A program made the position numbers and the translations under genes. Under the pieces are notes generated by a model that ran no database searches, was not told the origin of the DNA, and saw nothing but the letters and a program-made list of their open reading frames with translations. Shown one piece after another: positions 1 to 64,000 of a stretch of 64,000 bases of DNA; position 1 is the stretch's first letter; every line of letters starts with the position of its first letter. This DNA is from Promicromonospora sp. AC04 (lineage in GTDB: Bacteria > Actinomycetota > Actinomycetes > Actinomycetales > Cellulomonadaceae), in the NCBI RefSeq assembly GCF_003058225.1, contig NZ_QBUG01000004.1, positions 372,001 to 436,000 of the forward strand, read 5' to 3'.

Positions 1-8
1 GAGCTGCA

Positions 9-48
9 GCGAGGTAGAACCGCAGCCTTCGCTGCGGTTCTACCTCGC
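9..48. terminator. Perfect hairpin downstream of osmC
   Basis: An 18-bp perfect inverted repeat with a 4-nt loop (cttc) runs from 9-26 to 31-48. It lies about 20 bp after the stop codon of the minus-strand OsmC gene and probably ends its transcript. The arm GAGGTAGAACCGCAGC resembles the units of the long inverted repeat at 2187-2292, so it may belong to a small family of dispersed palindromes. There is no clear U-tract on either strand. Confidence 0.6.
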
Positions 49-66
49 CCTGGTTCGGCGCGAGGG

Positions 67-510
67 TCAGCCCTCGAAGGTGACGTCCACCGTGATCTGG
101 TCGACGCCGGTCAGCGCCTTCGAGATCGGGCAGCCGACCTTGGCGGCCTCGGCCGCGGCCTTGAAGCCCGCCTCGTCGATGCCGGTCGCGAACCCGCGCA
201 CGGTCAGCGCGCTCTTGGTGACGCGGACGCCGCCTGCCGGGTCCGGCCCGAGGGTCACGTCCGCGGTGACCTCGATCTGCTCCGGTGTGGCACCGGCGAT
301 GCCCAGCTCGTTCGTGAATGCCATCGTGAAGCAGGACGAGTGCGCGGCCGCGAGGAGCTCCTCGGGGCTGGTGACGCCTGCGGCTTGGTCGGCGATGCGC
401 GCCGGCCAGGATACGTCGTACGTCCCTACGCCCGACGACGAGAGCTCGACCTGCCCCGACCCCTCCAAGAAGGTGCCGTTCCAGGCGGTGCGGGCGGTAC
501 GTGCTGCCAT
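67..510 (-). CDS. OsmC/Ohr family peroxiredoxin
   Basis: This 147-residue protein matches the OsmC family, small thiol peroxidases that detoxify organic hydroperoxides. The two redox cysteines are visible at C60 (in AAAHSSCF) and C127 (in KVGCPISK), the normal arrangement, and the length is typical. It starts at an ATG whose upstream region carries AAGGAG-like bases. The gene stands alone on the minus strand, separated from the anti-sigma-like gene upstream by about 70 bp. The family is secure; whether it acts as OsmC or Ohr cannot be told from the sequence. Confidence 0.9.
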   Translation of the reverse strand: MAARTARTAWNGTFLEGSGQVELSSSGVGTYDVSWPARIADQAAGVTSPEELLAAAHSSCFTMAFTNELGIAGATPEQIEVTADVTLGPDPAGGVRVTKSALTVRGFATGIDEAGFKAAAEAAKVGCPISKALTGVDQITVDVTFEG

Positions 511-578
511 GGTGCGCTCCTTGAGAAACTAGATGATTCCTGCGTGCCCGACACTACGACGCCCGCCGGGCAGTCACG

Positions 579-1523
579 TCACGGTGCGAAGTCGAGCAGC
601 TCCTCGTCCACGGCCATGACGGTCCAGCCGCTGCCCGTGGCGTCCTTGAGCTCGTAGGCAGGGACGAGCAGCACCACGCCGTCGGGCAGGGTGTAACGCA
701 CCTCGGTGAGCGTCGCCGAGACGATGGTCACGTCCTCCACGGGCCAGGCGATCGAGCCACCCGGCGTGGGTGCATCCCCCGCCGACGCCACCCCCTCCGG
801 CCGCGACCCCAGCACCGCGCCGGAGAACCGTGGGTCGCCCAGGCGCTCGACGGCCTCCACCTCGCTGACGACCGGGTACGAGCCCAGGATCTCGCCCCCG
901 GATGCGATGTACACCTCCGCCGTCGTCGGCGCGTCCGACAGCCCGACGCCCGCGTGGAACACGAGCCCCGTCGCGGAGGGCAGGTCGCCACCCGCGTCGA
1001 GCGGCGCCACGCCCTCGGACCTCGGCTCGTCCCGCTCGACCAGGGGCGACGGCGCCCCGCCCGACTCGGCCTCGTCCTCCGACTCGGGCGCCGCCTCGGC
1101 CGCCTCCCCGGACTCGGGTGCCGTCACCCCGGCGTCCGCTGCCGTCGGGGCGCTCCCCGCCCCCGACTCCCCCGCCAGGTAGCCGCCCCCGCCCGCCGCG
1201 ACGATCCCCGCCACGGCGGCCGCGACGAGCCACGGCGTCCGACGGCGGTGCCGCCGCACCGCGAGCTCGTCCGTCCGCCCGGGCCCGGGCCCGGTCTGCT
1301 CGGTCTCGGGCTCCCCGGCACGCTCCCGCCCGTCGGTTCCCTCGTGCCCCGCCCGCTCCGACGGCGCCCGCACCTCCGCCAGCGGCCCGGATCCCGAGCC
1401 GGCGATGAGCGCGTCGACCTTCGCCCGGAGCACGCCCTCGACCGGATCGGGCGCGCGCTTGGCGGGGTCCGCTGCCACCAGGCGGTCGTACGCCGGGTCC
1501 CCCGGTCGCTGGTGCTCGTTCAT
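579..1523 (-). CDS. Single-pass membrane protein, putative anti-sigma partner
   Basis: The 314-residue product has a charged cytoplasmic N-terminus, one transmembrane helix at about residues 97-118 after an Arg/His-rich stretch, an Ala/Glu-rich linker and an extracellular C-terminal domain of about 160 residues that I do not recognise. It follows an ECF sigma-factor gene by 55 bp on the same strand, which suggests an anti-sigma role, although it has no cysteine and so cannot be a zinc-binding (ZAS) anti-sigma factor. I chose the ATG at 1523 because GGAGGG lies 6 nt upstream; an in-frame ATG exists 14 codons earlier without a ribosome site. Confidence 0.6.
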   Translation of the reverse strand: MNEHQRPGDPAYDRLVAADPAKRAPDPVEGVLRAKVDALIAGSGSGPLAEVRAPSERAGHEGTDGRERAGEPETEQTGPGPGRTDELAVRRHRRRTPWLVAAAVAGIVAAGGGGYLAGESGAGSAPTAADAGVTAPESGEAAEAAPESEDEAESGGAPSPLVERDEPRSEGVAPLDAGGDLPSATGLVFHAGVGLSDAPTTAEVYIASGGEILGSYPVVSEVEAVERLGDPRFSGAVLGSRPEGVASAGDAPTPGGSIAWPVEDVTIVSATLTEVRYTLPDGVVLLVPAYELKDATGSGWTVMAVDEELLDFAP

Positions 1524-1578
1524 CGCTGTCCCTCCGTGCCTTGCCCGGCTGCGCGCCGCGTACACCCTCTACATGTGC

Positions 1579-2133
1579 TCATGCGTCCACCGCTTGCTCA
1601 TGGGCGTCCCACGCGTCGCGGAGACGCGCCCGGGCGCGGGACAGGGCCGCGTCGGCCCCGCCGCGGGAGACGCCCAGCACCCGGGCGAGGTCGTCGCCCG
1701 ACAAGCCGTCCCAGGCGACGAGCAGGAGGATGCGCCGGTCGCGCGGGGACAGCCGGGACAGCACCCGGCGTACGGCGTCGTCGTCGGCGGCGAGCGTCGC
1801 GGGGTCCACGTCGTCCGGCTCGTCCGGGACGACCGCGACCGGCAGCGCCCGCATCTTGCGCCGGTGGTTCGCCAGCACGTACCCGGCGGTGCGGTACATC
1901 CAGGGCAGCTCGGCGCCGTCGGGCACGTCGTCGCGCCGGCGCCACGCGGTGGCGAGCACCTCCGCGGCGAGGTCCTCGGCGTCGGAGGCGCGGCCGCCGT
2001 CGGGCAGCCGGCGCACGAAGTACGAGTAGAGGGCGCGCGAGTGCGCGTCGAAGAGCGCGCTGAACCACGCTTCGTCGTGCGGCCTGTCGGGCGCGGGCCG
2101 GTCGTGCGGCGGCTCGCCGGGGCTGTCGTCCAC
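1579..2133 (-). CDS. ECF-type RNA polymerase sigma factor
   Basis: The protein has a region 2 fold near its N-terminus (WFSALFDAHSRALYSYFVRR, then DAEDLAAEVLATAW and the WMYRTA segment) and a C-terminal region 4 helix-turn-helix (LSPRDRRILLLVAWDGLSGDDLARVLG). This is the sigma-70 ECF layout of about 180 residues. It would direct RNA polymerase to a small regulon, probably controlled by the membrane protein encoded next. The start is uncertain: a GTG at 2133 gives a typical length, while a GTG at 2181 would add 16 residues and bring the start within 6 bp of the inverted repeat at 2187-2292. Confidence 0.8.
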   Translation of the reverse strand: MDDSPGEPPHDRPAPDRPHDEAWFSALFDAHSRALYSYFVRRLPDGGRASDAEDLAAEVLATAWRRRDDVPDGAELPWMYRTAGYVLANHRRKMRALPVAVVPDEPDDVDPATLAADDDAVRRVLSRLSPRDRRILLLVAWDGLSGDDLARVLGVSRGGADAALSRARARLRDAWDAHEQAVDA

Positions 2134-2186
2134 AACCCCACTCTGTCGCGAATGCCCCCTTCCTTGCACGCCCAGCCACACGCAAG

Positions 2187-2292
2187 CGCGAAGTAGAACT
2201 GCGGCGAGACAGAACTCTGGCGAAGTAGAAGCGCAGCGAGTGCCGCAGTCCTACTTCGCCAGAGTTCTGTCTCGCCGCAGTTCTACTTCGCG
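2187..2292. repeat. 42-bp perfect inverted repeat
   Basis: The arms 2187-2228 and 2251-2292 are exact reverse complements over 42 bp, with a 22-nt spacer. Each arm contains two copies of a roughly 20-bp unit beginning CGAAGTAGAA and ending GCGAG, separated by ACAGAACTCTGG. It starts 8 bp after the stop of the minus-strand chitinase gene and sits upstream of the sigma-factor gene, so it may act as a terminator or mRNA barrier. Perfect arms of this length are unusual for a simple terminator. Confidence 0.85.
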
Positions 2293-2299
2293 GGCGTGG

Positions 2300-3982
2300 T
2301 CAGCAGGCGCCCAGGTCCACCCACACGCCCCACTCTCCGGTGGTGCCGGGCGTCTCGCCCTGCGTCCACCACTTGGCGCGCCACTCGTGGCCGCCGTGCG
2401 ACACGGTGCTGCCGTTCGTGTAGATCGCCGAGGCGCTCCACGCGGCCGAGGCGCACGCGTCACCCGGTGGGTCCGTCGGGGGATCCGTCGGCGGGTCGGT
2501 CGGGGGATCCGTCGGGTCGGTCGGGTCGTCGCCGCCCTCCACCGGGCCCGGCGTGCCGGTGCCCAGCACGCCCTGGAGCGCGCCGGTCAGCTCGCCCGAG
2601 CGGTCACCCGACAGGTCCCACCACATGGCCCCGCCCAGCCCCTGCGACCGGATGTACTGGGCCTTCGCGGTGACCGACTGCGTGTTGTCGTACGACCACC
2701 AGTTGTTGCCGTCGTGCCGCCAGGCAGCGGCGAGGTTGGCGTCGTAGTAGCCGGTGCCGACGTTCTTGATGACGTCGTAGTCGTTGATGCCCGCCTCCCA
2801 CTGCCCCGAGGCCGCACCGGTTGCGGTACCCCAAGGGGTGGACGACGTCGCGCCGGTCCAGCCGCGCCCGTACATCGCGAGGCCGAGGCCGAGCTGCGCG
2901 GGGTCGACGCCGTTGTCCACGTACGTCTGCACGGCGAGGTCCGCGCTGAACTGCCGCGCGGCGGCCCTCGGGTCGGCGGGGTCGTCGTAGAGGTTGCCCT
3001 GGTGCCCGGTGAGCGTCGGCTCCCAGGCCCCGTGCAGGTCGTAGCCCTGGACGTTGCCGAAGTCGAGGGACTCGAAGATCTCCGGGTCGTTCCAGCCGCC
3101 GTCCTCGATGTCGGCGGGGTTGGCCGGCAGGAACGCGGAGAGCTCGTAGTCCTTGCCCGTCGTCGCGCCGAGGGCGTCGAGCTGCTCCCGGAACTCGGCG
3201 AGCAGGAGCTTGAAGTTGCGCGCGTCGTTCACCGGGTCGACGTGGTTACCCACGTTGCCGTTCGGCGAGCCCGGCCACTCCCAGTCGATGTCGAACCCGT
3301 CGAAGACGCCCGCGGCCGCGCCCGCACCGCCGCGGCCGTCGATGACCGGCAGGTTGCCCTTGATGAACATGTTGATACAGCTCGACACGAGCTTCTGCCG
3401 CGAGGCGTCGGTCGCGGCCGCCAGCGAGAAGTTCTTGGACCAGGTCCACCCGCCGATCGACATCATGACCTTGAGGTCCGGGTGCTTCGCCTTGAGCTGC
3501 TTGAGCTGGTTGAACGACCCCGCCAGCGGCTGGTCCCAGGTGTCGGCCGTGCCGGACACCGAGTTGGCCGCCGTGTAGCCCATGCCGTAGTCGGCCCAGG
3601 CGTCGCCCGCACCGTCGGACCCGTCGGGGCCGGTGCCCTGGGCCTTGTTGGCCTCGAAGCACTCGAGGTTCTGGTGGTGGATGTTCGCGAAGGCGTAGTT
3701 GATGTGGGTCAGCTCGTCGGCCACGCCGGACGTGTCGATCTGCTTGACCTGGTAGCCGCGCCCGTACACGCCCCACTGCGTGAAGTAGCCGACGCTACGG
3801 AAACCGTTGATGGCGGAGCTGCTCGCGGCGGCGGTCGTCGGCTCTGCCTCGGCCGCGTTCGCCTCCCACAGGCTCGCGCCCGCTACGGCGGCGGAGGCCG
3901 CCACGGCGACCGCGGCCACCCCCGCGAGGACACGTTTGGTGAGCCGTCTCGTGCCCGACGGCGGAGCGAAGGTCGGTCCCAT
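2300..3982 (-). CDS. Secreted GH18 chitinase with C-terminal CBM5/12
   Basis: The 560-residue precursor has a signal peptide (positive TRRLTKR, then an Ala/Val-rich core, about residues 1-45), a family 18 glycoside hydrolase domain (about 65-440), a Thr/Pro-rich linker of repeated DPPT units and a C-terminal chitin-binding CBM5/12-like domain with conserved tryptophans (AKWWTQGETPG). The catalytic DxxDxDxE motif is present as DGFDIDWE with the acid/base E235, and the SxGG strand motif is at SIGGW. It should cleave beta-1,4 links in extracellular chitin. The ATG at 3982 is preceded by GAGAGGGAA. The signal region also contains Thr-Lys-Arg typical of Gram-positive export. Confidence 0.95.
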   Translation of the reverse strand: MGPTFAPPSGTRRLTKRVLAGVAAVAVAASAAVAGASLWEANAAEAEPTTAAASSSAINGFRSVGYFTQWGVYGRGYQVKQIDTSGVADELTHINYAFANIHHQNLECFEANKAQGTGPDGSDGAGDAWADYGMGYTAANSVSGTADTWDQPLAGSFNQLKQLKAKHPDLKVMMSIGGWTWSKNFSLAAATDASRQKLVSSCINMFIKGNLPVIDGRGGAGAAAGVFDGFDIDWEWPGSPNGNVGNHVDPVNDARNFKLLLAEFREQLDALGATTGKDYELSAFLPANPADIEDGGWNDPEIFESLDFGNVQGYDLHGAWEPTLTGHQGNLYDDPADPRAAARQFSADLAVQTYVDNGVDPAQLGLGLAMYGRGWTGATSSTPWGTATGAASGQWEAGINDYDVIKNVGTGYYDANLAAAWRHDGNNWWSYDNTQSVTAKAQYIRSQGLGGAMWWDLSGDRSGELTGALQGVLGTGTPGPVEGGDDPTDPTDPPTDPPTDPPTDPPGDACASAAWSASAIYTNGSTVSHGGHEWRAKWWTQGETPGTTGEWGVWVDLGAC

Positions 3983-4026
3983 GTGCTTCCCTCTCGTCTG
4001 CGGCCCCGGTCGGCCGACGTCCTCCT

Positions 4027-4048
4027 AAAGTAAGGAAGCCTCGCATAA
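4027..4048. promoter_or_regulatory. Candidate regulatory motif upstream of chitinase
   Basis: A 22-bp stretch here begins AAAGTAAGGAAGCCT and ends in ATAA. It shares 16 of 22 positions with 10483-10504 (AAAGTTAGGAAACCT). The chitinase ATG lies about 45 bp away on the minus strand, a promoter-proximal distance. I cannot name a regulator for it. Confidence 0.35.
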
Positions 4049-4076
4049 TGCGGAATGAGGGAAATCCCCTACGCAT

Positions 4077-5066
4077 CTAGGTAGCCCGCCTGCGCAGCAG
4101 CCGGGTGACGCGGCGGATCGCCGAGGTCCGGTGCACCACGGGCGACCACTGCGCGAGCGCGACGGCCAGCAGCAGCGCCACGCCGTAGAACAGGTCGTTG
4201 ACCCACCGCGGCGAGCCGCCGAGCTGCAGGCCCTTGATGCCGACGGCCAGGACGTACATCGCCACGATCGTGCCCCACACGTTGAACCGGCCGCCCCTGA
4301 ACTGGGTCGAGCCGAGGAAGACCGCGGTCAGCGCCGGCAGCAGGAAGCTGGGTCCCACCGTCGGGTCGCCCGCGTTGATGCGGCTGGTGAGCAGCGCACC
4401 GGCGAGCGCCGCGATCGCCCCGCCGGCCATGAGCGTCCCGACCTGCAGCCGTTCGACCCGCACGCCCGCCAGCCGCGCACCGTCCGGGTTGTAGCCGGCC
4501 GCGTACATCCGGCGCCCCACAGGCGTGCGCTCCAGCACGTACCAGGTCACCAGAGCGACGGCGAGCAGGATGTACACGGGCAGCGTGACGCCCCCGACCT
4601 GCGTCGTGGCGATCTCGCGGTAGTCGGGCCCGAGGTCGAGGATCTGCTGGCTGCCGGACAGCCACGCCATCCCGGCCAGCAGGATCGAGCTGACGCCGAG
4701 GGTCGCGATGATCGGCTCGACCCGCAGCCTGGTGATCACGAGCGCCGTCACCAGCCCGATCAGCGCACCGACCACGACGACGAGCGGCAGCTGCAGCGCG
4801 ATCGGGAGCCCGGCCCTGCCGAGCAGCCAGGCCGACAGGATCGCGGTGAAGCCCACCTGCGCGCCGACGGCCAGGTTGAGCGACCCGGCGACCAGCGGGA
4901 TCAGCGCGGCGATGGCGGCGAGCCCGGTGAGGGCCTCGGCGTCGAGCAGCGAGCGCCACACGCCGACCTGGAGGAACTTCTCCGGGATCCAGATCGAGAA
5001 GACGATGAACATCGCGACGAAGATGTAGACGGCGCTGATGTTCCGGAACGAGAGGGCACGAATCAT
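4077..5066 (-). CDS. Sugar ABC transporter permease (RbsC/BPD_transp_2 type)
   Basis: The 329-residue product is a polytopic inner-membrane protein of the branched-chain/ribose permease family, with about 8-10 hydrophobic segments and the conserved EAL-related cytoplasmic loop around GRRMYAAGYNPDGARLAGV. It would form the membrane channel for the ATPase encoded immediately before it; the two genes overlap by 4 nt (ATGA), so they are translationally coupled. Some positive residues crowd its C-terminal tail. The substrate is not evident, since the whole transporter belongs to the ribose/xylose/inositol branch. Confidence 0.9.
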   Translation of the reverse strand: MIRALSFRNISAVYIFVAMFIVFSIWIPEKFLQVGVWRSLLDAEALTGLAAIAALIPLVAGSLNLAVGAQVGFTAILSAWLLGRAGLPIALQLPLVVVVGALIGLVTALVITRLRVEPIIATLGVSSILLAGMAWLSGSQQILDLGPDYREIATTQVGGVTLPVYILLAVALVTWYVLERTPVGRRMYAAGYNPDGARLAGVRVERLQVGTLMAGGAIAALAGALLTSRINAGDPTVGPSFLLPALTAVFLGSTQFRGGRFNVWGTIVAMYVLAVGIKGLQLGGSPRWVNDLFYGVALLLAVALAQWSPVVHRTSAIRRVTRLLRRRAT

Positions 5067-6601
5067 GGTTCTCCCTGGGCAGGACGGGGGTTCGGGGAGG
5101 GCCCGCCCGACGGCGGAGCGGGTCGCTCGAGCCCGTATCCCTCGACGACGAGCCGGTGCTCGGTGAGGTCTTCACCGTGCAGCTCGGCGGCGACCCGGCC
5201 GTCGCGCAGCACGAGCACCCGGTCGCACAGCCGCAGGAGCTCCTTGGCGTCCGACGAGCTGACGAGGACCGCGGTACCGGCTGCCGCGGCCTGCGCGACG
5301 GCGTCGTAGATCGTCGCCTTGGCGCCGATGTCGACGCCCTGCGTCGGCTCGTCCAGCAGCAGCACCGCCGGGTCGTCGCGCAGCCAGCGCGCCAGCACGA
5401 GCTTCTGCTGGTTCCCTCCGCTGAACAGCGCGAACGTCTGCTCCGGTCGCGGCGGGACCACCCGGTAGGCGGTCATCAGCCGCGCGGCCTCGGCCTGCTC
5501 CAGGCGCCGGACGACGGCGCCGAACCGGTTCCGCAGCGTCCGCAGCTGCGGCAGCGTGACGTTCTCTCGCGCCGTCATGGGACGGATCGCGCCGTACCGG
5601 GCACGTTCGGCGGGGACGAACGCCATCCGGCGTCGGATGCTGCGCGCGGGAGAGCGTCGCGGGTAGGGCTCGCCGTGCACGGCGAACGTGTCGGCCCGGG
5701 CCTCGACCGCGCCGAAGAGCAGGGACGACACGGCCTCGCGGCCCGAGCCGAGCACGCCGGCCACGCCGACCACCTCGCCCGGGTACAGCTCGAGGTCGAG
5801 GTGCGCCACGGCCTCGCCCACCAGGCCGCGGACCGCGAGCACGGGGTCGGCGTCGGGCCGCCGGGTGCCGGCCCGGGCCACGGAGCTCGTCACGGATGCC
5901 CCGGTGATGAGCTCCACGAGCCGGTCGTGGTCCATCGACGACACGGGCTCGTCGGCGACCTTGCGGCCGTCCCGGAGCACCGCTACGCGGTCCGCGAGGG
6001 AGAGCACCTCGTCGAGGCGGTGGGAGATGAACACGACCCCCGCGCCCTCGGCGGCCAGCCGCCGCACGGCGTCGAACAGCACGTCCACCTCGGAGCGGTG
6101 CAGGGACTCGGTGGGCTCGTCCAGGACTATGACGTTCCGGCCGTGGGTCCAGCCGTCCAGCGCCCGAGCGATGGCGACGATCGCCCGCTGGGCGGGGGTC
6201 AGCGCCCGCACCGGGACGTCGACGTCGAACACCTCGCCGAAGCGGGCGACGAGGTCGCGCGCCCGGGCCCGCTCCGCCGTCGGGCGAGACGGGTGGAGAG
6301 CCGACGCGCCGGACGCCTTGACGAGGTTCAGGTTCTCGATGGTGGTGAGCTCGCCCACCAGGGCGAGGTCCTGGTGGATGAAGTGGATCTCGGCGCCGTC
6401 CACGGGCGTCGCCGCCCCCGAGTCCTGCGTGTGGACGCCGGCCAGGACCTTCACGAGCGTCGACTTCCCGGACCCGTTGTGGCCGATCACGGCCACCACC
6501 TCGCCGGACCGGACGTCCAGGGACACCCGGTCCAGCGCGGTCAGGCCGGGGAACGTCTTGACCACGGAGTCGACCCGCAGCAGGAGGGAGGGTTCCGTCA
6601 T
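5063..6601 (-). CDS. Sugar ABC transporter ATPase (RbsA-like, two ABC domains)
   Basis: This 512-residue protein contains two fused nucleotide-binding domains. The first has a full Walker A (GHNGSGKST, about residue 40) and Walker B (VIVLDEPTES). The second has the degenerate P-loop GVLGSGRE that is normal for the C-terminal half of sugar ATPases, a good signature FSGGNQQKLVLARWL and Walker B LLLDEPTQG. It powers uptake through the permease encoded next (4-nt overlap) with the lipoprotein encoded 28 bp upstream. Length and architecture match RbsA/XylG/MglA. Confidence 0.92.
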   Translation of the reverse strand: MTEPSLLLRVDSVVKTFPGLTALDRVSLDVRSGEVVAVIGHNGSGKSTLVKVLAGVHTQDSGAATPVDGAEIHFIHQDLALVGELTTIENLNLVKASGASALHPSRPTAERARARDLVARFGEVFDVDVPVRALTPAQRAIVAIARALDGWTHGRNVIVLDEPTESLHRSEVDVLFDAVRRLAAEGAGVVFISHRLDEVLSLADRVAVLRDGRKVADEPVSSMDHDRLVELITGASVTSSVARAGTRRPDADPVLAVRGLVGEAVAHLDLELYPGEVVGVAGVLGSGREAVSSLLFGAVEARADTFAVHGEPYPRRSPARSIRRRMAFVPAERARYGAIRPMTARENVTLPQLRTLRNRFGAVVRRLEQAEAARLMTAYRVVPPRPEQTFALFSGGNQQKLVLARWLRDDPAVLLLDEPTQGVDIGAKATIYDAVAQAAAAGTAVLVSSSDAKELLRLCDRVLVLRDGRVAAELHGEDLTEHRLVVEGYGLERPAPPSGGPSPNPRPAQGEP

Positions 6602-6629
6602 GACCCCGCCCGCACGGCTGGTCCCGCCC

Positions 6630-7769
6630 TCACGACTGGTCCACGAGCCAGTTCGCCGCGAACCGGTCCTGGAAGTCGGGGATGGACACGTAGCCCACCA
6701 CCGGGTCCTCTGGCGCGTTCTCCTGGTCGATCACCTGGGTGAGCGTCGCGGCACGGGTCTCGGCGTCGGGCCAGGCGTACTCCTGCCCGGCCATCTCGCG
6801 CAGGAGCTGGTCCAGCACCGTCCACATCATGAGGTTCAGGTCGACGGCGAGCGTCGCGTCCTGGTCCCCGGCGGCGATCTGCTCGTAGTTCGGCGGCGCC
6901 GTCCACATGGCGATGCCGTCGACGTCGATGCCGGCCAGGCCCAGCTTCTGCGGCAGCCCGATCTGGACCTCGTCCACGGCCGAGACGAAGTACTCGGTCT
7001 GCGGGTTGGCCTGGAGGTCGCTCACGACGCGGTCCGCTGCGGTCGAGCCGAGCTCGGCGACCGGGATGTCGACGACGCGCAGCTCGCAGTCGGGGCAGAG
7101 CTCGGTCAGCTTGTCCTGCGCGCCCTCGAGCTCGAAGGGCGAGAAGGGGAACTCGGGGATGTTGTAGAAGACGTACTCGCTCGCGCCGCCGGAGCGGACC
7201 ACCGCTGCCGCGGCGAGCGCCGCGCCGTTGGTCCGCATCCAGTCGGGGCCGTTGAACGCCTCGGGCAGGCCGAACTCCTCGGTGTTCATCACCGAGCCGC
7301 TCGCGACGGGGATGCCCAGCTCGTCGAGCTGCTCGATCTGGCTCTCGAAGAAGACTGGGTCGAGGGTGATGTTGATGACGCCGTCCGGGGCCAGCTCCAC
7401 CACGGTGTTCATGGCGGCGTTCACGCTCTGCGCGTCGCGGCCCACCTCGACGCGCTCCAGCTCGATACCGAGCAGCTCGGCGGGCGCCTGCAGGTTCTCC
7501 CACATCACGGCGCTGACGGGTGTGCCGACGTCGAGGTAGACGACGGTGGTGCCCTTCCCGACCGGCTCGCTGAGCGGTTCGTCGATGAGCAGGCCCTTGT
7601 CGCCGCCGCCCGTCCACGGTTCCAGGAAGGCCTCGGCCGCTGCGACGTCGGGCCCGGCGCCGTCCGCCGCGCCGTCGTCAGCGCTCCCGTCGGTGCAGCC
7701 GGCCATCAGCAGCGCTGCTGAGGCCGCGAACGTGACTGCCTGTGCGGTCCTGCGTGATCCGTACCTCAT
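6630..7769 (-). CDS. Sugar ABC transporter substrate-binding lipoprotein
   Basis: The 379-residue product has a lipoprotein signal peptide ending LLMAGC with the lipidated cysteine at C25, followed by a type I periplasmic-binding fold of the RbsB kind. It is the solute receptor of the ABC transporter encoded by the next two genes and would be anchored outside the membrane. ATG 7769 is used because AGAGGGG lies 6 nt upstream; a GTG one codon earlier is possible. The nearby AraC regulator and aldehyde dehydrogenase suggest a substrate that yields an aldehyde, but this is inference. Confidence 0.88.
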   Translation of the reverse strand: MRYGSRRTAQAVTFAASAALLMAGCTDGSADDGAADGAGPDVAAAEAFLEPWTGGGDKGLLIDEPLSEPVGKGTTVVYLDVGTPVSAVMWENLQAPAELLGIELERVEVGRDAQSVNAAMNTVVELAPDGVINITLDPVFFESQIEQLDELGIPVASGSVMNTEEFGLPEAFNGPDWMRTNGAALAAAAVVRSGGASEYVFYNIPEFPFSPFELEGAQDKLTELCPDCELRVVDIPVAELGSTAADRVVSDLQANPQTEYFVSAVDEVQIGLPQKLGLAGIDVDGIAMWTAPPNYEQIAAGDQDATLAVDLNLMMWTVLDQLLREMAGQEYAWPDAETRAATLTQVIDQENAPEDPVVGYVSIPDFQDRFAANWLVDQS

Positions 7770-7782
7770 CACACGCCCCTCT

Positions 7783-7799
7783 CGTCGCCGTCGGCGACG
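7783..7799. promoter_or_regulatory. 17-bp palindrome upstream of the sugar transporter operon
   Basis: CGTCGCCG-T-CGGCGACG is a perfect palindrome with a single central base, 14 bp before the start of the binding-protein gene. It could be an operator for the ABC operon or a small hairpin in its leader. No regulator can be assigned from the sequence. Confidence 0.4.
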
Positions 7800-7806
7800 A
7801 CGGCAT

Positions 7807-7838
7807 CGCCCACGCCGACGTCGTTGCCGGCGTGGGCG
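7807..7838. terminator. Hairpin downstream of the araC-type gene
   Basis: Perfect 11-bp arms CGCCCACGCCG and CGGCGTGGGCG enclose a 10-nt loop. The element lies 28 bp after the minus-strand AraC gene stop (7866) and before the transporter operon, so it probably separates the two transcripts. It lacks a U-tract. Confidence 0.5.
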
Positions 7839-7865
7839 AGAACGTAGGCGCGGCCAGGTGCGGGT

Positions 7866-8840
7866 TCAAGGTGCCGCCAGGTTCGCTGCACAAAACGCCG
7901 ACGCCCGGAAGTCCCGCGGCGTGACCGCGTATGCCCGGCGGAAGGCCCGGGTGAACGTCGTCGCGTCGTCGAACCCGCAGGCGTAGGCGATGTCGGCGAC
8001 GGTCCGTGCGTCGACCGGGTCCGCCAGCCGCTCGGCCGCTGCACGCAGCCGGACCGTGCGCAGGTGCTCCCCCGGTGTGGTGCCCAGCGCCTCGAACAGG
8101 TCGTAGAGCCGACGCCGCGACACGTAGTGCCGCCGGGCGATCCCGTCGACGTCGAGCGTCGGGTCGGCCGCGTTCGCCCGCACGAAGTCGAGGACGGTCA
8201 CCCGCAGGCCGTCCGGCGTCTCGGGCAGCACGGGCGCCGTCGCGAAGGAGGAGCGGAGCATGGCGACGGCGAGGTCCCGGGCGACGCCGGGGAGGTCGGG
8301 CACCGTCAGGCCGGCGACCGGACCCTCCCGGACCGGACCGTCCCGGCCCAGGCTCGGCACCTGCCCAGCCACGAACCCGAACAGAGTCCGAGCCGCGGCC
8401 GAGCCAGGCACCGCGAGCCGGCGTCGGGCCGCGTCCAGCAGGTCGCGCGGCAGGCCGAGGGAGGATCGCGAGACCTGCACGATGAGCTGCTGCTGACCCG
8501 GCGAGGAGTAGTCGAGGTAGTAGGGCGCGTCGGTCGCGTAGACGGAGACGGACCCGCTCCGGACGGCGACACGCTGCCCGCCCGCACACACCAGCCCGGT
8601 CGCGGAGCGCTGCAGGGAGAGATGCAGGTCGTCGCTCCCGGCGTGCGCAGCGAGGCGGGAGGACCGCTCGGCACTGGTGCCGGACGTCGTCACGAGCGAC
8701 ACGGACAGCCCGGCGTCCAGGGCCGCGTGCTCCATCCGGCCGTGGAAGGCGGACTCGAACCCGAGGCAGTTCAGGGGCACGAAGCAGCTGCTGACGACGT
8801 CTTCCCACGCGTCCGCGCTCTCGACCTCGAGTACCGCCAC
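7866..8840 (-). CDS. AraC family regulator (FeaR/NphR-like)
   Basis: The 324-residue protein has an N-terminal AraC_binding_2-like sensor domain and a C-terminal pair of AraC helix-turn-helices (DGIARRHYVSRRRLYDLFE and VADIAYACGFDDATTFTRAFRRAYAVTPRDFR). It is divergent from an aldehyde dehydrogenase gene, the same arrangement as feaR/feaB, so it is likely to activate that gene in response to an aldehyde or its precursor. The GTG start at 8840 has GGAGG 6 nt upstream. A 17-bp sequence inside its last codons (7887-7903) is repeated exactly between it and the dehydrogenase gene, see the separate entries. Confidence 0.9.
   Translation of the reverse strand: MAVLEVESADAWEDVVSSCFVPLNCLGFESAFHGRMEHAALDAGLSVSLVTTSGTSAERSSRLAAHAGSDDLHLSLQRSATGLVCAGGQRVAVRSGSVSVYATDAPYYLDYSSPGQQQLIVQVSRSSLGLPRDLLDAARRRLAVPGSAAARTLFGFVAGQVPSLGRDGPVREGPVAGLTVPDLPGVARDLAVAMLRSSFATAPVLPETPDGLRVTVLDFVRANAADPTLDVDGIARRHYVSRRRLYDLFEALGTTPGEHLRTVRLRAAAERLADPVDARTVADIAYACGFDDATTFTRAFRRAYAVTPRDFRASAFCAANLAAP
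7887..7903. promoter_or_regulatory. 17-bp repeat copy 1 (candidate AraC operator)
   Basis: TGCACAAAACGCCGACG occurs here, inside the 3' end of the araC-type gene and about 120 bp upstream of the sugar ABC operon, and again at 8904-8920. Exact 17-bp identity in the same orientation before two units beside one regulator suggests a binding site. Confidence 0.45.
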
Positions 8841-8903
8841 CGTGTGCCTCCATGCACGTGCCCGCCCCGTTCCCGGGAGCGCTCTCGGTGCTGGGGATCG
8901 TAG

Positions 8904-8920
8904 TGCACAAAACGCCGACG
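8904..8920. promoter_or_regulatory. 17-bp repeat copy 2 (candidate AraC operator)
   Basis: This is the second exact copy of TGCACAAAACGCCGACG. It lies in the 139-bp divergent region between the AraC-type gene and the aldehyde dehydrogenase gene, 60 bp before the dehydrogenase start, where an AraC activator usually binds. Confidence 0.5.
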
Positions 8921-8979
8921 GCGGCAGGTGCGGGCGGTGTTAGCGTCCCGACGAGGCACCTTCACAGGGAGGCGGAACG

Positions 8980-10434
8980 ATGGCGTTCTTCGATCAGGCG
9001 GGCTGGGACGGCCGCGCATACATCGGCGGCTGGGTCACGACGGGCGGCACCGCGGAGGTGATCTCCCCCGCCACCGGCGAGCGGCTGGCCACGGTCGCCG
9101 AGGGCACGGCGGCCGACGTCGACCGGGCCGCCGTGCTGGCAGCGGAGGCGCAGCGCGACTGGGCGGGCCGCCCCGCCGAGGAGCGGGCGGCGGTCCTGCG
9201 CAAGGCGGCGGCGGTGCTGGAGACGCACCAGGACGCGTTCGTCGACTGGCTGGTCAAGGAGGCCGGGTCCGGCCAGGGCAAGGCAGCGTTCGAGCTGGGC
9301 CTGGTCACGGCCGAGCTCCACCTCGCGGCGGGCACGGCCACGATGCCGTACGGGCAGCTCCTGGCGTCCGGCCACCCCCGGCTGTCGCTGGCCCGACGCC
9401 GCCCCGTGGGAGTGGTCGGCGTCATCGCACCGTTCAACTTTCCCGGCATCCTCGCGATGCGCTCCGTCGCGCCCGCCCTCGCCCTCGGCAACGCGGTGGT
9501 GCTCAAGCCCGACCCGCGCACCTCGGTGGCCGGCGGCCTGTTCCTCGCGGCCGTGCTGGAGGAGGCGGGCGTCCCGGCGGGCGTGTTCGGCGTGGTGCCG
9601 GGCGGGGCGACGGCGGGCGCGGCGCTGGTCGAGCATCCGCGGGTCCCCGTCATCTCGTTCACGGGCTCCACCGCGGCCGGCCGCGTGATCGGCGCGACGG
9701 CCGGGCGCCTGCTCAAGCGGGCGCACCTGGAGCTCGGCGGTAACAACGCGCTCGTCGTGCTGCCCGACGTCGACGTGGCCGCCGCCGCTTCCGCCGGCGC
9801 CTGGGGGTCATTCCTGCACCAGGGCCAGATCTGCATGACCACCGGGCGGCACCTGGTGCACGAGGACGTCTACGACGAGTACGTGGGGCTGCTGGCCGAG
9901 AAGGCGGCGGCGATCCCGGTGGGCGACCCCGCGACGGGCTGCCCGCTCGGCCCGCTCATCGACGCGAACCAGCGCGACAAGGTGCACGGGATTGTCACGG
10001 ACACCGTGGCGGCCGGCGCGACGCTCGAGGCCGGCGGCACGTTCGACGGCCTGTTCTACCGGCCAACGGTGCTGTCGGGCGTCCGGCCGGAGCACCGCGC
10101 GTTCGCGGAGGAGATCTTCGGGCCGGTGGCCCCGGTACTGCGGTTCGGCGACGTCTCCGATGCGATCGACCTGGTCAACGCCACCGAGTACGGCCTGTCG
10201 GTGGCGGTCCTCAGCGGCGACACGTTCGGGGCGTTCGAGCTGGGTGACCGCATCGACAGCGGCGTCCTGCACATCAACGACCAGACCGTGGACGACGAGG
10301 CGCCCGCCCCGTTCGGCGGCACCGGCGCGTCCGGGACAGGCGCCCGGTTCGGCGGCCACGAGGCCAATATCGAGGCGTTCACGGAGACCCAGTGGGTCAC
10401 CGTGCAGTCCCGGATCCAGCGCTATCCGTTCTGA
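8980..10434 (+). CDS. Aldehyde dehydrogenase (benzaldehyde/phenylacetaldehyde-type)
   Basis: The 484-residue enzyme belongs to the NAD(P)-dependent aldehyde dehydrogenase superfamily. The catalytic cysteine C285 (GQICMTT) and general base E251 (LELGGNN) are present, together with the cofactor-loop motif FTGSTAAGR and PFNFP. The sequence looks closest to benzaldehyde/vanillin dehydrogenases, and divergence from a FeaR-like AraC gene supports an aromatic or similar aldehyde substrate. GGAGG lies 7 nt before the ATG. It would oxidise the aldehyde to the acid in the cytoplasm. Confidence 0.9.
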   Translation: MAFFDQAGWDGRAYIGGWVTTGGTAEVISPATGERLATVAEGTAADVDRAAVLAAEAQRDWAGRPAEERAAVLRKAAAVLETHQDAFVDWLVKEAGSGQGKAAFELGLVTAELHLAAGTATMPYGQLLASGHPRLSLARRRPVGVVGVIAPFNFPGILAMRSVAPALALGNAVVLKPDPRTSVAGGLFLAAVLEEAGVPAGVFGVVPGGATAGAALVEHPRVPVISFTGSTAAGRVIGATAGRLLKRAHLELGGNNALVVLPDVDVAAAASAGAWGSFLHQGQICMTTGRHLVHEDVYDEYVGLLAEKAAAIPVGDPATGCPLGPLIDANQRDKVHGIVTDTVAAGATLEAGGTFDGLFYRPTVLSGVRPEHRAFAEEIFGPVAPVLRFGDVSDAIDLVNATEYGLSVAVLSGDTFGAFELGDRIDSGVLHINDQTVDDEAPAPFGGTGASGTGARFGGHEANIEAFTETQWVTVQSRIQRYPF

Positions 10435-10756
10435 AGATGCCCCGCTTCCCGCGCCCGCGACGGCAGGATTAGCATTCCGGCAAAAGTTAGGAAACCTGCG
10501 TTAACAGGACATAAGGGATATCCACTCGGTGGGACTACGTAGTGGAGGGCGACCAACCGCGCGTGGTTGTTTCGGCGCAAAACCTTTGGCGCCGAAACAA
10601 CCTCTTGCGGTATCAGGTACATCGTTGGTCCGTGCCAGGGCAGGGTCCCAGGCGTTGCGCCATATCGCAGCAAAAGTCGCAGGCCCAGGTTGATGCGGGT
10701 GAAACGTGAGACGGTCATACTTGCGAGCACCGTGAACGAATCCGGGAGGCTCGACG
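10435..10756. other. 322-bp intergenic region before the LuxR gene
   Basis: This gap holds no convincing gene. It contains the motif at 10483-10504 related to the chitinase upstream region, a 10-bp palindrome ACTACGTAGT near 10533-10542, and a perfect 14-bp hairpin (separate entry). The last 80 bp presumably carry the LuxR gene promoter; GGGAGG at about 10745 is its ribosome site. Confidence 0.5.
10565..10602. terminator. Hairpin between aldehyde dehydrogenase and LuxR genes
   Basis: Arms GGTTGTTTCGGCGC (10565-10578) and its exact complement (10589-10602) flank a 10-nt AT-rich centre that can add three more A-T pairs. It is 130 bp after the dehydrogenase stop and may end that transcript or structure the LuxR leader. 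Confidence 0.5.
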
Positions 10757-13006
10757 ATGACCGCGCTGCCGCAGCAAGTCGTTTTTCCGCTCTCCCTCGG
10801 TGACCGCACCGTGGCGCCCAACGTCGCGTGCGAGCTCACGCGAGTGGTGGGTGACGAACCTGGATGTGTGGACCAGACAGCCCGGATGCTCGACGACGAG
10901 CATCTGGTCGGGACGGCGCTGATGCCGGACCCGCTGCCTGCCGCACGTGCGGTCCGAGAGGCCGTAGGCCCGCTCGGCCTCGACGACGACGCGCGCCGCG
11001 TGCTGCTCGTCGCCGCCGTCGCCGTGGTGGACCGCACCGAAGTACTGCTCGCCGCGTCGGGCACAGACATCGACACCCTCATGGCCGGCCCCGCCGGCCG
11101 CCACCTGCACCTGGTTGGCGGCCGGTTCCGGTTCCACCATCCGCGCATCCGCTCAGTGGTGCACGACGACGCCGACCTCGCCTCCCGCACCGCCGCCCAC
11201 GTCGCGCTGGCGGAGGTGCACCGCAAGGCCGACGAGCCGCTCGTCGCCATGTGGCACACGGCCCTGAGCACGCTCGCGGGTGATCCCCTGCTCGCCGACG
11301 GCCTGGTCGAGCTCGCCGAGCAGCACCTCACCCGCGGCGACGTCCACCGCGCGCACGAGGTCGCCCGCGAGGCAGCGAGCCACGGCACGGACAGGGTGCG
11401 GGCGCGCGCCTTTGCGGTGGCCGGCCGGGCATCGCTGTGGGCAGGGCACGTCCACGACGCCGTCGTGTACCTCCGCCGGGCCACCAATCCCTCCGTCAGC
11501 GGCTCGTCCGCCGTCGGCGTGCCCGACGCCGCCCGCTCGCTCGGCATCGCGCTGTCCCTCCTGGACGGCCGGCCCGACGCCGTCGTCCCCGAGGACGCCA
11601 CGGGACCCGACCGCGCGGCGATCGCCGCCGCCCGCAAGACGATGCGATTGCTCGACGGCGCACCCGGCGAGGCGGCCACCATCCTGTCCGACGTCGCGGA
11701 CCTGGCCCCCGCGCGCACCGCCGGCTGGTGGTTCGACGGCCCGGACGAGGCGATGACCCCGCTCGCGGAGGCGCACCTGCGGGTGGCGCAGTCGTACCTG
11801 GCGCTGCGCCTCGGCAACATCACCGAGGCGGCCTCGGTGCTCGACGACGCCGTCGAACGCCTCCCCGTGGCCCTCGCCTTCGGCGGGCTCGGGATAGCGC
11901 TCGCGCGCCGGCTCGACCTGGTCCGGGACGGGCACCTGAGCCGGCCGACCGTTGCTCTCGAGGCGTCGGTGCCCGGGCAGGTCGCGCCGGTGGTGCGTGC
12001 GGCCACGCTCGGCGACCGCGCCCAGACCGCCGTGTTCGACGGCCGCTGGGTCGAGGCCGCGACCCTGCTCGGGCTCGCGGCCGAGCGCGGCGGCGACGAG
12101 CTGCGCCGCCTCTGGCTGCCCACGCCCGACCCGGTGGAGCTGCTGGTGCTCGCCGGCCAGGACCGGGCGGCCCGCCGCTCGCACGAACGCCTGCGGCTCC
12201 GCGTGCTGCCGTCCGTGGGCTCGGACGCGAGCGGCTACTCGGGCGGGCCCGGCGGGTCCGGGGGCGGGCAGTCCGGGCTGTCCGGGAGCGGGCACGCCGG
12301 GACCGGCGTGCCCGGGGGCTCCGCCAGCTCCGGCGGCGCGGGTTTCTCCGGCGGGCCGATACGACGCCGCCGGCTCGACCTGGCCCGTGCCGAGCTCGCC
12401 CTCGCCGACGCCTCCGGGGTGAACAGGGCCCGCGAGCGGGCCGTCGAGGCGTCGCTCCGCGTGGGCTCGACGTTCGAGCGTGGCCTCACGGAGCTGGTCG
12501 CCGCCCGTTCCTTCGCCCGGCTGGGCCTGCCCGGCGACGCCGCCGCGCACCTGCTCGGCGCCCACGAGCTGTTCGAGGAGTCCGGCGCGAGGGCCTGGGA
12601 GCACATCGCCGAGCAGGCGCTGAAGACGCCGGGCTTCGTGCGCGAGCCCGCGGGCCGCGGCGCGGCGGGCTCGGCCGGCGAGACCGCCGGTCGCGCTGCC
12701 GACACCGCCGGCCGGGCCGCCGACGCCGCTGGCCGAGCCCGTCCGAGCCCGACCGAGGCACCGGGCGAGCCGTCAGGAGCGGCGGTCGTCGACGCCGGGG
12801 AGGAGCTGTGCGGGCAGTGGACCGACCTGCTCACCGAACGGGAGCTCGACGTCGCGCGGCTCGTGGTGCAGGGCCGGACGAACCGGCAGGTCGCCGCGAG
12901 CCTCTACGTCTCGGTCCGCACCGTGGAGGTGCACCTGGGGCGGGTCTTCCGCAAGCTCGGGGTGCGCTCCCGCACCGAGCTCGCGGTGCTGGCGCTCCGG
13001 GGTTGA
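10757..13006 (+). CDS. Large LuxR family regulator without a recognisable P-loop
   Basis: The 749-residue protein ends in a LuxR/FixJ helix-turn-helix (LTERELDVARLVVQGRTNRQVAASLYVSVRTVEVHLGRVF, about residues 690-748). The middle is helical, TPR-like Ala/Leu/Arg-rich sequence as in LAL/MalT regulators, but the N-terminus begins where the AAA module of those proteins would already be ending and shows no Walker A. Two low-complexity segments interrupt it: a Gly/Ser-rich stretch at about 495-535 and Ala/Gly/Arg repeats at about 635-665. It should be a DNA-binding regulator of unknown signal. GGGAGG lies 7 nt before the ATG. Confidence 0.8.
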   Translation: MTALPQQVVFPLSLGDRTVAPNVACELTRVVGDEPGCVDQTARMLDDEHLVGTALMPDPLPAARAVREAVGPLGLDDDARRVLLVAAVAVVDRTEVLLAASGTDIDTLMAGPAGRHLHLVGGRFRFHHPRIRSVVHDDADLASRTAAHVALAEVHRKADEPLVAMWHTALSTLAGDPLLADGLVELAEQHLTRGDVHRAHEVAREAASHGTDRVRARAFAVAGRASLWAGHVHDAVVYLRRATNPSVSGSSAVGVPDAARSLGIALSLLDGRPDAVVPEDATGPDRAAIAAARKTMRLLDGAPGEAATILSDVADLAPARTAGWWFDGPDEAMTPLAEAHLRVAQSYLALRLGNITEAASVLDDAVERLPVALAFGGLGIALARRLDLVRDGHLSRPTVALEASVPGQVAPVVRAATLGDRAQTAVFDGRWVEAATLLGLAAERGGDELRRLWLPTPDPVELLVLAGQDRAARRSHERLRLRVLPSVGSDASGYSGGPGGSGGGQSGLSGSGHAGTGVPGGSASSGGAGFSGGPIRRRRLDLARAELALADASGVNRARERAVEASLRVGSTFERGLTELVAARSFARLGLPGDAAAHLLGAHELFEESGARAWEHIAEQALKTPGFVREPAGRGAAGSAGETAGRAADTAGRAADAAGRARPSPTEAPGEPSGAAVVDAGEELCGQWTDLLTERELDVARLVVQGRTNRQVAASLYVSVRTVEVHLGRVFRKLGVRSRTELAVLALRG

Positions 13007-13037
13007 GCCGCTGGCCGGCGCCGGTCCGGCGCCGGCC

Positions 13038-13463
13038 TCACGCCTCCAGGAGGATCGTCACCGGGCCGTCGTTGACCAGCTCGACCTGCATGTCGGCGCC
13101 GAACCGCCCGGTCTCGACCGTCAGGCCGCGCTCCCGCAGCGCGGCGACGACGGCGTCCACGAGAGGTTCGGCGACCGGCCCGGGCGCCGCCTGGTTCCAC
13201 GTCGGGCGGCGCCCCTTGCGGGCGTCGCCGTAGAGCGTGAACTGGCTGACGACGAGCACCGGCGCGCCGACGTCGGCCACCGACTTCTCGTCGTGCAGGA
13301 TCCGCAGGTCGGCGATCTTGCGGGCGATGGTCTCGACCTGGGCGGGCCCGTCGTCGTGCGTGACGCCGACCAGCGCCAGGACGCCGGGCTTGTCGATGGC
13401 GCCCACCACCTCGCCGTCGACCACCACCGACGCGCGGGTGACGCGCTGGAGCACCGCCCTCAT
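13038..13463 (-). CDS. dtd: D-aminoacyl-tRNA deacylase
   Basis: The 141-residue product has the family hallmarks MRAVLQRV at the N-terminus, SQFTLYGD in the active site and the Gly-cis-Pro motif NDGPVT near the C-terminus. It hydrolyses D-aminoacyl-tRNAs and mischarged Gly-tRNA(Ala) in the cytoplasm. Its ATG overlaps the stop of the upstream asparaginase gene by 4 nt (ATGA), so the two are coupled. Length is normal for the family. Confidence 0.95.
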
Positions 13464-14554
13464 CGGCGGCCGTCGCTGTACGCGTCGGCGAAGACGGCCC
13501 GGACCTCCCCGACCGGCCGGCCGCCGCCGAGCACCGGCACGCGGCCCAGCCCGTCCAGCCCGCCCGGGTACACGCCCGGCAGTCCGGCCGCGCCCGCGGC
13601 GCGCAGGGCGGCGGCGAGGATCGCCGGACGGGACCGGGCGGAGCCGTCGAGCACCTTGAAGGCGAGCGCGGAGCCGTCGGGCAGGCCGGCGGCGTAGACG
13701 CCCTCGGCGCCGTCCTTCGCGACCAGGCCGGGCACGGCCTGCATCGCGAGCGTGACGTCGCGGTCGGTGCCGCCCACCATGTCGGGGTGCGCCGAGACCG
13801 CGCGGCCGACGCGTGCCTCGTGCGAGCGGACGTCGACCGTCGGCGCGGCCCCCAGGATCGAGAACGCGCGCGCCAGGCCGAGCAGCGTCGTGGAGAACAG
13901 GGGCGCGCCGCAGCCGTCGACGGTGGTGTGCATGACCACCTCGGCGTCGCCCGTCAGCTCCAGGATCGTGTTGCGGATCGCCCGCTGCAGCGGGTGCTCG
14001 GACGACAGGTACGTCTCGATGTCCCAGCCCTGCGTGAGGCAGGTCGCGAGCATCGCCGCGTGCTTGCCCGAGCAGTTCTGCGCGAGCGATGCCGGACCCG
14101 GCCCGCCGTCGTGCGGCGCCATGTGCCACTCGAGCGCGGCCTGCGGGTACAGCGGCAGGTCGGGCGTGTTCCGCAGCGCGCCGGAGCCCAGGCCGACGGA
14201 GCCGAGGATCTGCAGCACACCCTCCAGGTGGAACTGCTCGCCGTTGTGGCTCGCAGCGGCCAGCGCCAGGAGGCGGTCCGGCAGCTCCAGGCCGGCCCGC
14301 AGCATCGCGACCAGCTGCACCGGCTTGAGGGACGACCGCGGCCAGATCGGGGTGGTGGGGTTGCCGACCTGGACCACGGGCCGGCCGGACGGGTCGAGCA
14401 CCACGAGGTGTCCCAGGTGCACCGACTCCACGAGGTCGCCGCGGATCACCTCGGCCAGCGGCGCGGCGTCGTCGAGCACGGCGCCCGACGACGGCCGGCC
14501 GGTCCGGGCGATCGGCGAGGCCGTCCGTGCGGGCGCCTGGTGCGCTGTCACCAT
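13460..14554 (-). CDS. Asparaginase (asparaginase II family, PF06089 type)
   Basis: The 364-residue protein matches the bacterial asparaginase II family of thermolabile, Rhizobium-like enzymes, with conserved blocks [32 protein letters not shown] and AHPDMVGG. It should deaminate L-asparagine to aspartate and ammonia. It overlaps dtd by 4 nt downstream and the DUF2516 gene by 7 nt upstream, forming a three-gene minus-strand operon. The first 30 residues before the conserved region are weakly conserved, so a later start is possible. Confidence 0.88.
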
Positions 14555-14874
14555 CCGCCCTGGGGGCCGCGCGGCTTGTTGCCCGTGCCGTACGGCTGGA
14601 GGCGGGGGCGCACGTCGGCCCAGTAGACGATGGCCGGGGCCACCGCGATCACGTTGAGGAAGGAGCCCGCCGTGATGTAGCTCGGCGGCAGCCCCAGCAG
14701 GCCGAAGACGGCAGCGGCACCGAGGATCGCAAGCCAGATCGGCTTCGAGAGCTTGCCCTCGGTCTTGTAGGCGTGGGCAGGACGACGGATCGCGTCGACC
14801 AGGGCGATGACCTGGACCGCGAAGACGATGACGCCCAGCACGATGAAGACGAACTGTTGGAGAGCTCCGAACAC
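14548..14874 (-). CDS. DUF2516 family membrane protein
   Basis: The 108-residue product has three hydrophobic segments (about 8-27, 47-64 and 70-88) and the actinobacterial DUF2516 pattern around [13 protein letters not shown]. Its function is unknown. It begins at GTG and its end overlaps the asparaginase start by 7 nt, which argues for cotranslation with that gene. The family is restricted to actinobacteria. Confidence 0.85.
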
Positions 14875-14960
14875 GGGACGAGCCTACGGCAACCCGGGCT
14901 GCGGATCGCCTGGTCCGACGACGGCGGAGCGGAGCACGGCCCGCTCCGCCGCCAGATGCC

Positions 14961-15740
14961 TCAGGCGGACGCCCGGTAGGCCCGGAAGGCGCCGGTCGCC
15001 AGCCACGTCATGACCAGCACCGCCGCGGCGAGCAGGCCGAGCCTGCTGCCCACCAGGCCCCAGTCGGCGGAGCCGGTGAGCGCCTCCCGACCGGCCACGA
15101 CCGCCCAGTCGAACGGGTTGAACCGGGCGGCGTCGGCCACCCAGCCCGCGGACAGCCGCGTGTCCATCACCGCCGACGACAGGAACATCAGGGGCAGCAC
15201 GATGAGCTGCGACAGCCCGATCAGCGCCTCCTGCGACCGCGCCAGCAGCGCGAACGCGTTGGACATCGCGGCGAACAGGCAGGTGAGCAGCACCACCGCG
15301 GCGAACAGCACGGCGATACCGAGCGGGCCGCCGTCGAACCGCGCGCCGCCCAGCCAGGCCACGGCCAGAACGACCAGGCCCTGCACGACGGCGATCACGG
15401 CGTACCAGGCCATGGTCGAGACGAGCATGGCCGCGCGGCTGGCCGGCGAGGCGAGCAGCCGGTCCATCACGCCGCGGTCCATGTCCTGGACGAAGGACGT
15501 GCCGGCCCACGCGGCGCCGAACATCGCCGTCATCATCACCACGCCCGGCGCGATGAACTCCAGGTACGAGTCGCCCGGCGCGGCGAACCCGGGGATCTCG
15601 ACCACGCTGCGGAACAGCTGCCCGAACAGCAGCAGCCAGATCATGGGCTGGACCAGGTTCATCACCGCGAACACGGGGATCCGTACGGTCCCCCGGTAGG
15701 CCCGGGCGGTCAGCAGCCCGGCGTGCACGACGGCGCTCAT
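14961..15740 (-). CDS. ABC-2 type exporter permease (DrrB-like)
   Basis: The 259-residue protein has six predicted membrane helices and the ABC-2 pattern with FVQDMDRGVMDRLLASP, as in the daunorubicin-resistance permease DrrB. It pairs with the ATPase whose gene overlaps its start by 4 nt (ATGA). Together they should export a drug or lipid-like compound; the substrate cannot be named. It is the last gene of its unit, 87 bp before the DUF2516 gene start. Confidence 0.9.
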   Translation of the reverse strand: MSAVVHAGLLTARAYRGTVRIPVFAVMNLVQPMIWLLLFGQLFRSVVEIPGFAAPGDSYLEFIAPGVVMMTAMFGAAWAGTSFVQDMDRGVMDRLLASPASRAAMLVSTMAWYAVIAVVQGLVVLAVAWLGGARFDGGPLGIAVLFAAVVLLTCLFAAMSNAFALLARSQEALIGLSQLIVLPLMFLSSAVMDTRLSAGWVADAARFNPFDWAVVAGREALTGSADWGLVGSRLGLLAAAVLVMTWLATGAFRAYRASA

Positions 15741-16561
15741 GCCGCACCCCTCTCGTCGAACACCCGGCCGGTGTGGTGCAGGTACACGTCGTCCAGGCTC
15801 GGCCGGGCAGCACCGTCGCTCTGGAGCCGGTCCTTGAGCTCGTCGGGCGTGCCGCTGACGACCACGCGGCCCTGGTCGACGATGACCACCTGGTCGGCGA
15901 GCCGGTCGGCCTCGTCCAGGTAGTGGGTGGTGAGCAGCACGGTCATGCGCTCACCCCGCGCCATCGTCTCGATCTCGGCCCAGAGGTCGGCGCGCGCCTC
16001 GGGGTCCAGGCCCGTGGTGGGCTCGTCCAGGAACAGCACCTGCGGCCGGTGGACCAGCCCGATCGCGACGTCCAGCTTGCGCGCCATGCCGCCCGAGTAG
16101 GTGCGGACCAGCCGCCCGGCGGCCTCGGTGAGCCCGAACCGCTCGAGGAGCTCGGCGGCCCGGGCCCGAGCCGCGCGGCGGGACAGGCCCTGGATCCGCC
16201 CGGCCAGCACCAGGTTCTCGTGCCCGGTGTCCATCGGGTCGCAGACCGGCTTCTGGGCCACGTACCCGATGGCCCGGCGCACGACGGCAGGGTCGCGGAC
16301 GACGTCGTGCCCCGCGACGCGCGCCGTGCCGGCGTCGGGCGCGGACAGCGTGGCCAGGATCTTGACGGTGGTGGACTTCCCGGCCCCGTTGGGGCCGAGC
16401 AGGCCCAGGACGGTACCGGGCTCGACACGGAGGTCGAGGCCGTCGAGCGCGCGGACCACGCGGCCGCGCGAGCGGTAGGTCTTGGTCAGGCCGGCGACCT
16501 CGATCGCCGGTCCCGTCCCTGGTTCGGCGGCCGTGGCCGCCTGTGTTCGTACGGTGGACAT
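15737..16561 (-). CDS. ABC exporter ATPase (DrrA-like)
   Basis: The 274-residue protein has a single nucleotide-binding domain with Walker A GPNGAGKST, signature YSGGMARKLDVA, Walker B LFLDEPTTGLD and the DrrA-type C-terminal extension ending in DDVYLHHTG. It energises the DrrB-like permease encoded downstream. I chose ATG 16561 because GAGGGAGA lies just upstream; a GTG at 16627 would add 22 poorly conserved residues. Confidence 0.92.
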   Translation of the reverse strand: MSTVRTQAATAAEPGTGPAIEVAGLTKTYRSRGRVVRALDGLDLRVEPGTVLGLLGPNGAGKSTTVKILATLSAPDAGTARVAGHDVVRDPAVVRRAIGYVAQKPVCDPMDTGHENLVLAGRIQGLSRRAARARAAELLERFGLTEAAGRLVRTYSGGMARKLDVAIGLVHRPQVLFLDEPTTGLDPEARADLWAEIETMARGERMTVLLTTHYLDEADRLADQVVIVDQGRVVVSGTPDELKDRLQSDGAARPSLDDVYLHHTGRVFDERGAA

Positions 16562-16648
16562 GCTTCTCCCTCGGTGGGGAGCCCCGCGCGCACCCGTAGG
16601 CTGGGAGTGCGTCTCGCGTCCGGTCACGCACCGGGCTCGGATTGCGGT

Positions 16649-16674
16649 CCCCGGGCGATGGCAGTCGCCCGGGG
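16649..16674. terminator. GC hairpin upstream of the DrrA-like gene
   Basis: Arms CCCCGGGCGA and TCGCCCGGGG enclose six bases. It sits between the end of the PadR-linked operon (16746) and the DrrA-like gene start, so it may end the former. On the plus strand it is followed by T-rich sequence, on the minus strand it is not. Confidence 0.4.
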
Positions 16675-16745
16675 GCCTTTCCTTTGTCTGCTTCTCTTCT
16701 GCTTCCTTCTGCCCGACGGCGGTGGCAGCCGGCGTCGGGACGATC

Positions 16746-17651
16746 TCAGCGCCGGTCGGCGCCGAACAGCATCTGGGCGAGGATCAGCATCTGCGAGGCG
16801 AAACCGAGCAAGACCGGGAGCAACGCCCACAACCAGTTCACCGTGAACCCGACCGCAAGGAACGCGGCGGCAGTCACCGCCCACACGACGATGGTGTAGA
16901 TGCCGAATCGCGCAGCCGCCGTCGGGTCCTCCTCGAAGCGGTTACCCGCCTCGACATGTCGACGCGCTTCGGCGACAGCCCACTGCTTCTTCCTGTTGGT
17001 CGTGGTCGCGGCCAAGTAGGACAGCAACACCACGCCGGCCACGAGCGCCAGCCCGTCCACGGCGAACCACATGTACTGGGCGCCGAAGAGGTGCACGACA
17101 GCGAGCAGGCAGCCGACCAGCACCAGGCCCCACCCGATGCCGAACAGCGCCGAGCGGCCGGCGGGCATCGGGTGGTTGGTCGTCGTCTCCTGGGCAAGCG
17201 ACGCGCCCACCACCCAGCCGAGCGCGGCCCCGGCAACCAGCGCGACCCCGGTCGGCAGCCCGAGCCCGATGTCCCGGTCCGCGAGGCCGACCGCAGCGAA
17301 GACAGTCCCGACGACGCTCGCGGCCAGCACGATCGAGATGAGCACGACGACCGCCACGTACGACGGCTTGCGCGGAACGCGGTTGTGAGCCATCAGCTCC
17401 GCGGCGGACGGCGCGGTAGGTGCGGCGCCGGCCGTCGTCGGGCCTGAGGCCTCCTCGACGAGCGCGCGCACGTCGCCGAGCTCGTCCACGGCGCGCCGGG
17501 CGGCATCGTCCGGCTCGACGCCGCTCGCGGTCAGCTCCGCCACGCGGTCCAGGAGGTTCGCGCGGATCTCCTCCTTGAGGTCCTGCACGTCGGGGGTCAT
17601 CGCGAGGCCGGCGAAGGCCTCGTCCAGGAGGCGGTGCACGGAGGTGTCCAT
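16746..17651 (-). CDS. Membrane protein with N-terminal permease-prefix (HAAS-type) domain
   Basis: The 301-residue protein starts with a roughly 70-residue soluble helical domain (HRLLDEAFAGL, ADLKEEIRANLLDRVAEL, then DDAARRAVDELGD) of the kind found before permeases and in DUF1700/HAAS proteins, followed by about seven membrane helices. Such proteins are routinely encoded directly after PadR regulators, as here (TGATG overlap of one base). The role is unknown, probably membrane stress or transport under PadR control. Confidence 0.75.
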   Translation of the reverse strand: MDTSVHRLLDEAFAGLAMTPDVQDLKEEIRANLLDRVAELTASGVEPDDAARRAVDELGDVRALVEEASGPTTAGAAPTAPSAAELMAHNRVPRKPSYVAVVVLISIVLAASVVGTVFAAVGLADRDIGLGLPTGVALVAGAALGWVVGASLAQETTTNHPMPAGRSALFGIGWGLVLVGCLLAVVHLFGAQYMWFAVDGLALVAGVVLLSYLAATTTNRKKQWAVAEARRHVEAGNRFEEDPTAAARFGIYTIVVWAVTAAAFLAVGFTVNWLWALLPVLLGFASQMLILAQMLFGADRR

Positions 17652-18031
17652 CACCGGGAACCTTTCAGGTCGAGGAGGGAGTCGATGGTGCGCCGCGTGA
17701 CCACCCACGCGTCCACGTTGCGCCGGTACACGGCCCGGCCGGCGTCGGTGATGCGGTAGTACTTGCGGCGTCCGCCCTGGGACTCGTCGCCCCAGTAGGC
17801 CTCGACCAGGCCGTCCTTCACGAGCCGCCGGTAGGCCGCGTAGAGCGTGGCCTCCTTGATCTCGTAGTCGCCGCCGGTCGCGTCGCGGATCGCCTTGTAG
17901 ATCTCGAACCCGTACCGGTCCCGGCCGCGCAGCACGCCGAGCACGATCGTGTCGGTGTGCCCGCGCAGGAGATCGGCGGCGAAGGCATCCGCCCCGCCGT
18001 CCGGCGTCGAGTCGCTCGCTCTCTGCATCAC
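17651..18031 (-). CDS. PadR family transcriptional regulator
   Basis: The 126-residue product has the PadR winged helix (TIVLGVLRGRDRYGFEIYKAI, ATLYAAYRRLVKDGLVEAYW, GGRRKYYRITDAGR). PadR proteins are usually autorepressors that also control the gene behind them, here the membrane protein. The start GTG at 18031, or the ATG one codon later, follows TACAGT by exactly 7 nt, which fits leaderless transcription. A palindrome overlaps this promoter (next entry). Confidence 0.92.
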   Translation of the reverse strand: MMQRASDSTPDGGADAFAADLLRGHTDTIVLGVLRGRDRYGFEIYKAIRDATGGDYEIKEATLYAAYRRLVKDGLVEAYWGDESQGGRRKYYRITDAGRAVYRRNVDAWVVTRRTIDSLLDLKGSR

Positions 18032-18033
18032 GC

Positions 18034-18060
18034 CTAGTACTGTATCTGATCAACTACTAG
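18034..18060. promoter_or_regulatory. padR promoter with palindromic operator
   Basis: Reading the minus strand there is TTGTGG, a 17-nt spacer and TACAGT, then 7 nt to the GTG of padR. An inverted repeat CTAGTA-N15-TACTAG overlaps the -10 box and spacer, as expected for autorepression by PadR. Confidence 0.6.
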
Positions 18061-18079
18061 ACCACAACACCCTGCGACC

Positions 18080-18196
18080 GAGTGCAGACTTCATCGCGGA
18101 CCAGATCGCTGACTGCAGACTTGGTTGCGGATGGGTGCCCTGTATCCGCTGCCAACTCTGCAGTCGGCATCCGGAGTGGTTAAGAAGTCTGCAGTC
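18080..18196. repeat. Nested inverted repeats after the FUSC gene
   Basis: The outer arms 18080-18091 and 18185-18196 are copies of GACTGCAGACTT and its complement with one mismatch. The inner arms 18111-18132 and 18144-18165 pair over 22 nt with about three mismatches and begin with the same CTGCAGA core. The whole element lies between the end of the FUSC gene and padR and could fold into a two-tier hairpin. Confidence 0.65.
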
Positions 18197-18230
18197 GGCA
18201 GTCGGTGGAGCCCGCGCAGCCGGCCGGGGA

Positions 18231-19346
18231 CTACAGCTCCGGGAGGGCCTCGCGGGCCTCGCCCGGGGAGGCTCCCGCGGCCTCCAGCGCGTCCACCACC
18301 GGCGACCGCAGCAGCATCACCAGCGACTGCACCTGCCAGTCGCCCTCGCCCACTGTCCGGGGGTCCACCTGGGCGGCCACGGTGGTCAGCACCTCGCGTC
18401 CGCGCGTGCCGTCACCCCCGGAGCCGACGTCGGACGCGAGGAGCCGCACGCCCGACGCGAAGGCCTCGACCAGCCCGGCCACCGGCTCGACGTCGTGGTC
18501 CCCGTCCAGCACGGGGAGCACGCGGCGGGCGAGGACCCGCACCGACCGCATGGTCCGGTCGACGAGCACCGCCTGCCCCTCCAGCCGGGCGAGCTCACCG
18601 CGATGTATCCGCCCCACGGAGATCCGGGCCAGCTCGCGGGCGTCGCGCGCGGCCTCCTGCCACTCGGCGAGCACCGGCTCCGAGGCACGGCCGCGCACGA
18701 GGGCGGCGCCGACGTCGTCCAGGTCGCGCGAGCGCAGGCCGCGGGCGAGCGTCTCCAGGGTCTCGGCGAGCTCGGTCACCGCCTGCTCGGCGAGCGCCCG
18801 CGGACGGCGCCGGGTGTCGCCCGGCGTGAGCAGCGCGACGAGCAGGGCGATCGCGCCGCCGGTCAGGGCGTCGGTCCACCGGCCGAGCGGCCCGCCGGAG
18901 ACCGAGGGCAGGCCCACCACGATGATCGCCTGCACGCCCGCCTGCGTGACCAGCAGGGTGCCCCGGTCGATGAACCGGGCGGCGATCGCGGAGATGAACA
19001 GCACCAGGCTGAGCTGCCACCAGCCCGACCCGATCAGGTGCACTATCAGGTCGCCCATGGCGACGCCGACGGCCACACCCACTGCCAGCTCGGACACCCT
19101 GCGGACGTCCCGCTGCGCGGTGAAGCCGAGCAGGACCCAGGCCGCGACCGGCGCGAAGAAGGGCTGCTCGTGCCCCAGCACGTAGCGCGCGACCAGGTAA
19201 GCGGCCCCGGCAGCGAGCGACGCCTGCGCGATCGGGATCAGGCTCGCCCGCGCGCGTGTCCAGCCCTGCCGCAGCCGGGTGCGCAGCATGAGCGTGCGCA
19301 TGGCCTTGCGCCACATCTCGTCGGCGGGGCCGGGCAGTGAGGTCAC
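18231..19346 (-). CDS. FUSC family membrane protein
   Basis: The 371-residue protein has about six membrane helices in its first 180 residues and a long helical cytoplasmic C-terminal half, the FUSC/aromatic-acid-exporter-like architecture (HEQPFFAPVAAWVLLGF, then GVAMGDLIVHLIGSGWWQL). Family members are proposed efflux proteins; the substrate here is unknown. GTG 19346 is chosen because AGGA lies a suitable distance upstream; an ATG nine codons earlier is possible. Confidence 0.8.
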   Translation of the reverse strand: MTSLPGPADEMWRKAMRTLMLRTRLRQGWTRARASLIPIAQASLAAGAAYLVARYVLGHEQPFFAPVAAWVLLGFTAQRDVRRVSELAVGVAVGVAMGDLIVHLIGSGWWQLSLVLFISAIAARFIDRGTLLVTQAGVQAIIVVGLPSVSGGPLGRWTDALTGGAIALLVALLTPGDTRRRPRALAEQAVTELAETLETLARGLRSRDLDDVGAALVRGRASEPVLAEWQEAARDARELARISVGRIHRGELARLEGQAVLVDRTMRSVRVLARRVLPVLDGDHDVEPVAGLVEAFASGVRLLASDVGSGGDGTRGREVLTTVAAQVDPRTVGEGDWQVQSLVMLLRSPVVDALEAAGASPGEAREALPEL

Positions 19347-19377
19347 GAGGGCATCCTCGCATCCGCCCGCCAACGGC

Positions 19378-19434
19378 TGAGTGCGGGATCTTCGCCCCTT
19401 TCTGTGTGCCAGAAGGGCAAAGATCCCGCACTCA
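19378..19434. terminator. Imperfect 25-bp hairpin after ygfZ
   Basis: TGAGTGCGGGATCTT at the left and its complement at the right pair perfectly, followed by a slightly mismatched inner section and a five-base loop. It begins 15 bp beyond the ygfZ stop on the minus strand and ends just before the FUSC gene, so it is probably the ygfZ transcript terminator. Confidence 0.6.
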
Positions 19435-19448
19435 ACGGGGCGGCTGGG

Positions 19449-20600
19449 TCAGATCAGGCTGGCCGGGCCGCGGAGGCCGCGGGTCAGCGGGCCGTGCGCC
19501 TCCGGGCGGTCGACGGACATGCCGTCGCCCGGGACCACGATCTCCTGCGCCGCCGACACCTCGATACCCTGGCCCGAGATCTCGCCGGTCACCATGAGCT
19601 CCGTGTCCTCCGGGACGTTGCGCTTCAGCACGGCGAGGCCGATCGGCCCCAGCTCGTGGTGGCGCGCAATCGAGGTGAGCGTCCCGACGACCTTCCCCTC
19701 TCCGCCGTCCGACGCCGGAAGGCGCACCTCCGCGCCCGCCTCCGGGAGAAGGTGCTGCGAACCGTCGAGGTGCAGCATGACCAGCCGGCGGGGCGGGCGG
19801 CCGAGGTTGTGCACACGCGCGACCGTCTCCTGGCCCCGGTAGCAGCCCTTGTTGATGTGGACGGCGGTGCGCAGCCAGTCCAGCTCGTGCGGGATGGTGC
19901 GGTCGTCGACCTCGCGCGCGTACCGCGGGCGCCACGCCTCGACCCGCAGGGCCTCCGTGGCCCAGGTGCCGGCGAGCGGCCAGCCGGCGGACTCGCGGGC
20001 CGCGACCTCGGCCTCCAGGTCGGCGCGGGGCACCAGCACGAGCCGCCAGGGGCGCTGCGCGCCGGGGTGCTCGGCCTCGGCCGGCCCGTAGCGTGTGCCG
20101 CCCCCGACCACGTTCGGCCACGCGTCGTGCCAGGTCACCGGCTCGCCTTCAGCACCCTCCGCGGCCACGGGCTCGCCGATCGCCGCCCACTGGTCGGTGG
20201 CGTCCGTGATCTCGACGCGCAGCATGAACTTCATGCGGTCGAGCCAGCCGGCCAGGCCCGGGGCCGACTCGCGCTCGGTGATCAGCCACGTGGCCTCGCC
20301 GTCGTCCACCACGCCCGCCGCATGCTCGATGTGGCCCTGCGGCGACAGGACGAGCAGCTCCGTGCTGGTCCGGGGCGCCAGGCCCTCGAGCTGCTGCGAG
20401 GTGATCGAGTGCAGCCAGCTCAGCCGGTCGGGTCCGGCGACCCGGACGATCCCGAGGTGGGACTGGTCGACCACCGCCCCGCCGCGCGACAGCGCGCGCT
20501 GCTCGGCGGTCGGGTCGCCGTAGTGCCAGGCGACGCCGGCGTCGGGGCCGGCGGCGGCAACAGCGCCGTGCCGGCGCAACAGGGGGCTCTCGTAATCCAT
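19449..20600 (-). CDS. ygfZ: YgfZ/GcvT-like folate-binding Fe-S assembly protein
   Basis: The 383-residue product carries the diagnostic motif NKGCYRGQE (K-G-C-Y-x-G-Q-E) in the C-terminal half and a GcvT-like fold. YgfZ (human IBA57, yeast Caf17) helps maintain certain iron-sulfur enzymes using tetrahydrofolate. It is encoded just after the nitrobindin-like gene, a pairing common in actinobacteria. The ATG at 20600 is preceded by GAGGTGA. Confidence 0.92.
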   Translation of the reverse strand: MDYESPLLRRHGAVAAAGPDAGVAWHYGDPTAEQRALSRGGAVVDQSHLGIVRVAGPDRLSWLHSITSQQLEGLAPRTSTELLVLSPQGHIEHAAGVVDDGEATWLITERESAPGLAGWLDRMKFMLRVEITDATDQWAAIGEPVAAEGAEGEPVTWHDAWPNVVGGGTRYGPAEAEHPGAQRPWRLVLVPRADLEAEVAARESAGWPLAGTWATEALRVEAWRPRYAREVDDRTIPHELDWLRTAVHINKGCYRGQETVARVHNLGRPPRRLVMLHLDGSQHLLPEAGAEVRLPASDGGEGKVVGTLTSIARHHELGPIGLAVLKRNVPEDTELMVTGEISGQGIEVSAAQEIVVPGDGMSVDRPEAHGPLTRGLRGPASLI

Positions 20601-20653
20601 GCTCACCTCAGGTGCAGCGTTGTGGGCGGGCGAGGCATTCCCCGCCCGCGTTC

Positions 20654-21277
20654 TCACTGCCGGTCCAGCTCCGCCGACGCGTACGAGCGCAGCGGCTCGC
20701 CGAACGCGGCGAGCTCCTCCACCCACAGCAGGCGGCCCTGCACCAGGCCGTACAGCCGCTTCGACGCCCGCACCTCGGACGCCGTCGACGTGCGCGCTAT
20801 CGCGTCCGACGCCAGGTCGATCCGCCCGTTGCCCGCGGCGCCGATGTAGACCGCGATGCGCCCCGAGGCGTCCGCCACGAGCACCTCGAGAGTGTGCTTG
20901 TCGTCCTCGAGCCCGTCGGGGCGGTCCGTGGACACGCGCCAGTAGCCGGTCTCGGTGGACCAGACGGTGCCCGCCGTGGTTACGTCGGGCGCCTCGGCGG
21001 CGGCCAGGGCCTCGGCCTCGGCCTCGGTCGGGTCCGGGACGGGGGCGGGCCACGCGCCGTCGTCGGGCAGCTTGTCCGGGACGACGCCCTCGAGCACCCG
21101 CAGCGTGGACTCGAACCGCAGGTACGGGCCGCCGTCGTGGTCGAAGACCAGGTCCTGCACGAAGGTCTTCTTGCCGATACCGGGGTAGTCGATCACACCC
21201 TCGCCGCGCCACCGGCCCACCAGCCAGGCCAGCGGATAGACCTCGGGCGAGAGGCCGTCAGGGAACGTGAACGTCAT
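20654..21277 (-). CDS. Nitrobindin-like FABP family protein, axial His replaced by Tyr
   Basis: The 207-residue protein has the N-terminal GxWxGxG motif (LVGRWRGEG) and the ten-strand lipocalin-like pattern of nitrobindins (DUF1794), heme proteins that bind NO and isomerise peroxynitrite. Relative to the family it has an acidic Ala/Glu/Pro insertion at about residues 72-105. At the C-terminus, GEPLRSYASAELDRQ aligns without gaps to GQPLQDHLAAVLHRQ of mycobacterial nitrobindin, so the histidine that ligates heme iron is a tyrosine here. Heme binding is therefore doubtful. Its start overlaps the small membrane-protein stop (TGATG). Confidence 0.85.
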   Translation of the reverse strand: MTFTFPDGLSPEVYPLAWLVGRWRGEGVIDYPGIGKKTFVQDLVFDHDGGPYLRFESTLRVLEGVVPDKLPDDGAWPAPVPDPTEAEAEALAAAEAPDVTTAGTVWSTETGYWRVSTDRPDGLEDDKHTLEVLVADASGRIAVYIGAAGNGRIDLASDAIARTSTASEVRASKRLYGLVQGRLLWVEELAAFGEPLRSYASAELDRQ

Positions 21278-21390
21278 CAGCGCTGGCCGGTGTACAGCTT
21301 GTAGACGACGTAGCCGGCGAACCAGGCGACCGCGACGGCGACCGCGACGATGAGGCCGGTGAAGATGAGCTCAAGGGCATGGATCGACAT
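21277..21390 (-). CDS. 37-residue single-pass membrane protein
   Basis: This short gene starts MSIHALELIF, continues with an Ile/Val/Ala-rich helix spanning about residues 8-29 and ends KLYTGQR. Its stop overlaps the ATG of the nitrobindin-like gene by one base (TGATG), strong evidence that it is translated and coupled. The helix with a positively charged tail suggests a small membrane subunit. I do not recognise its family. Confidence 0.7.
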   Translation of the reverse strand: MSIHALELIFTGLIVAVAVAVAWFAGYVVYKLYTGQR

Positions 21391-21429
21391 GGTGCCGATC
21401 CTAACCGGCCACGGCTTAGAGTCAGCGGC

Positions 21430-21789
21430 ATGCGCCAGCTCGTGATCAAGACCACTGCAGGCCTGGACCGGCCCGAGGCCACCAACCAGGCGTTCACCGT
21501 CGCCGCCGCCGCTGTGGCGTCCGGGGCCGAGGTGAGCCTCTGGCTCACCGGTGAGTCCGCGTGGTTCGCGCTGCCCGGCCGGGCAGCCGACCTGGTGCTC
21601 GAGCACGCGACGCCCCTGCCCGACCTGATCGAGGCAGTCCTGTCCGCTGGAACCGTCACGCTCTGCACCCAGTGCGCCGCGCGCCGCGACATCACCGAGG
21701 CGGACGTGCTGCCCGGCATCCGCATCGCGGGCTCGGCGCTGTTCACGGAGGAGATCCTGCGGGAGGGCGCCCAGGCCCTGGTCTACTGA
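21430..21789 (+). CDS. DsrE family protein
   Basis: The 119-residue protein resembles the DsrE/DsrF fold: an alternating alpha/beta domain with LVIKTTAGLDRP at the N-terminus and a cysteine pair in TLCTQCAARRDI. Such proteins often take part in sulfur relay. The ATG at 21430 follows TAGAGT by 7 nt, so it is probably leaderless. It is divergent from the nitrobindin operon and convergent with the DUF4395/thioredoxin pair, which has a related redox flavour. Confidence 0.85.
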   Translation: MRQLVIKTTAGLDRPEATNQAFTVAAAAVASGAEVSLWLTGESAWFALPGRAADLVLEHATPLPDLIEAVLSAGTVTLCTQCAARRDITEADVLPGIRIAGSALFTEEILREGAQALVY

Positions 21790-21808
21790 CCGGTACGCCT
21801 GGTGGCGT

Positions 21809-22249
21809 TCAGGCGCGGACCAGGCCCGTGCGGCGCAGCAGCAGGTAGAGCTCGCACCCGAGGCACAGTCCGATGACGGCGTTGAGCGCTGCGGCGATGA
21901 ACGCCACCCCGGCCGCGATCGGCACCGCCAGGAGCACCCCGGAGAAGCCGAGGATCACGCCCACCCCGGTGACGAAGAGGCCGATGCCCTGCGCGAAGCG
22001 GGGCGGACGCCGGTCCTCCATCTCCGCGGGCGGGCTCAGCCGCGGCCGCACGAAGCGCTTGAACACCATGCCCTGCCACGAGCCCTCGGCGCCGCGCACC
22101 GTGCCGAGCAGGAAGCTCAGCATGATGAACGTCAGCAGCCACAGCCCGGCGGTGCTCGCGCCGAGCAGCACCACGGCTGCCAGCAGCACCGCCGTGATGC
22201 TCGCCCCAACGCGCGGCCCGCGCGGGTCGATCCCCTTGCTCACACTCAT
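21809..22249 (-). CDS. DUF4395 family membrane protein
   Basis: The 146-residue product has about four hydrophobic segments and the family blocks RFVRPRLSPPAEMEDRRPPRFAQ and GLCLGCELY (CxGC). DUF4395 proteins are usually encoded with thioredoxin or rhodanese genes; here its ATG overlaps a thioredoxin-like gene by 4 nt. A role in sulfur or thiol trafficking across the membrane is plausible but unproven. Confidence 0.88.
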   Translation of the reverse strand: MSVSKGIDPRGPRVGASITAVLLAAVVLLGASTAGLWLLTFIMLSFLLGTVRGAEGSWQGMVFKRFVRPRLSPPAEMEDRRPPRFAQGIGLFVTGVGVILGFSGVLLAVPIAAGVAFIAAALNAVIGLCLGCELYLLLRRTGLVRA

Positions 22250-22695
22250 GACTGCCTCTCCCCGTCCAGTTCGACCCCCGCGGTCGAAACCCGGCTCAGC
22301 GCCTGTCGTGCCTGGGTGTCGGACACCACGCCGCTCATGCGAGCCACCTCGCGCCCACCGCCGTCGACCACGAGCACCGTGGGCGTCCGGAGCACGCCGA
22401 GCGTGCGGACGAGGTCGAGGTGGTCGTCCACGAGCACCTCTCGGTGCCCGACGCCGGAGCTCGACCCGGTAAGCCCCCCGAGAACACGTGACGTGGACCG
22501 GCAAGCGGCACACACCTCGGCCGAGAACTGCACGAATGTCACTCGGTCCGCGAGTGCGATCCCGGACGACGCCCAGTCGATTCCGACGGGCGTTTCCCGG
22601 GGTGCGCGCACAGCACCTTGACGTGCCGACCACCACACTCCGAGTGCGGCAGTACCCAGCACGAGCACCACCAGCGCTATCACCTGTCCCAACAT
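22246..22695 (-). CDS. Membrane-anchored thioredoxin-like protein
   Basis: The 149-residue protein has an N-terminal membrane anchor (about residues 4-24) and a thioredoxin fold with the redox pair C62-A-A-C65 in FSAEVCAACRST and the cis-Pro region LRTPTVLVV. It should act in thiol-disulfide exchange on the outer face of the membrane. It is coupled to the DUF4395 gene by a 4-nt overlap. Confidence 0.85.
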   Translation of the reverse strand: MLGQVIALVVLVLGTAALGVWWSARQGAVRAPRETPVGIDWASSGIALADRVTFVQFSAEVCAACRSTSRVLGGLTGSSSGVGHREVLVDDHLDLVRTLGVLRTPTVLVVDGGGREVARMSGVVSDTQARQALSRVSTAGVELDGERQS

Positions 22696-22749
22696 TCAGC
22701 CCACGATGCCGTGACTTGCTCGTCCAGACAAGTCCTCACCTGCGGTATC

Positions 22750-23490
22750 TCAGAGAATGACCATCCGGCCCACGACGAACACGAAGATGCCGCACACCGC
22801 GACGGGCAGCGCGCTCGCCGCGAGCCCGGCCAGGCGCGCACGGCGGGCGGGCAGCCGTTCCAGCAGCAGGTGCAGCGCGCCCACGACGAGACCCGCGACG
22901 AGACCGCACCAGAGACCGCTCACGGTGTCGATGTTCGGCAGCAGCGTCCCGGCCGCGCCGCCCACCACCACGGCGGCGATCGCGGAGATCCCCAGCGCCA
23001 CCCAGCCGCGCACCGGCAGCGCGGACACGGCCGCGGCGACCGCCAGCGCGACGGCGCTCGTCACGACGAGCGCGGCGCCGGCGTCGGACCGGGCGGCAGC
23101 GATCCAGCCGGAGGCCGCGATCGCCGCGACGACGCCGGCCACTGTGCCCGACACGGACTCGGTGAGCTGGGGCCGCCCGTCGCGGCGCAGCATCTGCGCG
23201 ATGAACGCGAGCACCACGGCGCCCGCCAGCACCATCGGCAGGTGGCGCAGCACGGGTTCACCCTCGGTCAGATAGGTAGCCGCCGCACCGCCGATCCCGC
23301 AGAGCGCCACGACCACGCGCGTGCTTCCCGGCGCGGGCAGCCGCAGCATCGACGGCCAGCCCAGCGCGACGAGAACCACCAGGACCACGACCGCCGCCAC
23401 GACGGGCAGGGGCCGAGGCTGGACGTATGACGCTGCGGCGACGAGGGCTGCGAGCGCAGCGGTCGTCACGGCGCGGCTGGAGACGGACAC
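22750..23490 (-). CDS. Multi-spanning membrane protein near glnR
   Basis: The 246-residue protein consists mostly of Ala/Val/Leu-rich helices, about seven or eight of them, with few charged residues and the motif GDAGAALVVTSAV-like small-residue stretches in the centre. I do not recognise a catalytic motif. Similar permease-like proteins are commonly encoded beside glnR in actinobacteria. It is divergent from glnR, with 276 bp between the two starts. Confidence 0.65.
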   Translation of the reverse strand: MSVSSRAVTTAALAALVAAASYVQPRPLPVVAAVVVLVVLVALGWPSMLRLPAPGSTRVVVALCGIGGAAATYLTEGEPVLRHLPMVLAGAVVLAFIAQMLRRDGRPQLTESVSGTVAGVVAAIAASGWIAAARSDAGAALVVTSAVALAVAAAVSALPVRGWVALGISAIAAVVVGGAAGTLLPNIDTVSGLWCGLVAGLVVGALHLLLERLPARRARLAGLAASALPVAVCGIFVFVVGRMVIL

Positions 23491-23637
23491 GACTCAGAGT
23501 TTTCCAGAGAGAGTCCGTGTTCCCTCAATCGGAGCCCTGCACGCCCTGAATCCCGCGTCCGAGCGAGACGAGCAACACTCGCGTCATGCGAACGTCACGG
23601 GTCCTGACCAGCATGGTGGTGCTCAGGAAAAGGGCGT

Positions 23638-23653
23638 GTAACATGCACGCAAC
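23638..23653. promoter_or_regulatory. Candidate GlnR box upstream of glnR
   Basis: GTAAC-N6-GCAAC matches the actinobacterial GlnR box pattern gTnAC-N6-GnAAC, with another GCAAC directly after it. It lies 114 bp before the glnR start and could mediate autoregulation. Confidence 0.4.
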
Positions 23654-23766
23654 AAGCAACAGGGCAGACTTCCGCAAAGCCAGTTGGACGCGACGGGACG
23701 TCTCGCTTCAGCGAGACCCGAGCCAGGGACGGTAGCGAGACGCCGGTTCCGAGAGGAGGTGCGTCA

Positions 23767-24630
23767 ATGGCAGAGCTGTTGATCCTCACACCCGCCACCG
23801 GCGGGTCGGCCGAGGTGCTGCCCGCACTGGGACTGCTGTCCCATCGGGTGCGGGTGCTCCCGATGGAGCCCTCGGCGCTTGTTGATGCCCCGGATGCGGA
23901 CGTCGTCCTGCTGGACGCCCGCCGCGATCTCGTCGCGGCCCGCACCACCTGCCGGCTGCTGCACGCCACGGGCCTCACGGTGCCGCTCGTGCTGATCCTC
24001 ACCGAGGGCGGCCTCACGGTCGTGACCCACGAGTGGGGGGCCGATGACCTGCTGCTGGAGTCCGCCTCGCCCGCCGAGGTCGAGGCCCGCCTCCGTCTCG
24101 TGGTCGAGCGCTCGGCGCGCGGCCCCGCCGAGGAGTCGCAGCAGGAGATCTCCGCGGGTGAGCTCGCGATCGACGCCGGCGGGTACACCGCCCGGCTCCG
24201 CGGCCGCCCCATCGACCTCACCTACAAGGAGTTCGAGCTCCTCAAGTACCTGGTGCAGCACCCGGGCCGCGTGTTCACGCGCGCCCAGCTGCTGCAGGAG
24301 GTCTGGGGCTACGACTACTACGGGGGCACGCGCACCGTCGACGTCCACGTGCGGCGGTTGCGCGCCAAGCTCGGTCCCGAGCACGAGCAGCTCATCGGTA
24401 CGGTGCGCAACGTCGGCTACCGGTTCGACCCGCCCAAGGAGCGTCCGGTCGAGGACACGCCTGCGGTGGCGCCCGTCGGCTCACCGGTCGGCTCTTCGCC
24501 GACCGGCAGCACGACGAGCGACGTCGTGGCCCCGGGCGCGGCGAACGGCGCTGAGGCGTCGGACGCGAAGCCCACTGACGACTCCAGCGGGGGCCCCACC
24601 GGGAAGCGAGTGGCGCAGACGGGCCACTGA
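23767..24630 (+). CDS. glnR: Nitrogen regulator GlnR (OmpR family)
   Basis: The 287-residue protein has an atypical receiver domain (about 1-115: [36 protein letters not shown] with D50) and an OmpR-type winged helix ([48 protein letters not shown]) that is nearly identical to Streptomyces GlnR. It controls ammonium assimilation and nitrogen-source genes. The C-terminal 60 residues form a low-complexity Pro/Ser/Ala tail. GAGAGGAGG lies 7 nt before the ATG. The coding end runs into a tandem repeat. Confidence 0.93.
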
Positions 24631-24706
24631 GCGTCGCGTAGACAGGCACTGAGCGTCGCGTAGACAGGCACCGAGCGCCGCGCAGACAAGGCACCGAGCG
24701 CGTAGG
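24625..24706. repeat. 22-bp tandem repeat at the glnR 3' end
   Basis: Units at 24625-24646 and 24647-24668 are identical (CACTGAGCGTCGCG, then TAGACAGG). A third 23-bp unit with four changes follows to 24691, then a partial fourth unit to about 24706. A more degenerate unit is visible just before, inside the coding end. The TGA of glnR lies in the first unit, so the array forms the 3' end of glnR and reaches the next promoter. Confidence 0.8.
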
Positions 24707-24715
24707 TTCGTACCT

Positions 24716-25675
24716 GTGACCGCACTTTCGGCCAGACCGGCCGTCCGCACGGCAGCCACCAGCGATTTCACGTGCGCACTCGTCGAAGGGCCGTGGCAAC
24801 ACGAGCTCGTCTCGTCGGGTGGTTCACGCTTCCACGTTGCGGTCGCCGGCCCCGAGACCCGCTCCGCTCCCCTGGTGCTCCTGCTGCACGGCTACCCCCA
24901 GTTCTGGTGGGCCTGGCGTGCGCAGATCCCCGCCCTCGCTGACGCCGGCTACCGCGTCGCCGCGATGGACGTGCGCGGTGCGGGCGGGTCGGACAAGCCG
25001 CCGTCGGGCTACGCGGTGCCTACGCGCGCGGCCGACGTCGCGGGTGTCGTGCGCTCCCTGGGGCGCGAACGCGCGGTGGTCGTGGGGCACGGCACGGGCG
25101 GCACGCTCGCCTGGGCGGTGGCTGCGCTCCACCCCGGCACGACGGCGGCCGTCGCCGCCCTCGCCAGCCCGCACCCGGCCAGGATGCGCCTGAGCGGTCG
25201 AGCCGCGCTCACGACGGCCGCGCTGCGCGAGCTCGCGTACCTGCAGGTCCCGACGCTGCCGGAGCGCGCACTGGCCCAGGGTGACCTCGTGGAGCGCATC
25301 CTCACGCTGGGCGCTGCCGCCCCGCTGCCCGACGACGTGGTGGAGCTCTACAAGAAGGTCATGCGGATCCCGTTCGCCGCGCACTCCGCCGCCGAGGCGC
25401 TGCGCTGGGCCGTGAGGTCGACACCCCGGATGGACGGGCGGCGATTCGGCGTCGCGCTACGCGCTCCGCTCGGCATCCCCGCGCTGCAGGTCCAGGGCGG
25501 CAAGGACGGGATCGTGCGGCCCGAGCGCGCCGATCTCGACGCCATGGCTCTCGCTCCCGACCTGCGCTACGAGCTGATCCCGGGCGCCGGACACTTCCTC
25601 CCGGAGGAAGCCCCGGACGAGGTGAGCCAGATCCTGCTCAGCTGGCTCTCCCGGGTGAGCCCTCCACCGAAGTAG
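24716..25675 (+). CDS. Alpha/beta-hydrolase fold protein lacking the nucleophile
   Basis: The 319-residue protein looks like an epoxide-hydrolase-type alpha/beta hydrolase, with the oxyanion motif HGYPQFWWAWRAQIPALADAGYRV and the C-terminal GAGHFLPEEAP that supplies the catalytic histidine. However, the nucleophile elbow reads G124-H-G126-T-G, placing glycine where Ser or Asp should be. It may therefore be catalytically dead or use another chemistry. The GTG start is 7 nt after TAGGTT, so it is likely leaderless. It converges on nth with only two bases between the stop codons. Confidence 0.85.
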   Translation: MTALSARPAVRTAATSDFTCALVEGPWQHELVSSGGSRFHVAVAGPETRSAPLVLLLHGYPQFWWAWRAQIPALADAGYRVAAMDVRGAGGSDKPPSGYAVPTRAADVAGVVRSLGRERAVVVGHGTGGTLAWAVAALHPGTTAAVAALASPHPARMRLSGRAALTTAALRELAYLQVPTLPERALAQGDLVERILTLGAAAPLPDDVVELYKKVMRIPFAAHSAAEALRWAVRSTPRMDGRRFGVALRAPLGIPALQVQGGKDGIVRPERADLDAMALAPDLRYELIPGAGHFLPEEAPDEVSQILLSWLSRVSPPPK

Positions 25676-25686
25676 AGCTACTTCGG
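25667..25686. terminator. Palindrome containing both convergent stop codons
   Basis: CCGAAGTAGAGCTACTTCGG is a near-perfect palindrome. Its left arm supplies the TAG of the hydrolase gene and its right arm the TAG of nth, so both proteins end in Pro-Lys. It can form an 8-bp hairpin with a four-base loop on both transcripts. Confidence 0.55.
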
Positions 25687-26466
25687 CGCGATGAGGGGCA
25701 GTCCCGCCAGCGCCGAACGCTCCGGCGCCGGGCGCACCAGCTTCGCCGCCTTGTCGGGGTCCGTCTCGCCCGCCCCGTACGACGGGCACAGGTGCGAGAT
25801 GCTGCACGCCCCGCACGCCGGGGTACGCGCGAGGCACACCCGCCGCCCGTGCCACACGAGGTGGTGGCTGAGCATGGTCCACTCCTTCTTCGGAAAGAGC
25901 TCGCCCACCTCGGCCTCGACCTTCACCGGGTCCTCGTCGGTGGTGAGGCCCAGCCGGCGCGCCAGCCGCCCGAAGTGGGTGTCCACAGTGATTCCCGGGA
26001 CACCGAACGCGTTGCCGAGCACCACGTTCGCCGTCTTGCGCCCGACGCCGGGCAGGGTGACCAGGTCCTTCAGCAGCCCCGGGACCTCGCCGTCGTACCG
26101 GTCGACCAGCGCCTTGCCCAGGCCGATCACGGCCCGCGCCTTGGCGCGGAAGAAGCCGAGCGGCCGCAGGATCTCCTCGAGCTCCTCCGGGTCCGCCTCC
26201 GCGTACGCCTGGGCGTCCGGGTACATCACGAACAGCTCCGGCGTGGTCTGGTTGACGCGGACGTCGGTGGTCTGCGCGCTGAGCACCGTCGCGATCAGCA
26301 GCTCCAGCGGCGTCGTGAAGTCCAGCTCGGCCCGGGCGTCCGGATAGGTCACCGCCAGCTCGCGGTTGATCCGCCGCGCCCGGCGCACGAGCGCCAGCCG
26401 GCTCTCCGGCGCGCTCTTGGAGACATTCTCTGATTGACGCTCGGGCTCGCGCTCACTGACGGTCAC
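25678..26466 (-). CDS. nth: Endonuclease III
   Basis: The 262-residue protein has the helix-hairpin-helix [12 protein letters not shown] with the catalytic lysine, the catalytic aspartate in [14 protein letters not shown], and the C-terminal 4Fe-4S cysteines in C-x6-C-x2-C-x5-C spacing ([17 protein letters not shown]). It removes oxidised pyrimidines and nicks abasic sites. A roughly 30-residue N-terminal extension and a 25-residue C-terminal tail make it longer than E. coli Nth. The GTG start is 6 nt after TAGTGT, a probable leaderless promoter. Confidence 0.95.
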
Positions 26467-26581
26467 GTCGCCACACTAGCCATCCCCACTGACATTCAGC
26501 CGTTGGGCCGGAAACCACTGTCAGACCCGGTCGATATGTTGACGGCCTTGCACCTGCCCGCCTCATACCCACGGAGTCCTC

Positions 26582-27142
26582 GTGAGCAGCAGCACCTACT
26601 CCCCCATACCAGAGCTCAACCGCCTCAAGGAGTTCGAGGAGAACGTCTACCCCGAGGCCTTCTCCGACGGTTTCGAGCTGTTCGAGTACGGCGACGTCTC
26701 CTCCCTCGGCTCCGACGCACCTACCGAGATGCGCGACGGGCTCATCCCGTTCGCCCAGGCCAACCACTCCGGCTCCTTCTATGCACTGTGGAGGCGCGAA
26801 GACCGGGCAGACCTCGCCACAGTGCCGGTGATCTTCTGCGGCGACGAGGGCGACCTGTACATCGCCGCAGGCAACATGCGTGAGTTCTTCCGGCTGCTCG
26901 CCGTCGACGACGCTGATGACGCGGACGACGTCCCCGCCCGGGACGCCTACATCAGCTGGCTCGAGCGCACCTTCGGGCTGACGCCGGTCGAGGATCCTGC
27001 TGCCCTCTACGACGCGGTACTGCTGGAGCACGGCCGCGCCTTCTGCGACTGGTGGCTTACCTTCGACGACGAGGACTCGATCATCGAGGACCTGCTGGAC
27101 GAGCTCACGGACCTGGAGGACGCTCAGGGGGCACGCGGCTGA
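26582..27142 (+). CDS. SMI1/KNR4 (SUKH)-like hypothetical protein
   Basis: The 186-residue acidic protein has the look of the SMI1/KNR4 (SUKH) superfamily: an early ELNRLKEFEE helix, FELFEYGDV, IPFAQANHSGSFYALW and IFCGDEGDLYIAAGNMREFFRLL. It ends in a very acidic tail (DDEDSIIEDLLDELTDLED). SUKH proteins are often immunity proteins to contact-dependent toxins, but no toxin is encoded nearby. The GTG start has GGAG 6 nt upstream. Family assignment is by eye. Confidence 0.55.
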   Translation: MSSSTYSPIPELNRLKEFEENVYPEAFSDGFELFEYGDVSSLGSDAPTEMRDGLIPFAQANHSGSFYALWRREDRADLATVPVIFCGDEGDLYIAAGNMREFFRLLAVDDADDADDVPARDAYISWLERTFGLTPVEDPAALYDAVLLEHGRAFCDWWLTFDDEDSIIEDLLDELTDLEDAQGARG

Positions 27143-27335
27143 GCGGGAGATCCGCTCCCCCGGCGTCGGTCTTCCGCCTTCGGGTTGAGCTCGTGTACCT
27201 AGGACGCGGAGTATGAGAAGGTCGAGGGCGCACATGCCGTCCACGAGCCGTGCGGGCACACCCGATGCCCCACCCCACGGTCCGGGCAGCACCCCGGACC
27301 ACACGACGGTCCACGTGAATCGAGGAAGAGTCACC

Positions 27336-28901
27336 ATGCCGTACACGCACCACCTCCGCGTCTACCCGTCCGCCGAGCCGCTGAAGCGCACCGACCAGCT
27401 CGCCTGGAAGCTCGCGGAGCTCGCCACGGACGCCGTCGAGCCCACCGCCGAGGTCACCGACATGGTGATCAACCGCGTGATCGACAACGCCTCCGTCGCG
27501 GCTGCCAGCCTCACGCGCGGGCCTGCCGTCGCCGCCCGGTCGCAGGCTCAGGCGCACCCGTACACGCCCGGCGCCACGGTCTTCGGCCTGGCTCCGGAGG
27601 CGACGAGCAGCCCCGAGTGGGCAGCGTGGGCCAACGGCGTCGCCGTGCGGGAGCTCGACTTCCACGACACGTTCCTCGCGGCCGAGTACTCCCACCCGGG
27701 CGACAACATCCCGCCGATCCTCGCGGTGGCCCAGCACGCCGGCCGCGCCGGCCGGGACCTGGTGCGGGGCATCGTCACCGGCTACGAGATCCAGGTGGAC
27801 CTGGTCCGCACGATCAGCCTGCACAAGCACAAGATCGACCACGTGGCCCACCTCGGCCCGTCGGCGGCGGCCGGCATCGGCACGCTGCTGGGCCTGGACA
27901 CCGAGACGGTGTTCCAGGCGATCGGCCAGGCCCTGCACACCACCACGGCGACGCGGCAGAGCCGCAAGGGCCAGATCTCGACGTGGAAGGCACACGCCCC
28001 GGCCTTCGCGGGCAAGCTCGCGATCGAGGCCGTGGACCGCGCGATGCGCGGCCAGACCTCCCCCGAGCCGATCTACGAGGGCGAGGACGGCGTGGTCGCC
28101 TGGCTCTTGGACGGGCCCGGCGCCGCCTACGACGTCGTGCTGCCCGAGCCCGGCGAGGCCCGGACCGGCATCCTCGACACGTACACCAAGGAGCACTCCG
28201 CGGAGTACCAGGCGCAGGCGATCATCGACATGGCGCGCGCGCTGGGCAACGAGCGCCCGGAGCTACGGGACCCGGCGAACATCGCCGCGATCGTGCTGCA
28301 CACCAGCCACCACACGCACTACGTGATCGGCTCGGGCGCGAACGACCCGCAGAAGTACGACCCGACGGCGTCGCGCGAGACGCTCGACCACTCGGTCCCC
28401 TACATCTTCACGGTCGCGCTGCAGGACGGCGGCTGGCACCACGTGGACTCCTACGCCCCCGAGCGCGCGCAGCGTCCCGATACCGTGGCGCTGTGGCGCA
28501 AGGTCACCACCGCCGAGGACCCGGAGTGGACCCGCCGCTACCACTCGACCGACCCTGCTGAGAAGGCGTTCGGCGGCCGCGTCGAGATCACTCTCACGGA
28601 CGGCCGGACGGTGACCCGGGAGATCGCCGTCGCCGACGCCCACCCCCTGGGCGCCCGCCCGTTCGCCCGCGCGAACTACGTCGAGAAGTTCCGCACCCTG
28701 GCCGCGGGCGTCCTGCAGGACGCCGAGATCGAGCGCTTCCTCGGCCTCGCCGAGCGTCTGCCCGAGCTCACGCCCGCCGAGGTCCGCGAGCTCACGATCA
28801 TCGCGGCTCCCGGAGTGCTGGAGACCGTCAAGGCCCCGACGGGCCTCTTCGAGCTGGGGCGCACCTCGGTGGCCGAGCCGGTCGAGACCTGGGAGGCCTG
28901 A
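27336..28901 (+). CDS. prpD: 2-methylcitrate dehydratase
   Basis: The 521-residue protein matches PrpD (MmgE/PrpD family) across its length, with [21 protein letters not shown]-type helices and [16 protein letters not shown]. It converts 2-methylcitrate to 2-methylaconitate in propionate breakdown. It is the first gene of prpDBC, its TGA overlapping the prpB ATG. I chose ATG 27336 because GAGGAAGAG precedes it and homology begins there; an earlier in-frame ATG at 27213 would add 41 low-complexity residues. Confidence 0.95.
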
Positions 28902-29806
28902 TGCTCTACTCCCACCTCACCGCCGCGGCCAAGCGCCGCGCGTTCCGCGAGGCCCTCGCCGGTCCGGACATCCTGCGGCTCCCGGGGGCGTTCAACCCGC
29001 TGAGCGCCAAGCTGATCCAGGACAAGGGATTCGACGGCGTCTACGTCTCCGGCGCCGTGCTCTCCGCGGACCTCGGCCTGCCCGACATCGGCCTGACCAC
29101 CCTCACCGAGGTGGCCGGCCGGGCCGGGCAGATCGCCCGCGTCACCGACCTGCCGGTCCTGGCCGACGCCGACACCGGGTTCGGCGAGCCCATGAACGTG
29201 GCCCGCACGGTCCAGACCATGGAGGACGCCGGCGTGGCCGGCATCCACATCGAGGACCAGGTCAACCCCAAGCGCTGCGGCCACCTGGACGGCAAGGAGG
29301 TCGTCGGGCTCGGCGACGCCGTCCGGCGCATCCGGGCCGCCGTCGACGGCCGCCGCGACCCCGACTTCCTCATCATGGCGCGCACCGACGTGCGCGGCAC
29401 GGAACCGGGCGAGCGCGGCCTACGGCTCGCTGTCGACCGCGCCAAGGCCCTGGCCGGTGCCGGGGCGGACGCGATCTTCCCCGAGGCGATGAAGGACCTC
29501 GCGGAGTTCGAGGCCGTCGCCTCGGCCCTGGACGTCCCCGTGCTCGCCAACATGACGGAGTTCGGCAAGTCCGAGCTCTTCACCGCCAAGCAGCTGCACG
29601 ACGCCGGGGCGCAGCTCGTGATCTACCCCGTCACCCTGCTGCGCATAGCGATGGGTGCCGCGGAACGGGCGCTGGACGAGATCTCGGCGTCGGGCACCCA
29701 GGACGCCCTGGTGCCCCAGATGCAGACCCGCGCACGGCTCTACGAGCTCACCGACTACGCGGCCTACAACCACTTCGACAGAGACGTCTTCACCTACAAG
29801 CCCTGA
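28901..29806 (+). CDS. prpB: 2-methylisocitrate lyase
   Basis: The 301-residue enzyme has the isocitrate-lyase superfamily signature NPKRCGHLDGK with its catalytic cysteine, preceded by DADTGFGEPMNVARTV and followed by RTDVRG. It splits 2-methylisocitrate into pyruvate and succinate, the last step of the methylcitrate cycle. The ATG overlaps the prpD stop (TGATG), and prpC follows after 31 bp. Confidence 0.95.
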   Translation: MLYSHLTAAAKRRAFREALAGPDILRLPGAFNPLSAKLIQDKGFDGVYVSGAVLSADLGLPDIGLTTLTEVAGRAGQIARVTDLPVLADADTGFGEPMNVARTVQTMEDAGVAGIHIEDQVNPKRCGHLDGKEVVGLGDAVRRIRAAVDGRRDPDFLIMARTDVRGTEPGERGLRLAVDRAKALAGAGADAIFPEAMKDLAEFEAVASALDVPVLANMTEFGKSELFTAKQLHDAGAQLVIYPVTLLRIAMGAAERALDEISASGTQDALVPQMQTRARLYELTDYAAYNHFDRDVFTYKP

Positions 29807-29837
29807 CCTCGTAATGCCAGGACACGAAGGAGTGCGC

Positions 29838-30953
29838 ATGACCGAGACCACGGAGATCCGCAAGGGTCTGGCCGGCGTCGTCGCCGACACGTCGGCGATC
29901 TCGAAGGTCAACCCGGAGACCAACTCGCTGCTGTACCGGGGCTATCCGGTGCAGGAGCTGGCCGCCAAGAAGACGTTCGAGGAGGTCGCCTACCTGCTGT
30001 GGCACGGCGACCTGCCGACGCCGGCGCAGCTGTCGGCGCAGACGGCGACCGAGCGCGTGCATCGCGAGCTGCCCGACAACATCCGCGACGCGATCCTCGA
30101 GCTGCCCACCGACTGCCACCCCATGGACGTGTGCCGCACCGCGGTCTCGATCCTTGGCGCACACGACCCGCAGGCGGAGGACTCCTCGGTCGAGGCGGAG
30201 CTCGCAAAGGCGCTGCGGCTGTGGGCGGTCCTGCCCTCGGTCGTCGCGCTGGACCAGCGCCGCCGTCGCGGCCAGGAGCTCGTGCACCCGCGCGAGGACC
30301 TCGGCTACTCCGCGAACTTCCTGTGGATGACGTTCGGCGAGGAGGCGGAGCCCGCCGTCGTGCAGGCCTTCGAGGCCTCGATGGTCCTGTACGCGGAGCA
30401 CTCGTTCAACGCGTCCACGTTCACCGCGCGCGTCATCACCTCGACGCTCGCCGACCTGCACTCGGCAGTCACGGGCGCCATCGGCGCCCTCAAGGGCCCG
30501 CTGCACGGCGGCGCGAACGAGGCAGTGCAGGCCACCTTCGAGGAGATCGGCACGGCCGACAAGGCCCAGGCGTGGCTGGACGACGCGCTGGCGCACAAGA
30601 AGAAGATCATGGGGTTCGGCCACCGGGTCTACAAGCACGGCGACTCCCGCGTGCCGACCATGCGGGCCGTGCTGGGCGACCTCGCCCAGCACTACGGGCA
30701 GACCGAGGTGCTCGACCTGTACGACACCCTCGAGAACGCCATGGGCGCGGCCAAGAACATCAAGCCGAACCTCGACTACCCGGCGGGCCCGGCCTACCAC
30801 CTGATCGGGTTCGACACGAACATCTTCACGCCGCTGTTCGTGGCGTCCCGCATCACGGGCTGGACCGCGCACGTCATGGAACAGCGCGCCGCCAACTCCC
30901 TGATCCGGCCGGTGTGCGAGTACGTGGGGCCGGAGCAGCGCGAGGTTCCCTGA
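29838..30953 (+). CDS. prpC: 2-methylcitrate synthase
   Basis: The 371-residue protein is a type I citrate synthase-fold enzyme with the active-site blocks LKGPLHGGANEAV, IMGFGHRVYK and GFDTNIFTPLFV. Its place behind prpD and prpB identifies it as 2-methylcitrate synthase, joining propionyl-CoA to oxaloacetate. The ATG at 29838 has AAGGAG 7 nt upstream; the open frame extends further upstream without a ribosome site. Confidence 0.93.
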   Translation: MTETTEIRKGLAGVVADTSAISKVNPETNSLLYRGYPVQELAAKKTFEEVAYLLWHGDLPTPAQLSAQTATERVHRELPDNIRDAILELPTDCHPMDVCRTAVSILGAHDPQAEDSSVEAELAKALRLWAVLPSVVALDQRRRRGQELVHPREDLGYSANFLWMTFGEEAEPAVVQAFEASMVLYAEHSFNASTFTARVITSTLADLHSAVTGAIGALKGPLHGGANEAVQATFEEIGTADKAQAWLDDALAHKKKIMGFGHRVYKHGDSRVPTMRAVLGDLAQHYGQTEVLDLYDTLENAMGAAKNIKPNLDYPAGPAYHLIGFDTNIFTPLFVASRITGWTAHVMEQRAANSLIRPVCEYVGPEQREVP

Positions 30954-30962
30954 CAAGTTCCC

Positions 30963-31019
30963 AGGACGCCCGTTCCAAGGTCCCAGGTGACACCCCTAGG
31001 ATTCATGGACGGGCGTCCT
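30963..31019. terminator. Inverted repeat after prpC
   Basis: AGGACGCCCGT at 30963-30973 and its exact complement at 31009-31019 flank a 35-nt loop, beginning 10 bp after the prpC stop. It may end or stabilise the prp message; the loop is long for a classical terminator. Confidence 0.4.
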
Positions 31020-31158
31020 ACTACGCACCGGGCAAGGACTGGCATCCTGCATGAAGCGGACGAAAACGTCGGGCTGCACGCCACGCGGACGCCACGAGAG
31101 ACACCGATGACCCGGCAATCTCGTGACATTGAGGCAGACTGAGAGGTGGAAAAGACTG

Positions 31159-31872
31159 ATGGACGAAAGTCCCCGACACGTGAGGACACCGCTGGTGGAC
31201 GACGAAGTCGTACTCTCTGCCCCCCTCTTCGCGGACATGGAAGGCGAGGAGACACGCGCGCTCTTCGAGTCCATGGTGCCCGTGGAGCTGGTCCGGGGTG
31301 ACGTGCTCTTCCGCGAGGGCGAACCGGGCGACCGGCTCTATGTCATCGCACAGGGCAAGATCAAGCTGGGTCGCCGGTCGAGCGATGGCCGCGAGAACCT
31401 GCTGTCGATCCTGGGTCCGGGCGAGATGTTCGGTGAGCTGTCCCTGTTCGACCCGGGTCCCCGCACGGCGTCGGCCTCGTCCGTGTCGGACTCCGTGGTC
31501 TACGAGCTGCGCCACGACTCGCTCGTGAAGTGGATCGCCGACCACCCCGGCGTCGCCACCCAGCTGCTCGGCGCGCTCGCGCGCCGCCTCCGCCGCACCA
31601 ACGAGACGCTCGCGGACCTCGTGTTCTCCGACGTCCCGGGCCGCGTGGCCAAGGCTCTGCTGGACCTGTCGACCCGCTTCGGCGAGCCCAACGACGACGG
31701 CATCCGCGTGGCGCACGACCTCACGCAGGAGGAGCTGGCACAGCTCGTCGGCGCCTCGCGCGAGACCGTGAACAAGGCCCTGGCCGACTTCGCGACCCGC
31801 GGCTGGGTCCGCCGCGAGGGCCGGGCCGTGGTGCTGCTGGACCTGGACAGGCTGGAGCGCCGGGCTCGCTGA
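31159..31872 (+). CDS. crp: Crp/Fnr family global regulator
   Basis: The 237-residue protein has a cyclic-nucleotide-binding domain (LFREGEPGDRLYVIAQGKIKLGRRSSDGRENLL, GEMFGELSLFDPGPRTASASSVSD, with the RTA/S phosphate-binding segment) and a Crp helix-turn-helix (LTQEELAQLVGASRETVNKALADF). It closely resembles actinobacterial Crp/GlxR, a cAMP-dependent global regulator. ATG 31159 with AGGTGG upstream is preferred to a GTG 12 codons earlier. Confidence 0.9.
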   Translation: MDESPRHVRTPLVDDEVVLSAPLFADMEGEETRALFESMVPVELVRGDVLFREGEPGDRLYVIAQGKIKLGRRSSDGRENLLSILGPGEMFGELSLFDPGPRTASASSVSDSVVYELRHDSLVKWIADHPGVATQLLGALARRLRRTNETLADLVFSDVPGRVAKALLDLSTRFGEPNDDGIRVAHDLTQEELAQLVGASRETVNKALADFATRGWVRREGRAVVLLDLDRLERRAR

Positions 31873-31886
31873 CTGTCGAGACCCGA

Positions 31887-31952
31887 TGATCGGTAGATAG
31901 GTCAGGTGGTCGGTACCCCGGGGTACCGACCACCTGACTTGTCTACCGATCA
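31887..31952. terminator. 66-bp palindrome between convergent genes
   Basis: The inner arms 31901-31919 and 31920-31938 are perfect with no spacer (centre CCCC/GGGG), and outer 11-bp arms 31887-31897 and 31942-31952 are also perfect. The three bases between can pair as A-U plus two G-U in RNA. The hairpin lies between the converging crp and metallophosphoesterase genes and probably serves both transcripts. Confidence 0.75.
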
Positions 31953-31976
31953 CGCGCATGCGGCGGGCCAGCCTGG

Positions 31977-32915
31977 CTAGACCGACCGCGCCGTCAGCGT
32001 CATCAGCGTCGCCTCCGGACGGCACGCGAACCGGACCTGCGCGTAGGGCGAGGTCCCGGCGCCCGCGGAGACGTGCAGCCAGGTCGAGTTCTCGCCGCCC
32101 TCGCGGTCGGGCCGAGGCCCGGGCCAGCCGTGCAGGCCGGACGCGCGACCCCGGTCCAGGTCAGAGTTCGTCACGAGCGCCCCGTAAAACGGCAGGCAGA
32201 GCTGCCCGCCGTGCGTGTGGCCGGCGATGATCGCGTCGACGCCGTCGTCCTTGAGCTGGTTCAGCACCCGCTTGTACGGAGCGTGCACGACGCCGAGGCG
32301 CAGGACCGCGTCCTCCTCACCGGGCACGCGACCCGGCTCGGGCATGACGTCGAGGTCGAGATGCGGGTCGTCCATCCCGACCAGCCCGACCGTGCGGCCA
32401 TCGCGGAGCTCCACGAGGCCCCTGCGGTTGTCGAGGTCCACCCACCCGGCGTCGGTGAACGCCTTGGCGAGCGACTCCGTGGGCAGCGGCACCTTGTCCT
32501 CCCGCTCCACGCGAGCGTCCGGAAGCAGGTACCGGGCCGGGTTCTTGAACGACGGCGCGTGGTAGTCGTTCGAGCCCATGACGAACGCGCCGGGCACGTC
32601 CATCAGCTGACCCAGGACGTCGAGCAACGGGGCGAGCGCCTTAAGGTGCCCGAAGTTGTCCCCCGTGTTGATCACCAGGTCGGGCTCGAGCGCAGCCAGC
32701 GACCGCACCCAAGCCTGCTTGGTGCGCTGGCTCGGGGTGAGGTGCAGGTCGGCGATGTGGAGGATCCGGATCGGCCGCTGTCCCGGTGGCAGCAACGGCA
32801 CGGTCACCCGACGCACGTGGAAGAGCTTGGTCTCCAGGTGCGCGTAGGCGAGCCCGGCGACGGCGAGGCCCCCGGCGATTCCGAGCGCCTTGCCGACATT
32901 ACCCAGGGTGCCCAT
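31977..32915 (-). CDS. Membrane-anchored metallophosphoesterase
   Basis: The 312-residue protein starts with a signal-anchor (about residues 8-26) and contains the calcineurin-like motifs HIADLHL, NTGDNFG, GSNDYHAP (an altered GNHD) and AGHTHGGQLCLP. It resembles YkuE/YaeI-type phosphoesterases, which act at the membrane, possibly on lipid-linked phosphates. It is encoded 5 bp after the penicillin-binding protein gene, a pairing conserved in many actinobacteria. Confidence 0.88.
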   Translation of the reverse strand: MGTLGNVGKALGIAGGLAVAGLAYAHLETKLFHVRRVTVPLLPPGQRPIRILHIADLHLTPSQRTKQAWVRSLAALEPDLVINTGDNFGHLKALAPLLDVLGQLMDVPGAFVMGSNDYHAPSFKNPARYLLPDARVEREDKVPLPTESLAKAFTDAGWVDLDNRRGLVELRDGRTVGLVGMDDPHLDLDVMPEPGRVPGEEDAVLRLGVVHAPYKRVLNQLKDDGVDAIIAGHTHGGQLCLPFYGALVTNSDLDRGRASGLHGWPGPRPDREGGENSTWLHVSAGAGTSPYAQVRFACRPEATLMTLTARSV

Positions 32916-32920
32916 CCGGA

Positions 32921-35305
32921 TCAGTCGTTCCCGCCGTTGCCGCCGCCGATCGTGATGTCGCCGCCGCCACGGTTGTCACCGCCGCCGGTGTCACCGCCCG
33001 TGTCGCCGGAGTCACCGCCGTCACCCGAGTCGCCACCGCCCTCGCCTGAGTCGCCACCGTCGTCGTCCTTGTCCGGCTTCGGCGCGACCGGCTCCTTGCC
33101 GACGAGCTTGGGGTCGGCAGCCGGGAAGCTCTTGACCGGCAGATCGGCGACCGCCTGGTCCATGTAGCGACGCCACGTCGGCGCGGCGATGGTGCCGCCG
33201 TACAGCGGGCCGACCTTGGCCGACTCGTTGTACCAGCGCGCCGCCGGCAGGTCCACGCTCATGTGCTCGACGTTGCCGCTGGCCTCGCCGACCCAGACCG
33301 AGGTGGAGAGGTTGGGCGTGTAACCGGTGAACCAGCTCTGCATCGCCCCGTTCGTCGTACCGGTCTTGCCCGCCACCGGGCGACCGTCCTCGAGCCCCGG
33401 GCTGAGCGCCCACGCGGTGCCCCACGGGCTGGTCTGGAAGACCTTCGTCATCGCGTAGGCAACGGTGTTGGCGACCTCGGGCTCGAGCGTCTGCCGGCAG
33501 TCGGCGGACGGCACCTTTATCTTCTTGCCGTTGTGGTCCTTGACCTCGAGGATCGCCACCGGATCGCAGTACGTGCCGCCCGAGGCGAACGTCGCGTACG
33601 CCGATGCCATGTTGATCGGCGTCGAGGCCTGCGTCCCGAGCGTCATCGACGCGAGCACGTCGATGTCAGCCTGCTGCGGGTTGTCGATCGTGCGGAACGT
33701 CGGTGCACCGTCGCGCGTCAGACCAGACGTCATCGGCCGGTAGCCGACGTCCCATGCCGTCTTCTGCACGTCACAGAGGTCGAGCTGCTGCGACATGCGG
33801 GCGTAGACCGTGTTCAGTGACTGGAAGGTGCCCTGGAGCACGCTCATCATCCCGCTGCCGGCCCCGTCGACGTTCGACACGGGCCACGGCTGGTGGGTGA
33901 AGGCGTGGACGCAGCCGTCGGCCCTGAACTCCGTCTCGTAGGCGGAGTAAGAGCTGGCGCTGACCCGGTCCTGGAGCTTGTGCCCGCTGCGCAGCCACTC
34001 GGCGAGCACGAACGGCTTGAAGTTGGAGCCCACCTGGAACCCTCTCGAGTTCCCGTGCATGTAGTCGGCCGAGTAGTTCTGCGCCGTCGTGCCCCCCGCA
34101 GGTTCGGCACGCGCGTCGTAGGGGATGTTCTGCGCCATCGCCTTGATCCGCCCGGTCCCCGGCTCGACCGAGGTGATGGCGGACTCGAGACCGTAGCCGT
34201 TGTCCGCCGGGACCGCCTCGCTGACCGTCTGCTCCGCGGCCTTCTGCATCTTCATGTCCAGCGTGGTGACGATCCGCAGTCCGCCTCGGTACAGGAGGTT
34301 GTACCGGTCGTCCCTGGTCTCCCCGAACTCGGGGCTGAGCATGACCTCCTTGATGACGTAGTCGCAGAAGAAGGCCGCGCCACCGGCGGAGTCACACCCG
34401 ACCTCGATCGGCTGGACGTCGAGGGTGCTCGACAGCTTCGTCGCCATCGCCTCGTCCCGCTCCGCGGTCGAGATGTAGCCGAGCTGCCACATCTTGCCGA
34501 TCACCAGGTTGCGCCGGGCCACGGCGTCCTCGGGGTTGGCCACCGGGTCGAACTGGCTCGGTGCCTTGGTGATGCCGGCGATCGTCGCCGCCTCCACGAT
34601 CGACAGGTTCTTCGCGGACTTGTTGAAGTAGTGCTGCGAAGCCGTCTCCACGCCGTACACGCTCGTGCCGAACTGCGCGATGTTGAGGTAGCCCTGCAGG
34701 ATGTCGTCCTTCGACATCTCCTTCTCGATCGCGATGGCGAGCTTGGCCTCGCGGAGCTTTCGGGTGAGCGAGTCCTCGCGGGCCTCCAGCACGCCGAAGG
34801 TGTCGCCCGCCCGGTCGGCCTCCTCGATGAGGACATTCTTCACGTACTGCTGGGTCAGCGTCGAGGCACCCTGCGTGTCGCCGCCGCCGAAGTTCTGCAG
34901 CGCGGCACGCGAGATGCCCTCGATGTCCACGCCACCGTGCGTGTAGAAACGCTCGTCCTCGATGGCGATGACCGCGTTCTTCATGTTGTCCGACACCTTG
35001 TCGAGCGGCACGACGATGCGGTTCTGCGCGTAGAACGTGGCGAGCTTGGTCTTGCCGTCGCTCGCGTAGATCACCGACTGCTCCGACAGCGGTCCCGGAA
35101 CCAGCTCAGCGGGCACCTCTTCGAAGACCTCGACACCGGTGTCCACCGCGGTGTCCATGCCTGACGCCAGCGGGATCACCAGTCCTGCCGCGATCACGCC
35201 CCCGGCGCCTGCGGTGAGCACGAATGCGAGAAGGAGTCCGATGAGCTGCGCCGCGGGTATGGTCCGAGTGATCCGGCGCGGCTCGCGAGGGTTCGCCATG
35301 GCCAT
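32921..35305 (-). CDS. Class A penicillin-binding protein
   Basis: The 794-residue bifunctional enzyme has an N-terminal membrane helix (about 21-46), a family 51 glycosyltransferase domain with the catalytic glutamate E116 (IEDERFYTHGG) and TLTQQYVKN, and a transpeptidase domain with S427-N-F-K430, a SLN motif (QSLNTVYARM) and AGKTGTTNGAMQSWF. It polymerises and crosslinks peptidoglycan outside the membrane. The last 55 residues are an unusual Asp/Gly-rich tail. ATG 35305 lies 6 nt after TAACCT, suggesting a leaderless message; a second ATG two codons later is possible. Confidence 0.95.
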   Translation of the reverse strand: MAMANPREPRRITRTIPAAQLIGLLLAFVLTAGAGGVIAAGLVIPLASGMDTAVDTGVEVFEEVPAELVPGPLSEQSVIYASDGKTKLATFYAQNRIVVPLDKVSDNMKNAVIAIEDERFYTHGGVDIEGISRAALQNFGGGDTQGASTLTQQYVKNVLIEEADRAGDTFGVLEAREDSLTRKLREAKLAIAIEKEMSKDDILQGYLNIAQFGTSVYGVETASQHYFNKSAKNLSIVEAATIAGITKAPSQFDPVANPEDAVARRNLVIGKMWQLGYISTAERDEAMATKLSSTLDVQPIEVGCDSAGGAAFFCDYVIKEVMLSPEFGETRDDRYNLLYRGGLRIVTTLDMKMQKAAEQTVSEAVPADNGYGLESAITSVEPGTGRIKAMAQNIPYDARAEPAGGTTAQNYSADYMHGNSRGFQVGSNFKPFVLAEWLRSGHKLQDRVSASSYSAYETEFRADGCVHAFTHQPWPVSNVDGAGSGMMSVLQGTFQSLNTVYARMSQQLDLCDVQKTAWDVGYRPMTSGLTRDGAPTFRTIDNPQQADIDVLASMTLGTQASTPINMASAYATFASGGTYCDPVAILEVKDHNGKKIKVPSADCRQTLEPEVANTVAYAMTKVFQTSPWGTAWALSPGLEDGRPVAGKTGTTNGAMQSWFTGYTPNLSTSVWVGEASGNVEHMSVDLPAARWYNESAKVGPLYGGTIAAPTWRRYMDQAVADLPVKSFPAADPKLVGKEPVAPKPDKDDDGGDSGEGGGDSGDGGDSGDTGGDTGGGDNRGGGDITIGGGNGGND

Positions 35306-35413
35306 GGGCCCAGGTTACGGGCTGTCCCCGACACGGCGCGCCGAAAGCGACTCCGCCCGTGTGCAGGTCTCGTGCGGAATCGCCGTCGCCGGTCGCGGGC
35401 TAACATCGACGCC

Positions 35414-35581
35414 ATGGCAACGAAGTGGGAGTACGCGACGATCCCCCTCCTCATTCACAACACCAAGGCGATCCTCGATCAGTGGGGCTCGGACGGCTGG
35501 GAGCTCGTGCAGGTGGTCCCCGGACCCGACGGCACCGGGCTGGTCGCCTACCTGAAGCGCCCCAACGGCGGTGACGCATGA
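35414..35581 (+). CDS. DUF4177-like small protein
   Basis: The 55-residue protein starts MATKWEYATIPLLIHNTKAI and contains LDQWGSDGWELVQVVPG, the DUF4177 pattern found throughout actinobacteria. Its function is unknown. Its stop overlaps the RidA ATG by 4 nt (ATGA), so the two are cotranslated. The start follows TAACAT by 7 nt, a likely leaderless promoter divergent from the penicillin-binding protein promoter. Confidence 0.85.
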   Translation: MATKWEYATIPLLIHNTKAILDQWGSDGWELVQVVPGPDGTGLVAYLKRPNGGDA

Positions 35582-36045
35582 GCCACGAGCAGCGCCTCGC
35601 CGAGCTGGGCATCAAGCTTCCCGAGGTGGCGGCCCCGGTCGCGGCGTACGTTCCGGCCGTGCAGACCGGCCGCTACGTCTACACGTCCGGCCAGCTGCCC
35701 TTCACGGAGGGCAGCCTGCCTGCCACCGGCAAGGTCGGCGAGGGCGAAGGCCTGGTCTCCCCCGACGACGCCGCGGGCTACGCCCGCACGTGCGCCCTCA
35801 ACGCGCTGGCCGCCGTTCGATCGATCACCGGCTCGCTCGACTCGATCTCCCGCATCGTGAAGGTGGTCGGCTTCGTCGCGAGCGACCCGGCCTTCACCGG
35901 CCAGCCCGGCGTCATCAACGGCGCCTCCACCGTGCTCGGCGAGATCTTCGGCGACGCCGGCCTGCACGCTCGCTCGGCCGTCGGCGTGGCGGTTCTTCCG
36001 CTGGACTCGCCGGTCGAGGTGGAGCTCGTCGTCGAGCTGGCGTAG
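35578..36045 (+). CDS. RidA/YjgF family protein
   Basis: The 155-residue protein has the RidA (Rid2/YjgF) pattern: YVPAVQTGRYVYTSGQLPF, ALNALAAVRSITGSLDSI, and ARSAVGVAVLPLDSPVEVELVVEL with the conserved arginine. These proteins hydrolyse reactive enamine/imine intermediates made by PLP enzymes. It is translationally coupled to the DUF4177 gene upstream. Confidence 0.92.
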   Translation: MSHEQRLAELGIKLPEVAAPVAAYVPAVQTGRYVYTSGQLPFTEGSLPATGKVGEGEGLVSPDDAAGYARTCALNALAAVRSITGSLDSISRIVKVVGFVASDPAFTGQPGVINGASTVLGEIFGDAGLHARSAVGVAVLPLDSPVEVELVVELA

Positions 36046-36057
36046 CGCCCTCGCCGC

Positions 36058-36111
36058 GGCCCGGAACGGGAGTGACCGGACCCACTCCGGATTCGGTTTC
36101 CGTTCCGGGCC
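36058..36111. terminator. Hairpin after the RidA gene
   Basis: Perfect 12-bp arms GGCCCGGAACGG and CCGTTCCGGGCC enclose 30 bases that can form a second inner stem (GGAGTG with CACTCC). It begins 12 bp after the RidA stop and precedes the tRNA gene, a good candidate terminator. Confidence 0.6.
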
Positions 36112-36177
36112 ATGCGTCGGCTATTCTGAGCAGGCTTCCGCGGAAGGGCTTCGTGCCTGATGTGCGGTGGACTCCAT

Positions 36178-36254
<77 letters not shown>

Positions 36255-36255
36255 T

Positions 36256-36306
36256 GTGAAAAGGCCCTCTGACCAGCAGAAATGCTGAGTCGGAGGGCCT
36301 TTTCAC
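36256..36306. terminator. Strong hairpin terminator after tRNA-Pro
   Basis: GTGAAAAGGCCCTCTGAC pairs with the right arm to 36306 with one G-T wobble, and an inner CAGC/GCTG stem closes the loop. The TTTTCAC side serves as a U-tract for the plus strand. It ends 2 bp before the stop of the converging GNAT gene, so it probably works in both directions. Confidence 0.85.
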
Positions 36307-36307
36307 G

Positions 36308-36859
36308 TTACCGCCCCTGGGCTTGCCACTCGGGAGCAAGGACCGCCCAGAGCTCCTTGTCGTGGCGTGTACCCCCGTACGGCCATGCCTCGCGCCGCAC
36401 ACCCTCCAACGTCATGCCGAGCCGCTTGGCCACCGCCGAGCTGCGGTCGTTGTCGGCCCGGCAGTGCCACTCGGCTCGGTGCAGGCCCCGGGCTGTGAAT
36501 GCCCAGTCCAGCAACACGCCGCACGCCTGAGTGACCAGACCGTGGCCCTCGGCGGACGGCTCCAGCCAGCATCCGATCTCACACGAGCCGAAACCGGCCT
36601 GGAAGTCGGTGAACATCACGCCGCCGACCAGCACCCCGTCCCGCCAGATGCCGTACAGGCGACCGCCGTCCTCAGCCTGGCGTTCCGCATACCGCTTGAG
36701 CGTGCTCTGCGCCCCGCTCAGATCTTCAGTGACGAACCCTGCCCCGACCCACGGCCGGATGTGCTCGCGAGCCCGATCCAGATGGGCCGCGAACTCTTCG
36801 GCGTGCCAGACCTCCAGCGAGCCGAGGTGAACGCCGTCGCGCAGTGCCAGCGAGAACAT
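36308..36859 (-). CDS. GNAT family N-acetyltransferase (RimJ/RimL-like)
   Basis: The 183-residue protein has the RimJ/RimL-type pattern: LRDGVHLGSLEVWHAEEFAAHLDRAREHIRPW, GIWRDGVLVGGVMF, the acetyl-CoA loop LEPSAEGHGLVTQAC and HRAEWHCRADNDRSSAVAKRLGM. It probably N-acetylates a ribosomal protein, antibiotic or other amine. It is divergent from a TetR gene with a palindrome between them, so it may be that regulator's target. Confidence 0.88.
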   Translation of the reverse strand: MFSLALRDGVHLGSLEVWHAEEFAAHLDRAREHIRPWVGAGFVTEDLSGAQSTLKRYAERQAEDGGRLYGIWRDGVLVGGVMFTDFQAGFGSCEIGCWLEPSAEGHGLVTQACGVLLDWAFTARGLHRAEWHCRADNDRSSAVAKRLGMTLEGVRREAWPYGGTRHDKELWAVLAPEWQAQGR

Positions 36860-36877
36860 AGGAGCCCTCCATTCACA

Positions 36878-36889
36878 TAACAGTTGTTA
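36878..36889. promoter_or_regulatory. Palindromic operator between GNAT and tetR
   Basis: TAACA-GT-TGTTA is a perfect palindrome in the 50-bp divergent region, 19 bp after the GNAT start and just upstream of the tetR -10 box TACCGT. It is a likely TetR operator controlling both genes. Confidence 0.55.
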
Positions 36890-36909
36890 CGGCAATGTAC
36901 CGTGGCAGC

Positions 36910-37518
36910 ATGCCACGTCCCAAGGGAGATCACGAGGCCCGTCGCCGCGAGGTCTCCGAAGCGGTCTGGCAGGTGATGGCCACGCGCGGCTTTGCCGGCC
37001 TCACTCTGCGCGCCGTGGCGGCCGAGCTCGGCGCGACCACCGGGCTGCTCACGCACTACTTCCCCACCAAGCGCGCCCTCGTCGCATACGCCCTCGATCT
37101 GCTCGAGCAGCGGACCATCGCGCGACCGCGTCGCCCCGCTGGCAAGGGTCTGATCGCCCTGAGGCACGCACTGATGGACATCCTGCCGCTGACGCCGGAG
37201 GCCACGGAAAGCAACCGGATCTGGGTCTCCTCCTGGGACGCCGCGCTCTCCGACGGCGACCTGCGTGCCGACTACGCCCGCAAGTACGCCCAGAGCCGTG
37301 ACGAGCTGCGCGAGCGAGTTGCCGCAGCCCAGGAGCTCGGCGAGCTTCCCGCGGGCGACCCGGTACCCATCGCGACCGGTTCCCAGTCCTTCGCCCTCGG
37401 CCTGGCGGTCCAAGCCCTGCTCGACCCCGCAACGTTCACACCTCAGCGGCAGGTCGAGCTCCTGGACGACTACTTGGCCGCCCTGACCGCCTCGCACTCA
37501 TCCGCCACTCACCCCTGA
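36910..37518 (+). CDS. TetR family regulator
   Basis: The 202-residue protein has an N-terminal TetR helix-turn-helix (RREVSEAVWQVMATRGFAGLTLRAVAAELGATTGLLTHYFPTKRALVAYAL) and a helical ligand domain resembling the BetI-like TetR_C_6 group (RIWVSSWDAALSDGDLRADYARKY). It probably represses the divergent acetyltransferase gene and itself. The ATG is exactly 6 nt after TACCGT, so translation of a leaderless mRNA is likely. An ATG five codons earlier lies upstream of that box. Confidence 0.9.
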   Translation: MPRPKGDHEARRREVSEAVWQVMATRGFAGLTLRAVAAELGATTGLLTHYFPTKRALVAYALDLLEQRTIARPRRPAGKGLIALRHALMDILPLTPEATESNRIWVSSWDAALSDGDLRADYARKYAQSRDELRERVAAAQELGELPAGDPVPIATGSQSFALGLAVQALLDPATFTPQRQVELLDDYLAALTASHSSATHP

Positions 37519-37619
37519 CCCGGATCACCACCCGCGGGCGGTGCGCAGCGCGTTCTGCTCTCGGCAGATGAGGGGACATTCATCGAGCGAATAGAACGGG
37601 TGTGCTATATCTTGATGAC

Positions 37620-39350
37620 ATGACGCGAGCCGGAGACACCCGACCTCGAACGGCCGACGGCCGACCGCCGTCGACACCGTTCAGGGCGAATGGCCCCGTC
37701 ACCGATGCGGCACAGGTCCGGGTGGTGCGTGAGCTGTTGGCGGACATGATCTTGCCGCGCGCCACCGACACGGCTTCGTCCGTGTCAAAGCAGGCGCAGG
37801 CGGAGTGGGTGGATCTGCTCGGCGAGCTCGAGGCCATGAAGAACACCGTGACCGCGACCCAGGCGCGGTTGGCTGTCGCGTTGGAGGAGGCCACCAAGGC
37901 CGACGAGGCCAAGCAGGGCATCCGTGCCGAGCGGCGTGGTCGTGGTGTGCCGAACCAGGTGGGTGCGGCGCTGCAGTCCAGTCCGCACGCGGGTGCGTCG
38001 TTCCTGGGCACGGCCCGGGTGTGGGTGACCGGTATGCCGTTCACGTTCGACGCCCTGCGCACCGGGGTGCTCTCGTCGTGGCGGGCGACGTTGTTGGTGC
38101 GGGAGACGTCTCATCTCTCGGCGGAGGATCGCGCCCGGATCGATGAGGAGATCTGCGGGCCCGCGGCGCTGACGGCGCTGGCCCGGACGGGTACCCGGCG
38201 GTTGGTCGCCCGGGTCAAGGAGCTTGCCGGGCGGCTGGACGTGCAAGCGTGTGTGAAGCGGAACGCGAAGGCCGTGGCGGAGCGGTGTGTTTCGGTGCGT
38301 CCGGCCCCGGATCTGATGGTGTATCTGACCGCGCTGGTGCCGATGCAGCAGGGGGTGCAGGCGTATGCGCAGCTGAAGGCGCACGCGGAGGCGGCCAAGG
38401 CCACCGGTGACGGGCGTGGGGCCGGGCAGATCATGGCGGACACCCTGATCGAGCGGGTCACCAGCCGTGAGCCCGGTAAGGCCGATGACGTGCCGGTCAC
38501 GATCAACCTGCTGGTCTCCGACCAGACGCTGCTCGCCGGTGGCGACCAGCCGGGGGTTGTTGTGGAGGGTGCCCCGGCGGGTGTGGGTACCGTCCCGGGA
38601 CCGGTGGCACACAGCCTTGCCGCGCACGGGATCGACACCGACGCGGCGTGGCTCCGTGCGATCTATGTGGATCCCAGGGGTCGGTTGCTGGCGACGACGT
38701 CGACGTCACGGTTCCACCCGCCGGGTCTGGCCGCGTTGTTGCGGGCGCGTGGGCAGGGGATCTGTGCCACGTCGTGGTGCGACGCCCCGGTGCGGCACAT
38801 CGACCATGTGGTTCCGCATGCCGAGGGCGGGGAGACCAGCCTCGACAACGGGCAGGGCCTCTGTGTGCGGTGCAATCACGCGAAGCAGGCACCGGGGTGG
38901 CGGCAGAAGGTCACCGAGATCGACGGCCGGCACGCCGTGGAGACCACCACACCCACGGGGCACACGTCCGTCTCCGTGGTGCCCGTGCCGCCGGAACCGG
39001 TCACGTCAACAGGGCACGATGACACGTCGAGTGCGCCCCGGCCGCCGCAACCGGTCCAGCCCACAGGGCACACGCACACGCGCACCTCGCCGGTCGTGTC
39101 CCGGCCGCCGGCCCCTGCGCGAGACGAGGCCAAGGACGGTGCCGAGCGACCGGCACCGGCATGGACCCCGGCCGTCGGCATGAACGGCCCGGGCAAGGGA
39201 CGTATCCCACGTAGCCGCTACTCGATCGGCTGCGCCGCTCGGCGTCCCCGTGGCGCGATCGCCTACCGCCCGCCCGGTCGGCGCGGCGCGGCCCGGCCCA
39301 GGTCCCCACGACGGTCCCGACCCGATCTCGCCTGGGCACATACCCGCTGA
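37620..39350 (+). CDS. DUF222 protein with HNH nuclease motif
   Basis: The 576-residue protein has a DUF222 domain (about 40-330) and an HNH nuclease motif near residues 385-430, with Cys, two histidines and CxxC-type zinc ligands (ATSWCDAPVRHIDHVVPH, then NGQGLCVRCNHAKQAPGW). A Thr/Pro-rich low-complexity tail of about 140 residues follows, with repeated TGH units. This is a multicopy family in actinobacteria whose function is unknown. The ATG lies 6 nt after TATCTT, again a leaderless pattern. Confidence 0.88.
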   Translation: MTRAGDTRPRTADGRPPSTPFRANGPVTDAAQVRVVRELLADMILPRATDTASSVSKQAQAEWVDLLGELEAMKNTVTATQARLAVALEEATKADEAKQGIRAERRGRGVPNQVGAALQSSPHAGASFLGTARVWVTGMPFTFDALRTGVLSSWRATLLVRETSHLSAEDRARIDEEICGPAALTALARTGTRRLVARVKELAGRLDVQACVKRNAKAVAERCVSVRPAPDLMVYLTALVPMQQGVQAYAQLKAHAEAAKATGDGRGAGQIMADTLIERVTSREPGKADDVPVTINLLVSDQTLLAGGDQPGVVVEGAPAGVGTVPGPVAHSLAAHGIDTDAAWLRAIYVDPRGRLLATTSTSRFHPPGLAALLRARGQGICATSWCDAPVRHIDHVVPHAEGGETSLDNGQGLCVRCNHAKQAPGWRQKVTEIDGRHAVETTTPTGHTSVSVVPVPPEPVTSTGHDDTSSAPRPPQPVQPTGHTHTRTSPVVSRPPAPARDEAKDGAERPAPAWTPAVGMNGPGKGRIPRSRYSIGCAARRPRGAIAYRPPGRRGAARPRSPRRSRPDLAWAHTR

Positions 39351-39464
39351 ACCGACCACCGCCACGAGTGAACCCTCGCGGCGGCCATCAGCGCGCCCGA
39401 GAACTGGTGCCCGCCCCGCTCTCCGGTGCAAGACTGGGCGCCTACCCAATCCAGGAGGCGTCCG

Positions 39465-40700
39465 ATGAACCCGTTCGTTCTGGTCGGTGGCGGCCTGACG
39501 ACAGCTCGCGCCGCGGAGGCGCTACGCAGCGAGGGGTACGACGGCGACGTCGTGGTCGTCACCAGCGAGCCCCACCATCCGTACGAACGGCCGCCCCTGA
39601 GCAAGGACTACCTGCGCGGCGAGGCGGAGCGGGACGCCGTCTTCCCGCTGGACGAGGCCTGGTACGGCGAGCACGCGGTCGCCGTCCGCACCAACGAGAC
39701 GGTGGTCGGGCTGGACCCCGCGGAGCACACCCTGACGCTGTCCGACGGCGCCACGCTCTCCTTTTCAAAGCTCCTCCTGGCACCGGGCTCCACGCCGCGG
39801 CCGCTCGACGTCATCGGCACTGACCTGGCCGGCGTGCACTACCTGCGCACCCTCGAAGACTCCGACCGCATCTCCAGCATGCTGCTCGAAGCGTCGCTGG
39901 AGGGGGTCGGACGGGTCGCCGTCGTCGGCGACGGGTGGATCGGGCTCGAGGTGGCGGCGTCGGCGCGGTCCCTGGGGCTGGACGTCACCGTGGTGGGTCG
40001 CGGATCGCATCCGCTGGGACGCGTGCTCGGGCCGGAGATGGGCGACTTCTACGCGGGAGTGCACACCGAGCACGACGTGCGGCTGCTGAGGCGCACGTCC
40101 GTCTCGGGGCTGCGGGGCGCGGAAGGCCGGGTCACCGGCGTGGACCTGTCGGACGGAACGCAGGTGGGAGCCGACGTCGTGGTGATCGGCGTGGGTGCCA
40201 CCCCGAACATCGGTCTCGCGGAGGTCGCCGGGCTGGACCTGCGCCCCGCGTCGCTGGGCGGGGGGATCGTCGTGGACGGGACGCTCGCCACGTCGCACCC
40301 CGACGTGTACGCCGCGGGCGACGTGGCAAGCATCCCCTCGCTGCACTACGGGCGGCCGCTGCGGGTGGAGCACTGGGCGACCGCGCAGGAGAGCGGCGCG
40401 CACGCCGGGCGCGCGCTGCTCGGCGCCACCGCGCCGTACGACAAGCTGCCGTACTTCTACAGCGACCAGTACGACGTCGGCATGGAGTACACGGGCTGGG
40501 TGGACGTCCCCGGCGGGTACGACGACGTGGTGGTCTCCGGGAGTGTCGATACCCGCGAGTTCGTGGCGTTCTGGCTGCTGGACGGGCAGGTCGTGGCCGG
40601 GATGGCCGTGAACGTGTGGGAACAGATGGAGCGCGTGGAGGAACTGATCAGGTCTCGGAGGAAGGTTCCCCGCGAAGAGCTGGATGCCTTCGTGAGCTGA
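39465..40700 (+). CDS. FAD-dependent ferredoxin/putidaredoxin reductase-like protein
   Basis: The 411-residue flavoprotein has the FAD-binding N-terminus VGGGLTTARAAEALR, the active region HHPYERPPLSKDYLRG, the NAD(P)-binding VVGDGWIGLEVAASAR and the second FAD motif PDVYAAGDVA. It looks like an NAD(P)H-dependent ferredoxin reductase (BphA4/rubredoxin reductase type). No ferredoxin or P450 gene is adjacent. AGGAGG lies 6 nt before the ATG. Confidence 0.9.
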   Translation: MNPFVLVGGGLTTARAAEALRSEGYDGDVVVVTSEPHHPYERPPLSKDYLRGEAERDAVFPLDEAWYGEHAVAVRTNETVVGLDPAEHTLTLSDGATLSFSKLLLAPGSTPRPLDVIGTDLAGVHYLRTLEDSDRISSMLLEASLEGVGRVAVVGDGWIGLEVAASARSLGLDVTVVGRGSHPLGRVLGPEMGDFYAGVHTEHDVRLLRRTSVSGLRGAEGRVTGVDLSDGTQVGADVVVIGVGATPNIGLAEVAGLDLRPASLGGGIVVDGTLATSHPDVYAAGDVASIPSLHYGRPLRVEHWATAQESGAHAGRALLGATAPYDKLPYFYSDQYDVGMEYTGWVDVPGGYDDVVVSGSVDTREFVAFWLLDGQVVAGMAVNVWEQMERVEELIRSRRKVPREELDAFVS

Positions 40701-40718
40701 CCCGACCACGACGACCAA

Positions 40719-40732
40719 GGTCCGGGCGGACC
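40719..40732. terminator. Short hairpin between convergent genes
   Basis: GGTCCG-GG-CGGACC lies between the stops of the flavoprotein gene and the converging DUF4267 gene. It may end both transcripts, although it lacks a U-tract and its two-base loop is tight. Confidence 0.4.
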
Positions 40733-40738
40733 GCCGCG

Positions 40739-41101
40739 TCAGAGAGCGAACAGCAGGCCGGCACTGACGAGCACGACCACCGCGGTGGCGAAGTGGACGC
40801 CGAACGCGACCGCCTTGGTCCCGCCGTGGCGCAGCACGATGAGGCAGTCGCCGAGCGGCGCGAGCGCCACGGCCAGCATGAACCACGCTTCGGCGCGGGT
40901 GCCCACAAAGATCAGGAGCACCAGACCCACGATGCCGAAGACGGCGTCCCGCAGCCCCTTGATCTCCAGGTAGGCCCGGTCGTGCGTCGCGGGGACGCCG
41001 TAGCCGGCGGCGGCGGGGTAGGGCTTGAGCAGGTACCGCACCCCGATGTACAGGATGAACAGGTTGAGGACCACAGCCAGGGCGTACGCGACGACGGTCA
41101 T
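40739..41101 (-). CDS. DUF4267 family membrane protein
   Basis: The 120-residue protein has four hydrophobic segments and the family pattern RYLLKPYPAAAGYGVPATHDRAYLEIKGLRD. Its function is unknown. It is divergent from a TetR gene, with three copies of the same palindrome between the two starts, so it is the obvious regulatory target. ATG 41101 has AAGGAG about 7 nt upstream. Confidence 0.85.
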   Translation of the reverse strand: MTVVAYALAVVLNLFILYIGVRYLLKPYPAAAGYGVPATHDRAYLEIKGLRDAVFGIVGLVLLIFVGTRAEAWFMLAVALAPLGDCLIVLRHGGTKAVAFGVHFATAVVVLVSAGLLFAL

Positions 41102-41115
41102 GCCAGATCTCCTTG

Positions 41116-41178
41116 CTAGCGCTGATAGATGATGTAGCAACGCTAGCAGAGCAGGAGCAGATCTCCTAGCAGCGCTAG
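41116..41178. promoter_or_regulatory. Three TetR operators CTAGC-N3-GCTAG
   Basis: CTAGC-GCT-GATAG at 41116-41128, GTAGC-AAC-GCTAG at 41134-41146 and the perfect CTAGC-AGC-GCTAG at 41166-41178 are three 13-bp copies in the 86-bp divergent region. The third overlaps the tetR -10 box TAGGAT; the first two lie before the DUF4267 gene. Confidence 0.75.
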
Positions 41179-41187
41179 GATCTAGGC

Positions 41188-41769
41188 ATGACGACTCAGA
41201 CGCGCCGTGAGCGCGAGCGGGCGCAGCGTGAGCAGCTGATCGTCACGGCCGCGCGCGAGCTGGCCGAGGCGGAGGGCTGGGAGGCGGTCACGACCCGGCG
41301 GCTCGCCGCCGAGATCGAGTACAGCCAGCCCGTCCTGTACAGCCACTTCAAGGGCAAGGGCGCCATCATGACGGCGGTCGCCGTCCAGGGCTTCGAAGAG
41401 CTGGCGGTCGAGCTGCGCGTCGCACGAGCCGCGGCCCGCGGAACCCGCGACGCCCTCGCCGCGGTCGCTGCGGCCTACACGGACTTCGCCCAGAAGCGCC
41501 CCGCGCTCTACGACGCCATGTTCACCCATGCCGTCGACCTGACGTTCGCCACGCCCGACGGCCCGGCCTATCTGCGCGAGGGATTCGGCGAGCTGCTCCA
41601 GGCCGTCCAGCCGCTGGCCGGGGACGACGACCCCGGCATCCTTACCGAGACCTTCTGGGCGAGCCTGCACGGCCTGGCCATGCTGGAGCGCAGCGGCCGC
41701 CTCCCCGTGGAGGCGCACGACCACCGGCTGGACCTGCTGATCGGCCGCTTCGCACCCGCGGAGACCTGA
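41188..41769 (+). CDS. TetR family regulator
   Basis: The 193-residue protein has a TetR helix-turn-helix (LIVTAARELAEAEGWEAVTTRRLAAEIEYSQPVLYSHFKGKGAIMTAV) and a WHG-type ligand domain (TetR_C_13-like: YTDFAQKRPALYDAMFTH). It probably represses itself and the divergent DUF4267 gene through the palindromes described above. The ATG is 6 nt after TAGGAT, so the message should be leaderless. It ends 7 bp from the converging allophanate hydrolase gene. Confidence 0.92.
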   Translation: MTTQTRRERERAQREQLIVTAARELAEAEGWEAVTTRRLAAEIEYSQPVLYSHFKGKGAIMTAVAVQGFEELAVELRVARAAARGTRDALAAVAAAYTDFAQKRPALYDAMFTHAVDLTFATPDGPAYLREGFGELLQAVQPLAGDDDPGILTETFWASLHGLAMLERSGRLPVEAHDHRLDLLIGRFAPAET

Positions 41770-41776
41770 CGCGGCG

Positions 41777-43531
41777 CTAGGGCGCCGACGCGGTCGCTTC
41801 GGCGTCCGCCGCGAGGTGCGCCAGCCAGCCGCCCGACGCCGTGATGTCGCGGGCCCCGTCGAGAGCCGCGGGCTCGCACAGAAAGCCGGGGACCTCGGTG
41901 TTGTCGGCCAGCAGCACCTTGCCGATCGTCATGGGTGCAGGAACCGATGCGACGAAGTCGCCGAACCCAGCCGTCGGCAGCTCCCACACCTCGGCCTTGA
42001 TCGGGGCACCGCCGTCGGCCACGCGGACCAGGCCCGGCTTGGCCGGGGTCGTGTCCAGGGCGAAGAGCCGGTAGCCGGGAGCGGTGGTGGTCGTCGCGAC
42101 CAGGCGGCCGCCCCGGTCGACGAGCTGGTGGTTGAGCGGCTGCCCGCTCAGGTGCGCCCCGACCACCGCGAGCGGCACCGATGCCCGGGGGGCCGCTGCG
42201 TGCCGCACCGATCCGGGCCGCATCGGCTCGGAGCTCTCCGCGAGAAGCTCGGCAACACCCGCGAGCAGGCCGTCGCTGAACGCCGGCCCGACGAGCTGCA
42301 CCCCGAACGGCAGCCCCTCCACGTGTCCCGCGGGCACCGCCAGGGCGGCCATGTCCAGGAGGTTCGCGAAGTTGGTGAACCGGCCCAGGTCGGAGTTCAC
42401 GCCCACCGGGTCGGCCTCGACCTCGGCGAGGGTGGGATGCCGCGTCGTCGTCGGGAGCAGCAGCACGTCCGTGCCCGCGAGCGCCGTGCGGGCGGCCAGG
42501 CCGAGCTCGTCGAGCCGGGCCATGTCCGCGAAGAGCTCGTGCGCCAGTGGCGCGGCCGCCTTGCCGATGATCGCGCCGACCACGGGGTCGACGTCGTCGG
42601 GGTGGCGCGCGACGAACTCGCCGACGGCGGCATACCGCTCGGCGACGAACGCCCCCTCGTACAGCAGCCGCGCGGCGGCCAGCAGGGGCGCGACGTCGAC
42701 CCGGCGTACCCGTGCGCCTGCGCCGGCCAGGCGGTCGGCTGCCGCCTCGAACGCCTCCGCCCAGCCGGGCGCGAGCGGTCCCAGCGCCTCAGGGGCCGGG
42801 ACCCCGACGACGGGCGGGCCGCCGTCGCCGTCATCGCGACGGACCGCGTCCCAGCCCGGGGGCAGGTCGCGCGCCAGGGGGTCGACGCCGTCCGGTCCGG
42901 CCAGGCCGAGCAGTGCCCGGCGCGCCGTGGCCAGGTCCCTGGCCAGCACCGTCACGCAGTCGAGCGAGCGGCACGCCGGCACGACGCCGGTCGCGGGCAC
43001 CACGCCGCGGGTCGCCTTGATCCCGACGAGCCCGTGCAGGGCCGCCGGCACCCGGCCCGAACCGGCCGTGTCGGTGCCGAGCGCGACGTCGACGATGCCC
43101 AGCGCCACCGCGACGGCGGAGCCGCTCGACGACCCGCCGGAGATCCGCTCCGGCGCCGTCGCGTGCCGCACCGCGCCGTACGGGCTGCGCGTCCCCACGA
43201 GGCCGGTCGCGAACTGGTCGAGGTTCGTGGTGCCGAGCACCAGCGCACCGGCCGCGCGCAGGCGGGCGACCGCCGTCGCGTCGCGCTCGGGCAAGTAGGC
43301 GAACGCCGGGCAGGCCGCCGTCGTCGGCAGCCCGGCGACGTCGATGTTGCCCTTCACCGCCGCGAGCAGGCCGGCCAGCGGCAGCTCCTCCCCCGCCTCG
43401 AGCCGCCTGCTGACCTCGTCGGCCTCGGCCAGGACGTCCGCGCGCGGACGGAGGTCGATCCACACCTCGGGCCGGTCCACCTCGGCGACCCGGGCGTACG
43501 CGGCCTCCACCCGCTCCGCCAGCGCGTTCAC
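41777..43531 (-). CDS. atzF: Allophanate hydrolase
   Basis: The 584-residue protein is a full-length AtzF-type enzyme: an amidase-signature domain with the Lys-Ser-Ser triad K60, S134 and S158 (the same 74- and 24-residue spacing as AtzF), the RSLDC block, and the C-terminal AtzF domain of about 130 residues. It hydrolyses allophanate to ammonia and carbon dioxide, the last step of urea-amidolyase and guanidine-degradation pathways. Its GTG start overlaps the carboxylase stop by 4 nt, so it is the last gene of the operon. Confidence 0.95.
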   Translation of the reverse strand: MNALAERVEAAYARVAEVDRPEVWIDLRPRADVLAEADEVSRRLEAGEELPLAGLLAAVKGNIDVAGLPTTAACPAFAYLPERDATAVARLRAAGALVLGTTNLDQFATGLVGTRSPYGAVRHATAPERISGGSSSGSAVAVALGIVDVALGTDTAGSGRVPAALHGLVGIKATRGVVPATGVVPACRSLDCVTVLARDLATARRALLGLAGPDGVDPLARDLPPGWDAVRRDDGDGGPPVVGVPAPEALGPLAPGWAEAFEAAADRLAGAGARVRRVDVAPLLAAARLLYEGAFVAERYAAVGEFVARHPDDVDPVVGAIIGKAAAPLAHELFADMARLDELGLAARTALAGTDVLLLPTTTRHPTLAEVEADPVGVNSDLGRFTNFANLLDMAALAVPAGHVEGLPFGVQLVGPAFSDGLLAGVAELLAESSEPMRPGSVRHAAAPRASVPLAVVGAHLSGQPLNHQLVDRGGRLVATTTTAPGYRLFALDTTPAKPGLVRVADGGAPIKAEVWELPTAGFGDFVASVPAPMTIGKVLLADNTEVPGFLCEPAALDGARDITASGGWLAHLAADAEATASAP

Positions 43532-46500
43532 GCCGCCATCTCCTCTGCCACGACCACGAGCACCCGCCCCGGCCCCACCTGCTCGCCGGTATCCACGTGC
43601 ACGGAGGTGACGACGCCGTACGCCGTCGCAGTGACTGGTGCTTCCATCTTCATTGCCTCCAGGGTGATGAGGGTGTCGCCGGGTACCACCGCGTCGCCCG
43701 GTTCGACGTCGACGCGGAACACCGTGCCGACGAACGGCGCCTCGACGCCGTGCGCGCCGGGCGGGACCGGCACGCCGTCTCCCGCGGGCGCCGGGGCCGG
43801 CTCCGGCCGCGGCTCGAACTCGCCGGCCGCCGCCCAGGCGTCACGCTCGGCCTGGAACGCTGCTGCCTGCCGCTCGCGGAACCCGGCGATCGGCTCGTCG
43901 TTCTGCTCGAGGAACCGCTGGTACTCGGCGAGCGCGAACTCGCCCTCCTCCACCCGCAGCTCGAGGCGGCCGGCCGCGGCCTGGTCGCGCAGCTCCCCGA
44001 GCTCCGCGGACGACACCGGATACCAGCGGATCCGGTCGAAGAACCGCAGCAGCCACGGGGTTCCCGGCCGGAACGAGCCGCGCTGCGCGTGCGTGGACCA
44101 CACCTGGGTGGTGCGGCCCACGAACTGGTAACCGCCCGGCCCCTCCATCCCGTAGATGCACAGGTAGGCGCCGCCGATGCCCACGGCGTTCTGGGGCGTC
44201 CAGGTGCGCGCCGGGTTGTACTTGGTGGTCACGAGCCGGTGGCGCGGGTCCAGCGGGGTGGCCACCGGAGCGCCGAGGTACACGTCGCCAAGCCCCAGCA
44301 CCAGGTACTCGGCGTCGAAGACGGTCCGGTAGACGTCCTCGACCGTGTCCAGCCCGTTGATCCGGCGGATGAACTCGATGTTCCAGGGGCACCACGGGGC
44401 GTCGTCGCGCACACCCGCCATGTACCGGCGGATGGCCTCGCGCGTGGCCGGGTCGTCCCACGACAGCGGCAGCCACACGGTGCGTGAGGGCACCACGAGC
44501 TCGGCGGTGGGCGGCAGCGCGGCGTCGACCTCGCGGACCAGGTCCAGGGCCTGCCGCAGCGTCAGCACCGCCGGGTCGAGGTGCACCTGCAGGGACCGGA
44601 TGCCGGGTGTCAGGTCGAGCACGCCCGCGGCCCGCAGCGCTCGGGTCACCACCGGGTCGTACGTGCTCGCGGCGTCGCGCGGCACGCCGAGCCGTTGGTA
44701 CAGACCCTCGGCCAGCGCGTGCACGCGCATGCGCGTGGCGACGTCGAGCTGCATGGGGCCGTACTCGACGAGCAGGTTGTCGTCGCCGCTGCGCCGGTAG
44801 GTGACCTCCGGCGATACCTGCGTGCCCGAGCGGGTGACGGCCGGGACCCGGGCGAGCACACCGCCGTCGGACACGGCGGCGCGGTCCGCCGCGGCCGGCC
44901 GCAGCGGTGCGGCACGCAGGGCGTCCGCCTGCGCCTCCGTGACGGGGACGAAGCGGACCGTGTCGCCGGGCCGCAGCTGGCCGAGCTTCCACAGGTGCCC
45001 CACCGCCACGGTCGCCGGACAGGTGAAGCCGCCCAGGCTGGGCCCGTCGGGCCCCAGGAGGATCGGCAGGTCCCCGGTGTAGTCGACGGCGCCGACGGCG
45101 TACGGCGTGTCGTGGATGTTCGACGGGTGCAGGCCCGCCTCACCGCCGTCGGACCGCGCCCACGTGGGCCTCGGGCCCACGAGCCGCACGCCCGTGCGCG
45201 CCGAGTTGAAGTGCACCTCCCAGTCGGTGGCGTAGAACTCGGCCATGTCGTCGACCGTGAAGAACTCGGGCGCCGCGTGCGGCCCCTCCAAGGCCGCGAC
45301 CTCCCACCGTTCGGGAAACCCCGGCCGCTCCTCCGGCGGCACGCCCACAGCCTGCCCGACGCCGGACGGGTCGCCCAGGCGCACCACGTCACCCGTGCGC
45401 AGGGGCGCCCCGGTGGTGCCGCCGATCTCGCCCAGGTCGAAGGTCGCCGCCGAACCCAGGACCTGCGGCGCGTCGAGCCCGCCGGCCACCAGCACGTAGG
45501 TGCGCATGCCGCGGGTCGGGGCGCCGACGTCGAGCACGGCGCCCGGCTCCAGGGCGAGCGGCTCCCACTGGGGCACCGGAACGCCGTCGACCGTCACCGG
45601 CGCGGGCGCACCCGTGACCATCACAGTGGCGGCCGTGCGGAACCGCAGCGCCGGGCCAAGGAGCGTGCACTCCAGGCCGGGCGCCCCCTCGGGGTTGCCC
45701 AGGGCCCGGTTGCCGAGGCGGAACGACAGGTCGTCCATCGGCCCCGACGGCGGGATGCCCACGTGCCACAACCCCGTACGGCCCGGCCAGTCCTGGATGG
45801 TGGTCAGCATGCCGGGCCGCACCACCTCGAACCGCGCCGAGGCGTCCGCCACCTGCGCCAGCGTCCCGGTGTCGTGGCGCGCGGCGACGACATCCGGGTG
45901 GTCCGGCAGCGCGGCGAGCAAGCCCAGGTTGGTGGCCACGCCGTCGATGCGGGAGTCGCCGAGGCCACGGGCGAGGACGGCCCAGGCCTGCTCGCGGTCC
46001 TCGCCCTGGGCGATCACCTTGGCCAGCAGGGGGTCGTAGTGGGCCGAGACGGTGGTACCGGCCTCGACCCAGGTGTCGACGCGGACGTCCGCAGGGAACG
46101 CGGCGTGCGTGATCGTCCCAGCGCTGGGGGTGTTGTCCCGGTCGGGGTTCTCCGCGTAGACGCGAGCCTCGACGGCCGCCCCGCGGGGGGCGCGCGGGGC
46201 GTCGAGCCACTCGCGCACCATGCCGGCGTCGCCACCGGCGAGCCGCAGCATCCACGCGACGAGGTCGACGTCGTAGACGGCCTCGGTGACGGGGTGCTCC
46301 ACCTGGAGGCGCGTGTTCACCTCGAGGAACGAGGCCTCCGCGCGCTCGGCGTCGTAGACGTACTCCACCGTGCCGGCCGAGCGGTAGCCCACGGACGCGG
46401 CGAGGTCGCGCGCGGCGTCGGCGATCCGGGTGCGGACGGCGTCCGGGAGGTGCGGCGCGGGCGCCTCTTCGACCACCTTCTGGTTCCGGCGCTGCAGGGA

Positions 46501-47196
46501 GCAGTCCCGGTCACCAAGCGTCACGACGCCGCCCGCGCCGTCGCCGAACACCTGCACCTCGATGTGGCGTGCGTGCTCGACGAGCCGCTCCAGGAAGACG
46601 TCGGCGGTGCCGAACCCCGCCGCAGCCGTGCGGCGCACCGCGTCCCAGGCGGCGACCAGCTCGTCGGCGTCCCGGCAGGCCCGCATCCCGATGCCGCCGC
46701 CGCCGGCGGTGGCCTTCAGCATCACCGGGAACCCGATCCACTCGGCCTCCGCCACCGCATGGTCGACGTCGGTGAGCAGACCGGTCCCGGCGAGCAAGGG
46801 GACCCCGGCTGCCTGCGCTGCGGCCCGCGCGGTGTGCTTGGCGCCGAACAGCTCCAGGTGCTCCGGCGTCGGCCCGGCGAACGCGAGCCCGGCCGCCTCG
46901 ACCTGGCGGGCGAAGCCCGCGTTCTCGGACAGGAAGCCGTATCCGGGGTGGATCGCGCCCGCACCGGTGCGCAGCGCGGCCTCCACCACCAGGTCGCCAC
47001 GCAGGTAGCTCTGCGCTGCGGGGGCGGGCCCCAGCGGCACGGCCTCGTCGGCCAGGTGCACGTGCAGGGCCCCGGCGTCGGCCGCCGAGTGGACCGCGAC
47101 GGTACGCAGGCCGAGGGCGCGCGCCGTCCGGATGATCCGTACCGCTATCTCGCCGCGGTTGGCGACGAGCAGCGTGTCGTAGGGCAGCCCCGTCAT
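43528..47196 (-). CDS. Biotin-dependent urea/guanidine carboxylase
   Basis: The 1222-residue enzyme has a biotin carboxylase domain (VANRGEIAVRIIRTARALG, GGGGIGMRA, EVNTRLQVEHPVTE; about 1-450), AHS2- and AHS1-type carboxyltransferase domains (GIPPSGPMDDLSFRLGNRALGN and GDDNLLVEYGPMQLDV; CPWNIEFIRRINGL, TKYNPARTWTPQNAVGIGG), and a C-terminal biotinyl domain with the biotin lysine K1183 in EAMKM. It makes allophanate from urea, or carboxyguanidine from guanidine. Two DUF1989 genes in the same operon favour guanidine. ATG 47196 overlaps the previous stop by 4 nt. Confidence 0.93.
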   Translation of the reverse strand: MTGLPYDTLLVANRGEIAVRIIRTARALGLRTVAVHSAADAGALHVHLADEAVPLGPAPAAQSYLRGDLVVEAALRTGAGAIHPGYGFLSENAGFARQVEAAGLAFAGPTPEHLELFGAKHTARAAAQAAGVPLLAGTGLLTDVDHAVAEAEWIGFPVMLKATAGGGGIGMRACRDADELVAAWDAVRRTAAAGFGTADVFLERLVEHARHIEVQVFGDGAGGVVTLGDRDCSLQRRNQKVVEEAPAPHLPDAVRTRIADAARDLAASVGYRSAGTVEYVYDAERAEASFLEVNTRLQVEHPVTEAVYDVDLVAWMLRLAGGDAGMVREWLDAPRAPRGAAVEARVYAENPDRDNTPSAGTITHAAFPADVRVDTWVEAGTTVSAHYDPLLAKVIAQGEDREQAWAVLARGLGDSRIDGVATNLGLLAALPDHPDVVAARHDTGTLAQVADASARFEVVRPGMLTTIQDWPGRTGLWHVGIPPSGPMDDLSFRLGNRALGNPEGAPGLECTLLGPALRFRTAATVMVTGAPAPVTVDGVPVPQWEPLALEPGAVLDVGAPTRGMRTYVLVAGGLDAPQVLGSAATFDLGEIGGTTGAPLRTGDVVRLGDPSGVGQAVGVPPEERPGFPERWEVAALEGPHAAPEFFTVDDMAEFYATDWEVHFNSARTGVRLVGPRPTWARSDGGEAGLHPSNIHDTPYAVGAVDYTGDLPILLGPDGPSLGGFTCPATVAVGHLWKLGQLRPGDTVRFVPVTEAQADALRAAPLRPAAADRAAVSDGGVLARVPAVTRSGTQVSPEVTYRRSGDDNLLVEYGPMQLDVATRMRVHALAEGLYQRLGVPRDAASTYDPVVTRALRAAGVLDLTPGIRSLQVHLDPAVLTLRQALDLVREVDAALPPTAELVVPSRTVWLPLSWDDPATREAIRRYMAGVRDDAPWCPWNIEFIRRINGLDTVEDVYRTVFDAEYLVLGLGDVYLGAPVATPLDPRHRLVTTKYNPARTWTPQNAVGIGGAYLCIYGMEGPGGYQFVGRTTQVWSTHAQRGSFRPGTPWLLRFFDRIRWYPVSSAELGELRDQAAAGRLELRVEEGEFALAEYQRFLEQNDEPIAGFRERQAAAFQAERDAWAAAGEFEPRPEPAPAPAGDGVPVPPGAHGVEAPFVGTVFRVDVEPGDAVVPGDTLITLEAMKMEAPVTATAYGVVTSVHVDTGEQVGPGRVLVVVAEEMAA

Positions 47197-47861
47197 GCGC
47201 GCGTCACGATCACCCGGACGGGCGTCGGGTCGAACCCGTTGCACGGGTTGTTGATCTGCGGGCAGTTGGAGATCAGCACGAGCACGTCGCGCTCGGCCCG
47301 CACGGAGACGGCGAGGCCAGGGGCGGAGATCCCGTCCACGATGCCGAGCGCGCCGTCCGGGTCCACGGGCACGTTCATGAACCAGTTGATGTTCGAGACC
47401 AGGTCGCGCTTGCCCAGCCCGTGTCGGGAGCCGCCCAGCAGGAAGTTCTCCACGCAGGCGTGCTGGGCCCGCGTGTGGTGCCCGTAGCGCAGGGTGTTGG
47501 ACTCCTTGGAACAGGCGCCGCCCAGGGTGTCGTGCCGGCCGCAGGTGTCGGCCACGACGGTCATCAGCGGGCCGTGCTCGGCATCGCGGAGCACGCTGCC
47601 GGTCGTGAGGTAGATCGTGTCCTGGCCCTGGAGGGTGTCGGGGGCGCTGTACCGGAGCTCGGTGTCGTGCGCGTCGTAGACCAGGAAATCGACTGCCTGG
47701 TTGCCGCCCACGTCCACCATCGTGAGCGTGTCTCCGGCGGCTATCACCCGGGTCCAGGGGTTGCGGGCAGCCACTGTCTCGTCGTGGATCACGACGGCGT
47801 CCGCGGCGACCTCGGGGGGAACGATCGCGAGCGGGTCGGCGGTGGCTGGGGCTACGGTCAT
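47193..47861 (-). CDS. DUF1989 protein, CgdA/CgdB-type carboxyguanidine deiminase subunit
   Basis: The 222-residue product belongs to the urea-amidolyase-associated/DUF1989 family, with GGNQAVDFLVYDAHD, DTLGGACSKESN, YGHHTRAQHACVENFL and NINWFMNVPVDPDG. The conserved Cys and His residues in these blocks probably bind metal. Members encoded with urea-type carboxylases form the heteromeric carboxyguanidine deiminase. It is coupled to both neighbours by ATGA overlaps. This looks like the UAAP2 subtype. Confidence 0.88.
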   Translation of the reverse strand: MTVAPATADPLAIVPPEVAADAVVIHDETVAARNPWTRVIAAGDTLTMVDVGGNQAVDFLVYDAHDTELRYSAPDTLQGQDTIYLTTGSVLRDAEHGPLMTVVADTCGRHDTLGGACSKESNTLRYGHHTRAQHACVENFLLGGSRHGLGKRDLVSNINWFMNVPVDPDGALGIVDGISAPGLAVSVRAERDVLVLISNCPQINNPCNGFDPTPVRVIVTRA

Positions 47862-48715
47862 CGGTCGGCTCCTGAGGTGCGGCGGTGTGCTGTCGAGTTC
47901 TCGTACGCCCGTCGCCCCTCGGGCGTGGCGCCCCACGCGGGGTCCCCGGGCGCGGTCGGCGCCCCGGGCCAGGCCACGACGTCGAGCGGGCCGGCGGTGA
48001 ACTCCGGCCGCGGGTCCAGCGGGTGGGCGGTGCTCGCGAGCAGCACGATCAGCGGGAGCTCGGCCGCGAGGGTGATGCTCGCGGGGCCGGACGAGCCCAC
48101 GAAGGCGGGCCGCCCGGCGTCGGACACCGACACGCCCTCGAAGAAGGTGACGCTCGGGGGGAGGTCGCGCCGCGTCAGACCGTGCTTGGCGGCGGCGAGC
48201 GCAAAGAGCTCGCGTCCGGCGGGGCTGGGGCCGAAGACGTCGCCGCTGCCGTAGCGCTCCACGTTGCGGGCCAGCGTGGAGGTCCCGAACAGGGCGTCAT
48301 GGCGCGGCGCGGCGGCGGAGTTGTCCGCCGTGTCCTCGACGATCGTCGCGAGCGCGCGGCCCTGGTCGGACAGGAGCAGGTGGCCGGCAGTGAGGAAGGC
48401 CTGCCACTGCACCTTGACCGTGTCCGCGACGTTGAGGCGCTCGGTCGGCTGATCGGCGTGGAACACCAGCAGGTGCGCGCAGCCGTTGCCCGTCGTGTCC
48501 CGCACGCGGAGGCGGGTACCCGCCGCGACCACCAGGCTCGTGTACCCGCCGGGCGGCACGGTCTCGGCCCAGACGAGGTCACCCGCCGAGACGCCCGGCG
48601 GCAGGTCGCCCGCGTAGGCGGACGCGGGGTGCAGCACCCGGGGCAGCTCGGCGGCCGCAGCCCGCTCCTGCTCGCGGGCGTGGGCCTTCGCGCCCGCGGT
48701 GGTCGCGGTGGTCAT
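47858..48715 (-). CDS. DUF1989 protein, second CgdA/CgdB-type subunit
   Basis: The 285-residue paralogue of the next gene product (UAAP1 subtype) has GNGCAHLLVFHADQPTERLNVADTVKVQ, HDALFGTST, HGLTRRDLPPSVTFFEGVSV and LRVRDTTGNG. It is the first gene of the four-gene operon and should form the carboxyguanidine deiminase with its partner, releasing ammonia from carboxyguanidine to give allophanate. AGGAGG lies 4 nt before the ATG at 48715. Its promoter region holds a palindrome, see next entry. Confidence 0.87.
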   Translation of the reverse strand: MTTATTAGAKAHAREQERAAAAELPRVLHPASAYAGDLPPGVSAGDLVWAETVPPGGYTSLVVAAGTRLRVRDTTGNGCAHLLVFHADQPTERLNVADTVKVQWQAFLTAGHLLLSDQGRALATIVEDTADNSAAAPRHDALFGTSTLARNVERYGSGDVFGPSPAGRELFALAAAKHGLTRRDLPPSVTFFEGVSVSDAGRPAFVGSSGPASITLAAELPLIVLLASTAHPLDPRPEFTAGPLDVVAWPGAPTAPGDPAWGATPEGRRAYENSTAHRRTSGADR

Positions 48716-48744
48716 GACGCCTCCTGGGGTTTCTCCATGGGTTT

Positions 48745-48758
48745 CTGTCGAATGACAG
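48745..48758. promoter_or_regulatory. TetR operator, copy 1 (carboxylase operon)
   Basis: CTGTCGAATGACAG is an inverted repeat 30 bp upstream of the first DUF1989 gene, in the divergent region with tetR. It differs at only two positions from the palindrome at 49537-49550. An adjoining TTT/GAA extends it slightly. Confidence 0.65.
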
Positions 48759-48836
48759 GAATAGGTTTTCGCCCGCGTGTTTCCCCCGGGCGCACGGCGA
48801 GGTAAATCCTGAGTTACACCAGGTAGCGTCAGGCGA

Positions 48837-49556
48837 GTGACCTCCTCGATCGTCCGCCAGGGCGCCACGCCCGCGCCGCGGCGCCCCGGCCGCCCCCGCG
48901 CCGACGGCGCCTCGCCCACGGGGCGCGGCACCGAGTCGGACCTCCTGTCCGCGGCGGCGCGCCTCTTCTGCACGGTGGGCTACACGGCCACGTCGACCCG
49001 CGCGATCGCCGACGCCGCCGGTGTGCGCCAGGCGTCGATGTACCACTGGTTCGGGACCAAGTCCGCGATCCTCCAGCGGCTGCTGCTCGACTCCGTCGAG
49101 CCCTCGCTCGAGTCGGCGCGGCTGCTGCTCGCCCGGCCGGAGGCGCCGGCGGTACGACTCTGGGCGCTCGCTCGGCTCGACGTCGAGCTGCTCTGCTCGG
49201 GCGACCTCAACATCGGCGCGCTGTACCTCCTGCCCGAGGTGGCCGGGGAAGGGTTCGAGGCCTTTCGCGAGCATCGCGAGCAGCTGCGCGCCGCGTACGG
49301 CGAGCTGGTCTCGGGCGCGGTCGGGTCCGACGCCGGGCACGACGCCGCCGCGGTGGTCCTGACCTTCGTGGAGAGCGTGATCCTGCGGCGCCGCGACGAG
49401 CCGGAGCTCGACGCCGCACAGGCGGGGCAGCGCTATGCGGATCTCGCGCTGCGGCTGCTGGGGCTCGACGACGACGCCGTCGCCCGAGCCCGCGAGGCGG
49501 GCTCCGCACTGGCGGACGAGGCCCGCCCAAAGAAACCTGTCGACCGACAGAATTAA
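48837..49556 (+). CDS. TetR family regulator of the carboxylase/transport island
   Basis: The 239-residue protein has a TetR helix-turn-helix (LLSAAARLFCTVGYTATSTRAIADAAGVRQASMYHWFGTKSAILQRLL) after a basic Pro/Arg-rich extension. It is divergent from the carboxylase operon and 116 bp before the symporter gene, with matching palindromes in front of both, so it likely controls them. The GTG is 7 nt after TAGCGT (leaderless). Its last codons contain the second palindrome. Confidence 0.9.
   Translation: MTSSIVRQGATPAPRRPGRPRADGASPTGRGTESDLLSAAARLFCTVGYTATSTRAIADAAGVRQASMYHWFGTKSAILQRLLLDSVEPSLESARLLLARPEAPAVRLWALARLDVELLCSGDLNIGALYLLPEVAGEGFEAFREHREQLRAAYGELVSGAVGSDAGHDAAAVVLTFVESVILRRRDEPELDAAQAGQRYADLALRLLGLDDDAVARAREAGSALADEARPKKPVDRQN
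49537..49550. promoter_or_regulatory. TetR operator, copy 2 (symporter gene)
   Basis: CTGTCGACCGACAG, a perfect palindrome with 6-bp arms, overlaps the last codons of tetR and lies 122 bp before the symporter start. Twelve of 14 bases equal those of copy 1 at 48745-48758. Confidence 0.6.
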
Positions 49557-49590
49557 CGCAGTCGTTCCACACGTGCGACACGGGTGTGAC

Positions 49591-49641
49591 GCGCGGCGAG
49601 GTGAATGGGTCCTGCTACCGGACCCCATCCAACCGCCGCGC
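49591..49641 (+). other. Hairpin in the symporter 5' leader
   Basis: GCGCGGCG pairs with CGCCGCGC at the base, and ATGGGTCC with GGACCC(C)AT at the tip around a 7-nt loop (TGCTACC). It lies between the operator and the symporter ribosome site (GAGGAG). It does not match a guanidine riboswitch that I know. Confidence 0.5.
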
Positions 49642-49671
49642 GCCACGCGGCCCTCTTTCGAGGAGCCACCC

Positions 49672-51150
49672 ATGATCATCGCAGGTATTGGCGTGACGGT
49701 GCTTGCCGTCGTCGTCATCGGGATACTCGTCGCCCGAAAGGTCGACGGCGACTCGGCCAACTACCTCGTCGCCGGGCGCCGCCTCGGCGTGCCGCTCGTC
49801 GGGGCGTCGCTCATGGCGGCCGCCGTCGACTCCAACGCCACCGTCGGGAACACCGACCTGACCTCGCTGTTCGGCTTCTGGTCGGGGGCCTCGCTGGCCC
49901 TCGGCCTGGCCATCTGCCTGCTGCTGACGGGCCTGTTCCTGGCCCGGCGGCTCAACGGCATGGGCCTGTACACGCTCGCCGACTACTACCGGAACCGCTA
50001 CGGACGCGGCGTCGAGGTCGCGGCATCGGTGCTGATGATCTTCGCGTTCGCGATCCTCATGGCCGGCAACCTCGTGGCGTGCGGGTTCCTCCTGGAGCAC
50101 TTCGCCGGGCTGCCGTACTGGGCGGGCGTGGTGCTGGCCGTGACCCTCGTGCTGATCTACACCGTGGGCGGCGGCATGTTCTCCGACGCCTACACCGCGG
50201 CCGTCCAGATCGTCATCACGCTGGTCGCCACGGCAGCGCTCGTGATCTGGTTCGGTACGACCATCGGCTTCCAGGTCCCCGAGGGGATGGGGCCGTTCGA
50301 CCTCGAGCAGCTCACCTCCACCGACGTCGGCGCGCCGATCAACTGGGCCACGCTGATCTCGCTGGGCATCGGCGACATCGTCGCCATCGACTTCATGCAG
50401 CGCATCTTCTCCGCCCGGACCCCGCAGATCGCGCGGCGCGCCTGCTTCACCGCGGCGGCGGGCACCGCCGCGATCGGCGTCGCGTTCGCGATGGTCGCGC
50501 TGGGCTCGGCGGCGATCGGCATCGACGCCACCGACGGACCGATGCTCTTCACGCTGCTCTCGGACCACGCGCCGGTATGGCTGACCGTACTGGTGCTCTC
50601 GGGCATCGTCGCGGCGTCGTTCTCTACGGCCTCCGGCGCGATCCTGGCCACGTCCGCGGTGGCGGTGCGCAACATCCTGGGCGTGCGCCGCGTCGCCCCG
50701 GCCGACGGGACGTACGACCCCCTGCTGCGCTGGACCCGCTTCGCGATGCTGCCGATCGTCGTCGTGGGAACCGTGATCGCCCTGACCGTGGCGCAGACCG
50801 GGATCCTGCTCACTCTCGCGTTCGACCTGATGCTGGCCTGCCTCGCGGTCCCGTTCCTGCTCGGCGTGTTCTGGAAGCGCGGCGGCACCGCGGCCGCGGT
50901 CGCCGCGATGGCCACCGGGCTGGTGGTGCGGTTCGGCCTGTTCGTGCTCACGCCCACCATCTACGGGGTGCCCAACGACATCGCGTACATCCCGAACGAC
51001 CTGGTCCCCGCGACGTTCGACGGCTGGCCCACGATCTACGGGGCGATCGTCTCGATCGTGGCGTACGTGGCGGTGGCGCTGGCGCGGCCTGCGGAGACCC
51101 CGGCGCCGAGACCCGAGCCCGAGCAGGAGATGGAGCCGGCGGTGGCGTGA
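49672..51150 (+). CDS. Sodium:solute symporter (SSS family)
   Basis: The 492-residue protein has about 13 membrane helices and SSS-family landmarks: an N-terminal YLVAGRRLGVPLVGASL, a Na-binding-type LMAAAVDSNATVGN, YTVGGGMFSDAYTAAVQ and IVAASFSTASGAILATSAVAVRN. Its position after the tetR and matched operator suggests it imports guanidine or urea. GAGGAG lies 6 nt before the ATG at 49672. An 80-codon upstream extension of the frame overlaps tetR and is not credible. Confidence 0.9.
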   Translation: MIIAGIGVTVLAVVVIGILVARKVDGDSANYLVAGRRLGVPLVGASLMAAAVDSNATVGNTDLTSLFGFWSGASLALGLAICLLLTGLFLARRLNGMGLYTLADYYRNRYGRGVEVAASVLMIFAFAILMAGNLVACGFLLEHFAGLPYWAGVVLAVTLVLIYTVGGGMFSDAYTAAVQIVITLVATAALVIWFGTTIGFQVPEGMGPFDLEQLTSTDVGAPINWATLISLGIGDIVAIDFMQRIFSARTPQIARRACFTAAAGTAAIGVAFAMVALGSAAIGIDATDGPMLFTLLSDHAPVWLTVLVLSGIVAASFSTASGAILATSAVAVRNILGVRRVAPADGTYDPLLRWTRFAMLPIVVVGTVIALTVAQTGILLTLAFDLMLACLAVPFLLGVFWKRGGTAAAVAAMATGLVVRFGLFVLTPTIYGVPNDIAYIPNDLVPATFDGWPTIYGAIVSIVAYVAVALARPAETPAPRPEPEQEMEPAVA

Positions 51151-51166
51151 ACTGTACTGACCGTCG

Positions 51167-51224
51167 TTCAGCACGCACTTACTGCCAGATCCGGCCCGAT
51201 CCTGGTAGCAAGTGCGTGCTGAAC
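51167..51224. terminator. Long imperfect inverted repeat after the symporter
   Basis: TTCAGCACGCACTT and its complement form the perfect outer part; the inner part ((A/G)CT(G/A)CCAG(G)ATC) pairs with small changes around a 7-nt loop. A further CTGAC/GTCAG pair lies outside. It separates the symporter from the converging membrane-anchored protein gene and probably ends both transcripts. Confidence 0.6.
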
Positions 51225-51251
51225 AATAGTCAGCAAGCCGCTCGGGGGCGC

Positions 51252-51887
51252 TCAGCCCTGGCACGCCTCCTGCAGGGCGCTGCTGAGCTCGTCGCTGCCC
51301 TGGGAACCGCCGACGTAGAGCGTCCCGTGGTACGGCAGGTAGACGTCACGCTCGAGACCGAGAGAGTTGATCCTCAGTGGTGCACCGTCGAAGTAGCGCC
51401 ACCCGAAAGGGCCCATGGATGTGTCGCCCTGCGGGTTGACGATCCACATCCCGACCGACCGCCCCGGTGGGATCGCGACGGAGCGCACGGTCCCGTCGGG
51501 AACGCCGTCGTCGGGGCTGCCCCCGAAGGTCATATCGTCCACCGGGTCATCGTCCAGAGGCTCGAACCGGTACACCTCGGGATCAGTACTCCTCACCGTG
51601 ACGGGCCACGGGGAGGGGTTGTCCACGGTCTGCGCTACCACCACTTCCTCGTCTTCGTGGAAGGACGCCCAGAAGTCGTCATGAGGGATGCAGGCCGGGA
51701 GCACGAGGCCGCCCGCCATCGAGGCCGAGCCTGTCTCGATCCGCCCGATGCGCGCAACGGCCTGCCATGCGGCGACGCCGACGAACAGCGCCACGATCAC
51801 CGCAATGGGAATCCAGCTGCCGCGGCGACGGCGCGGTAGCTCTGCCTCCGTGGCTCCGGCCGGGTCCACCGCTTCGACGCTGGTCAT
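51252..51887 (-). CDS. Membrane-anchored protein, tandem paralogue 2
   Basis: The 211-residue protein has a basic N-terminus, one transmembrane helix (about 23-45), then an extracellular domain with two cysteines (LPACIP and LQEACQG), VDNPSPWPVTVRS, the block VGMWIVNPQGD and YLPYHGTLYVGGSQ. It clearly resembles the upstream gene product (same MTSVxxV start, NPSxWPxTV, WIVNPQGD, LxRxYLP and final LQEAC). No known family comes to mind. Its ATG overlaps the upstream stop by 4 nt. Confidence 0.75.
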   Translation of the reverse strand: MTSVEAVDPAGATEAELPRRRRGSWIPIAVIVALFVGVAAWQAVARIGRIETGSASMAGGLVLPACIPHDDFWASFHEDEEVVVAQTVDNPSPWPVTVRSTDPEVYRFEPLDDDPVDDMTFGGSPDDGVPDGTVRSVAIPPGRSVGMWIVNPQGDTSMGPFGWRYFDGAPLRINSLGLERDVYLPYHGTLYVGGSQGSDELSSALQEACQG

Positions 51888-52528
51888 GCACACGCCTCCT
51901 GCAGGGCGCGGTCGAGCCGGCCGGCGGTGGGGTCTGCCCCACCCACGGCGACCGTGCCACGCAGCGGCAGGTAGAACTCGCGCTCTACGCCGAGCGAGCG
52001 CAGTGTGACGTGCGCGCCGCCGAAGGTGCTCCATCCGTCGGCCGTCGGCACGTCGCCCTGCGGATTGACGATCCACATGGTCGCCTCACGGTCCGGCGGA
52101 ATGACCACCCGGTCGGAGGTCTGCGCGGGGTCCGGCGCACCGTCTACCGGATCCTTGACATACAAGTAGTCGTCCCGGAAGTCGTCGGCCATCGGCTCGA
52201 ACCGGTATACCTCCGATTCCCGGCTGATCACCGTGATGGGCCACCGTGACGGGTTCCGCACCGTCTGCACCAGCACGACGTCCTCGTCTGTGCCGAACAT
52301 CGCCCAGAGACCGTCGCTGGGGACGCAGTCCGGGAGGGTAGCGCCAGCTCCGCTGTTGCTCGCCGAACCGAGCTCCACCTGGGCCGTGCGGGCTGCAACC
52401 TGCCAGGCAGCGGCGCCCGCGACCAGCAACAGGACGACCGCCATGCCCACGATCCGGCCGACCCGCCGTATCCGCGGCTTCTCGACCTTCGCGGCTTCCG
52501 CCGGCTCCACCCCTGCGACGCTGGTCAT
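51884..52528 (-). CDS. Membrane-anchored protein, tandem paralogue 1
   Basis: The 214-residue protein has one transmembrane helix (about 26-46) and an extracellular domain with VRNPSRWPITVIS, MWIVNPQGD, LGVEREFYLPLRGTVAVGG and a final LQEACA. The cysteines in LPDCVP and at the C-terminus could form a disulfide. It is the founder of a two-gene tandem duplication with the next gene. The function is unknown. Confidence 0.75.
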   Translation of the reverse strand: MTSVAGVEPAEAAKVEKPRIRRVGRIVGMAVVLLLVAGAAAWQVAARTAQVELGSASNSGAGATLPDCVPSDGLWAMFGTDEDVVLVQTVRNPSRWPITVISRESEVYRFEPMADDFRDDYLYVKDPVDGAPDPAQTSDRVVIPPDREATMWIVNPQGDVPTADGWSTFGGAHVTLRSLGVEREFYLPLRGTVAVGGADPTAGRLDRALQEACA

Positions 52529-52582
52529 GGGCCGGACACTAGGTTCGGCACGCGCCGGTCGTCCACGAAAGGGTGGGGTGAA

Positions 52583-52670
52583 ACACGCAGGTCCGCTTCG
52601 ATCAAGCAGTTACGCATGGTTGTGAGGCTGAATCCATGCGTAACTGCTTGATCGAAGCGGACCTGCGTGT
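52583..52670. repeat. 37-bp perfect inverted repeat
   Basis: The arms 52583-52619 and 52634-52670 are exact reverse complements over 37 bp around a 14-nt spacer. The element begins 25 bp beyond the DAHP synthase stop, between two minus-strand units, so it probably ends the aroG transcript. It shares no sequence with the 2187-2292 repeat, only the design. Confidence 0.85.
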
Positions 52671-52695
52671 ACTGAAGTTGAACCGACCCGGCGGC

Positions 52696-53805
52696 TCAGC
52701 CGCGCCGCTCGCGGACTGCCTTCGCCAGGTCGCGGAGAAGATCCTCCGTGGTGTCCCAGTCCATGCACTTGTCCGTGACCGACTGGCCGTAGGTGAGCTC
52801 GGACAGCGGGCCAGGCTTCTGGGCACCCGCCTCGATGAAGCTCTCCATCATGAGGCCGGTGATGCCCCGCTCGCCGTCGGCGATGCGGTTGGCGATCTCG
52901 TGCACGACGCCGGCCTGGCGCACGTGGTCCTTGCCCGAGTTGCCGTGGCTGGCGTCCACGATCACGCCGTTCTCGACGGCGCCGCCCAGCCCGGAGGTGC
53001 GGGCCACGCGCAGGGCGGCAGCGACGTCCTCGGTCGAGTAGTTGGGGCCGGAGCGTCCGCCCCGCAGGATGACGTGGCAGTCCGGGTTGCCCGTGGTCTC
53101 GACGGCGGCGGCACGCCCCTCGCCGTCGGCCCCGAAGAAGGTGTGCTCGCTCGCGGCGGTGATGCAGCCGTCCACGGCGATCTGGACGTCGCCGTCCGTC
53201 GCGTTCTTGAACCCGACGGGCATCGACAGGCCGGAGGCGAGCTGCCGGTGCACCTGCGACTCCACGTTGCGGGCGCCGATCGCGCCCCAGGTCACGGCAT
53301 CGGCGATGTACTGCGGGCTGGTGGGCTCGAGGAACTCGGCCCCCGCGGGCACCCCGGCGTCGAGCACTCCGAGCAGCACCTCGCGGGCGAGGTTCAGACC
53401 GTGGCGCACGTCGTGCGTGCCGTCCAGGTGCGGGTCGTTGATCAGGCCCTTCCAACCGACGGTGGTGCGCGGCTTCTCGAAGTACACCCGCATGACGACG
53501 ACGAGGTCGTCGGACAGCTCGCGCCGGAGCAGGGCGAGCCGGGCGGCGTAGTCGAGCGCGGCGACCGGGTCGTGCACCGAGCACGGGCCGACGATCGTCA
53601 GCAGGCGGTCGTCCTCACCGGTCAGGACGTCGCGCACCTCGCGGCGGGACGTCGTGACGAGGTCGCTGCGGGCGGTGCCGAGCGGCATCGACTCCAGCAG
53701 GCTGCGCGGGGCAGGCAGCGGGTCGAGGGCACGAATGCGCAGGTCGGAGGTGCGGGTACCGAGGTCGGTTGCCTCGGTGCTGGGTTCCGCAGGGGTGATG
53801 CTCAT
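52696..53805 (-). CDS. aroG: Class I DAHP synthase
   Basis: The 369-residue enzyme has the class I signatures GPCSVHDPVAALDYA, MRVYFEKPRTTVGWKGLINDP, GARNVESQVHRQLASGLSMPVGFKN, LRGGRSGPNYS and DASHGNSGKDHVRQ. It condenses phosphoenolpyruvate with erythrose 4-phosphate, the entry to aromatic amino acid synthesis. ATG 53805 begins the conserved protein, with AGGAG upstream; the frame runs on upstream through the leader, but that is spurious. It is controlled by an attenuator, see the leader-peptide and terminator entries. Confidence 0.94.
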   Translation of the reverse strand: MSITPAEPSTEATDLGTRTSDLRIRALDPLPAPRSLLESMPLGTARSDLVTTSRREVRDVLTGEDDRLLTIVGPCSVHDPVAALDYAARLALLRRELSDDLVVVMRVYFEKPRTTVGWKGLINDPHLDGTHDVRHGLNLAREVLLGVLDAGVPAGAEFLEPTSPQYIADAVTWGAIGARNVESQVHRQLASGLSMPVGFKNATDGDVQIAVDGCITAASEHTFFGADGEGRAAAVETTGNPDCHVILRGGRSGPNYSTEDVAAALRVARTSGLGGAVENGVIVDASHGNSGKDHVRQAGVVHEIANRIADGERGITGLMMESFIEAGAQKPGPLSELTYGQSVTDKCMDWDTTEDLLRDLAKAVRERRG

Positions 53806-53893
53806 CGGGATCGGGGCTCCTGGTAGGCGAGGTCTGGTTCGAGGAACCGGACGGCCCGCCACCGACTCCTGGTCCGGAGCGGCCCGTCTCGGT

Positions 53894-53932
53894 AAAGACG
53901 AAGGGCCTGGACGCGATCGGCGTCCCAGGCCC
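53894..53932 (-). terminator. Attenuator terminator before aroG
   Basis: On the minus strand GGGCCTG-G-GACGC pairs with GCGTC-CAGGCCC (one bulged G, 5-nt loop), followed by TTCGTCTTT. This intrinsic terminator lies between the leader peptide and the DAHP synthase gene. A GGCTCC segment in the leader can pair either with a nearby GGAGCC or with the GGAGCC that borders the terminator, offering an alternative fold. Confidence 0.7.
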
Positions 53933-53953
53933 TGGCTCCGGGTGGAAAGTTGG

Positions 53954-54019
53954 TCAGGCGCGCGCCCGCCGGGCTCCACCAGGAGCCGACGTAAAGCGCC
54001 AATACCAACGGATGTCCAC
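53954..54019 (-). CDS. Aromatic amino acid leader peptide (attenuator)
   Basis: A 21-codon open frame starts GTG and reads MDIRWYWRF in its first nine residues: two Trp, one Tyr and one Phe codon within five consecutive positions, then an Ala/Gly/Arg-rich end and TGA. The terminator hairpin follows after 21 nt and aroG after about 150 bp. GTG is 7 nt downstream of TACCGT, so the message starts with it. Ribosome stalling at the aromatic codons when Trp, Tyr or Phe is scarce would favour read-through into aroG. Confidence 0.75.
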   Translation of the reverse strand: MDIRWYWRFTSAPGGARRARA

Positions 54020-54026
54020 GGCCAAA

Positions 54027-54056
54027 ACGGTAGCCTCAGCCCCGCTGGCTGTCCAC
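54027..54056 (-). promoter_or_regulatory. Promoter of the aroG leader
   Basis: GTGGAC, an 18-nt spacer and TACCGT precede the leader GTG by 7 nt on the minus strand. This is a good -10 with a weaker -35 and a start site exactly at the leader codon. Confidence 0.55.
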
Positions 54057-54125
54057 TGGATCCCAGGATGCGATCAGTCACAGTCCGCAGCTCCCGCCCG
54101 ACCGCCACCGGGCCCGCCACCCCCG

Positions 54126-54857
54126 CTACCGGGCGTAACGCTCCACGAACGCCCGCATGATGCGCATCGGCTCGGTGACCGTCACGGCGACGCACCGCTC
54201 GCTCACCAGCTCCGCCTCCTCGGACGGAAAGTAGCCGTAGTCCCGGTAGATCATGATCCGCTGCACGATTCCCGCAACGTCCAGCTCGGGGTGGAACTGC
54301 GTGGCGTACAGGTTCTGCTTGATCCGGAACATCTGCACCGGGCAGCCGGCCGACGAGGCGAGCAGCACGGCGTCGTCGGGCAGCTTGCGCACTGCCTCCT
54401 TGTGGCCCACGAACGCCGGGAAGGCCTGCGGCAGTCCCGCCAGCAGCGGGTCCGACGCCGCGTCCGGCGTGAGCTCCACCGTGACGGGACCCACCGGCTC
54501 CGCGAACGTCGGGTCGATCACCGCGCCCTGGTGCGCGCCCAGTGTCCCGACGCCGTAGCAGGCGCCCAGGAACGGGAAGTCGCGGGCCACTATCTCGTCG
54601 AGCAGCGTCGCGAGCTCCGCCTCGACGCGCCGCTGCACCGGGCTCTTCTTCTGCACGGGGTCCGAGGAGTTGAACGGACCTCCGCCCACGACCACGCCCG
54701 AGTAGTCGTCCAGGTCCACCGGCGGCAGCGAGTCGCGCTCGAGGCGCACCCGGTGCAGCTGCTCCGGCGCGAGGCCTCCGTACCGGCAGAACGCCGCGTA
54801 TTCACCGTCCGCGGCGAGGTCCTCCGCACGCGTCGCGAGCAGCAGAAACGGCTTCAT
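54126..54857 (-). CDS. Class I glutamine amidotransferase-like protein
   Basis: The 243-residue protein has a glutamine amidotransferase fold with the nucleophile cysteine in FLGACYGVGTLG, the VVGGGPFNSSDP loop and the QFHPELD histidine/glutamate pair. It resembles GMP-synthase-like GATase paralogues of unknown acceptor. The ATG at 54857 is exactly 6 nt after TACCCT, so it should be leaderless. It is encoded between the aroG attenuator and an ABC operon but shows no pathway link. Confidence 0.88.
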   Translation of the reverse strand: MKPFLLLATRAEDLAADGEYAAFCRYGGLAPEQLHRVRLERDSLPPVDLDDYSGVVVGGGPFNSSDPVQKKSPVQRRVEAELATLLDEIVARDFPFLGACYGVGTLGAHQGAVIDPTFAEPVGPVTVELTPDAASDPLLAGLPQAFPAFVGHKEAVRKLPDDAVLLASSAGCPVQMFRIKQNLYATQFHPELDVAGIVQRIMIYRDYGYFPSEEAELVSERCVAVTVTEPMRIMRAFVERYAR

Positions 54858-54939
54858 GACAAGAGGGTAGGTGAGATCAGCCGCTCTCGGAACGGCGACC
54901 TCACCAGACCCCACCAGATCTCACCAGGTCCCCCGGTGG

Positions 54940-55752
54940 TCACGTCCAGCGGAACAGCCGCACCCCGAGCGGGAAGAGCACCAGCGTCCACGCGACCAGC
55001 ACGAGCACCTGCGCCAGCGGGAAGCCATCGGTGCCGAACCAGCCGATGGTCAGCCCCTGGGCCGCCGCACCGAGCGGAAGGAACAGCCCGATCTCCCGCA
55101 TCCAGTCGGGCATGATCGACAGCGGCACCCACACCCCGGAGAACATCAGGGACGGGAAGTAGATGAGCATCCCCAGGCCGGACGCCGTCGTTCCCTTGTC
55201 GGCCCGCGCGGCGACGAGCAGCCCGAGCGAGAACATGGCGGTCGTCGAGAGCACGAGGACGAGGAGCACGACCAGCGGGTCGGCCGCGAGCGGGACGCCC
55301 AGCACCACCATGCCGCCGACCACGGCAGCGCCGGCCGACACGATCAGCGCGAGCACGTTGATCACCATGTGGGCGCCGATCAGGTTCTGCGGCGGCATCG
55401 GCGTGGTCGACAGCCGCTTCAGGATGCCCTTCTCCCGGAACGTGGCGAACTGCACCGGCATGGTCGTCAGCGAGATGGTCCCGACGGCCAGGGCGATGAT
55501 GGTGGGCAGGTAGCTGGTGACGCCGGGCGCCTCGTTCCATGGCGGCGGGGCGTCGGTCATCGGTTCCTGGAACGCGGGGATGGCGAGCCCGAGGCCGAGC
55601 AGCAGCATGCTCGGGAAGACGAGCGCGAAGAACACGGCGGTCGGGTCCCGCAGCCACACCTTGAGCTCGGTCGCGAGCAGCTTCCCGAAGCCGCGGGTGC
55701 GCCCGCGGCCTCGGCCCGCGGGTGCGGGCACGACCCGTTCGACGGCGCTCAT
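54940..55752 (-). CDS. ABC-2 type permease
   Basis: The 270-residue protein has six membrane helices and the ABC-2 pattern with the cytoplasmic ATFREKGILKRLSTTPM, GLLVAARADKGTTASGLGMLIYFPSLMFSGVWVPL. It exports an unknown compound with the ATPase whose gene overlaps its start by 4 nt. It is the last gene of the six-gene GntR operon. Confidence 0.9.
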   Translation of the reverse strand: MSAVERVVPAPAGRGRGRTRGFGKLLATELKVWLRDPTAVFFALVFPSMLLLGLGLAIPAFQEPMTDAPPPWNEAPGVTSYLPTIIALAVGTISLTTMPVQFATFREKGILKRLSTTPMPPQNLIGAHMVINVLALIVSAGAAVVGGMVVLGVPLAADPLVVLLVLVLSTTAMFSLGLLVAARADKGTTASGLGMLIYFPSLMFSGVWVPLSIMPDWMREIGLFLPLGAAAQGLTIGWFGTDGFPLAQVLVLVAWTLVLFPLGVRLFRWT

Positions 55753-56732
55753 GCCGCCACCTCCTCGTTCTCCTCTGCCCGGTACTCACGACCGGTCACC
55801 TGCACGAACACGTCCTCGAGGGTGCGCTCGACGGTGCGTACGTCGTCGGGCACGACGTCGGCCGCTGCGAGCGCCTGCACGACGGCGAACAGCACCTTGC
55901 GGGTGCCGGTCACCTCGATCTCGTCGCCTGCCGGCGCGGCGGCGGTGACGTCGTCGTCCCGCTCGGCGAGGGCCGTGAGCACGTCGACGGCACGCGCGCG
56001 GGCGCCGTCGTCGGCGAACCGGAGCCGGACGCCGCGGCCTCCTTCGAGCCCTTCGATCAGGGCCGACGGCGTTCCCCCGGCGACCACGCGGCCGCCGTCG
56101 ATCACGACGAGCCGGTCGCAGAGCCGCTCGGCCTCGTCCATGAAGTGGGTGACCAGCAGGACGGTGACCCCGGAGTCCCGGACCCGTTCCACGAGGGCCC
56201 AGGTCGCGCGGCGCGCGGCCGGGTCGAGGCCGGTGGTGAGCTCGTCGAGGATGGCGACCTGCGGCCTGCCGACCAGCGCGAGGGCGATGGACAGCCGCTG
56301 TTTCTGCCCGCCGGACAGCTTGGCGAACTGCTGGTCGCGGTGCGCGGTCAGGTCGAGCAGGTCCAGGAGCTCGACCGGGTCGGCCCGGCGGGAGTAGAAC
56401 GAGCCGAAGACGTCGAGCGCCTCGCCGACGGTGATCTTGTCGTGCAGCGCGGCCTCCTGGAGCTGCACGCCGACGTGCTCGCGGATCAGCGCCGGGTCGG
56501 TCTGCGGATCGTGCCCGAGGACCCGCACGGCGCCGCCGTCGGGCACCCGCAGGCCGGCGACACACTCCACGGTGGTGGTCTTGCCGGCCCCGTTGGGGCC
56601 GAGGATCCCGAAGATCTCGCCGCGCGCGACCTGGAACGACACGTCGGCTACCGCGTTCTTGGGGGCGGCGCCGCGACCGGCGCCGGGGTAGGTCTTGCGG
56701 AGGTGGCTTACCTCGACGACTGGGGACGTCAT
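55749..56732 (-). CDS. ABC exporter ATPase
   Basis: The 327-residue protein has Walker A GPNGAGKTT, signature LSGGQKQRLSIAL, Walker B VAILDELTTGLD and a C-terminal domain ending in EDVFVQVTGREY, as in DrrA/YhcH-type exporter ATPases. It drives the permease encoded next (ATGA overlap). Upstream is the membrane protein of the same operon, 18 bp away. Confidence 0.93.
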   Translation of the reverse strand: MTSPVVEVSHLRKTYPGAGRGAAPKNAVADVSFQVARGEIFGILGPNGAGKTTTVECVAGLRVPDGGAVRVLGHDPQTDPALIREHVGVQLQEAALHDKITVGEALDVFGSFYSRRADPVELLDLLDLTAHRDQQFAKLSGGQKQRLSIALALVGRPQVAILDELTTGLDPAARRATWALVERVRDSGVTVLLVTHFMDEAERLCDRLVVIDGGRVVAGGTPSALIEGLEGGRGVRLRFADDGARARAVDVLTALAERDDDVTAAAPAGDEIEVTGTRKVLFAVVQALAAADVVPDDVRTVERTLEDVFVQVTGREYRAEENEEVAA

Positions 56733-56750
56733 GAGAGCTCCTTGGTCAGA

Positions 56751-57563
56751 TCAGCTGGGCCGCACGGGAGCCGTGCGGAGCAGGGCGTAGAGCGCGAGGG
56801 CGGCCAGGACGACGGCGAGCGTCGCCCCGCCGAGGCCGAGCAGCATGGTCATCAGGCCCTCGGAGGCGGGCACCTCGGCATGTTCGAGGTCGGGCCGGAG
56901 CTCGACGTTGGCGATCGACCCCACCACACCCGTCCGGGTCGCGAGGTCGACGAGCACGACGGGCACCGCGAGCGGGACGATCAGGAGCGCACCCCAGGCC
57001 CGGAAGTGGGCGAAGCCCAGCCCGACGCACGCCCCGAACAGCAGGTACGTGGTGATCACGAGGCCCTCGGCGACCGCGGTGCCGAGCACGGTCACGGGCG
57101 AATCGAACGGGAGCGCGCCCAACCGCCGCCAGGTCATCCCGAGCGCCGTGCTCAGCACGCGTTCGCCCAGCAGGGCGAGGGTGGTCACGACGCCGAAGCC
57201 CGCGCCGACGACGAGGGAGCCGCGGACCACGCCACCGAACAGGGACCGGCGGCTGCCCCCGGCCGCCACGTGGAGCGCCAGGATGCCGGCCGAGGCGGTG
57301 ATGCCGAGCCAGATCATCGGCCAGCGCGACGAGCCGAGCGTGGCGTCGAGGGCACTGATCGCCAGGTCGTTGCCCGTGGCGGCGTTCCCGACGCTGATCC
57401 CGACGGCGTACAGCACGTAGATGACCCAGAACCAGATCCCGACGGTGGTGCCCGCCCTGCGCAGCCTCAGGTCCACCCCGGCGACGCCGCGCCGGTGCTG
57501 GGCCCGGACGCGCTCTGTACGGCTCACCGCGGTCTCCTCGATGGTCGGTGTTGTCATCGTCAT
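56751..57563 (-). CDS. Membrane protein paired with YtrB-like ATPase (paralogue 2)
   Basis: The 270-residue protein has about six helices with the recurring pattern GIWFWVIYVLYAVGISVG, ILALHVAAGGSRRSLFGGVVRGSLV and LVDLATRTGVVG. It is a clear paralogue of the protein encoded directly upstream (LRLHVAAGGTRRALVTGTVRGALV, LVDLATHTGV). It is probably a permease-like subunit working with the ATPase of the same operon. The two genes are 5 bp apart. Confidence 0.8.
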   Translation of the reverse strand: MTMTTPTIEETAVSRTERVRAQHRRGVAGVDLRLRRAGTTVGIWFWVIYVLYAVGISVGNAATGNDLAISALDATLGSSRWPMIWLGITASAGILALHVAAGGSRRSLFGGVVRGSLVVGAGFGVVTTLALLGERVLSTALGMTWRRLGALPFDSPVTVLGTAVAEGLVITTYLLFGACVGLGFAHFRAWGALLIVPLAVPVVLVDLATRTGVVGSIANVELRPDLEHAEVPASEGLMTMLLGLGGATLAVVLAALALYALLRTAPVRPS

Positions 57564-57568
57564 CCCCC

Positions 57569-58360
57569 TCAGACCGCCGGCCGCAGCAGGATCGTGCGCA
57601 GCGGCACGCCGAACAACCAGCCCGCCAGCGCGACCGTGGCGAGCCCGCCGGCCAGGCCGAGCAGGACGCCCGGGCCGCCGTCGGGCAGGTTCTGCGGACC
57701 GACGACGAGGGCCGTCACGCCGGTGTGCGTCGCCAGGTCGACCAGCGCCGCCGGGACGAGCGCTGGGACTGCGTAGAGCGTCCCGAGCACCATCCCGAAG
57801 CGGTAGTAACCGGCCGAGATCGCGGCGCCCACCAGGTAGTACGTGGCGACGACGAGCGTCTCGGTGACGATCGTCAGCGCGATGCCCGCGTAGCCGTCCA
57901 CCGGCAGCCCGAACTCACGCGACCAGGTCTGGCCCAGCGCATCGAACAACGCGCGCTCGCCGACCAGGTAGACCGCGGTCACCACGCCGAGCATGACGCC
58001 GCCGACGAGGGCGCCCCGGACGGTCCCGGTCACGAGCGCCCGGCGGGTGCCGCCGGCGGCGACGTGCAGGCGCAGGTACGCGGCGGGGATGATCATCCCC
58101 AGCACCAGCACGAACCACCGGGACGGGCCGCCCATCTGGGCGTCGATGACACCCTCGTCCAGCCCCGAGCCGAGCCGCGCCTTGCCCACGATGATCGCCA
58201 CGGCCACGATCACGAAGATCACCCAGTACCACGCGCCGATCATGCGGACGATGCGGATGGTGGCACCGGCCGCCCGCCGAGCGGCGCGCCCCTCGGCCGC
58301 GCGGGCCAGCGCGTCCCCGCCGGCGCGCGCGGCGACCGGGCGGGCCGTCGTGGCGCTCAT
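57569..58360 (-). CDS. Membrane protein paired with YtrB-like ATPase (paralogue 1)
   Basis: The 263-residue protein has about six helices: IRMIGAWYWVIFVIVAVAII, WFVLVLGMIIPAAYLRLHVAAGG, GGVMLGVVTAVYLVG and others. It is cotranslated with the upstream ATPase (ATGA overlap) and resembles the next gene product. The pair looks like the permease subunits of a YtrBCD-type ABC system. The substrate is unknown. Confidence 0.8.
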   Translation of the reverse strand: MSATTARPVAARAGGDALARAAEGRAARRAAGATIRIVRMIGAWYWVIFVIVAVAIIVGKARLGSGLDEGVIDAQMGGPSRWFVLVLGMIIPAAYLRLHVAAGGTRRALVTGTVRGALVGGVMLGVVTAVYLVGERALFDALGQTWSREFGLPVDGYAGIALTIVTETLVVATYYLVGAAISAGYYRFGMVLGTLYAVPALVPAALVDLATHTGVTALVVGPQNLPDGGPGVLLGLAGGLATVALAGWLFGVPLRTILLRPAV

Positions 58361-59304
58361 GACGGGACGCTCCGCGGATCGGTGAGCCGGACGAAGAGGT
58401 CCTGCACCGGCACGGCGCCCACCTCGACGCCGGCCGCACGGGCCGCAGCCAGCTCGTCGTCGCCGAGCGCCCCCTCCAGGGTGACCTGGACGGTGTTGCC
58501 GAGCTGCTGGCGGTGCAGCACCCGGCGTCCGTCCGCGAGCCGCTCGACGGCGTCCTTCGTCCCCGTGAGGCTGAATCCCCGCGCTCGCATCTGGTCGGCG
58601 GGCTCCGCCAGGAGCACGCGCCCGCCATCGATGACGATGACGTCCTCGAACAGCCGCTCGACCTCCTCGACCAGGTGGCTGGAGAGCAGGATGGTGCGCG
58701 GGTGCTCCGCGTAGTCGGCCAGGAGCTCGTCGTAGAACGCGTACCGCGTGGGCGCGTCCATGCCGAGGTACACCTCGTCGAAGATCGTCAGCGGCGCGCG
58801 CGTGGCCAGGCCGATGGTGGCCCCGATCGCCGACCGCTTGCCGCGCGACAGGGCCGACGGGTTCTTGCGGACGTTCACCTCGAACAGGTCCAGCAGGCGT
58901 TCCGCCGTCTCGGCGCTCCAGTCGGGCCGCATGTCCGCGTAGTACTTGAGCGAGGTCGAGACCTTCTCGTCGTTCATCAGGTCGCCGCTCTCGCGGACGA
59001 GCTGAGTGCCCGAGGTGATCCACGGGTTCTCCCACGGGTCCTCCTCCTCGCCCTCCGGCCCGACGACGACGGTGCCGCTCGTCGGCCGGGTGAACGCCGC
59101 CAGCAGCGAGAGCATCGTCGTCTTGCCGGCACCGTTGCGGCCGAGCACCCCGGTGATGGTTCCGGGCCGGATCGTGACCGATGCGCCGTCGAGCGCAGTG
59201 CTGGCCTCGTCCTTGACCAGGGTCCCGTTCGGCAGCATCCTGCGGCTCCTGCCGAACTGGACGACGACGTCGTCCAGCCGTGCGCCGAAAGGTGCGGTCG
59301 TCAT
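58357..59304 (-). CDS. ABC transporter ATPase, YtrB-like, with altered signature
   Basis: The 315-residue protein has Walker A GRNGAGKTT and Walker B LTIFDEVYLGMD with a normal H-loop (LLSSHLVEEVERL), but the ABC signature is LSRGKRSAIGATIGLA instead of LSGGQ. This form is typical of YtrB-type ATPases encoded with GntR regulators. Its start overlaps the gntR stop by 4 nt. The C-terminal third has a separate ACT-like region. Confidence 0.88.
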   Translation of the reverse strand: MTTAPFGARLDDVVVQFGRSRRMLPNGTLVKDEASTALDGASVTIRPGTITGVLGRNGAGKTTMLSLLAAFTRPTSGTVVVGPEGEEEDPWENPWITSGTQLVRESGDLMNDEKVSTSLKYYADMRPDWSAETAERLLDLFEVNVRKNPSALSRGKRSAIGATIGLATRAPLTIFDEVYLGMDAPTRYAFYDELLADYAEHPRTILLSSHLVEEVERLFEDVIVIDGGRVLLAEPADQMRARGFSLTGTKDAVERLADGRRVLHRQQLGNTVQVTLEGALGDDELAAARAAGVEVGAVPVQDLFVRLTDPRSVPS

Positions 59305-59693
59305 GACTCCTCCTTGTTTCGCCGGTCTCCGCTTCGCTTCCCGCTGCTGCCCAGCACGTACGCGACGACCTCGTCGGTGGGGATCCCGAGGATGTCCGCC
59401 TGCTGCAGGGCCGGGGCCAGGACGTCCTCGAAGTAGTGCTTGCGGTGCTCGTCGAGCAGACGCTCCCGGGCGCCCGGCGCGACGAACATGCCGAGGCCGC
59501 GGCGCTTGTAGAGCACGCCCTCCTCGACCAGCCCGGAGAAGGCCTTGGCGGCCGTCGCGGGGTTGATCCGGAAGGTGGTCGCGAACTGCGTGGTGGACAT
59601 GACCTGCTCCTCCTCGCCGAGCTCGCCGGAGAGCACCTGGGCGCGGATCCATGTTGCGATCTGCACGTATATGGGCTCGGGGCCGTCGAACAT
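59301..59693 (-). CDS. GntR family regulator (YtrA subfamily)
   Basis: The 130-residue protein has a GntR winged helix (PIYVQIATWIRAQVLSGELGEEEQVMSTTQFATTFRINPATAAKAFSGLVEEGVLYKRRGLGMFVA) and only a short helical C-terminus, as in YtrA regulators of ABC operons. It should repress its own operon (six genes to 54940). A perfect palindrome lies 22 bp upstream of its start. Confidence 0.92.
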   Translation of the reverse strand: MFDGPEPIYVQIATWIRAQVLSGELGEEEQVMSTTQFATTFRINPATAAKAFSGLVEEGVLYKRRGLGMFVAPGARERLLDEHRKHYFEDVLAPALQQADILGIPTDEVVAYVLGSSGKRSGDRRNKEES

Positions 59694-59714
59694 GTCTCGG
59701 TCCTGACGTTCAGG

Positions 59715-59738
59715 GGTTCATTACTGAACTAATGAACC
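59715..59738. promoter_or_regulatory. GntR operator
   Basis: GGTTCATTA-N6-TAATGAACC is a perfect 24-bp palindrome upstream of the gntR gene. Its position and AT-rich half-sites fit the operator of the YtrA-type regulator encoded directly behind it. Confidence 0.7.
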
Positions 59739-59791
59739 ATGGCCGTGGGGGTGGGCGCAAGTGCTTTCGTGGGAACCCGGCCTAAACGCCA

Positions 59792-59851
59792 GTTGACCAT
59801 GCGGTTGGTGCCGGATCCCTGGGTGGGTTCCGGACCAAACGCATGGTCAAC
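59792..59851. terminator. Long hairpin after asd
   Basis: GTTGACCATGCG and its complement form the perfect base; the stem continues with a few mismatches through (G/T)TTGGTCCGGA to a short loop, about 26 bp in all. It starts about 38 bp after the asd stop on the minus strand and probably ends the lysC-asd message before the gntR promoter. Confidence 0.65.
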
Positions 59852-59888
59852 GGGGGTCTAGCGGCTGGGTGGGGTGGCGGGTGGTGGG

Positions 59889-62268
<2,380 letters not shown>

Positions 62269-62419
62269 GCGCCTGCCTTCCGTTGCCGGCCTCCGTCTGT
62301 CTCAACGGCCCGCCGGGTGGTTGGGTTTGCGGCTTGATCGTACGACGGCGGGAGTCCGGGGGGGCTGTGACGTTCACCGTGCGGGATGGACGGCGGTCGC
62401 GTCCGGCGGCGTCCATGTG

Positions 62420-63685
62420 TCAGCCGGGCAGTCCCTGTCCACCCCACAGCGCCGAGAGAGGTAGGGCGGCCAGACGATCGCCGAACGGTCGAACGTGTTC
62501 GCCGAGATAGACGACGTACCCAGCCTTGAACCGTTCGCCCAGCCTGTCGCGCATCCACGCGAGGTGCGAAAACGCGTCGCTGCGAACCGAGCCGGACGCC
62601 TTGACCTCGATCCCGACGACGGCCCCGTCCCGTCGCTCGAGCACGAAGTCGACCTCTCGCCCCTCGCGATCGCGGTAGTAGGACAGGTCGGCGCGCACGG
62701 AACTGGTGGCAAGCTGTCGAGTGAGCTCCGTGAAGACGAACGTCTCCATGAGCATGCCGGACAGCTGGTGCCCGGGCCGCGCGACTGCCTCAGGGTGCGC
62801 GCCGACCAGCGACGCGGCAAGTCCCGAGTCCGTCACGTAGGCCTTCGGGGTCTTCGTCAACCTGGATGTCAAGTTGTTCGACCAGACCGGTAGACGCGAG
62901 GTCAGGTACACGATGTCGAGGTAGCCCAGATAGTCGCGGACTGTGGGCTGGGCAATGCCCAGGCTCTGCGAGATGTCGGTCACGACGAGGCCGGAACCTG
63001 AGCGCGCCGCGACGATCCGTAGGAGTCGCGGAACCGTGCTCACATGACGCACGTCCGCGAAGCTCGCGACGTCCCGCAGCACCACTGTCGAGACATAGCT
63101 GTCGAACCAGTCGTCGCGCAGCTCGGCATCGAGGCGGACCGCTTCCGGGTACCCGCCCCCGCAGATCAGGGAGAAGTACTGCTCTCGCGCCCAGTTGGTG
63201 GATAACGCCCGCCCCGTCAACCGCTCCGGTTCGAACAGGTCGCTCGGCGCGTCGACGTCTGCCCGGGTGAGCTCCGCCGCGCTGAGCGGCCACAGGTCGA
63301 GGAAGACCGCCCGGCCCGCCAACGACTCAGAAAGTGTGGGCACCGTCAGGAACCGCGTTGACCCTGAAAGCACGAACTGCCCAGACGCGTCGCTCTGGTC
63401 AGTGACGGCCTTGACGGCAAGCAGGAGACCGTCACCGCCACGCTGCACCTCGTCGATGATCCGAGGTGTCTCGCCGAAAGCGACGAAGGCCGTCGGGTCA
63501 TCGCGGACCGTATTGAGCGTCGTCGCGTCGTCCAGCGTCGAGAAAGTACCGCCCGATGCCTTGTGCAGCTCGCGCAGCAGAGTCGTCTTCCCTGCCTGTC
63601 GAGGACCGCCCACGACAACGATCCGGAACGCACCGACGCGCCGTTCAAGGCCGGTGAGGGCGCGACGAGGCACATGGTGAGACAT
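62420..63685 (-). CDS. AAA ATPase with DUF4143 domain
   Basis: The 421-residue protein has an N-terminal AAA_14 ATPase with Walker A GGPRQAGKTTLL, Walker B PRIIDEVQ and sensor FVLSGSTRF, and a C-terminal DUF4143 domain with a PD-(D/E)xK-like block (YYRDREGREVDFVLERRDGAVVGIEVKAS). Such proteins are widespread but poorly understood, sometimes linked to defence or addiction. It is monocistronic. The ATG lies 6 nt after TACGAT (leaderless), behind two matching palindromes. Confidence 0.88.
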   Translation of the reverse strand: MSHHVPRRALTGLERRVGAFRIVVVGGPRQAGKTTLLRELHKASGGTFSTLDDATTLNTVRDDPTAFVAFGETPRIIDEVQRGGDGLLLAVKAVTDQSDASGQFVLSGSTRFLTVPTLSESLAGRAVFLDLWPLSAAELTRADVDAPSDLFEPERLTGRALSTNWAREQYFSLICGGGYPEAVRLDAELRDDWFDSYVSTVVLRDVASFADVRHVSTVPRLLRIVAARSGSGLVVTDISQSLGIAQPTVRDYLGYLDIVYLTSRLPVWSNNLTSRLTKTPKAYVTDSGLAASLVGAHPEAVARPGHQLSGMLMETFVFTELTRQLATSSVRADLSYYRDREGREVDFVLERRDGAVVGIEVKASGSVRSDAFSHLAWMRDRLGERFKAGYVVYLGEHVRPFGDRLAALPLSALWGGQGLPG

Positions 63686-63708
63686 GCGACCATCGTAGCC
63701 CGCGGATT

Positions 63709-63747
63709 CGAAGCTGTACCTTCGAATTCGCGGAAGTTATACCTTCC
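63709..63747. promoter_or_regulatory. Twin palindromic operators before the AAA ATPase gene
   Basis: CGAAGCTGTACCTTCG (63709-63724) and GGAAGTTATACCTTCC (63732-63747) are two 16-bp palindromes of the same form, sGAAGyTrTACCTTCs, 23 bp centre to centre, just upstream of the -10 box TACGAT. They look like cooperative operator sites; the regulator is not adjacent and could be the ATPase itself or unlinked. Confidence 0.65.
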
Positions 63748-63776
63748 AATCTGCGGGCGCTCCAGATGCGGATCCG

Positions 63777-64000
63777 TCAGGCGAAGACGTCCCAGGCCAG
63801 GCGGGCGATCAGGGCACCCACCACGATGACGAACACGACGCGGACGAACTTCGAGCCCTTTGCTACGGCCATCCGCGCGCCGATATAGGCGCCGACCAGA
63901 TTCGCCAGGCCCATGCCGAGACCGAGCGCCCAGATGACGGCGCCGCTCGGGACGAAGAAGATCAGCGCGCCCAGGTTGGTCGCGAAGTTCACGATCTTCG
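63777..64000 (-). CDS. TSUP (TauE/SafE) family permease, C-terminal part
   Basis: This is the last 74 codons of a minus-strand gene whose start lies beyond the window. The sequence has two hydrophobic helices (ALIFFVPSGAVIWALGLGMGLANLVGAYIGAR and VVFVIVVGALIARLAW) with the TSUP pattern KIVNFATNLGAL and GMGLANLVGAYIGARMA. Family members export sulfite, sulfoacetate or related anions. Confidence 0.85.
   Translation of the reverse strand, partial: KIVNFATNLGALIFFVPSGAVIWALGLGMGLANLVGAYIGARMAVAKGSKFVRVVFVIVVGALIARLAWDVFA

Follow-up and report, generated by a model that had tools for sequence, protein, structure and literature searches.

The class I DAHP synthase gene of Promicromonospora sp. AC04 is preceded by a short open reading frame in which five consecutive codons spell Trp-Tyr-Trp-Arg-Phe, and we put the probability that this leader places the gene under ribosome-mediated control at roughly 0.75. 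Comparison with relatives and folding show two mutually exclusive predicted leader folds, and in the leader studied here the position of the ribosome is predicted, by computation, to select between them. Throughout, the window denotes the whole stretch of DNA that was analysed (64,000 nucleotides), and all positions refer to it. The elements of the locus, from 5′ to 3′ on the transcribed strand, are:

54027..54032, minus strand: -10-like hexamer TACCGT, 7 nt 5′ of the leader GTG (leaderless promoter geometry)
53954..54019, minus strand: leader open reading frame MDIRWYWRFTSAPGGARRARA, GTG start, TGA stop, 21 codons (translation; kept in relatives)
54004..54009, minus strand: segment K (GTTGGT, in the Arg-Trp-Tyr codons), partner of Z (compensatory changes, folding)
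53993..54007, minus strand: control codons TGG TAT TGG CGC TTT (W5-Y6-W7-R8-F9; sequence, relatives)
53976..53987, minus strand: segment A GGCTCCTGGTGG, inside the reading frame, partner of B or C (folding, shuffles, alignment)
53972..53977, minus strand: segment B (GGAGCC), inside the reading frame, forming a hairpin with the first half of A (alignment, folding)
53949..53954, minus strand: segment Z (ACCAAC, beginning at the final stop-codon base), partner of K (compensatory changes, folding)
53934..53945, minus strand: segment C CCACCCGGAGCC, after the stop codon, partner of A (shuffles, alignment, folding)
53902..53933, minus strand: terminator-like hairpin T (AGGGCCTGGGACGC..GCGTCCAGGCCCT), 13 pairs, about -24 kcal/mol (folding)
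53892..53901, minus strand: tail TCGTCTTTAC after T, an imperfect U-tract (sequence, folding)
53874..53885, minus strand: segment D GGGCCGCTCCGG, which may serve C as a second partner (not above chance in the window's family)
53817..53821, minus strand: Shine-Dalgarno-like AGGAG of the DAHP synthase gene (read in the sequence)
52696..53805, minus strand: class I (PF00793) DAHP synthase, 369 aa (open reading frame list with translation, domain match)

The initial annotation had described a leaderless promoter, a 21-codon frame with an aromatic run near its start, an alternative-pairing GGCTCC segment and an aroG-type class I DAHP synthase gene 3′ of the leader, and each of these elements was recovered, the promoter as a leaderless geometry. 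The gene carries a PF00793 match that is unique in the 6.85-Mb genome, its ATG (53805-53803, minus strand) lies 148 nt from the leader stop codon, and its upstream neighbour on the same strand is a class I glutamine amidotransferase-like gene. Read on the minus strand from 54060 to 53803, the order is TACCGT, 7 nt, the GTG frame (54019-53954), GGCTCC within that frame (53987-53982), GGAGCC twice (53977-53972 inside the frame and 53939-53934 after the stop), a hairpin and the ATG. The open reading frame list gives a TTG start 6 nt upstream of the leader GTG. The leaderless geometry is supported by relatives: of 140 leaders, 131 have TAnnnT 6 or 7 nt 5′ of their start codon (spacing of 5-9 nt allowed, duplicates included); a simple scanner returned no sigma-70 promoter in 53700-54200.

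That the codon cluster could hardly be chance, as the sequence had first suggested, is borne out within the window and by retention of the peptide in relatives. Only 2 of 472 ATG/GTG open reading frames of 12-30 codons in the window contain at least four aromatic residues in five codons, and of these two the DAHP synthase leader alone has TAnnnT 6-8 nt upstream. The other aromatic-rich frame, MPWALLASKHSRFWWWMFAKA, located at about 3633 on the plus strand without a -10 hexamer at 6-8 nt, is probably a chance occurrence.

The initial reading was tied to conservation of the peptide in relatives with the same gene, and it survived this comparison. A DAHP synthase gene was present in 71 of 101 sampled genomes of the window's family (73 copies), and 71 of the 73 genes have a leader 5′ of them. 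All 30 loci fetched first from this family carry a WYWRF-type leader; among the remaining 43, the TATTGGCGCTTTA motif occurs with ≤2 mismatches in 39 and RWYRF in two more. This retention settles that the leader before the DAHP synthase gene is a real feature. The two copies lacking a leader are paralogues of a single genome (L160 and L162 of G014), whose third copy (L102) has one.

Among the best 80 named loci, the leader was also found in Streptomyces, Glycomyces, Catellatospora, Dietzia, Mycobacterium, Mycolicibacterium, Williamsia, Gordonia, Tsukamurella and Kribbella, as a FYWFTRPAP variant in Paractinoplanes, and as a QRAYFWFSRPAPGG-type variant in Rhodococcus, Nocardia, Amycolatopsis, Pseudonocardia and Antrihabitans. 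Within the same 80 loci it was not found in Bifidobacteriaceae (L005-L007, L009), Nocardiopsis (L011, L014), L017 and Gryllotalpicola (L027). Locus L015 contains the motif and no clear reading frame.

In a class-wide sample, 67 of 345 genomes contain a DAHP synthase gene. Our RNA model R1 matches 35 of the 345 genomes, 34 of them directly 5′ of the gene, and together with ten leaders recognized by reading this gives 44 of the 67 gene-bearing genomes, a count that takes in two R1-positive loci without a recognisable leader frame (L186, L188). Neither R1 nor reading found a leader in the other 23 gene-bearing genomes, 19 of which belong to one family (f88). The single R1 match outside class I DAHP synthases (L189) precedes a fusion of DAHP_synth_1 and chorismate mutase domains; with this fusion counted, the match stands before a DAHP synthase-type gene in 35/35 R1-positive genomes. 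The fusion locus (L189:176-1304) lies in an f88 genome, and its leader, judged by eye, has Phe codons 5′ of the fusion gene. In family f7, where 101 of 121 genomes contain the gene, all 20 sampled loci, one each from 20 genera, have aromatic leaders whose TAnnnT lies 6-8 nt upstream.

Short reading frames rich in Phe, Tyr and Trp codons were likewise noticed about 50-230 nt upstream of proteobacterial class I DAHP synthase genes in Bradyrhizobium, Xanthomonas, Acidovorax and Polaromonas (e.g. SYFWYFSY and SFYFWYYGF; L052, L058, L063, L066, L070, L076, L077, L078, L081 and others). By eye, they bear no clear likeness to the actinobacterial leader.

Codon usage within the leaders is strongly skewed. 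In 112 distinct reading frames from 137 leaders (the proteobacterial loci L051 and L076, selected by the motif regular expression, and the duplicate L001 were dropped), Tyr is encoded by TAT 122 times and by TAC 8 times, and Phe by TTT 112 times and by TTC 18 times; the corresponding numbers in the DAHP synthase genes of the same loci are TAT 6, TAC 409, TTT 1 and TTC 571 (duplicate genes kept). With rare TAT and TTT used almost throughout, the part that codon choice plays in a sensor can be put to a clean test here. Trp, Tyr and Phe all occur somewhere in the peptide in 102 of the 112 frames, with Trp absent from 8 (all from family f90) and Phe from 2. Most leaders place Trp between Tyr and Arg, and some relatives have an Arg, Gln, Leu or Thr codon there. 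Together with the codon counts, this replacement of the second Trp makes the Tyr and Phe codons the more constant part of the peptide. The proposal of a single peptide sensing Trp, Tyr and Phe stands as far as most leaders hold all three residues, and falls short as a claim of equal sensing: reading of all three is plausible but unequal.

Conservation of the peptide could also reflect a function in trans, with the RNA folds being secondary. We regard this as highly improbable. It would account for conservation that extends past the aromatic run (APGGA), and an in-trans leader peptide, peTrpL, is reported in the accessible text of PMC7298713. Against it, the APGGA codons are segments A and B, whose pairing can explain the conservation, and it is the synonymous choice of TAT and TTT that is kept, and the second Trp residue is exchanged in some relatives.

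Ribosome-mediated control relies on alternative pairing, for which the helices provide comparative evidence. We folded 86 representatives, obtained after dropping near-duplicates and leaders with a post-frame region >280 nt, and A:C was better than shuffles (≤5 of 100 as good) in 81 of them. Covariation was counted as cells changed on both sides, a measure inflated by the relatedness of the sequences: A:C gave 14 such cells (0/500 shuffles) and A:B gave 1 (86/500 shuffles) in an alignment of 70 sequences lacking the T-less group and near-duplicates, and K:Z gave 27 versus 8.2 in shuffles (0/500) in 62 representatives, all outside the T-less group and all ending in TGA. In the 70-sequence alignment, 90.4% of A:C cells are paired versus 88.3% in shuffles, three A:C pairs have both-side changes (a number reached by 73/500 shuffles), and 94.2% of A:B cells are paired. 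A and C change jointly in four loci (L211, L212, L213, L215), where GGCTCT goes with AGAGCC. For K:Z, the window's family alone yields 7 both-side-changed cells versus 1.9 (0/500 shuffles). After a +2 slide of K:Z, 21 both-side cells remain and the paired share of cells is 26.7%, versus 73.7% in register, and K:Z is better than single-sequence shuffles in just 33 of 86 representatives.

Furthermore, we compared the mean duplex energy of A with its own C and with C segments from other groups. Own pairing amounted to -24.8 kcal/mol in the window's family (foreign, -15.8 to -22.9 kcal/mol) and to -22.6 kcal/mol in the group labelled 'other' (foreign, -16.6 to -18.9 kcal/mol); in the T-less group it was not better than foreign pairing (-20.8 versus -13.6 to -22.1 kcal/mol). 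A foreign C carries a clear cost in the 'other' group, little elsewhere and none in the T-less group, so that the case for co-change of A and C is made mostly by the more diverged lineages. In the T group, RNAalifold on raw MAFFT alignments recovered neither T nor A:C, a consequence of poor alignment in the linkers.

Partition functions were then calculated with and without a ribosome on the leader, assuming a leading edge 12 nt past the first base of the A-site codon. For the window leader, K:Z and A:B are predicted when no ribosome is present, and a ribosome halted at Tyr shifts the prediction to A:C, P(A:C) rising from 0.00 to 0.94. Among 71 T-bearing representatives (dropped were the 12 T-less ones and 3 that lacked a GGCTC match), mean P(A:C) and P(A:B) are 0.44 and 0.55 without a ribosome, and 0.88 and 0.11 with the ribosome at Tyr. 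A:C exceeds 0.5 at the Tyr stall in 64 of the 71 and is ≤0.5 in 7; in 31 it is already >0.5 without a ribosome.

These predictions suggest the following mechanism. Transcription would probably start at or beside the GTG, and the geometry suggests that translation of the leader by a 70S ribosome would need no Shine-Dalgarno site. Under a shortage of charged tRNA-Trp or tRNA-Tyr, the ribosome would wait on TGG or TAT and cover K, leaving A free to form A:C. With good supply it would reach the stop codon, the near fold (K:Z and A:B) would return, and C would stay free. General leader logic and the aroR precedent point to low expression in the C-free state and high expression with A:C, and the output step may lie in read-through at T or in an event further downstream.

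A ribosome halted at Phe is predicted to behave differently. The Phe codon of the window leader starts 8 nt 5′ of A (nt 25 versus 33 of the leader), and with the ribosome at this codon A is partly covered, mean A:C being 0.05 in the 71 representatives. Under the assumed footprint, Phe scarcity would therefore act unlike Tyr scarcity. The complete proposal of a widespread actinobacterial aromatic leader without terminator/antiterminator overlap, in which Trp and Tyr stalls (A free) and Phe stalls (A covered) have unlike outputs, is one we consider unlikely; if true, one peptide before a shared entry enzyme would read three amino acids via codon order. Expression from the C. glutamicum aroF leader is reported to be enhanced under Phe limitation with no Tyr effect, as far as the accessible text of PMC11802643 goes, and this, beside the predicted A:C at a Tyr stall and its near absence at a Phe stall, counts against the mechanism proposed above.

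Trp-type transcription attenuation would give the leader a simpler output: A:C or another fold would serve as antiterminator against T, and a ribosome at the stop would let T terminate. T is a stable, GC-rich hairpin adjoining C with some U in its tail, as this reading expects, and the C. glutamicum aroF leader is reported as an attenuator transcript in the accessible part of PMC4046766. In the window, T is followed by TCGTCTTT. In the 64 representatives where it could be cleanly picked, T has 8-17 pairs and 57 distinct sequences. Its 9-nt tail contains 2-7 T, mostly 3-5, and a simple scan returned no terminator in 53700-54200, both of which speak against this reading. A scan of other hairpins in the window, made to compare their tails, gave nothing useful, T itself falling outside the scan criteria. 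The group without T (Rhodococcus, Nocardia, Amycolatopsis and Pseudonocardia) is a further point against this reading.

Most directly, T has no base in common with A or C, and its formation is predicted in either state. P(T) is ≥0.85 with and without A, and changes by >0.1 in none of the 64 clean representatives. Across all 86, P(T) with A is lower by >0.1 in one and higher in six, and all seven changes fall among the 22 set aside (12 T-less, ten in which a longer hairpin overlapping T was picked). An antiterminator taking up the 5′ arm of T was not found, either in A:C or in the representatives folded with and without A. Simple competition between terminator and antiterminator was accordingly rejected, P(T) being unchanged by A in 64/64 clean cases. 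We hold trp-type attenuation to be possible, if somewhat doubtful.

Because A:C does not touch T, we also considered translational control, in which free C would pair with D, a downstream segment would be freed to hide the Shine-Dalgarno site, and A:C would relieve this block. C:D is better than shuffles in 12/12 T-less leaders and in 28 of 86 representatives overall, and local hairpins over the Shine-Dalgarno site occur in several T-less leaders. By group, the remaining fractions are 6/13 for micro/strep, 4/16 for myco, 4/6 for other and 2/39 for the window's family, the last being at chance. Predicted access to the Shine-Dalgarno site does not track the fold state, going up in 13 and down in 17 of 77 representatives (9 of 86 without a recognised site were dropped), and up in 5 and down in 3 of 20 in the T-less group. 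As a general mechanism, the translational cascade (A:C, C:D, D:E, E:SD) was rejected on these two grounds, C:D at chance in the window's family and Shine-Dalgarno access unrelated to state, and translational control as a whole appears quite unlikely.

In the T-less leaders (L019, L021, L024, L031-L035, L040, L042, L214, L216, L217, L236-L241), C and the following segment D form a hairpin of about 8 pairs without a clear U-tract, and in several of them the region 5′ of the start codon folds over the Shine-Dalgarno site.

Since neither T nor Shine-Dalgarno access is predicted to follow the fold state, we classify the element as attenuator-like and not as a proven trp-type attenuator. The initial designation as an attenuator holds for the terminator-like hairpin and the ribosome-type leader; classical attenuation is where it fails, the GGCTCC pairing having no overlap with the hairpin.

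DAHP synthase opens the route to the three aromatic amino acids and to many natural products of actinobacteria, and a conserved leader carrying codons for Trp, Tyr and Phe would control them at one shared point. As far as the literature was searched, the new elements are the breadth of the leader, its composite reading of Trp-Tyr-Trp-Arg-Phe, the signature of rare codons, covariation in helices K:Z and A:C, and the absent textbook antiterminator. No paper was found for the leader peptide strings, nor, among the matches listed, any actinobacterial DAHP synthase leader beyond that of C. glutamicum, subscription papers lying outside the reach of the search. Rfam returned two weak miRNA matches in 53000-55400, both below threshold, and no T-box or other leader family.

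Known systems were compared on the basis of the accessible portions of the cited papers. The actinobacterial elements given in PMC1262725 are those of trp, trpS, leuS, cys, ilv, leu and ileS, and its accessible text reports no conserved structure in any further amino acid pathway. The same source remarks that components of attenuators are missing in many actinobacterial cases; the missing antiterminator echoes this remark, and the aligned leaders make the puzzle directly testable. Of the eight S. lividans leaders in the accessible text of PMC8079986, none is for Tyr or Phe, and that of PMC5784534 gives trp, ilvB and leu leaders of C. diphtheriae and no aro leader. The window leader resembles the trpL attenuators of Corynebacterium and Streptomyces (PMC1262725; S. 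lividans trpL1 in PMC8079986) in having a control-codon peptide before a biosynthetic gene, followed by a terminator hairpin in trpL and a terminator-like hairpin here, and the trpL1 leader peptide is leaderless (PMC8079986). The trpL attenuators, however, have Trp codons and complementary terminator and antiterminator hairpins (PMC1262725), whereas the window leader has codons for three aromatic amino acids, and no such overlap was found in it. With the Rfam Trp leader (RF00513, numbered as in PMC4046766) it shares the idea of ribosome-mediated control. The uORFC-13-1 motif of Acholeplasma (PMC8632094), likened here by description, is similar in placing a candidate uORF containing at least one Phe codon before aroF, where it comes with a terminator, but belongs to another phylum.

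The closest precedent is aroR of C. glutamicum, a Phe-Tyr-Phe leader peptide before aroF (PMC11802643, PMC4046766), at which a stalled ribosome is said to increase transcription of the operon that follows (PMC11802643). C. glutamicum genes under leader control, aro included, are reported to rise on total starvation (PMC6892785). A single peptide with Trp, Tyr and Phe codons before a class I DAHP synthase gene, which the initial annotation found striking, is real here and, as an aromatic leader of such a gene, has a precedent. Two loci (L223, L224), probably from Corynebacterium, carry WRFYF leaders and, by eye, the same order of A, C and hairpin as the window leader, which suggests an anatomical link to aroR. 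Clustered aromatic codons and a position directly before an actinobacterial DAHP synthase gene are shared with aroR, known here by description; its Phe-Tyr-Phe run differs from Trp-Tyr-Trp-Arg-Phe of the window leader, which is probably a broad relative of aroR.
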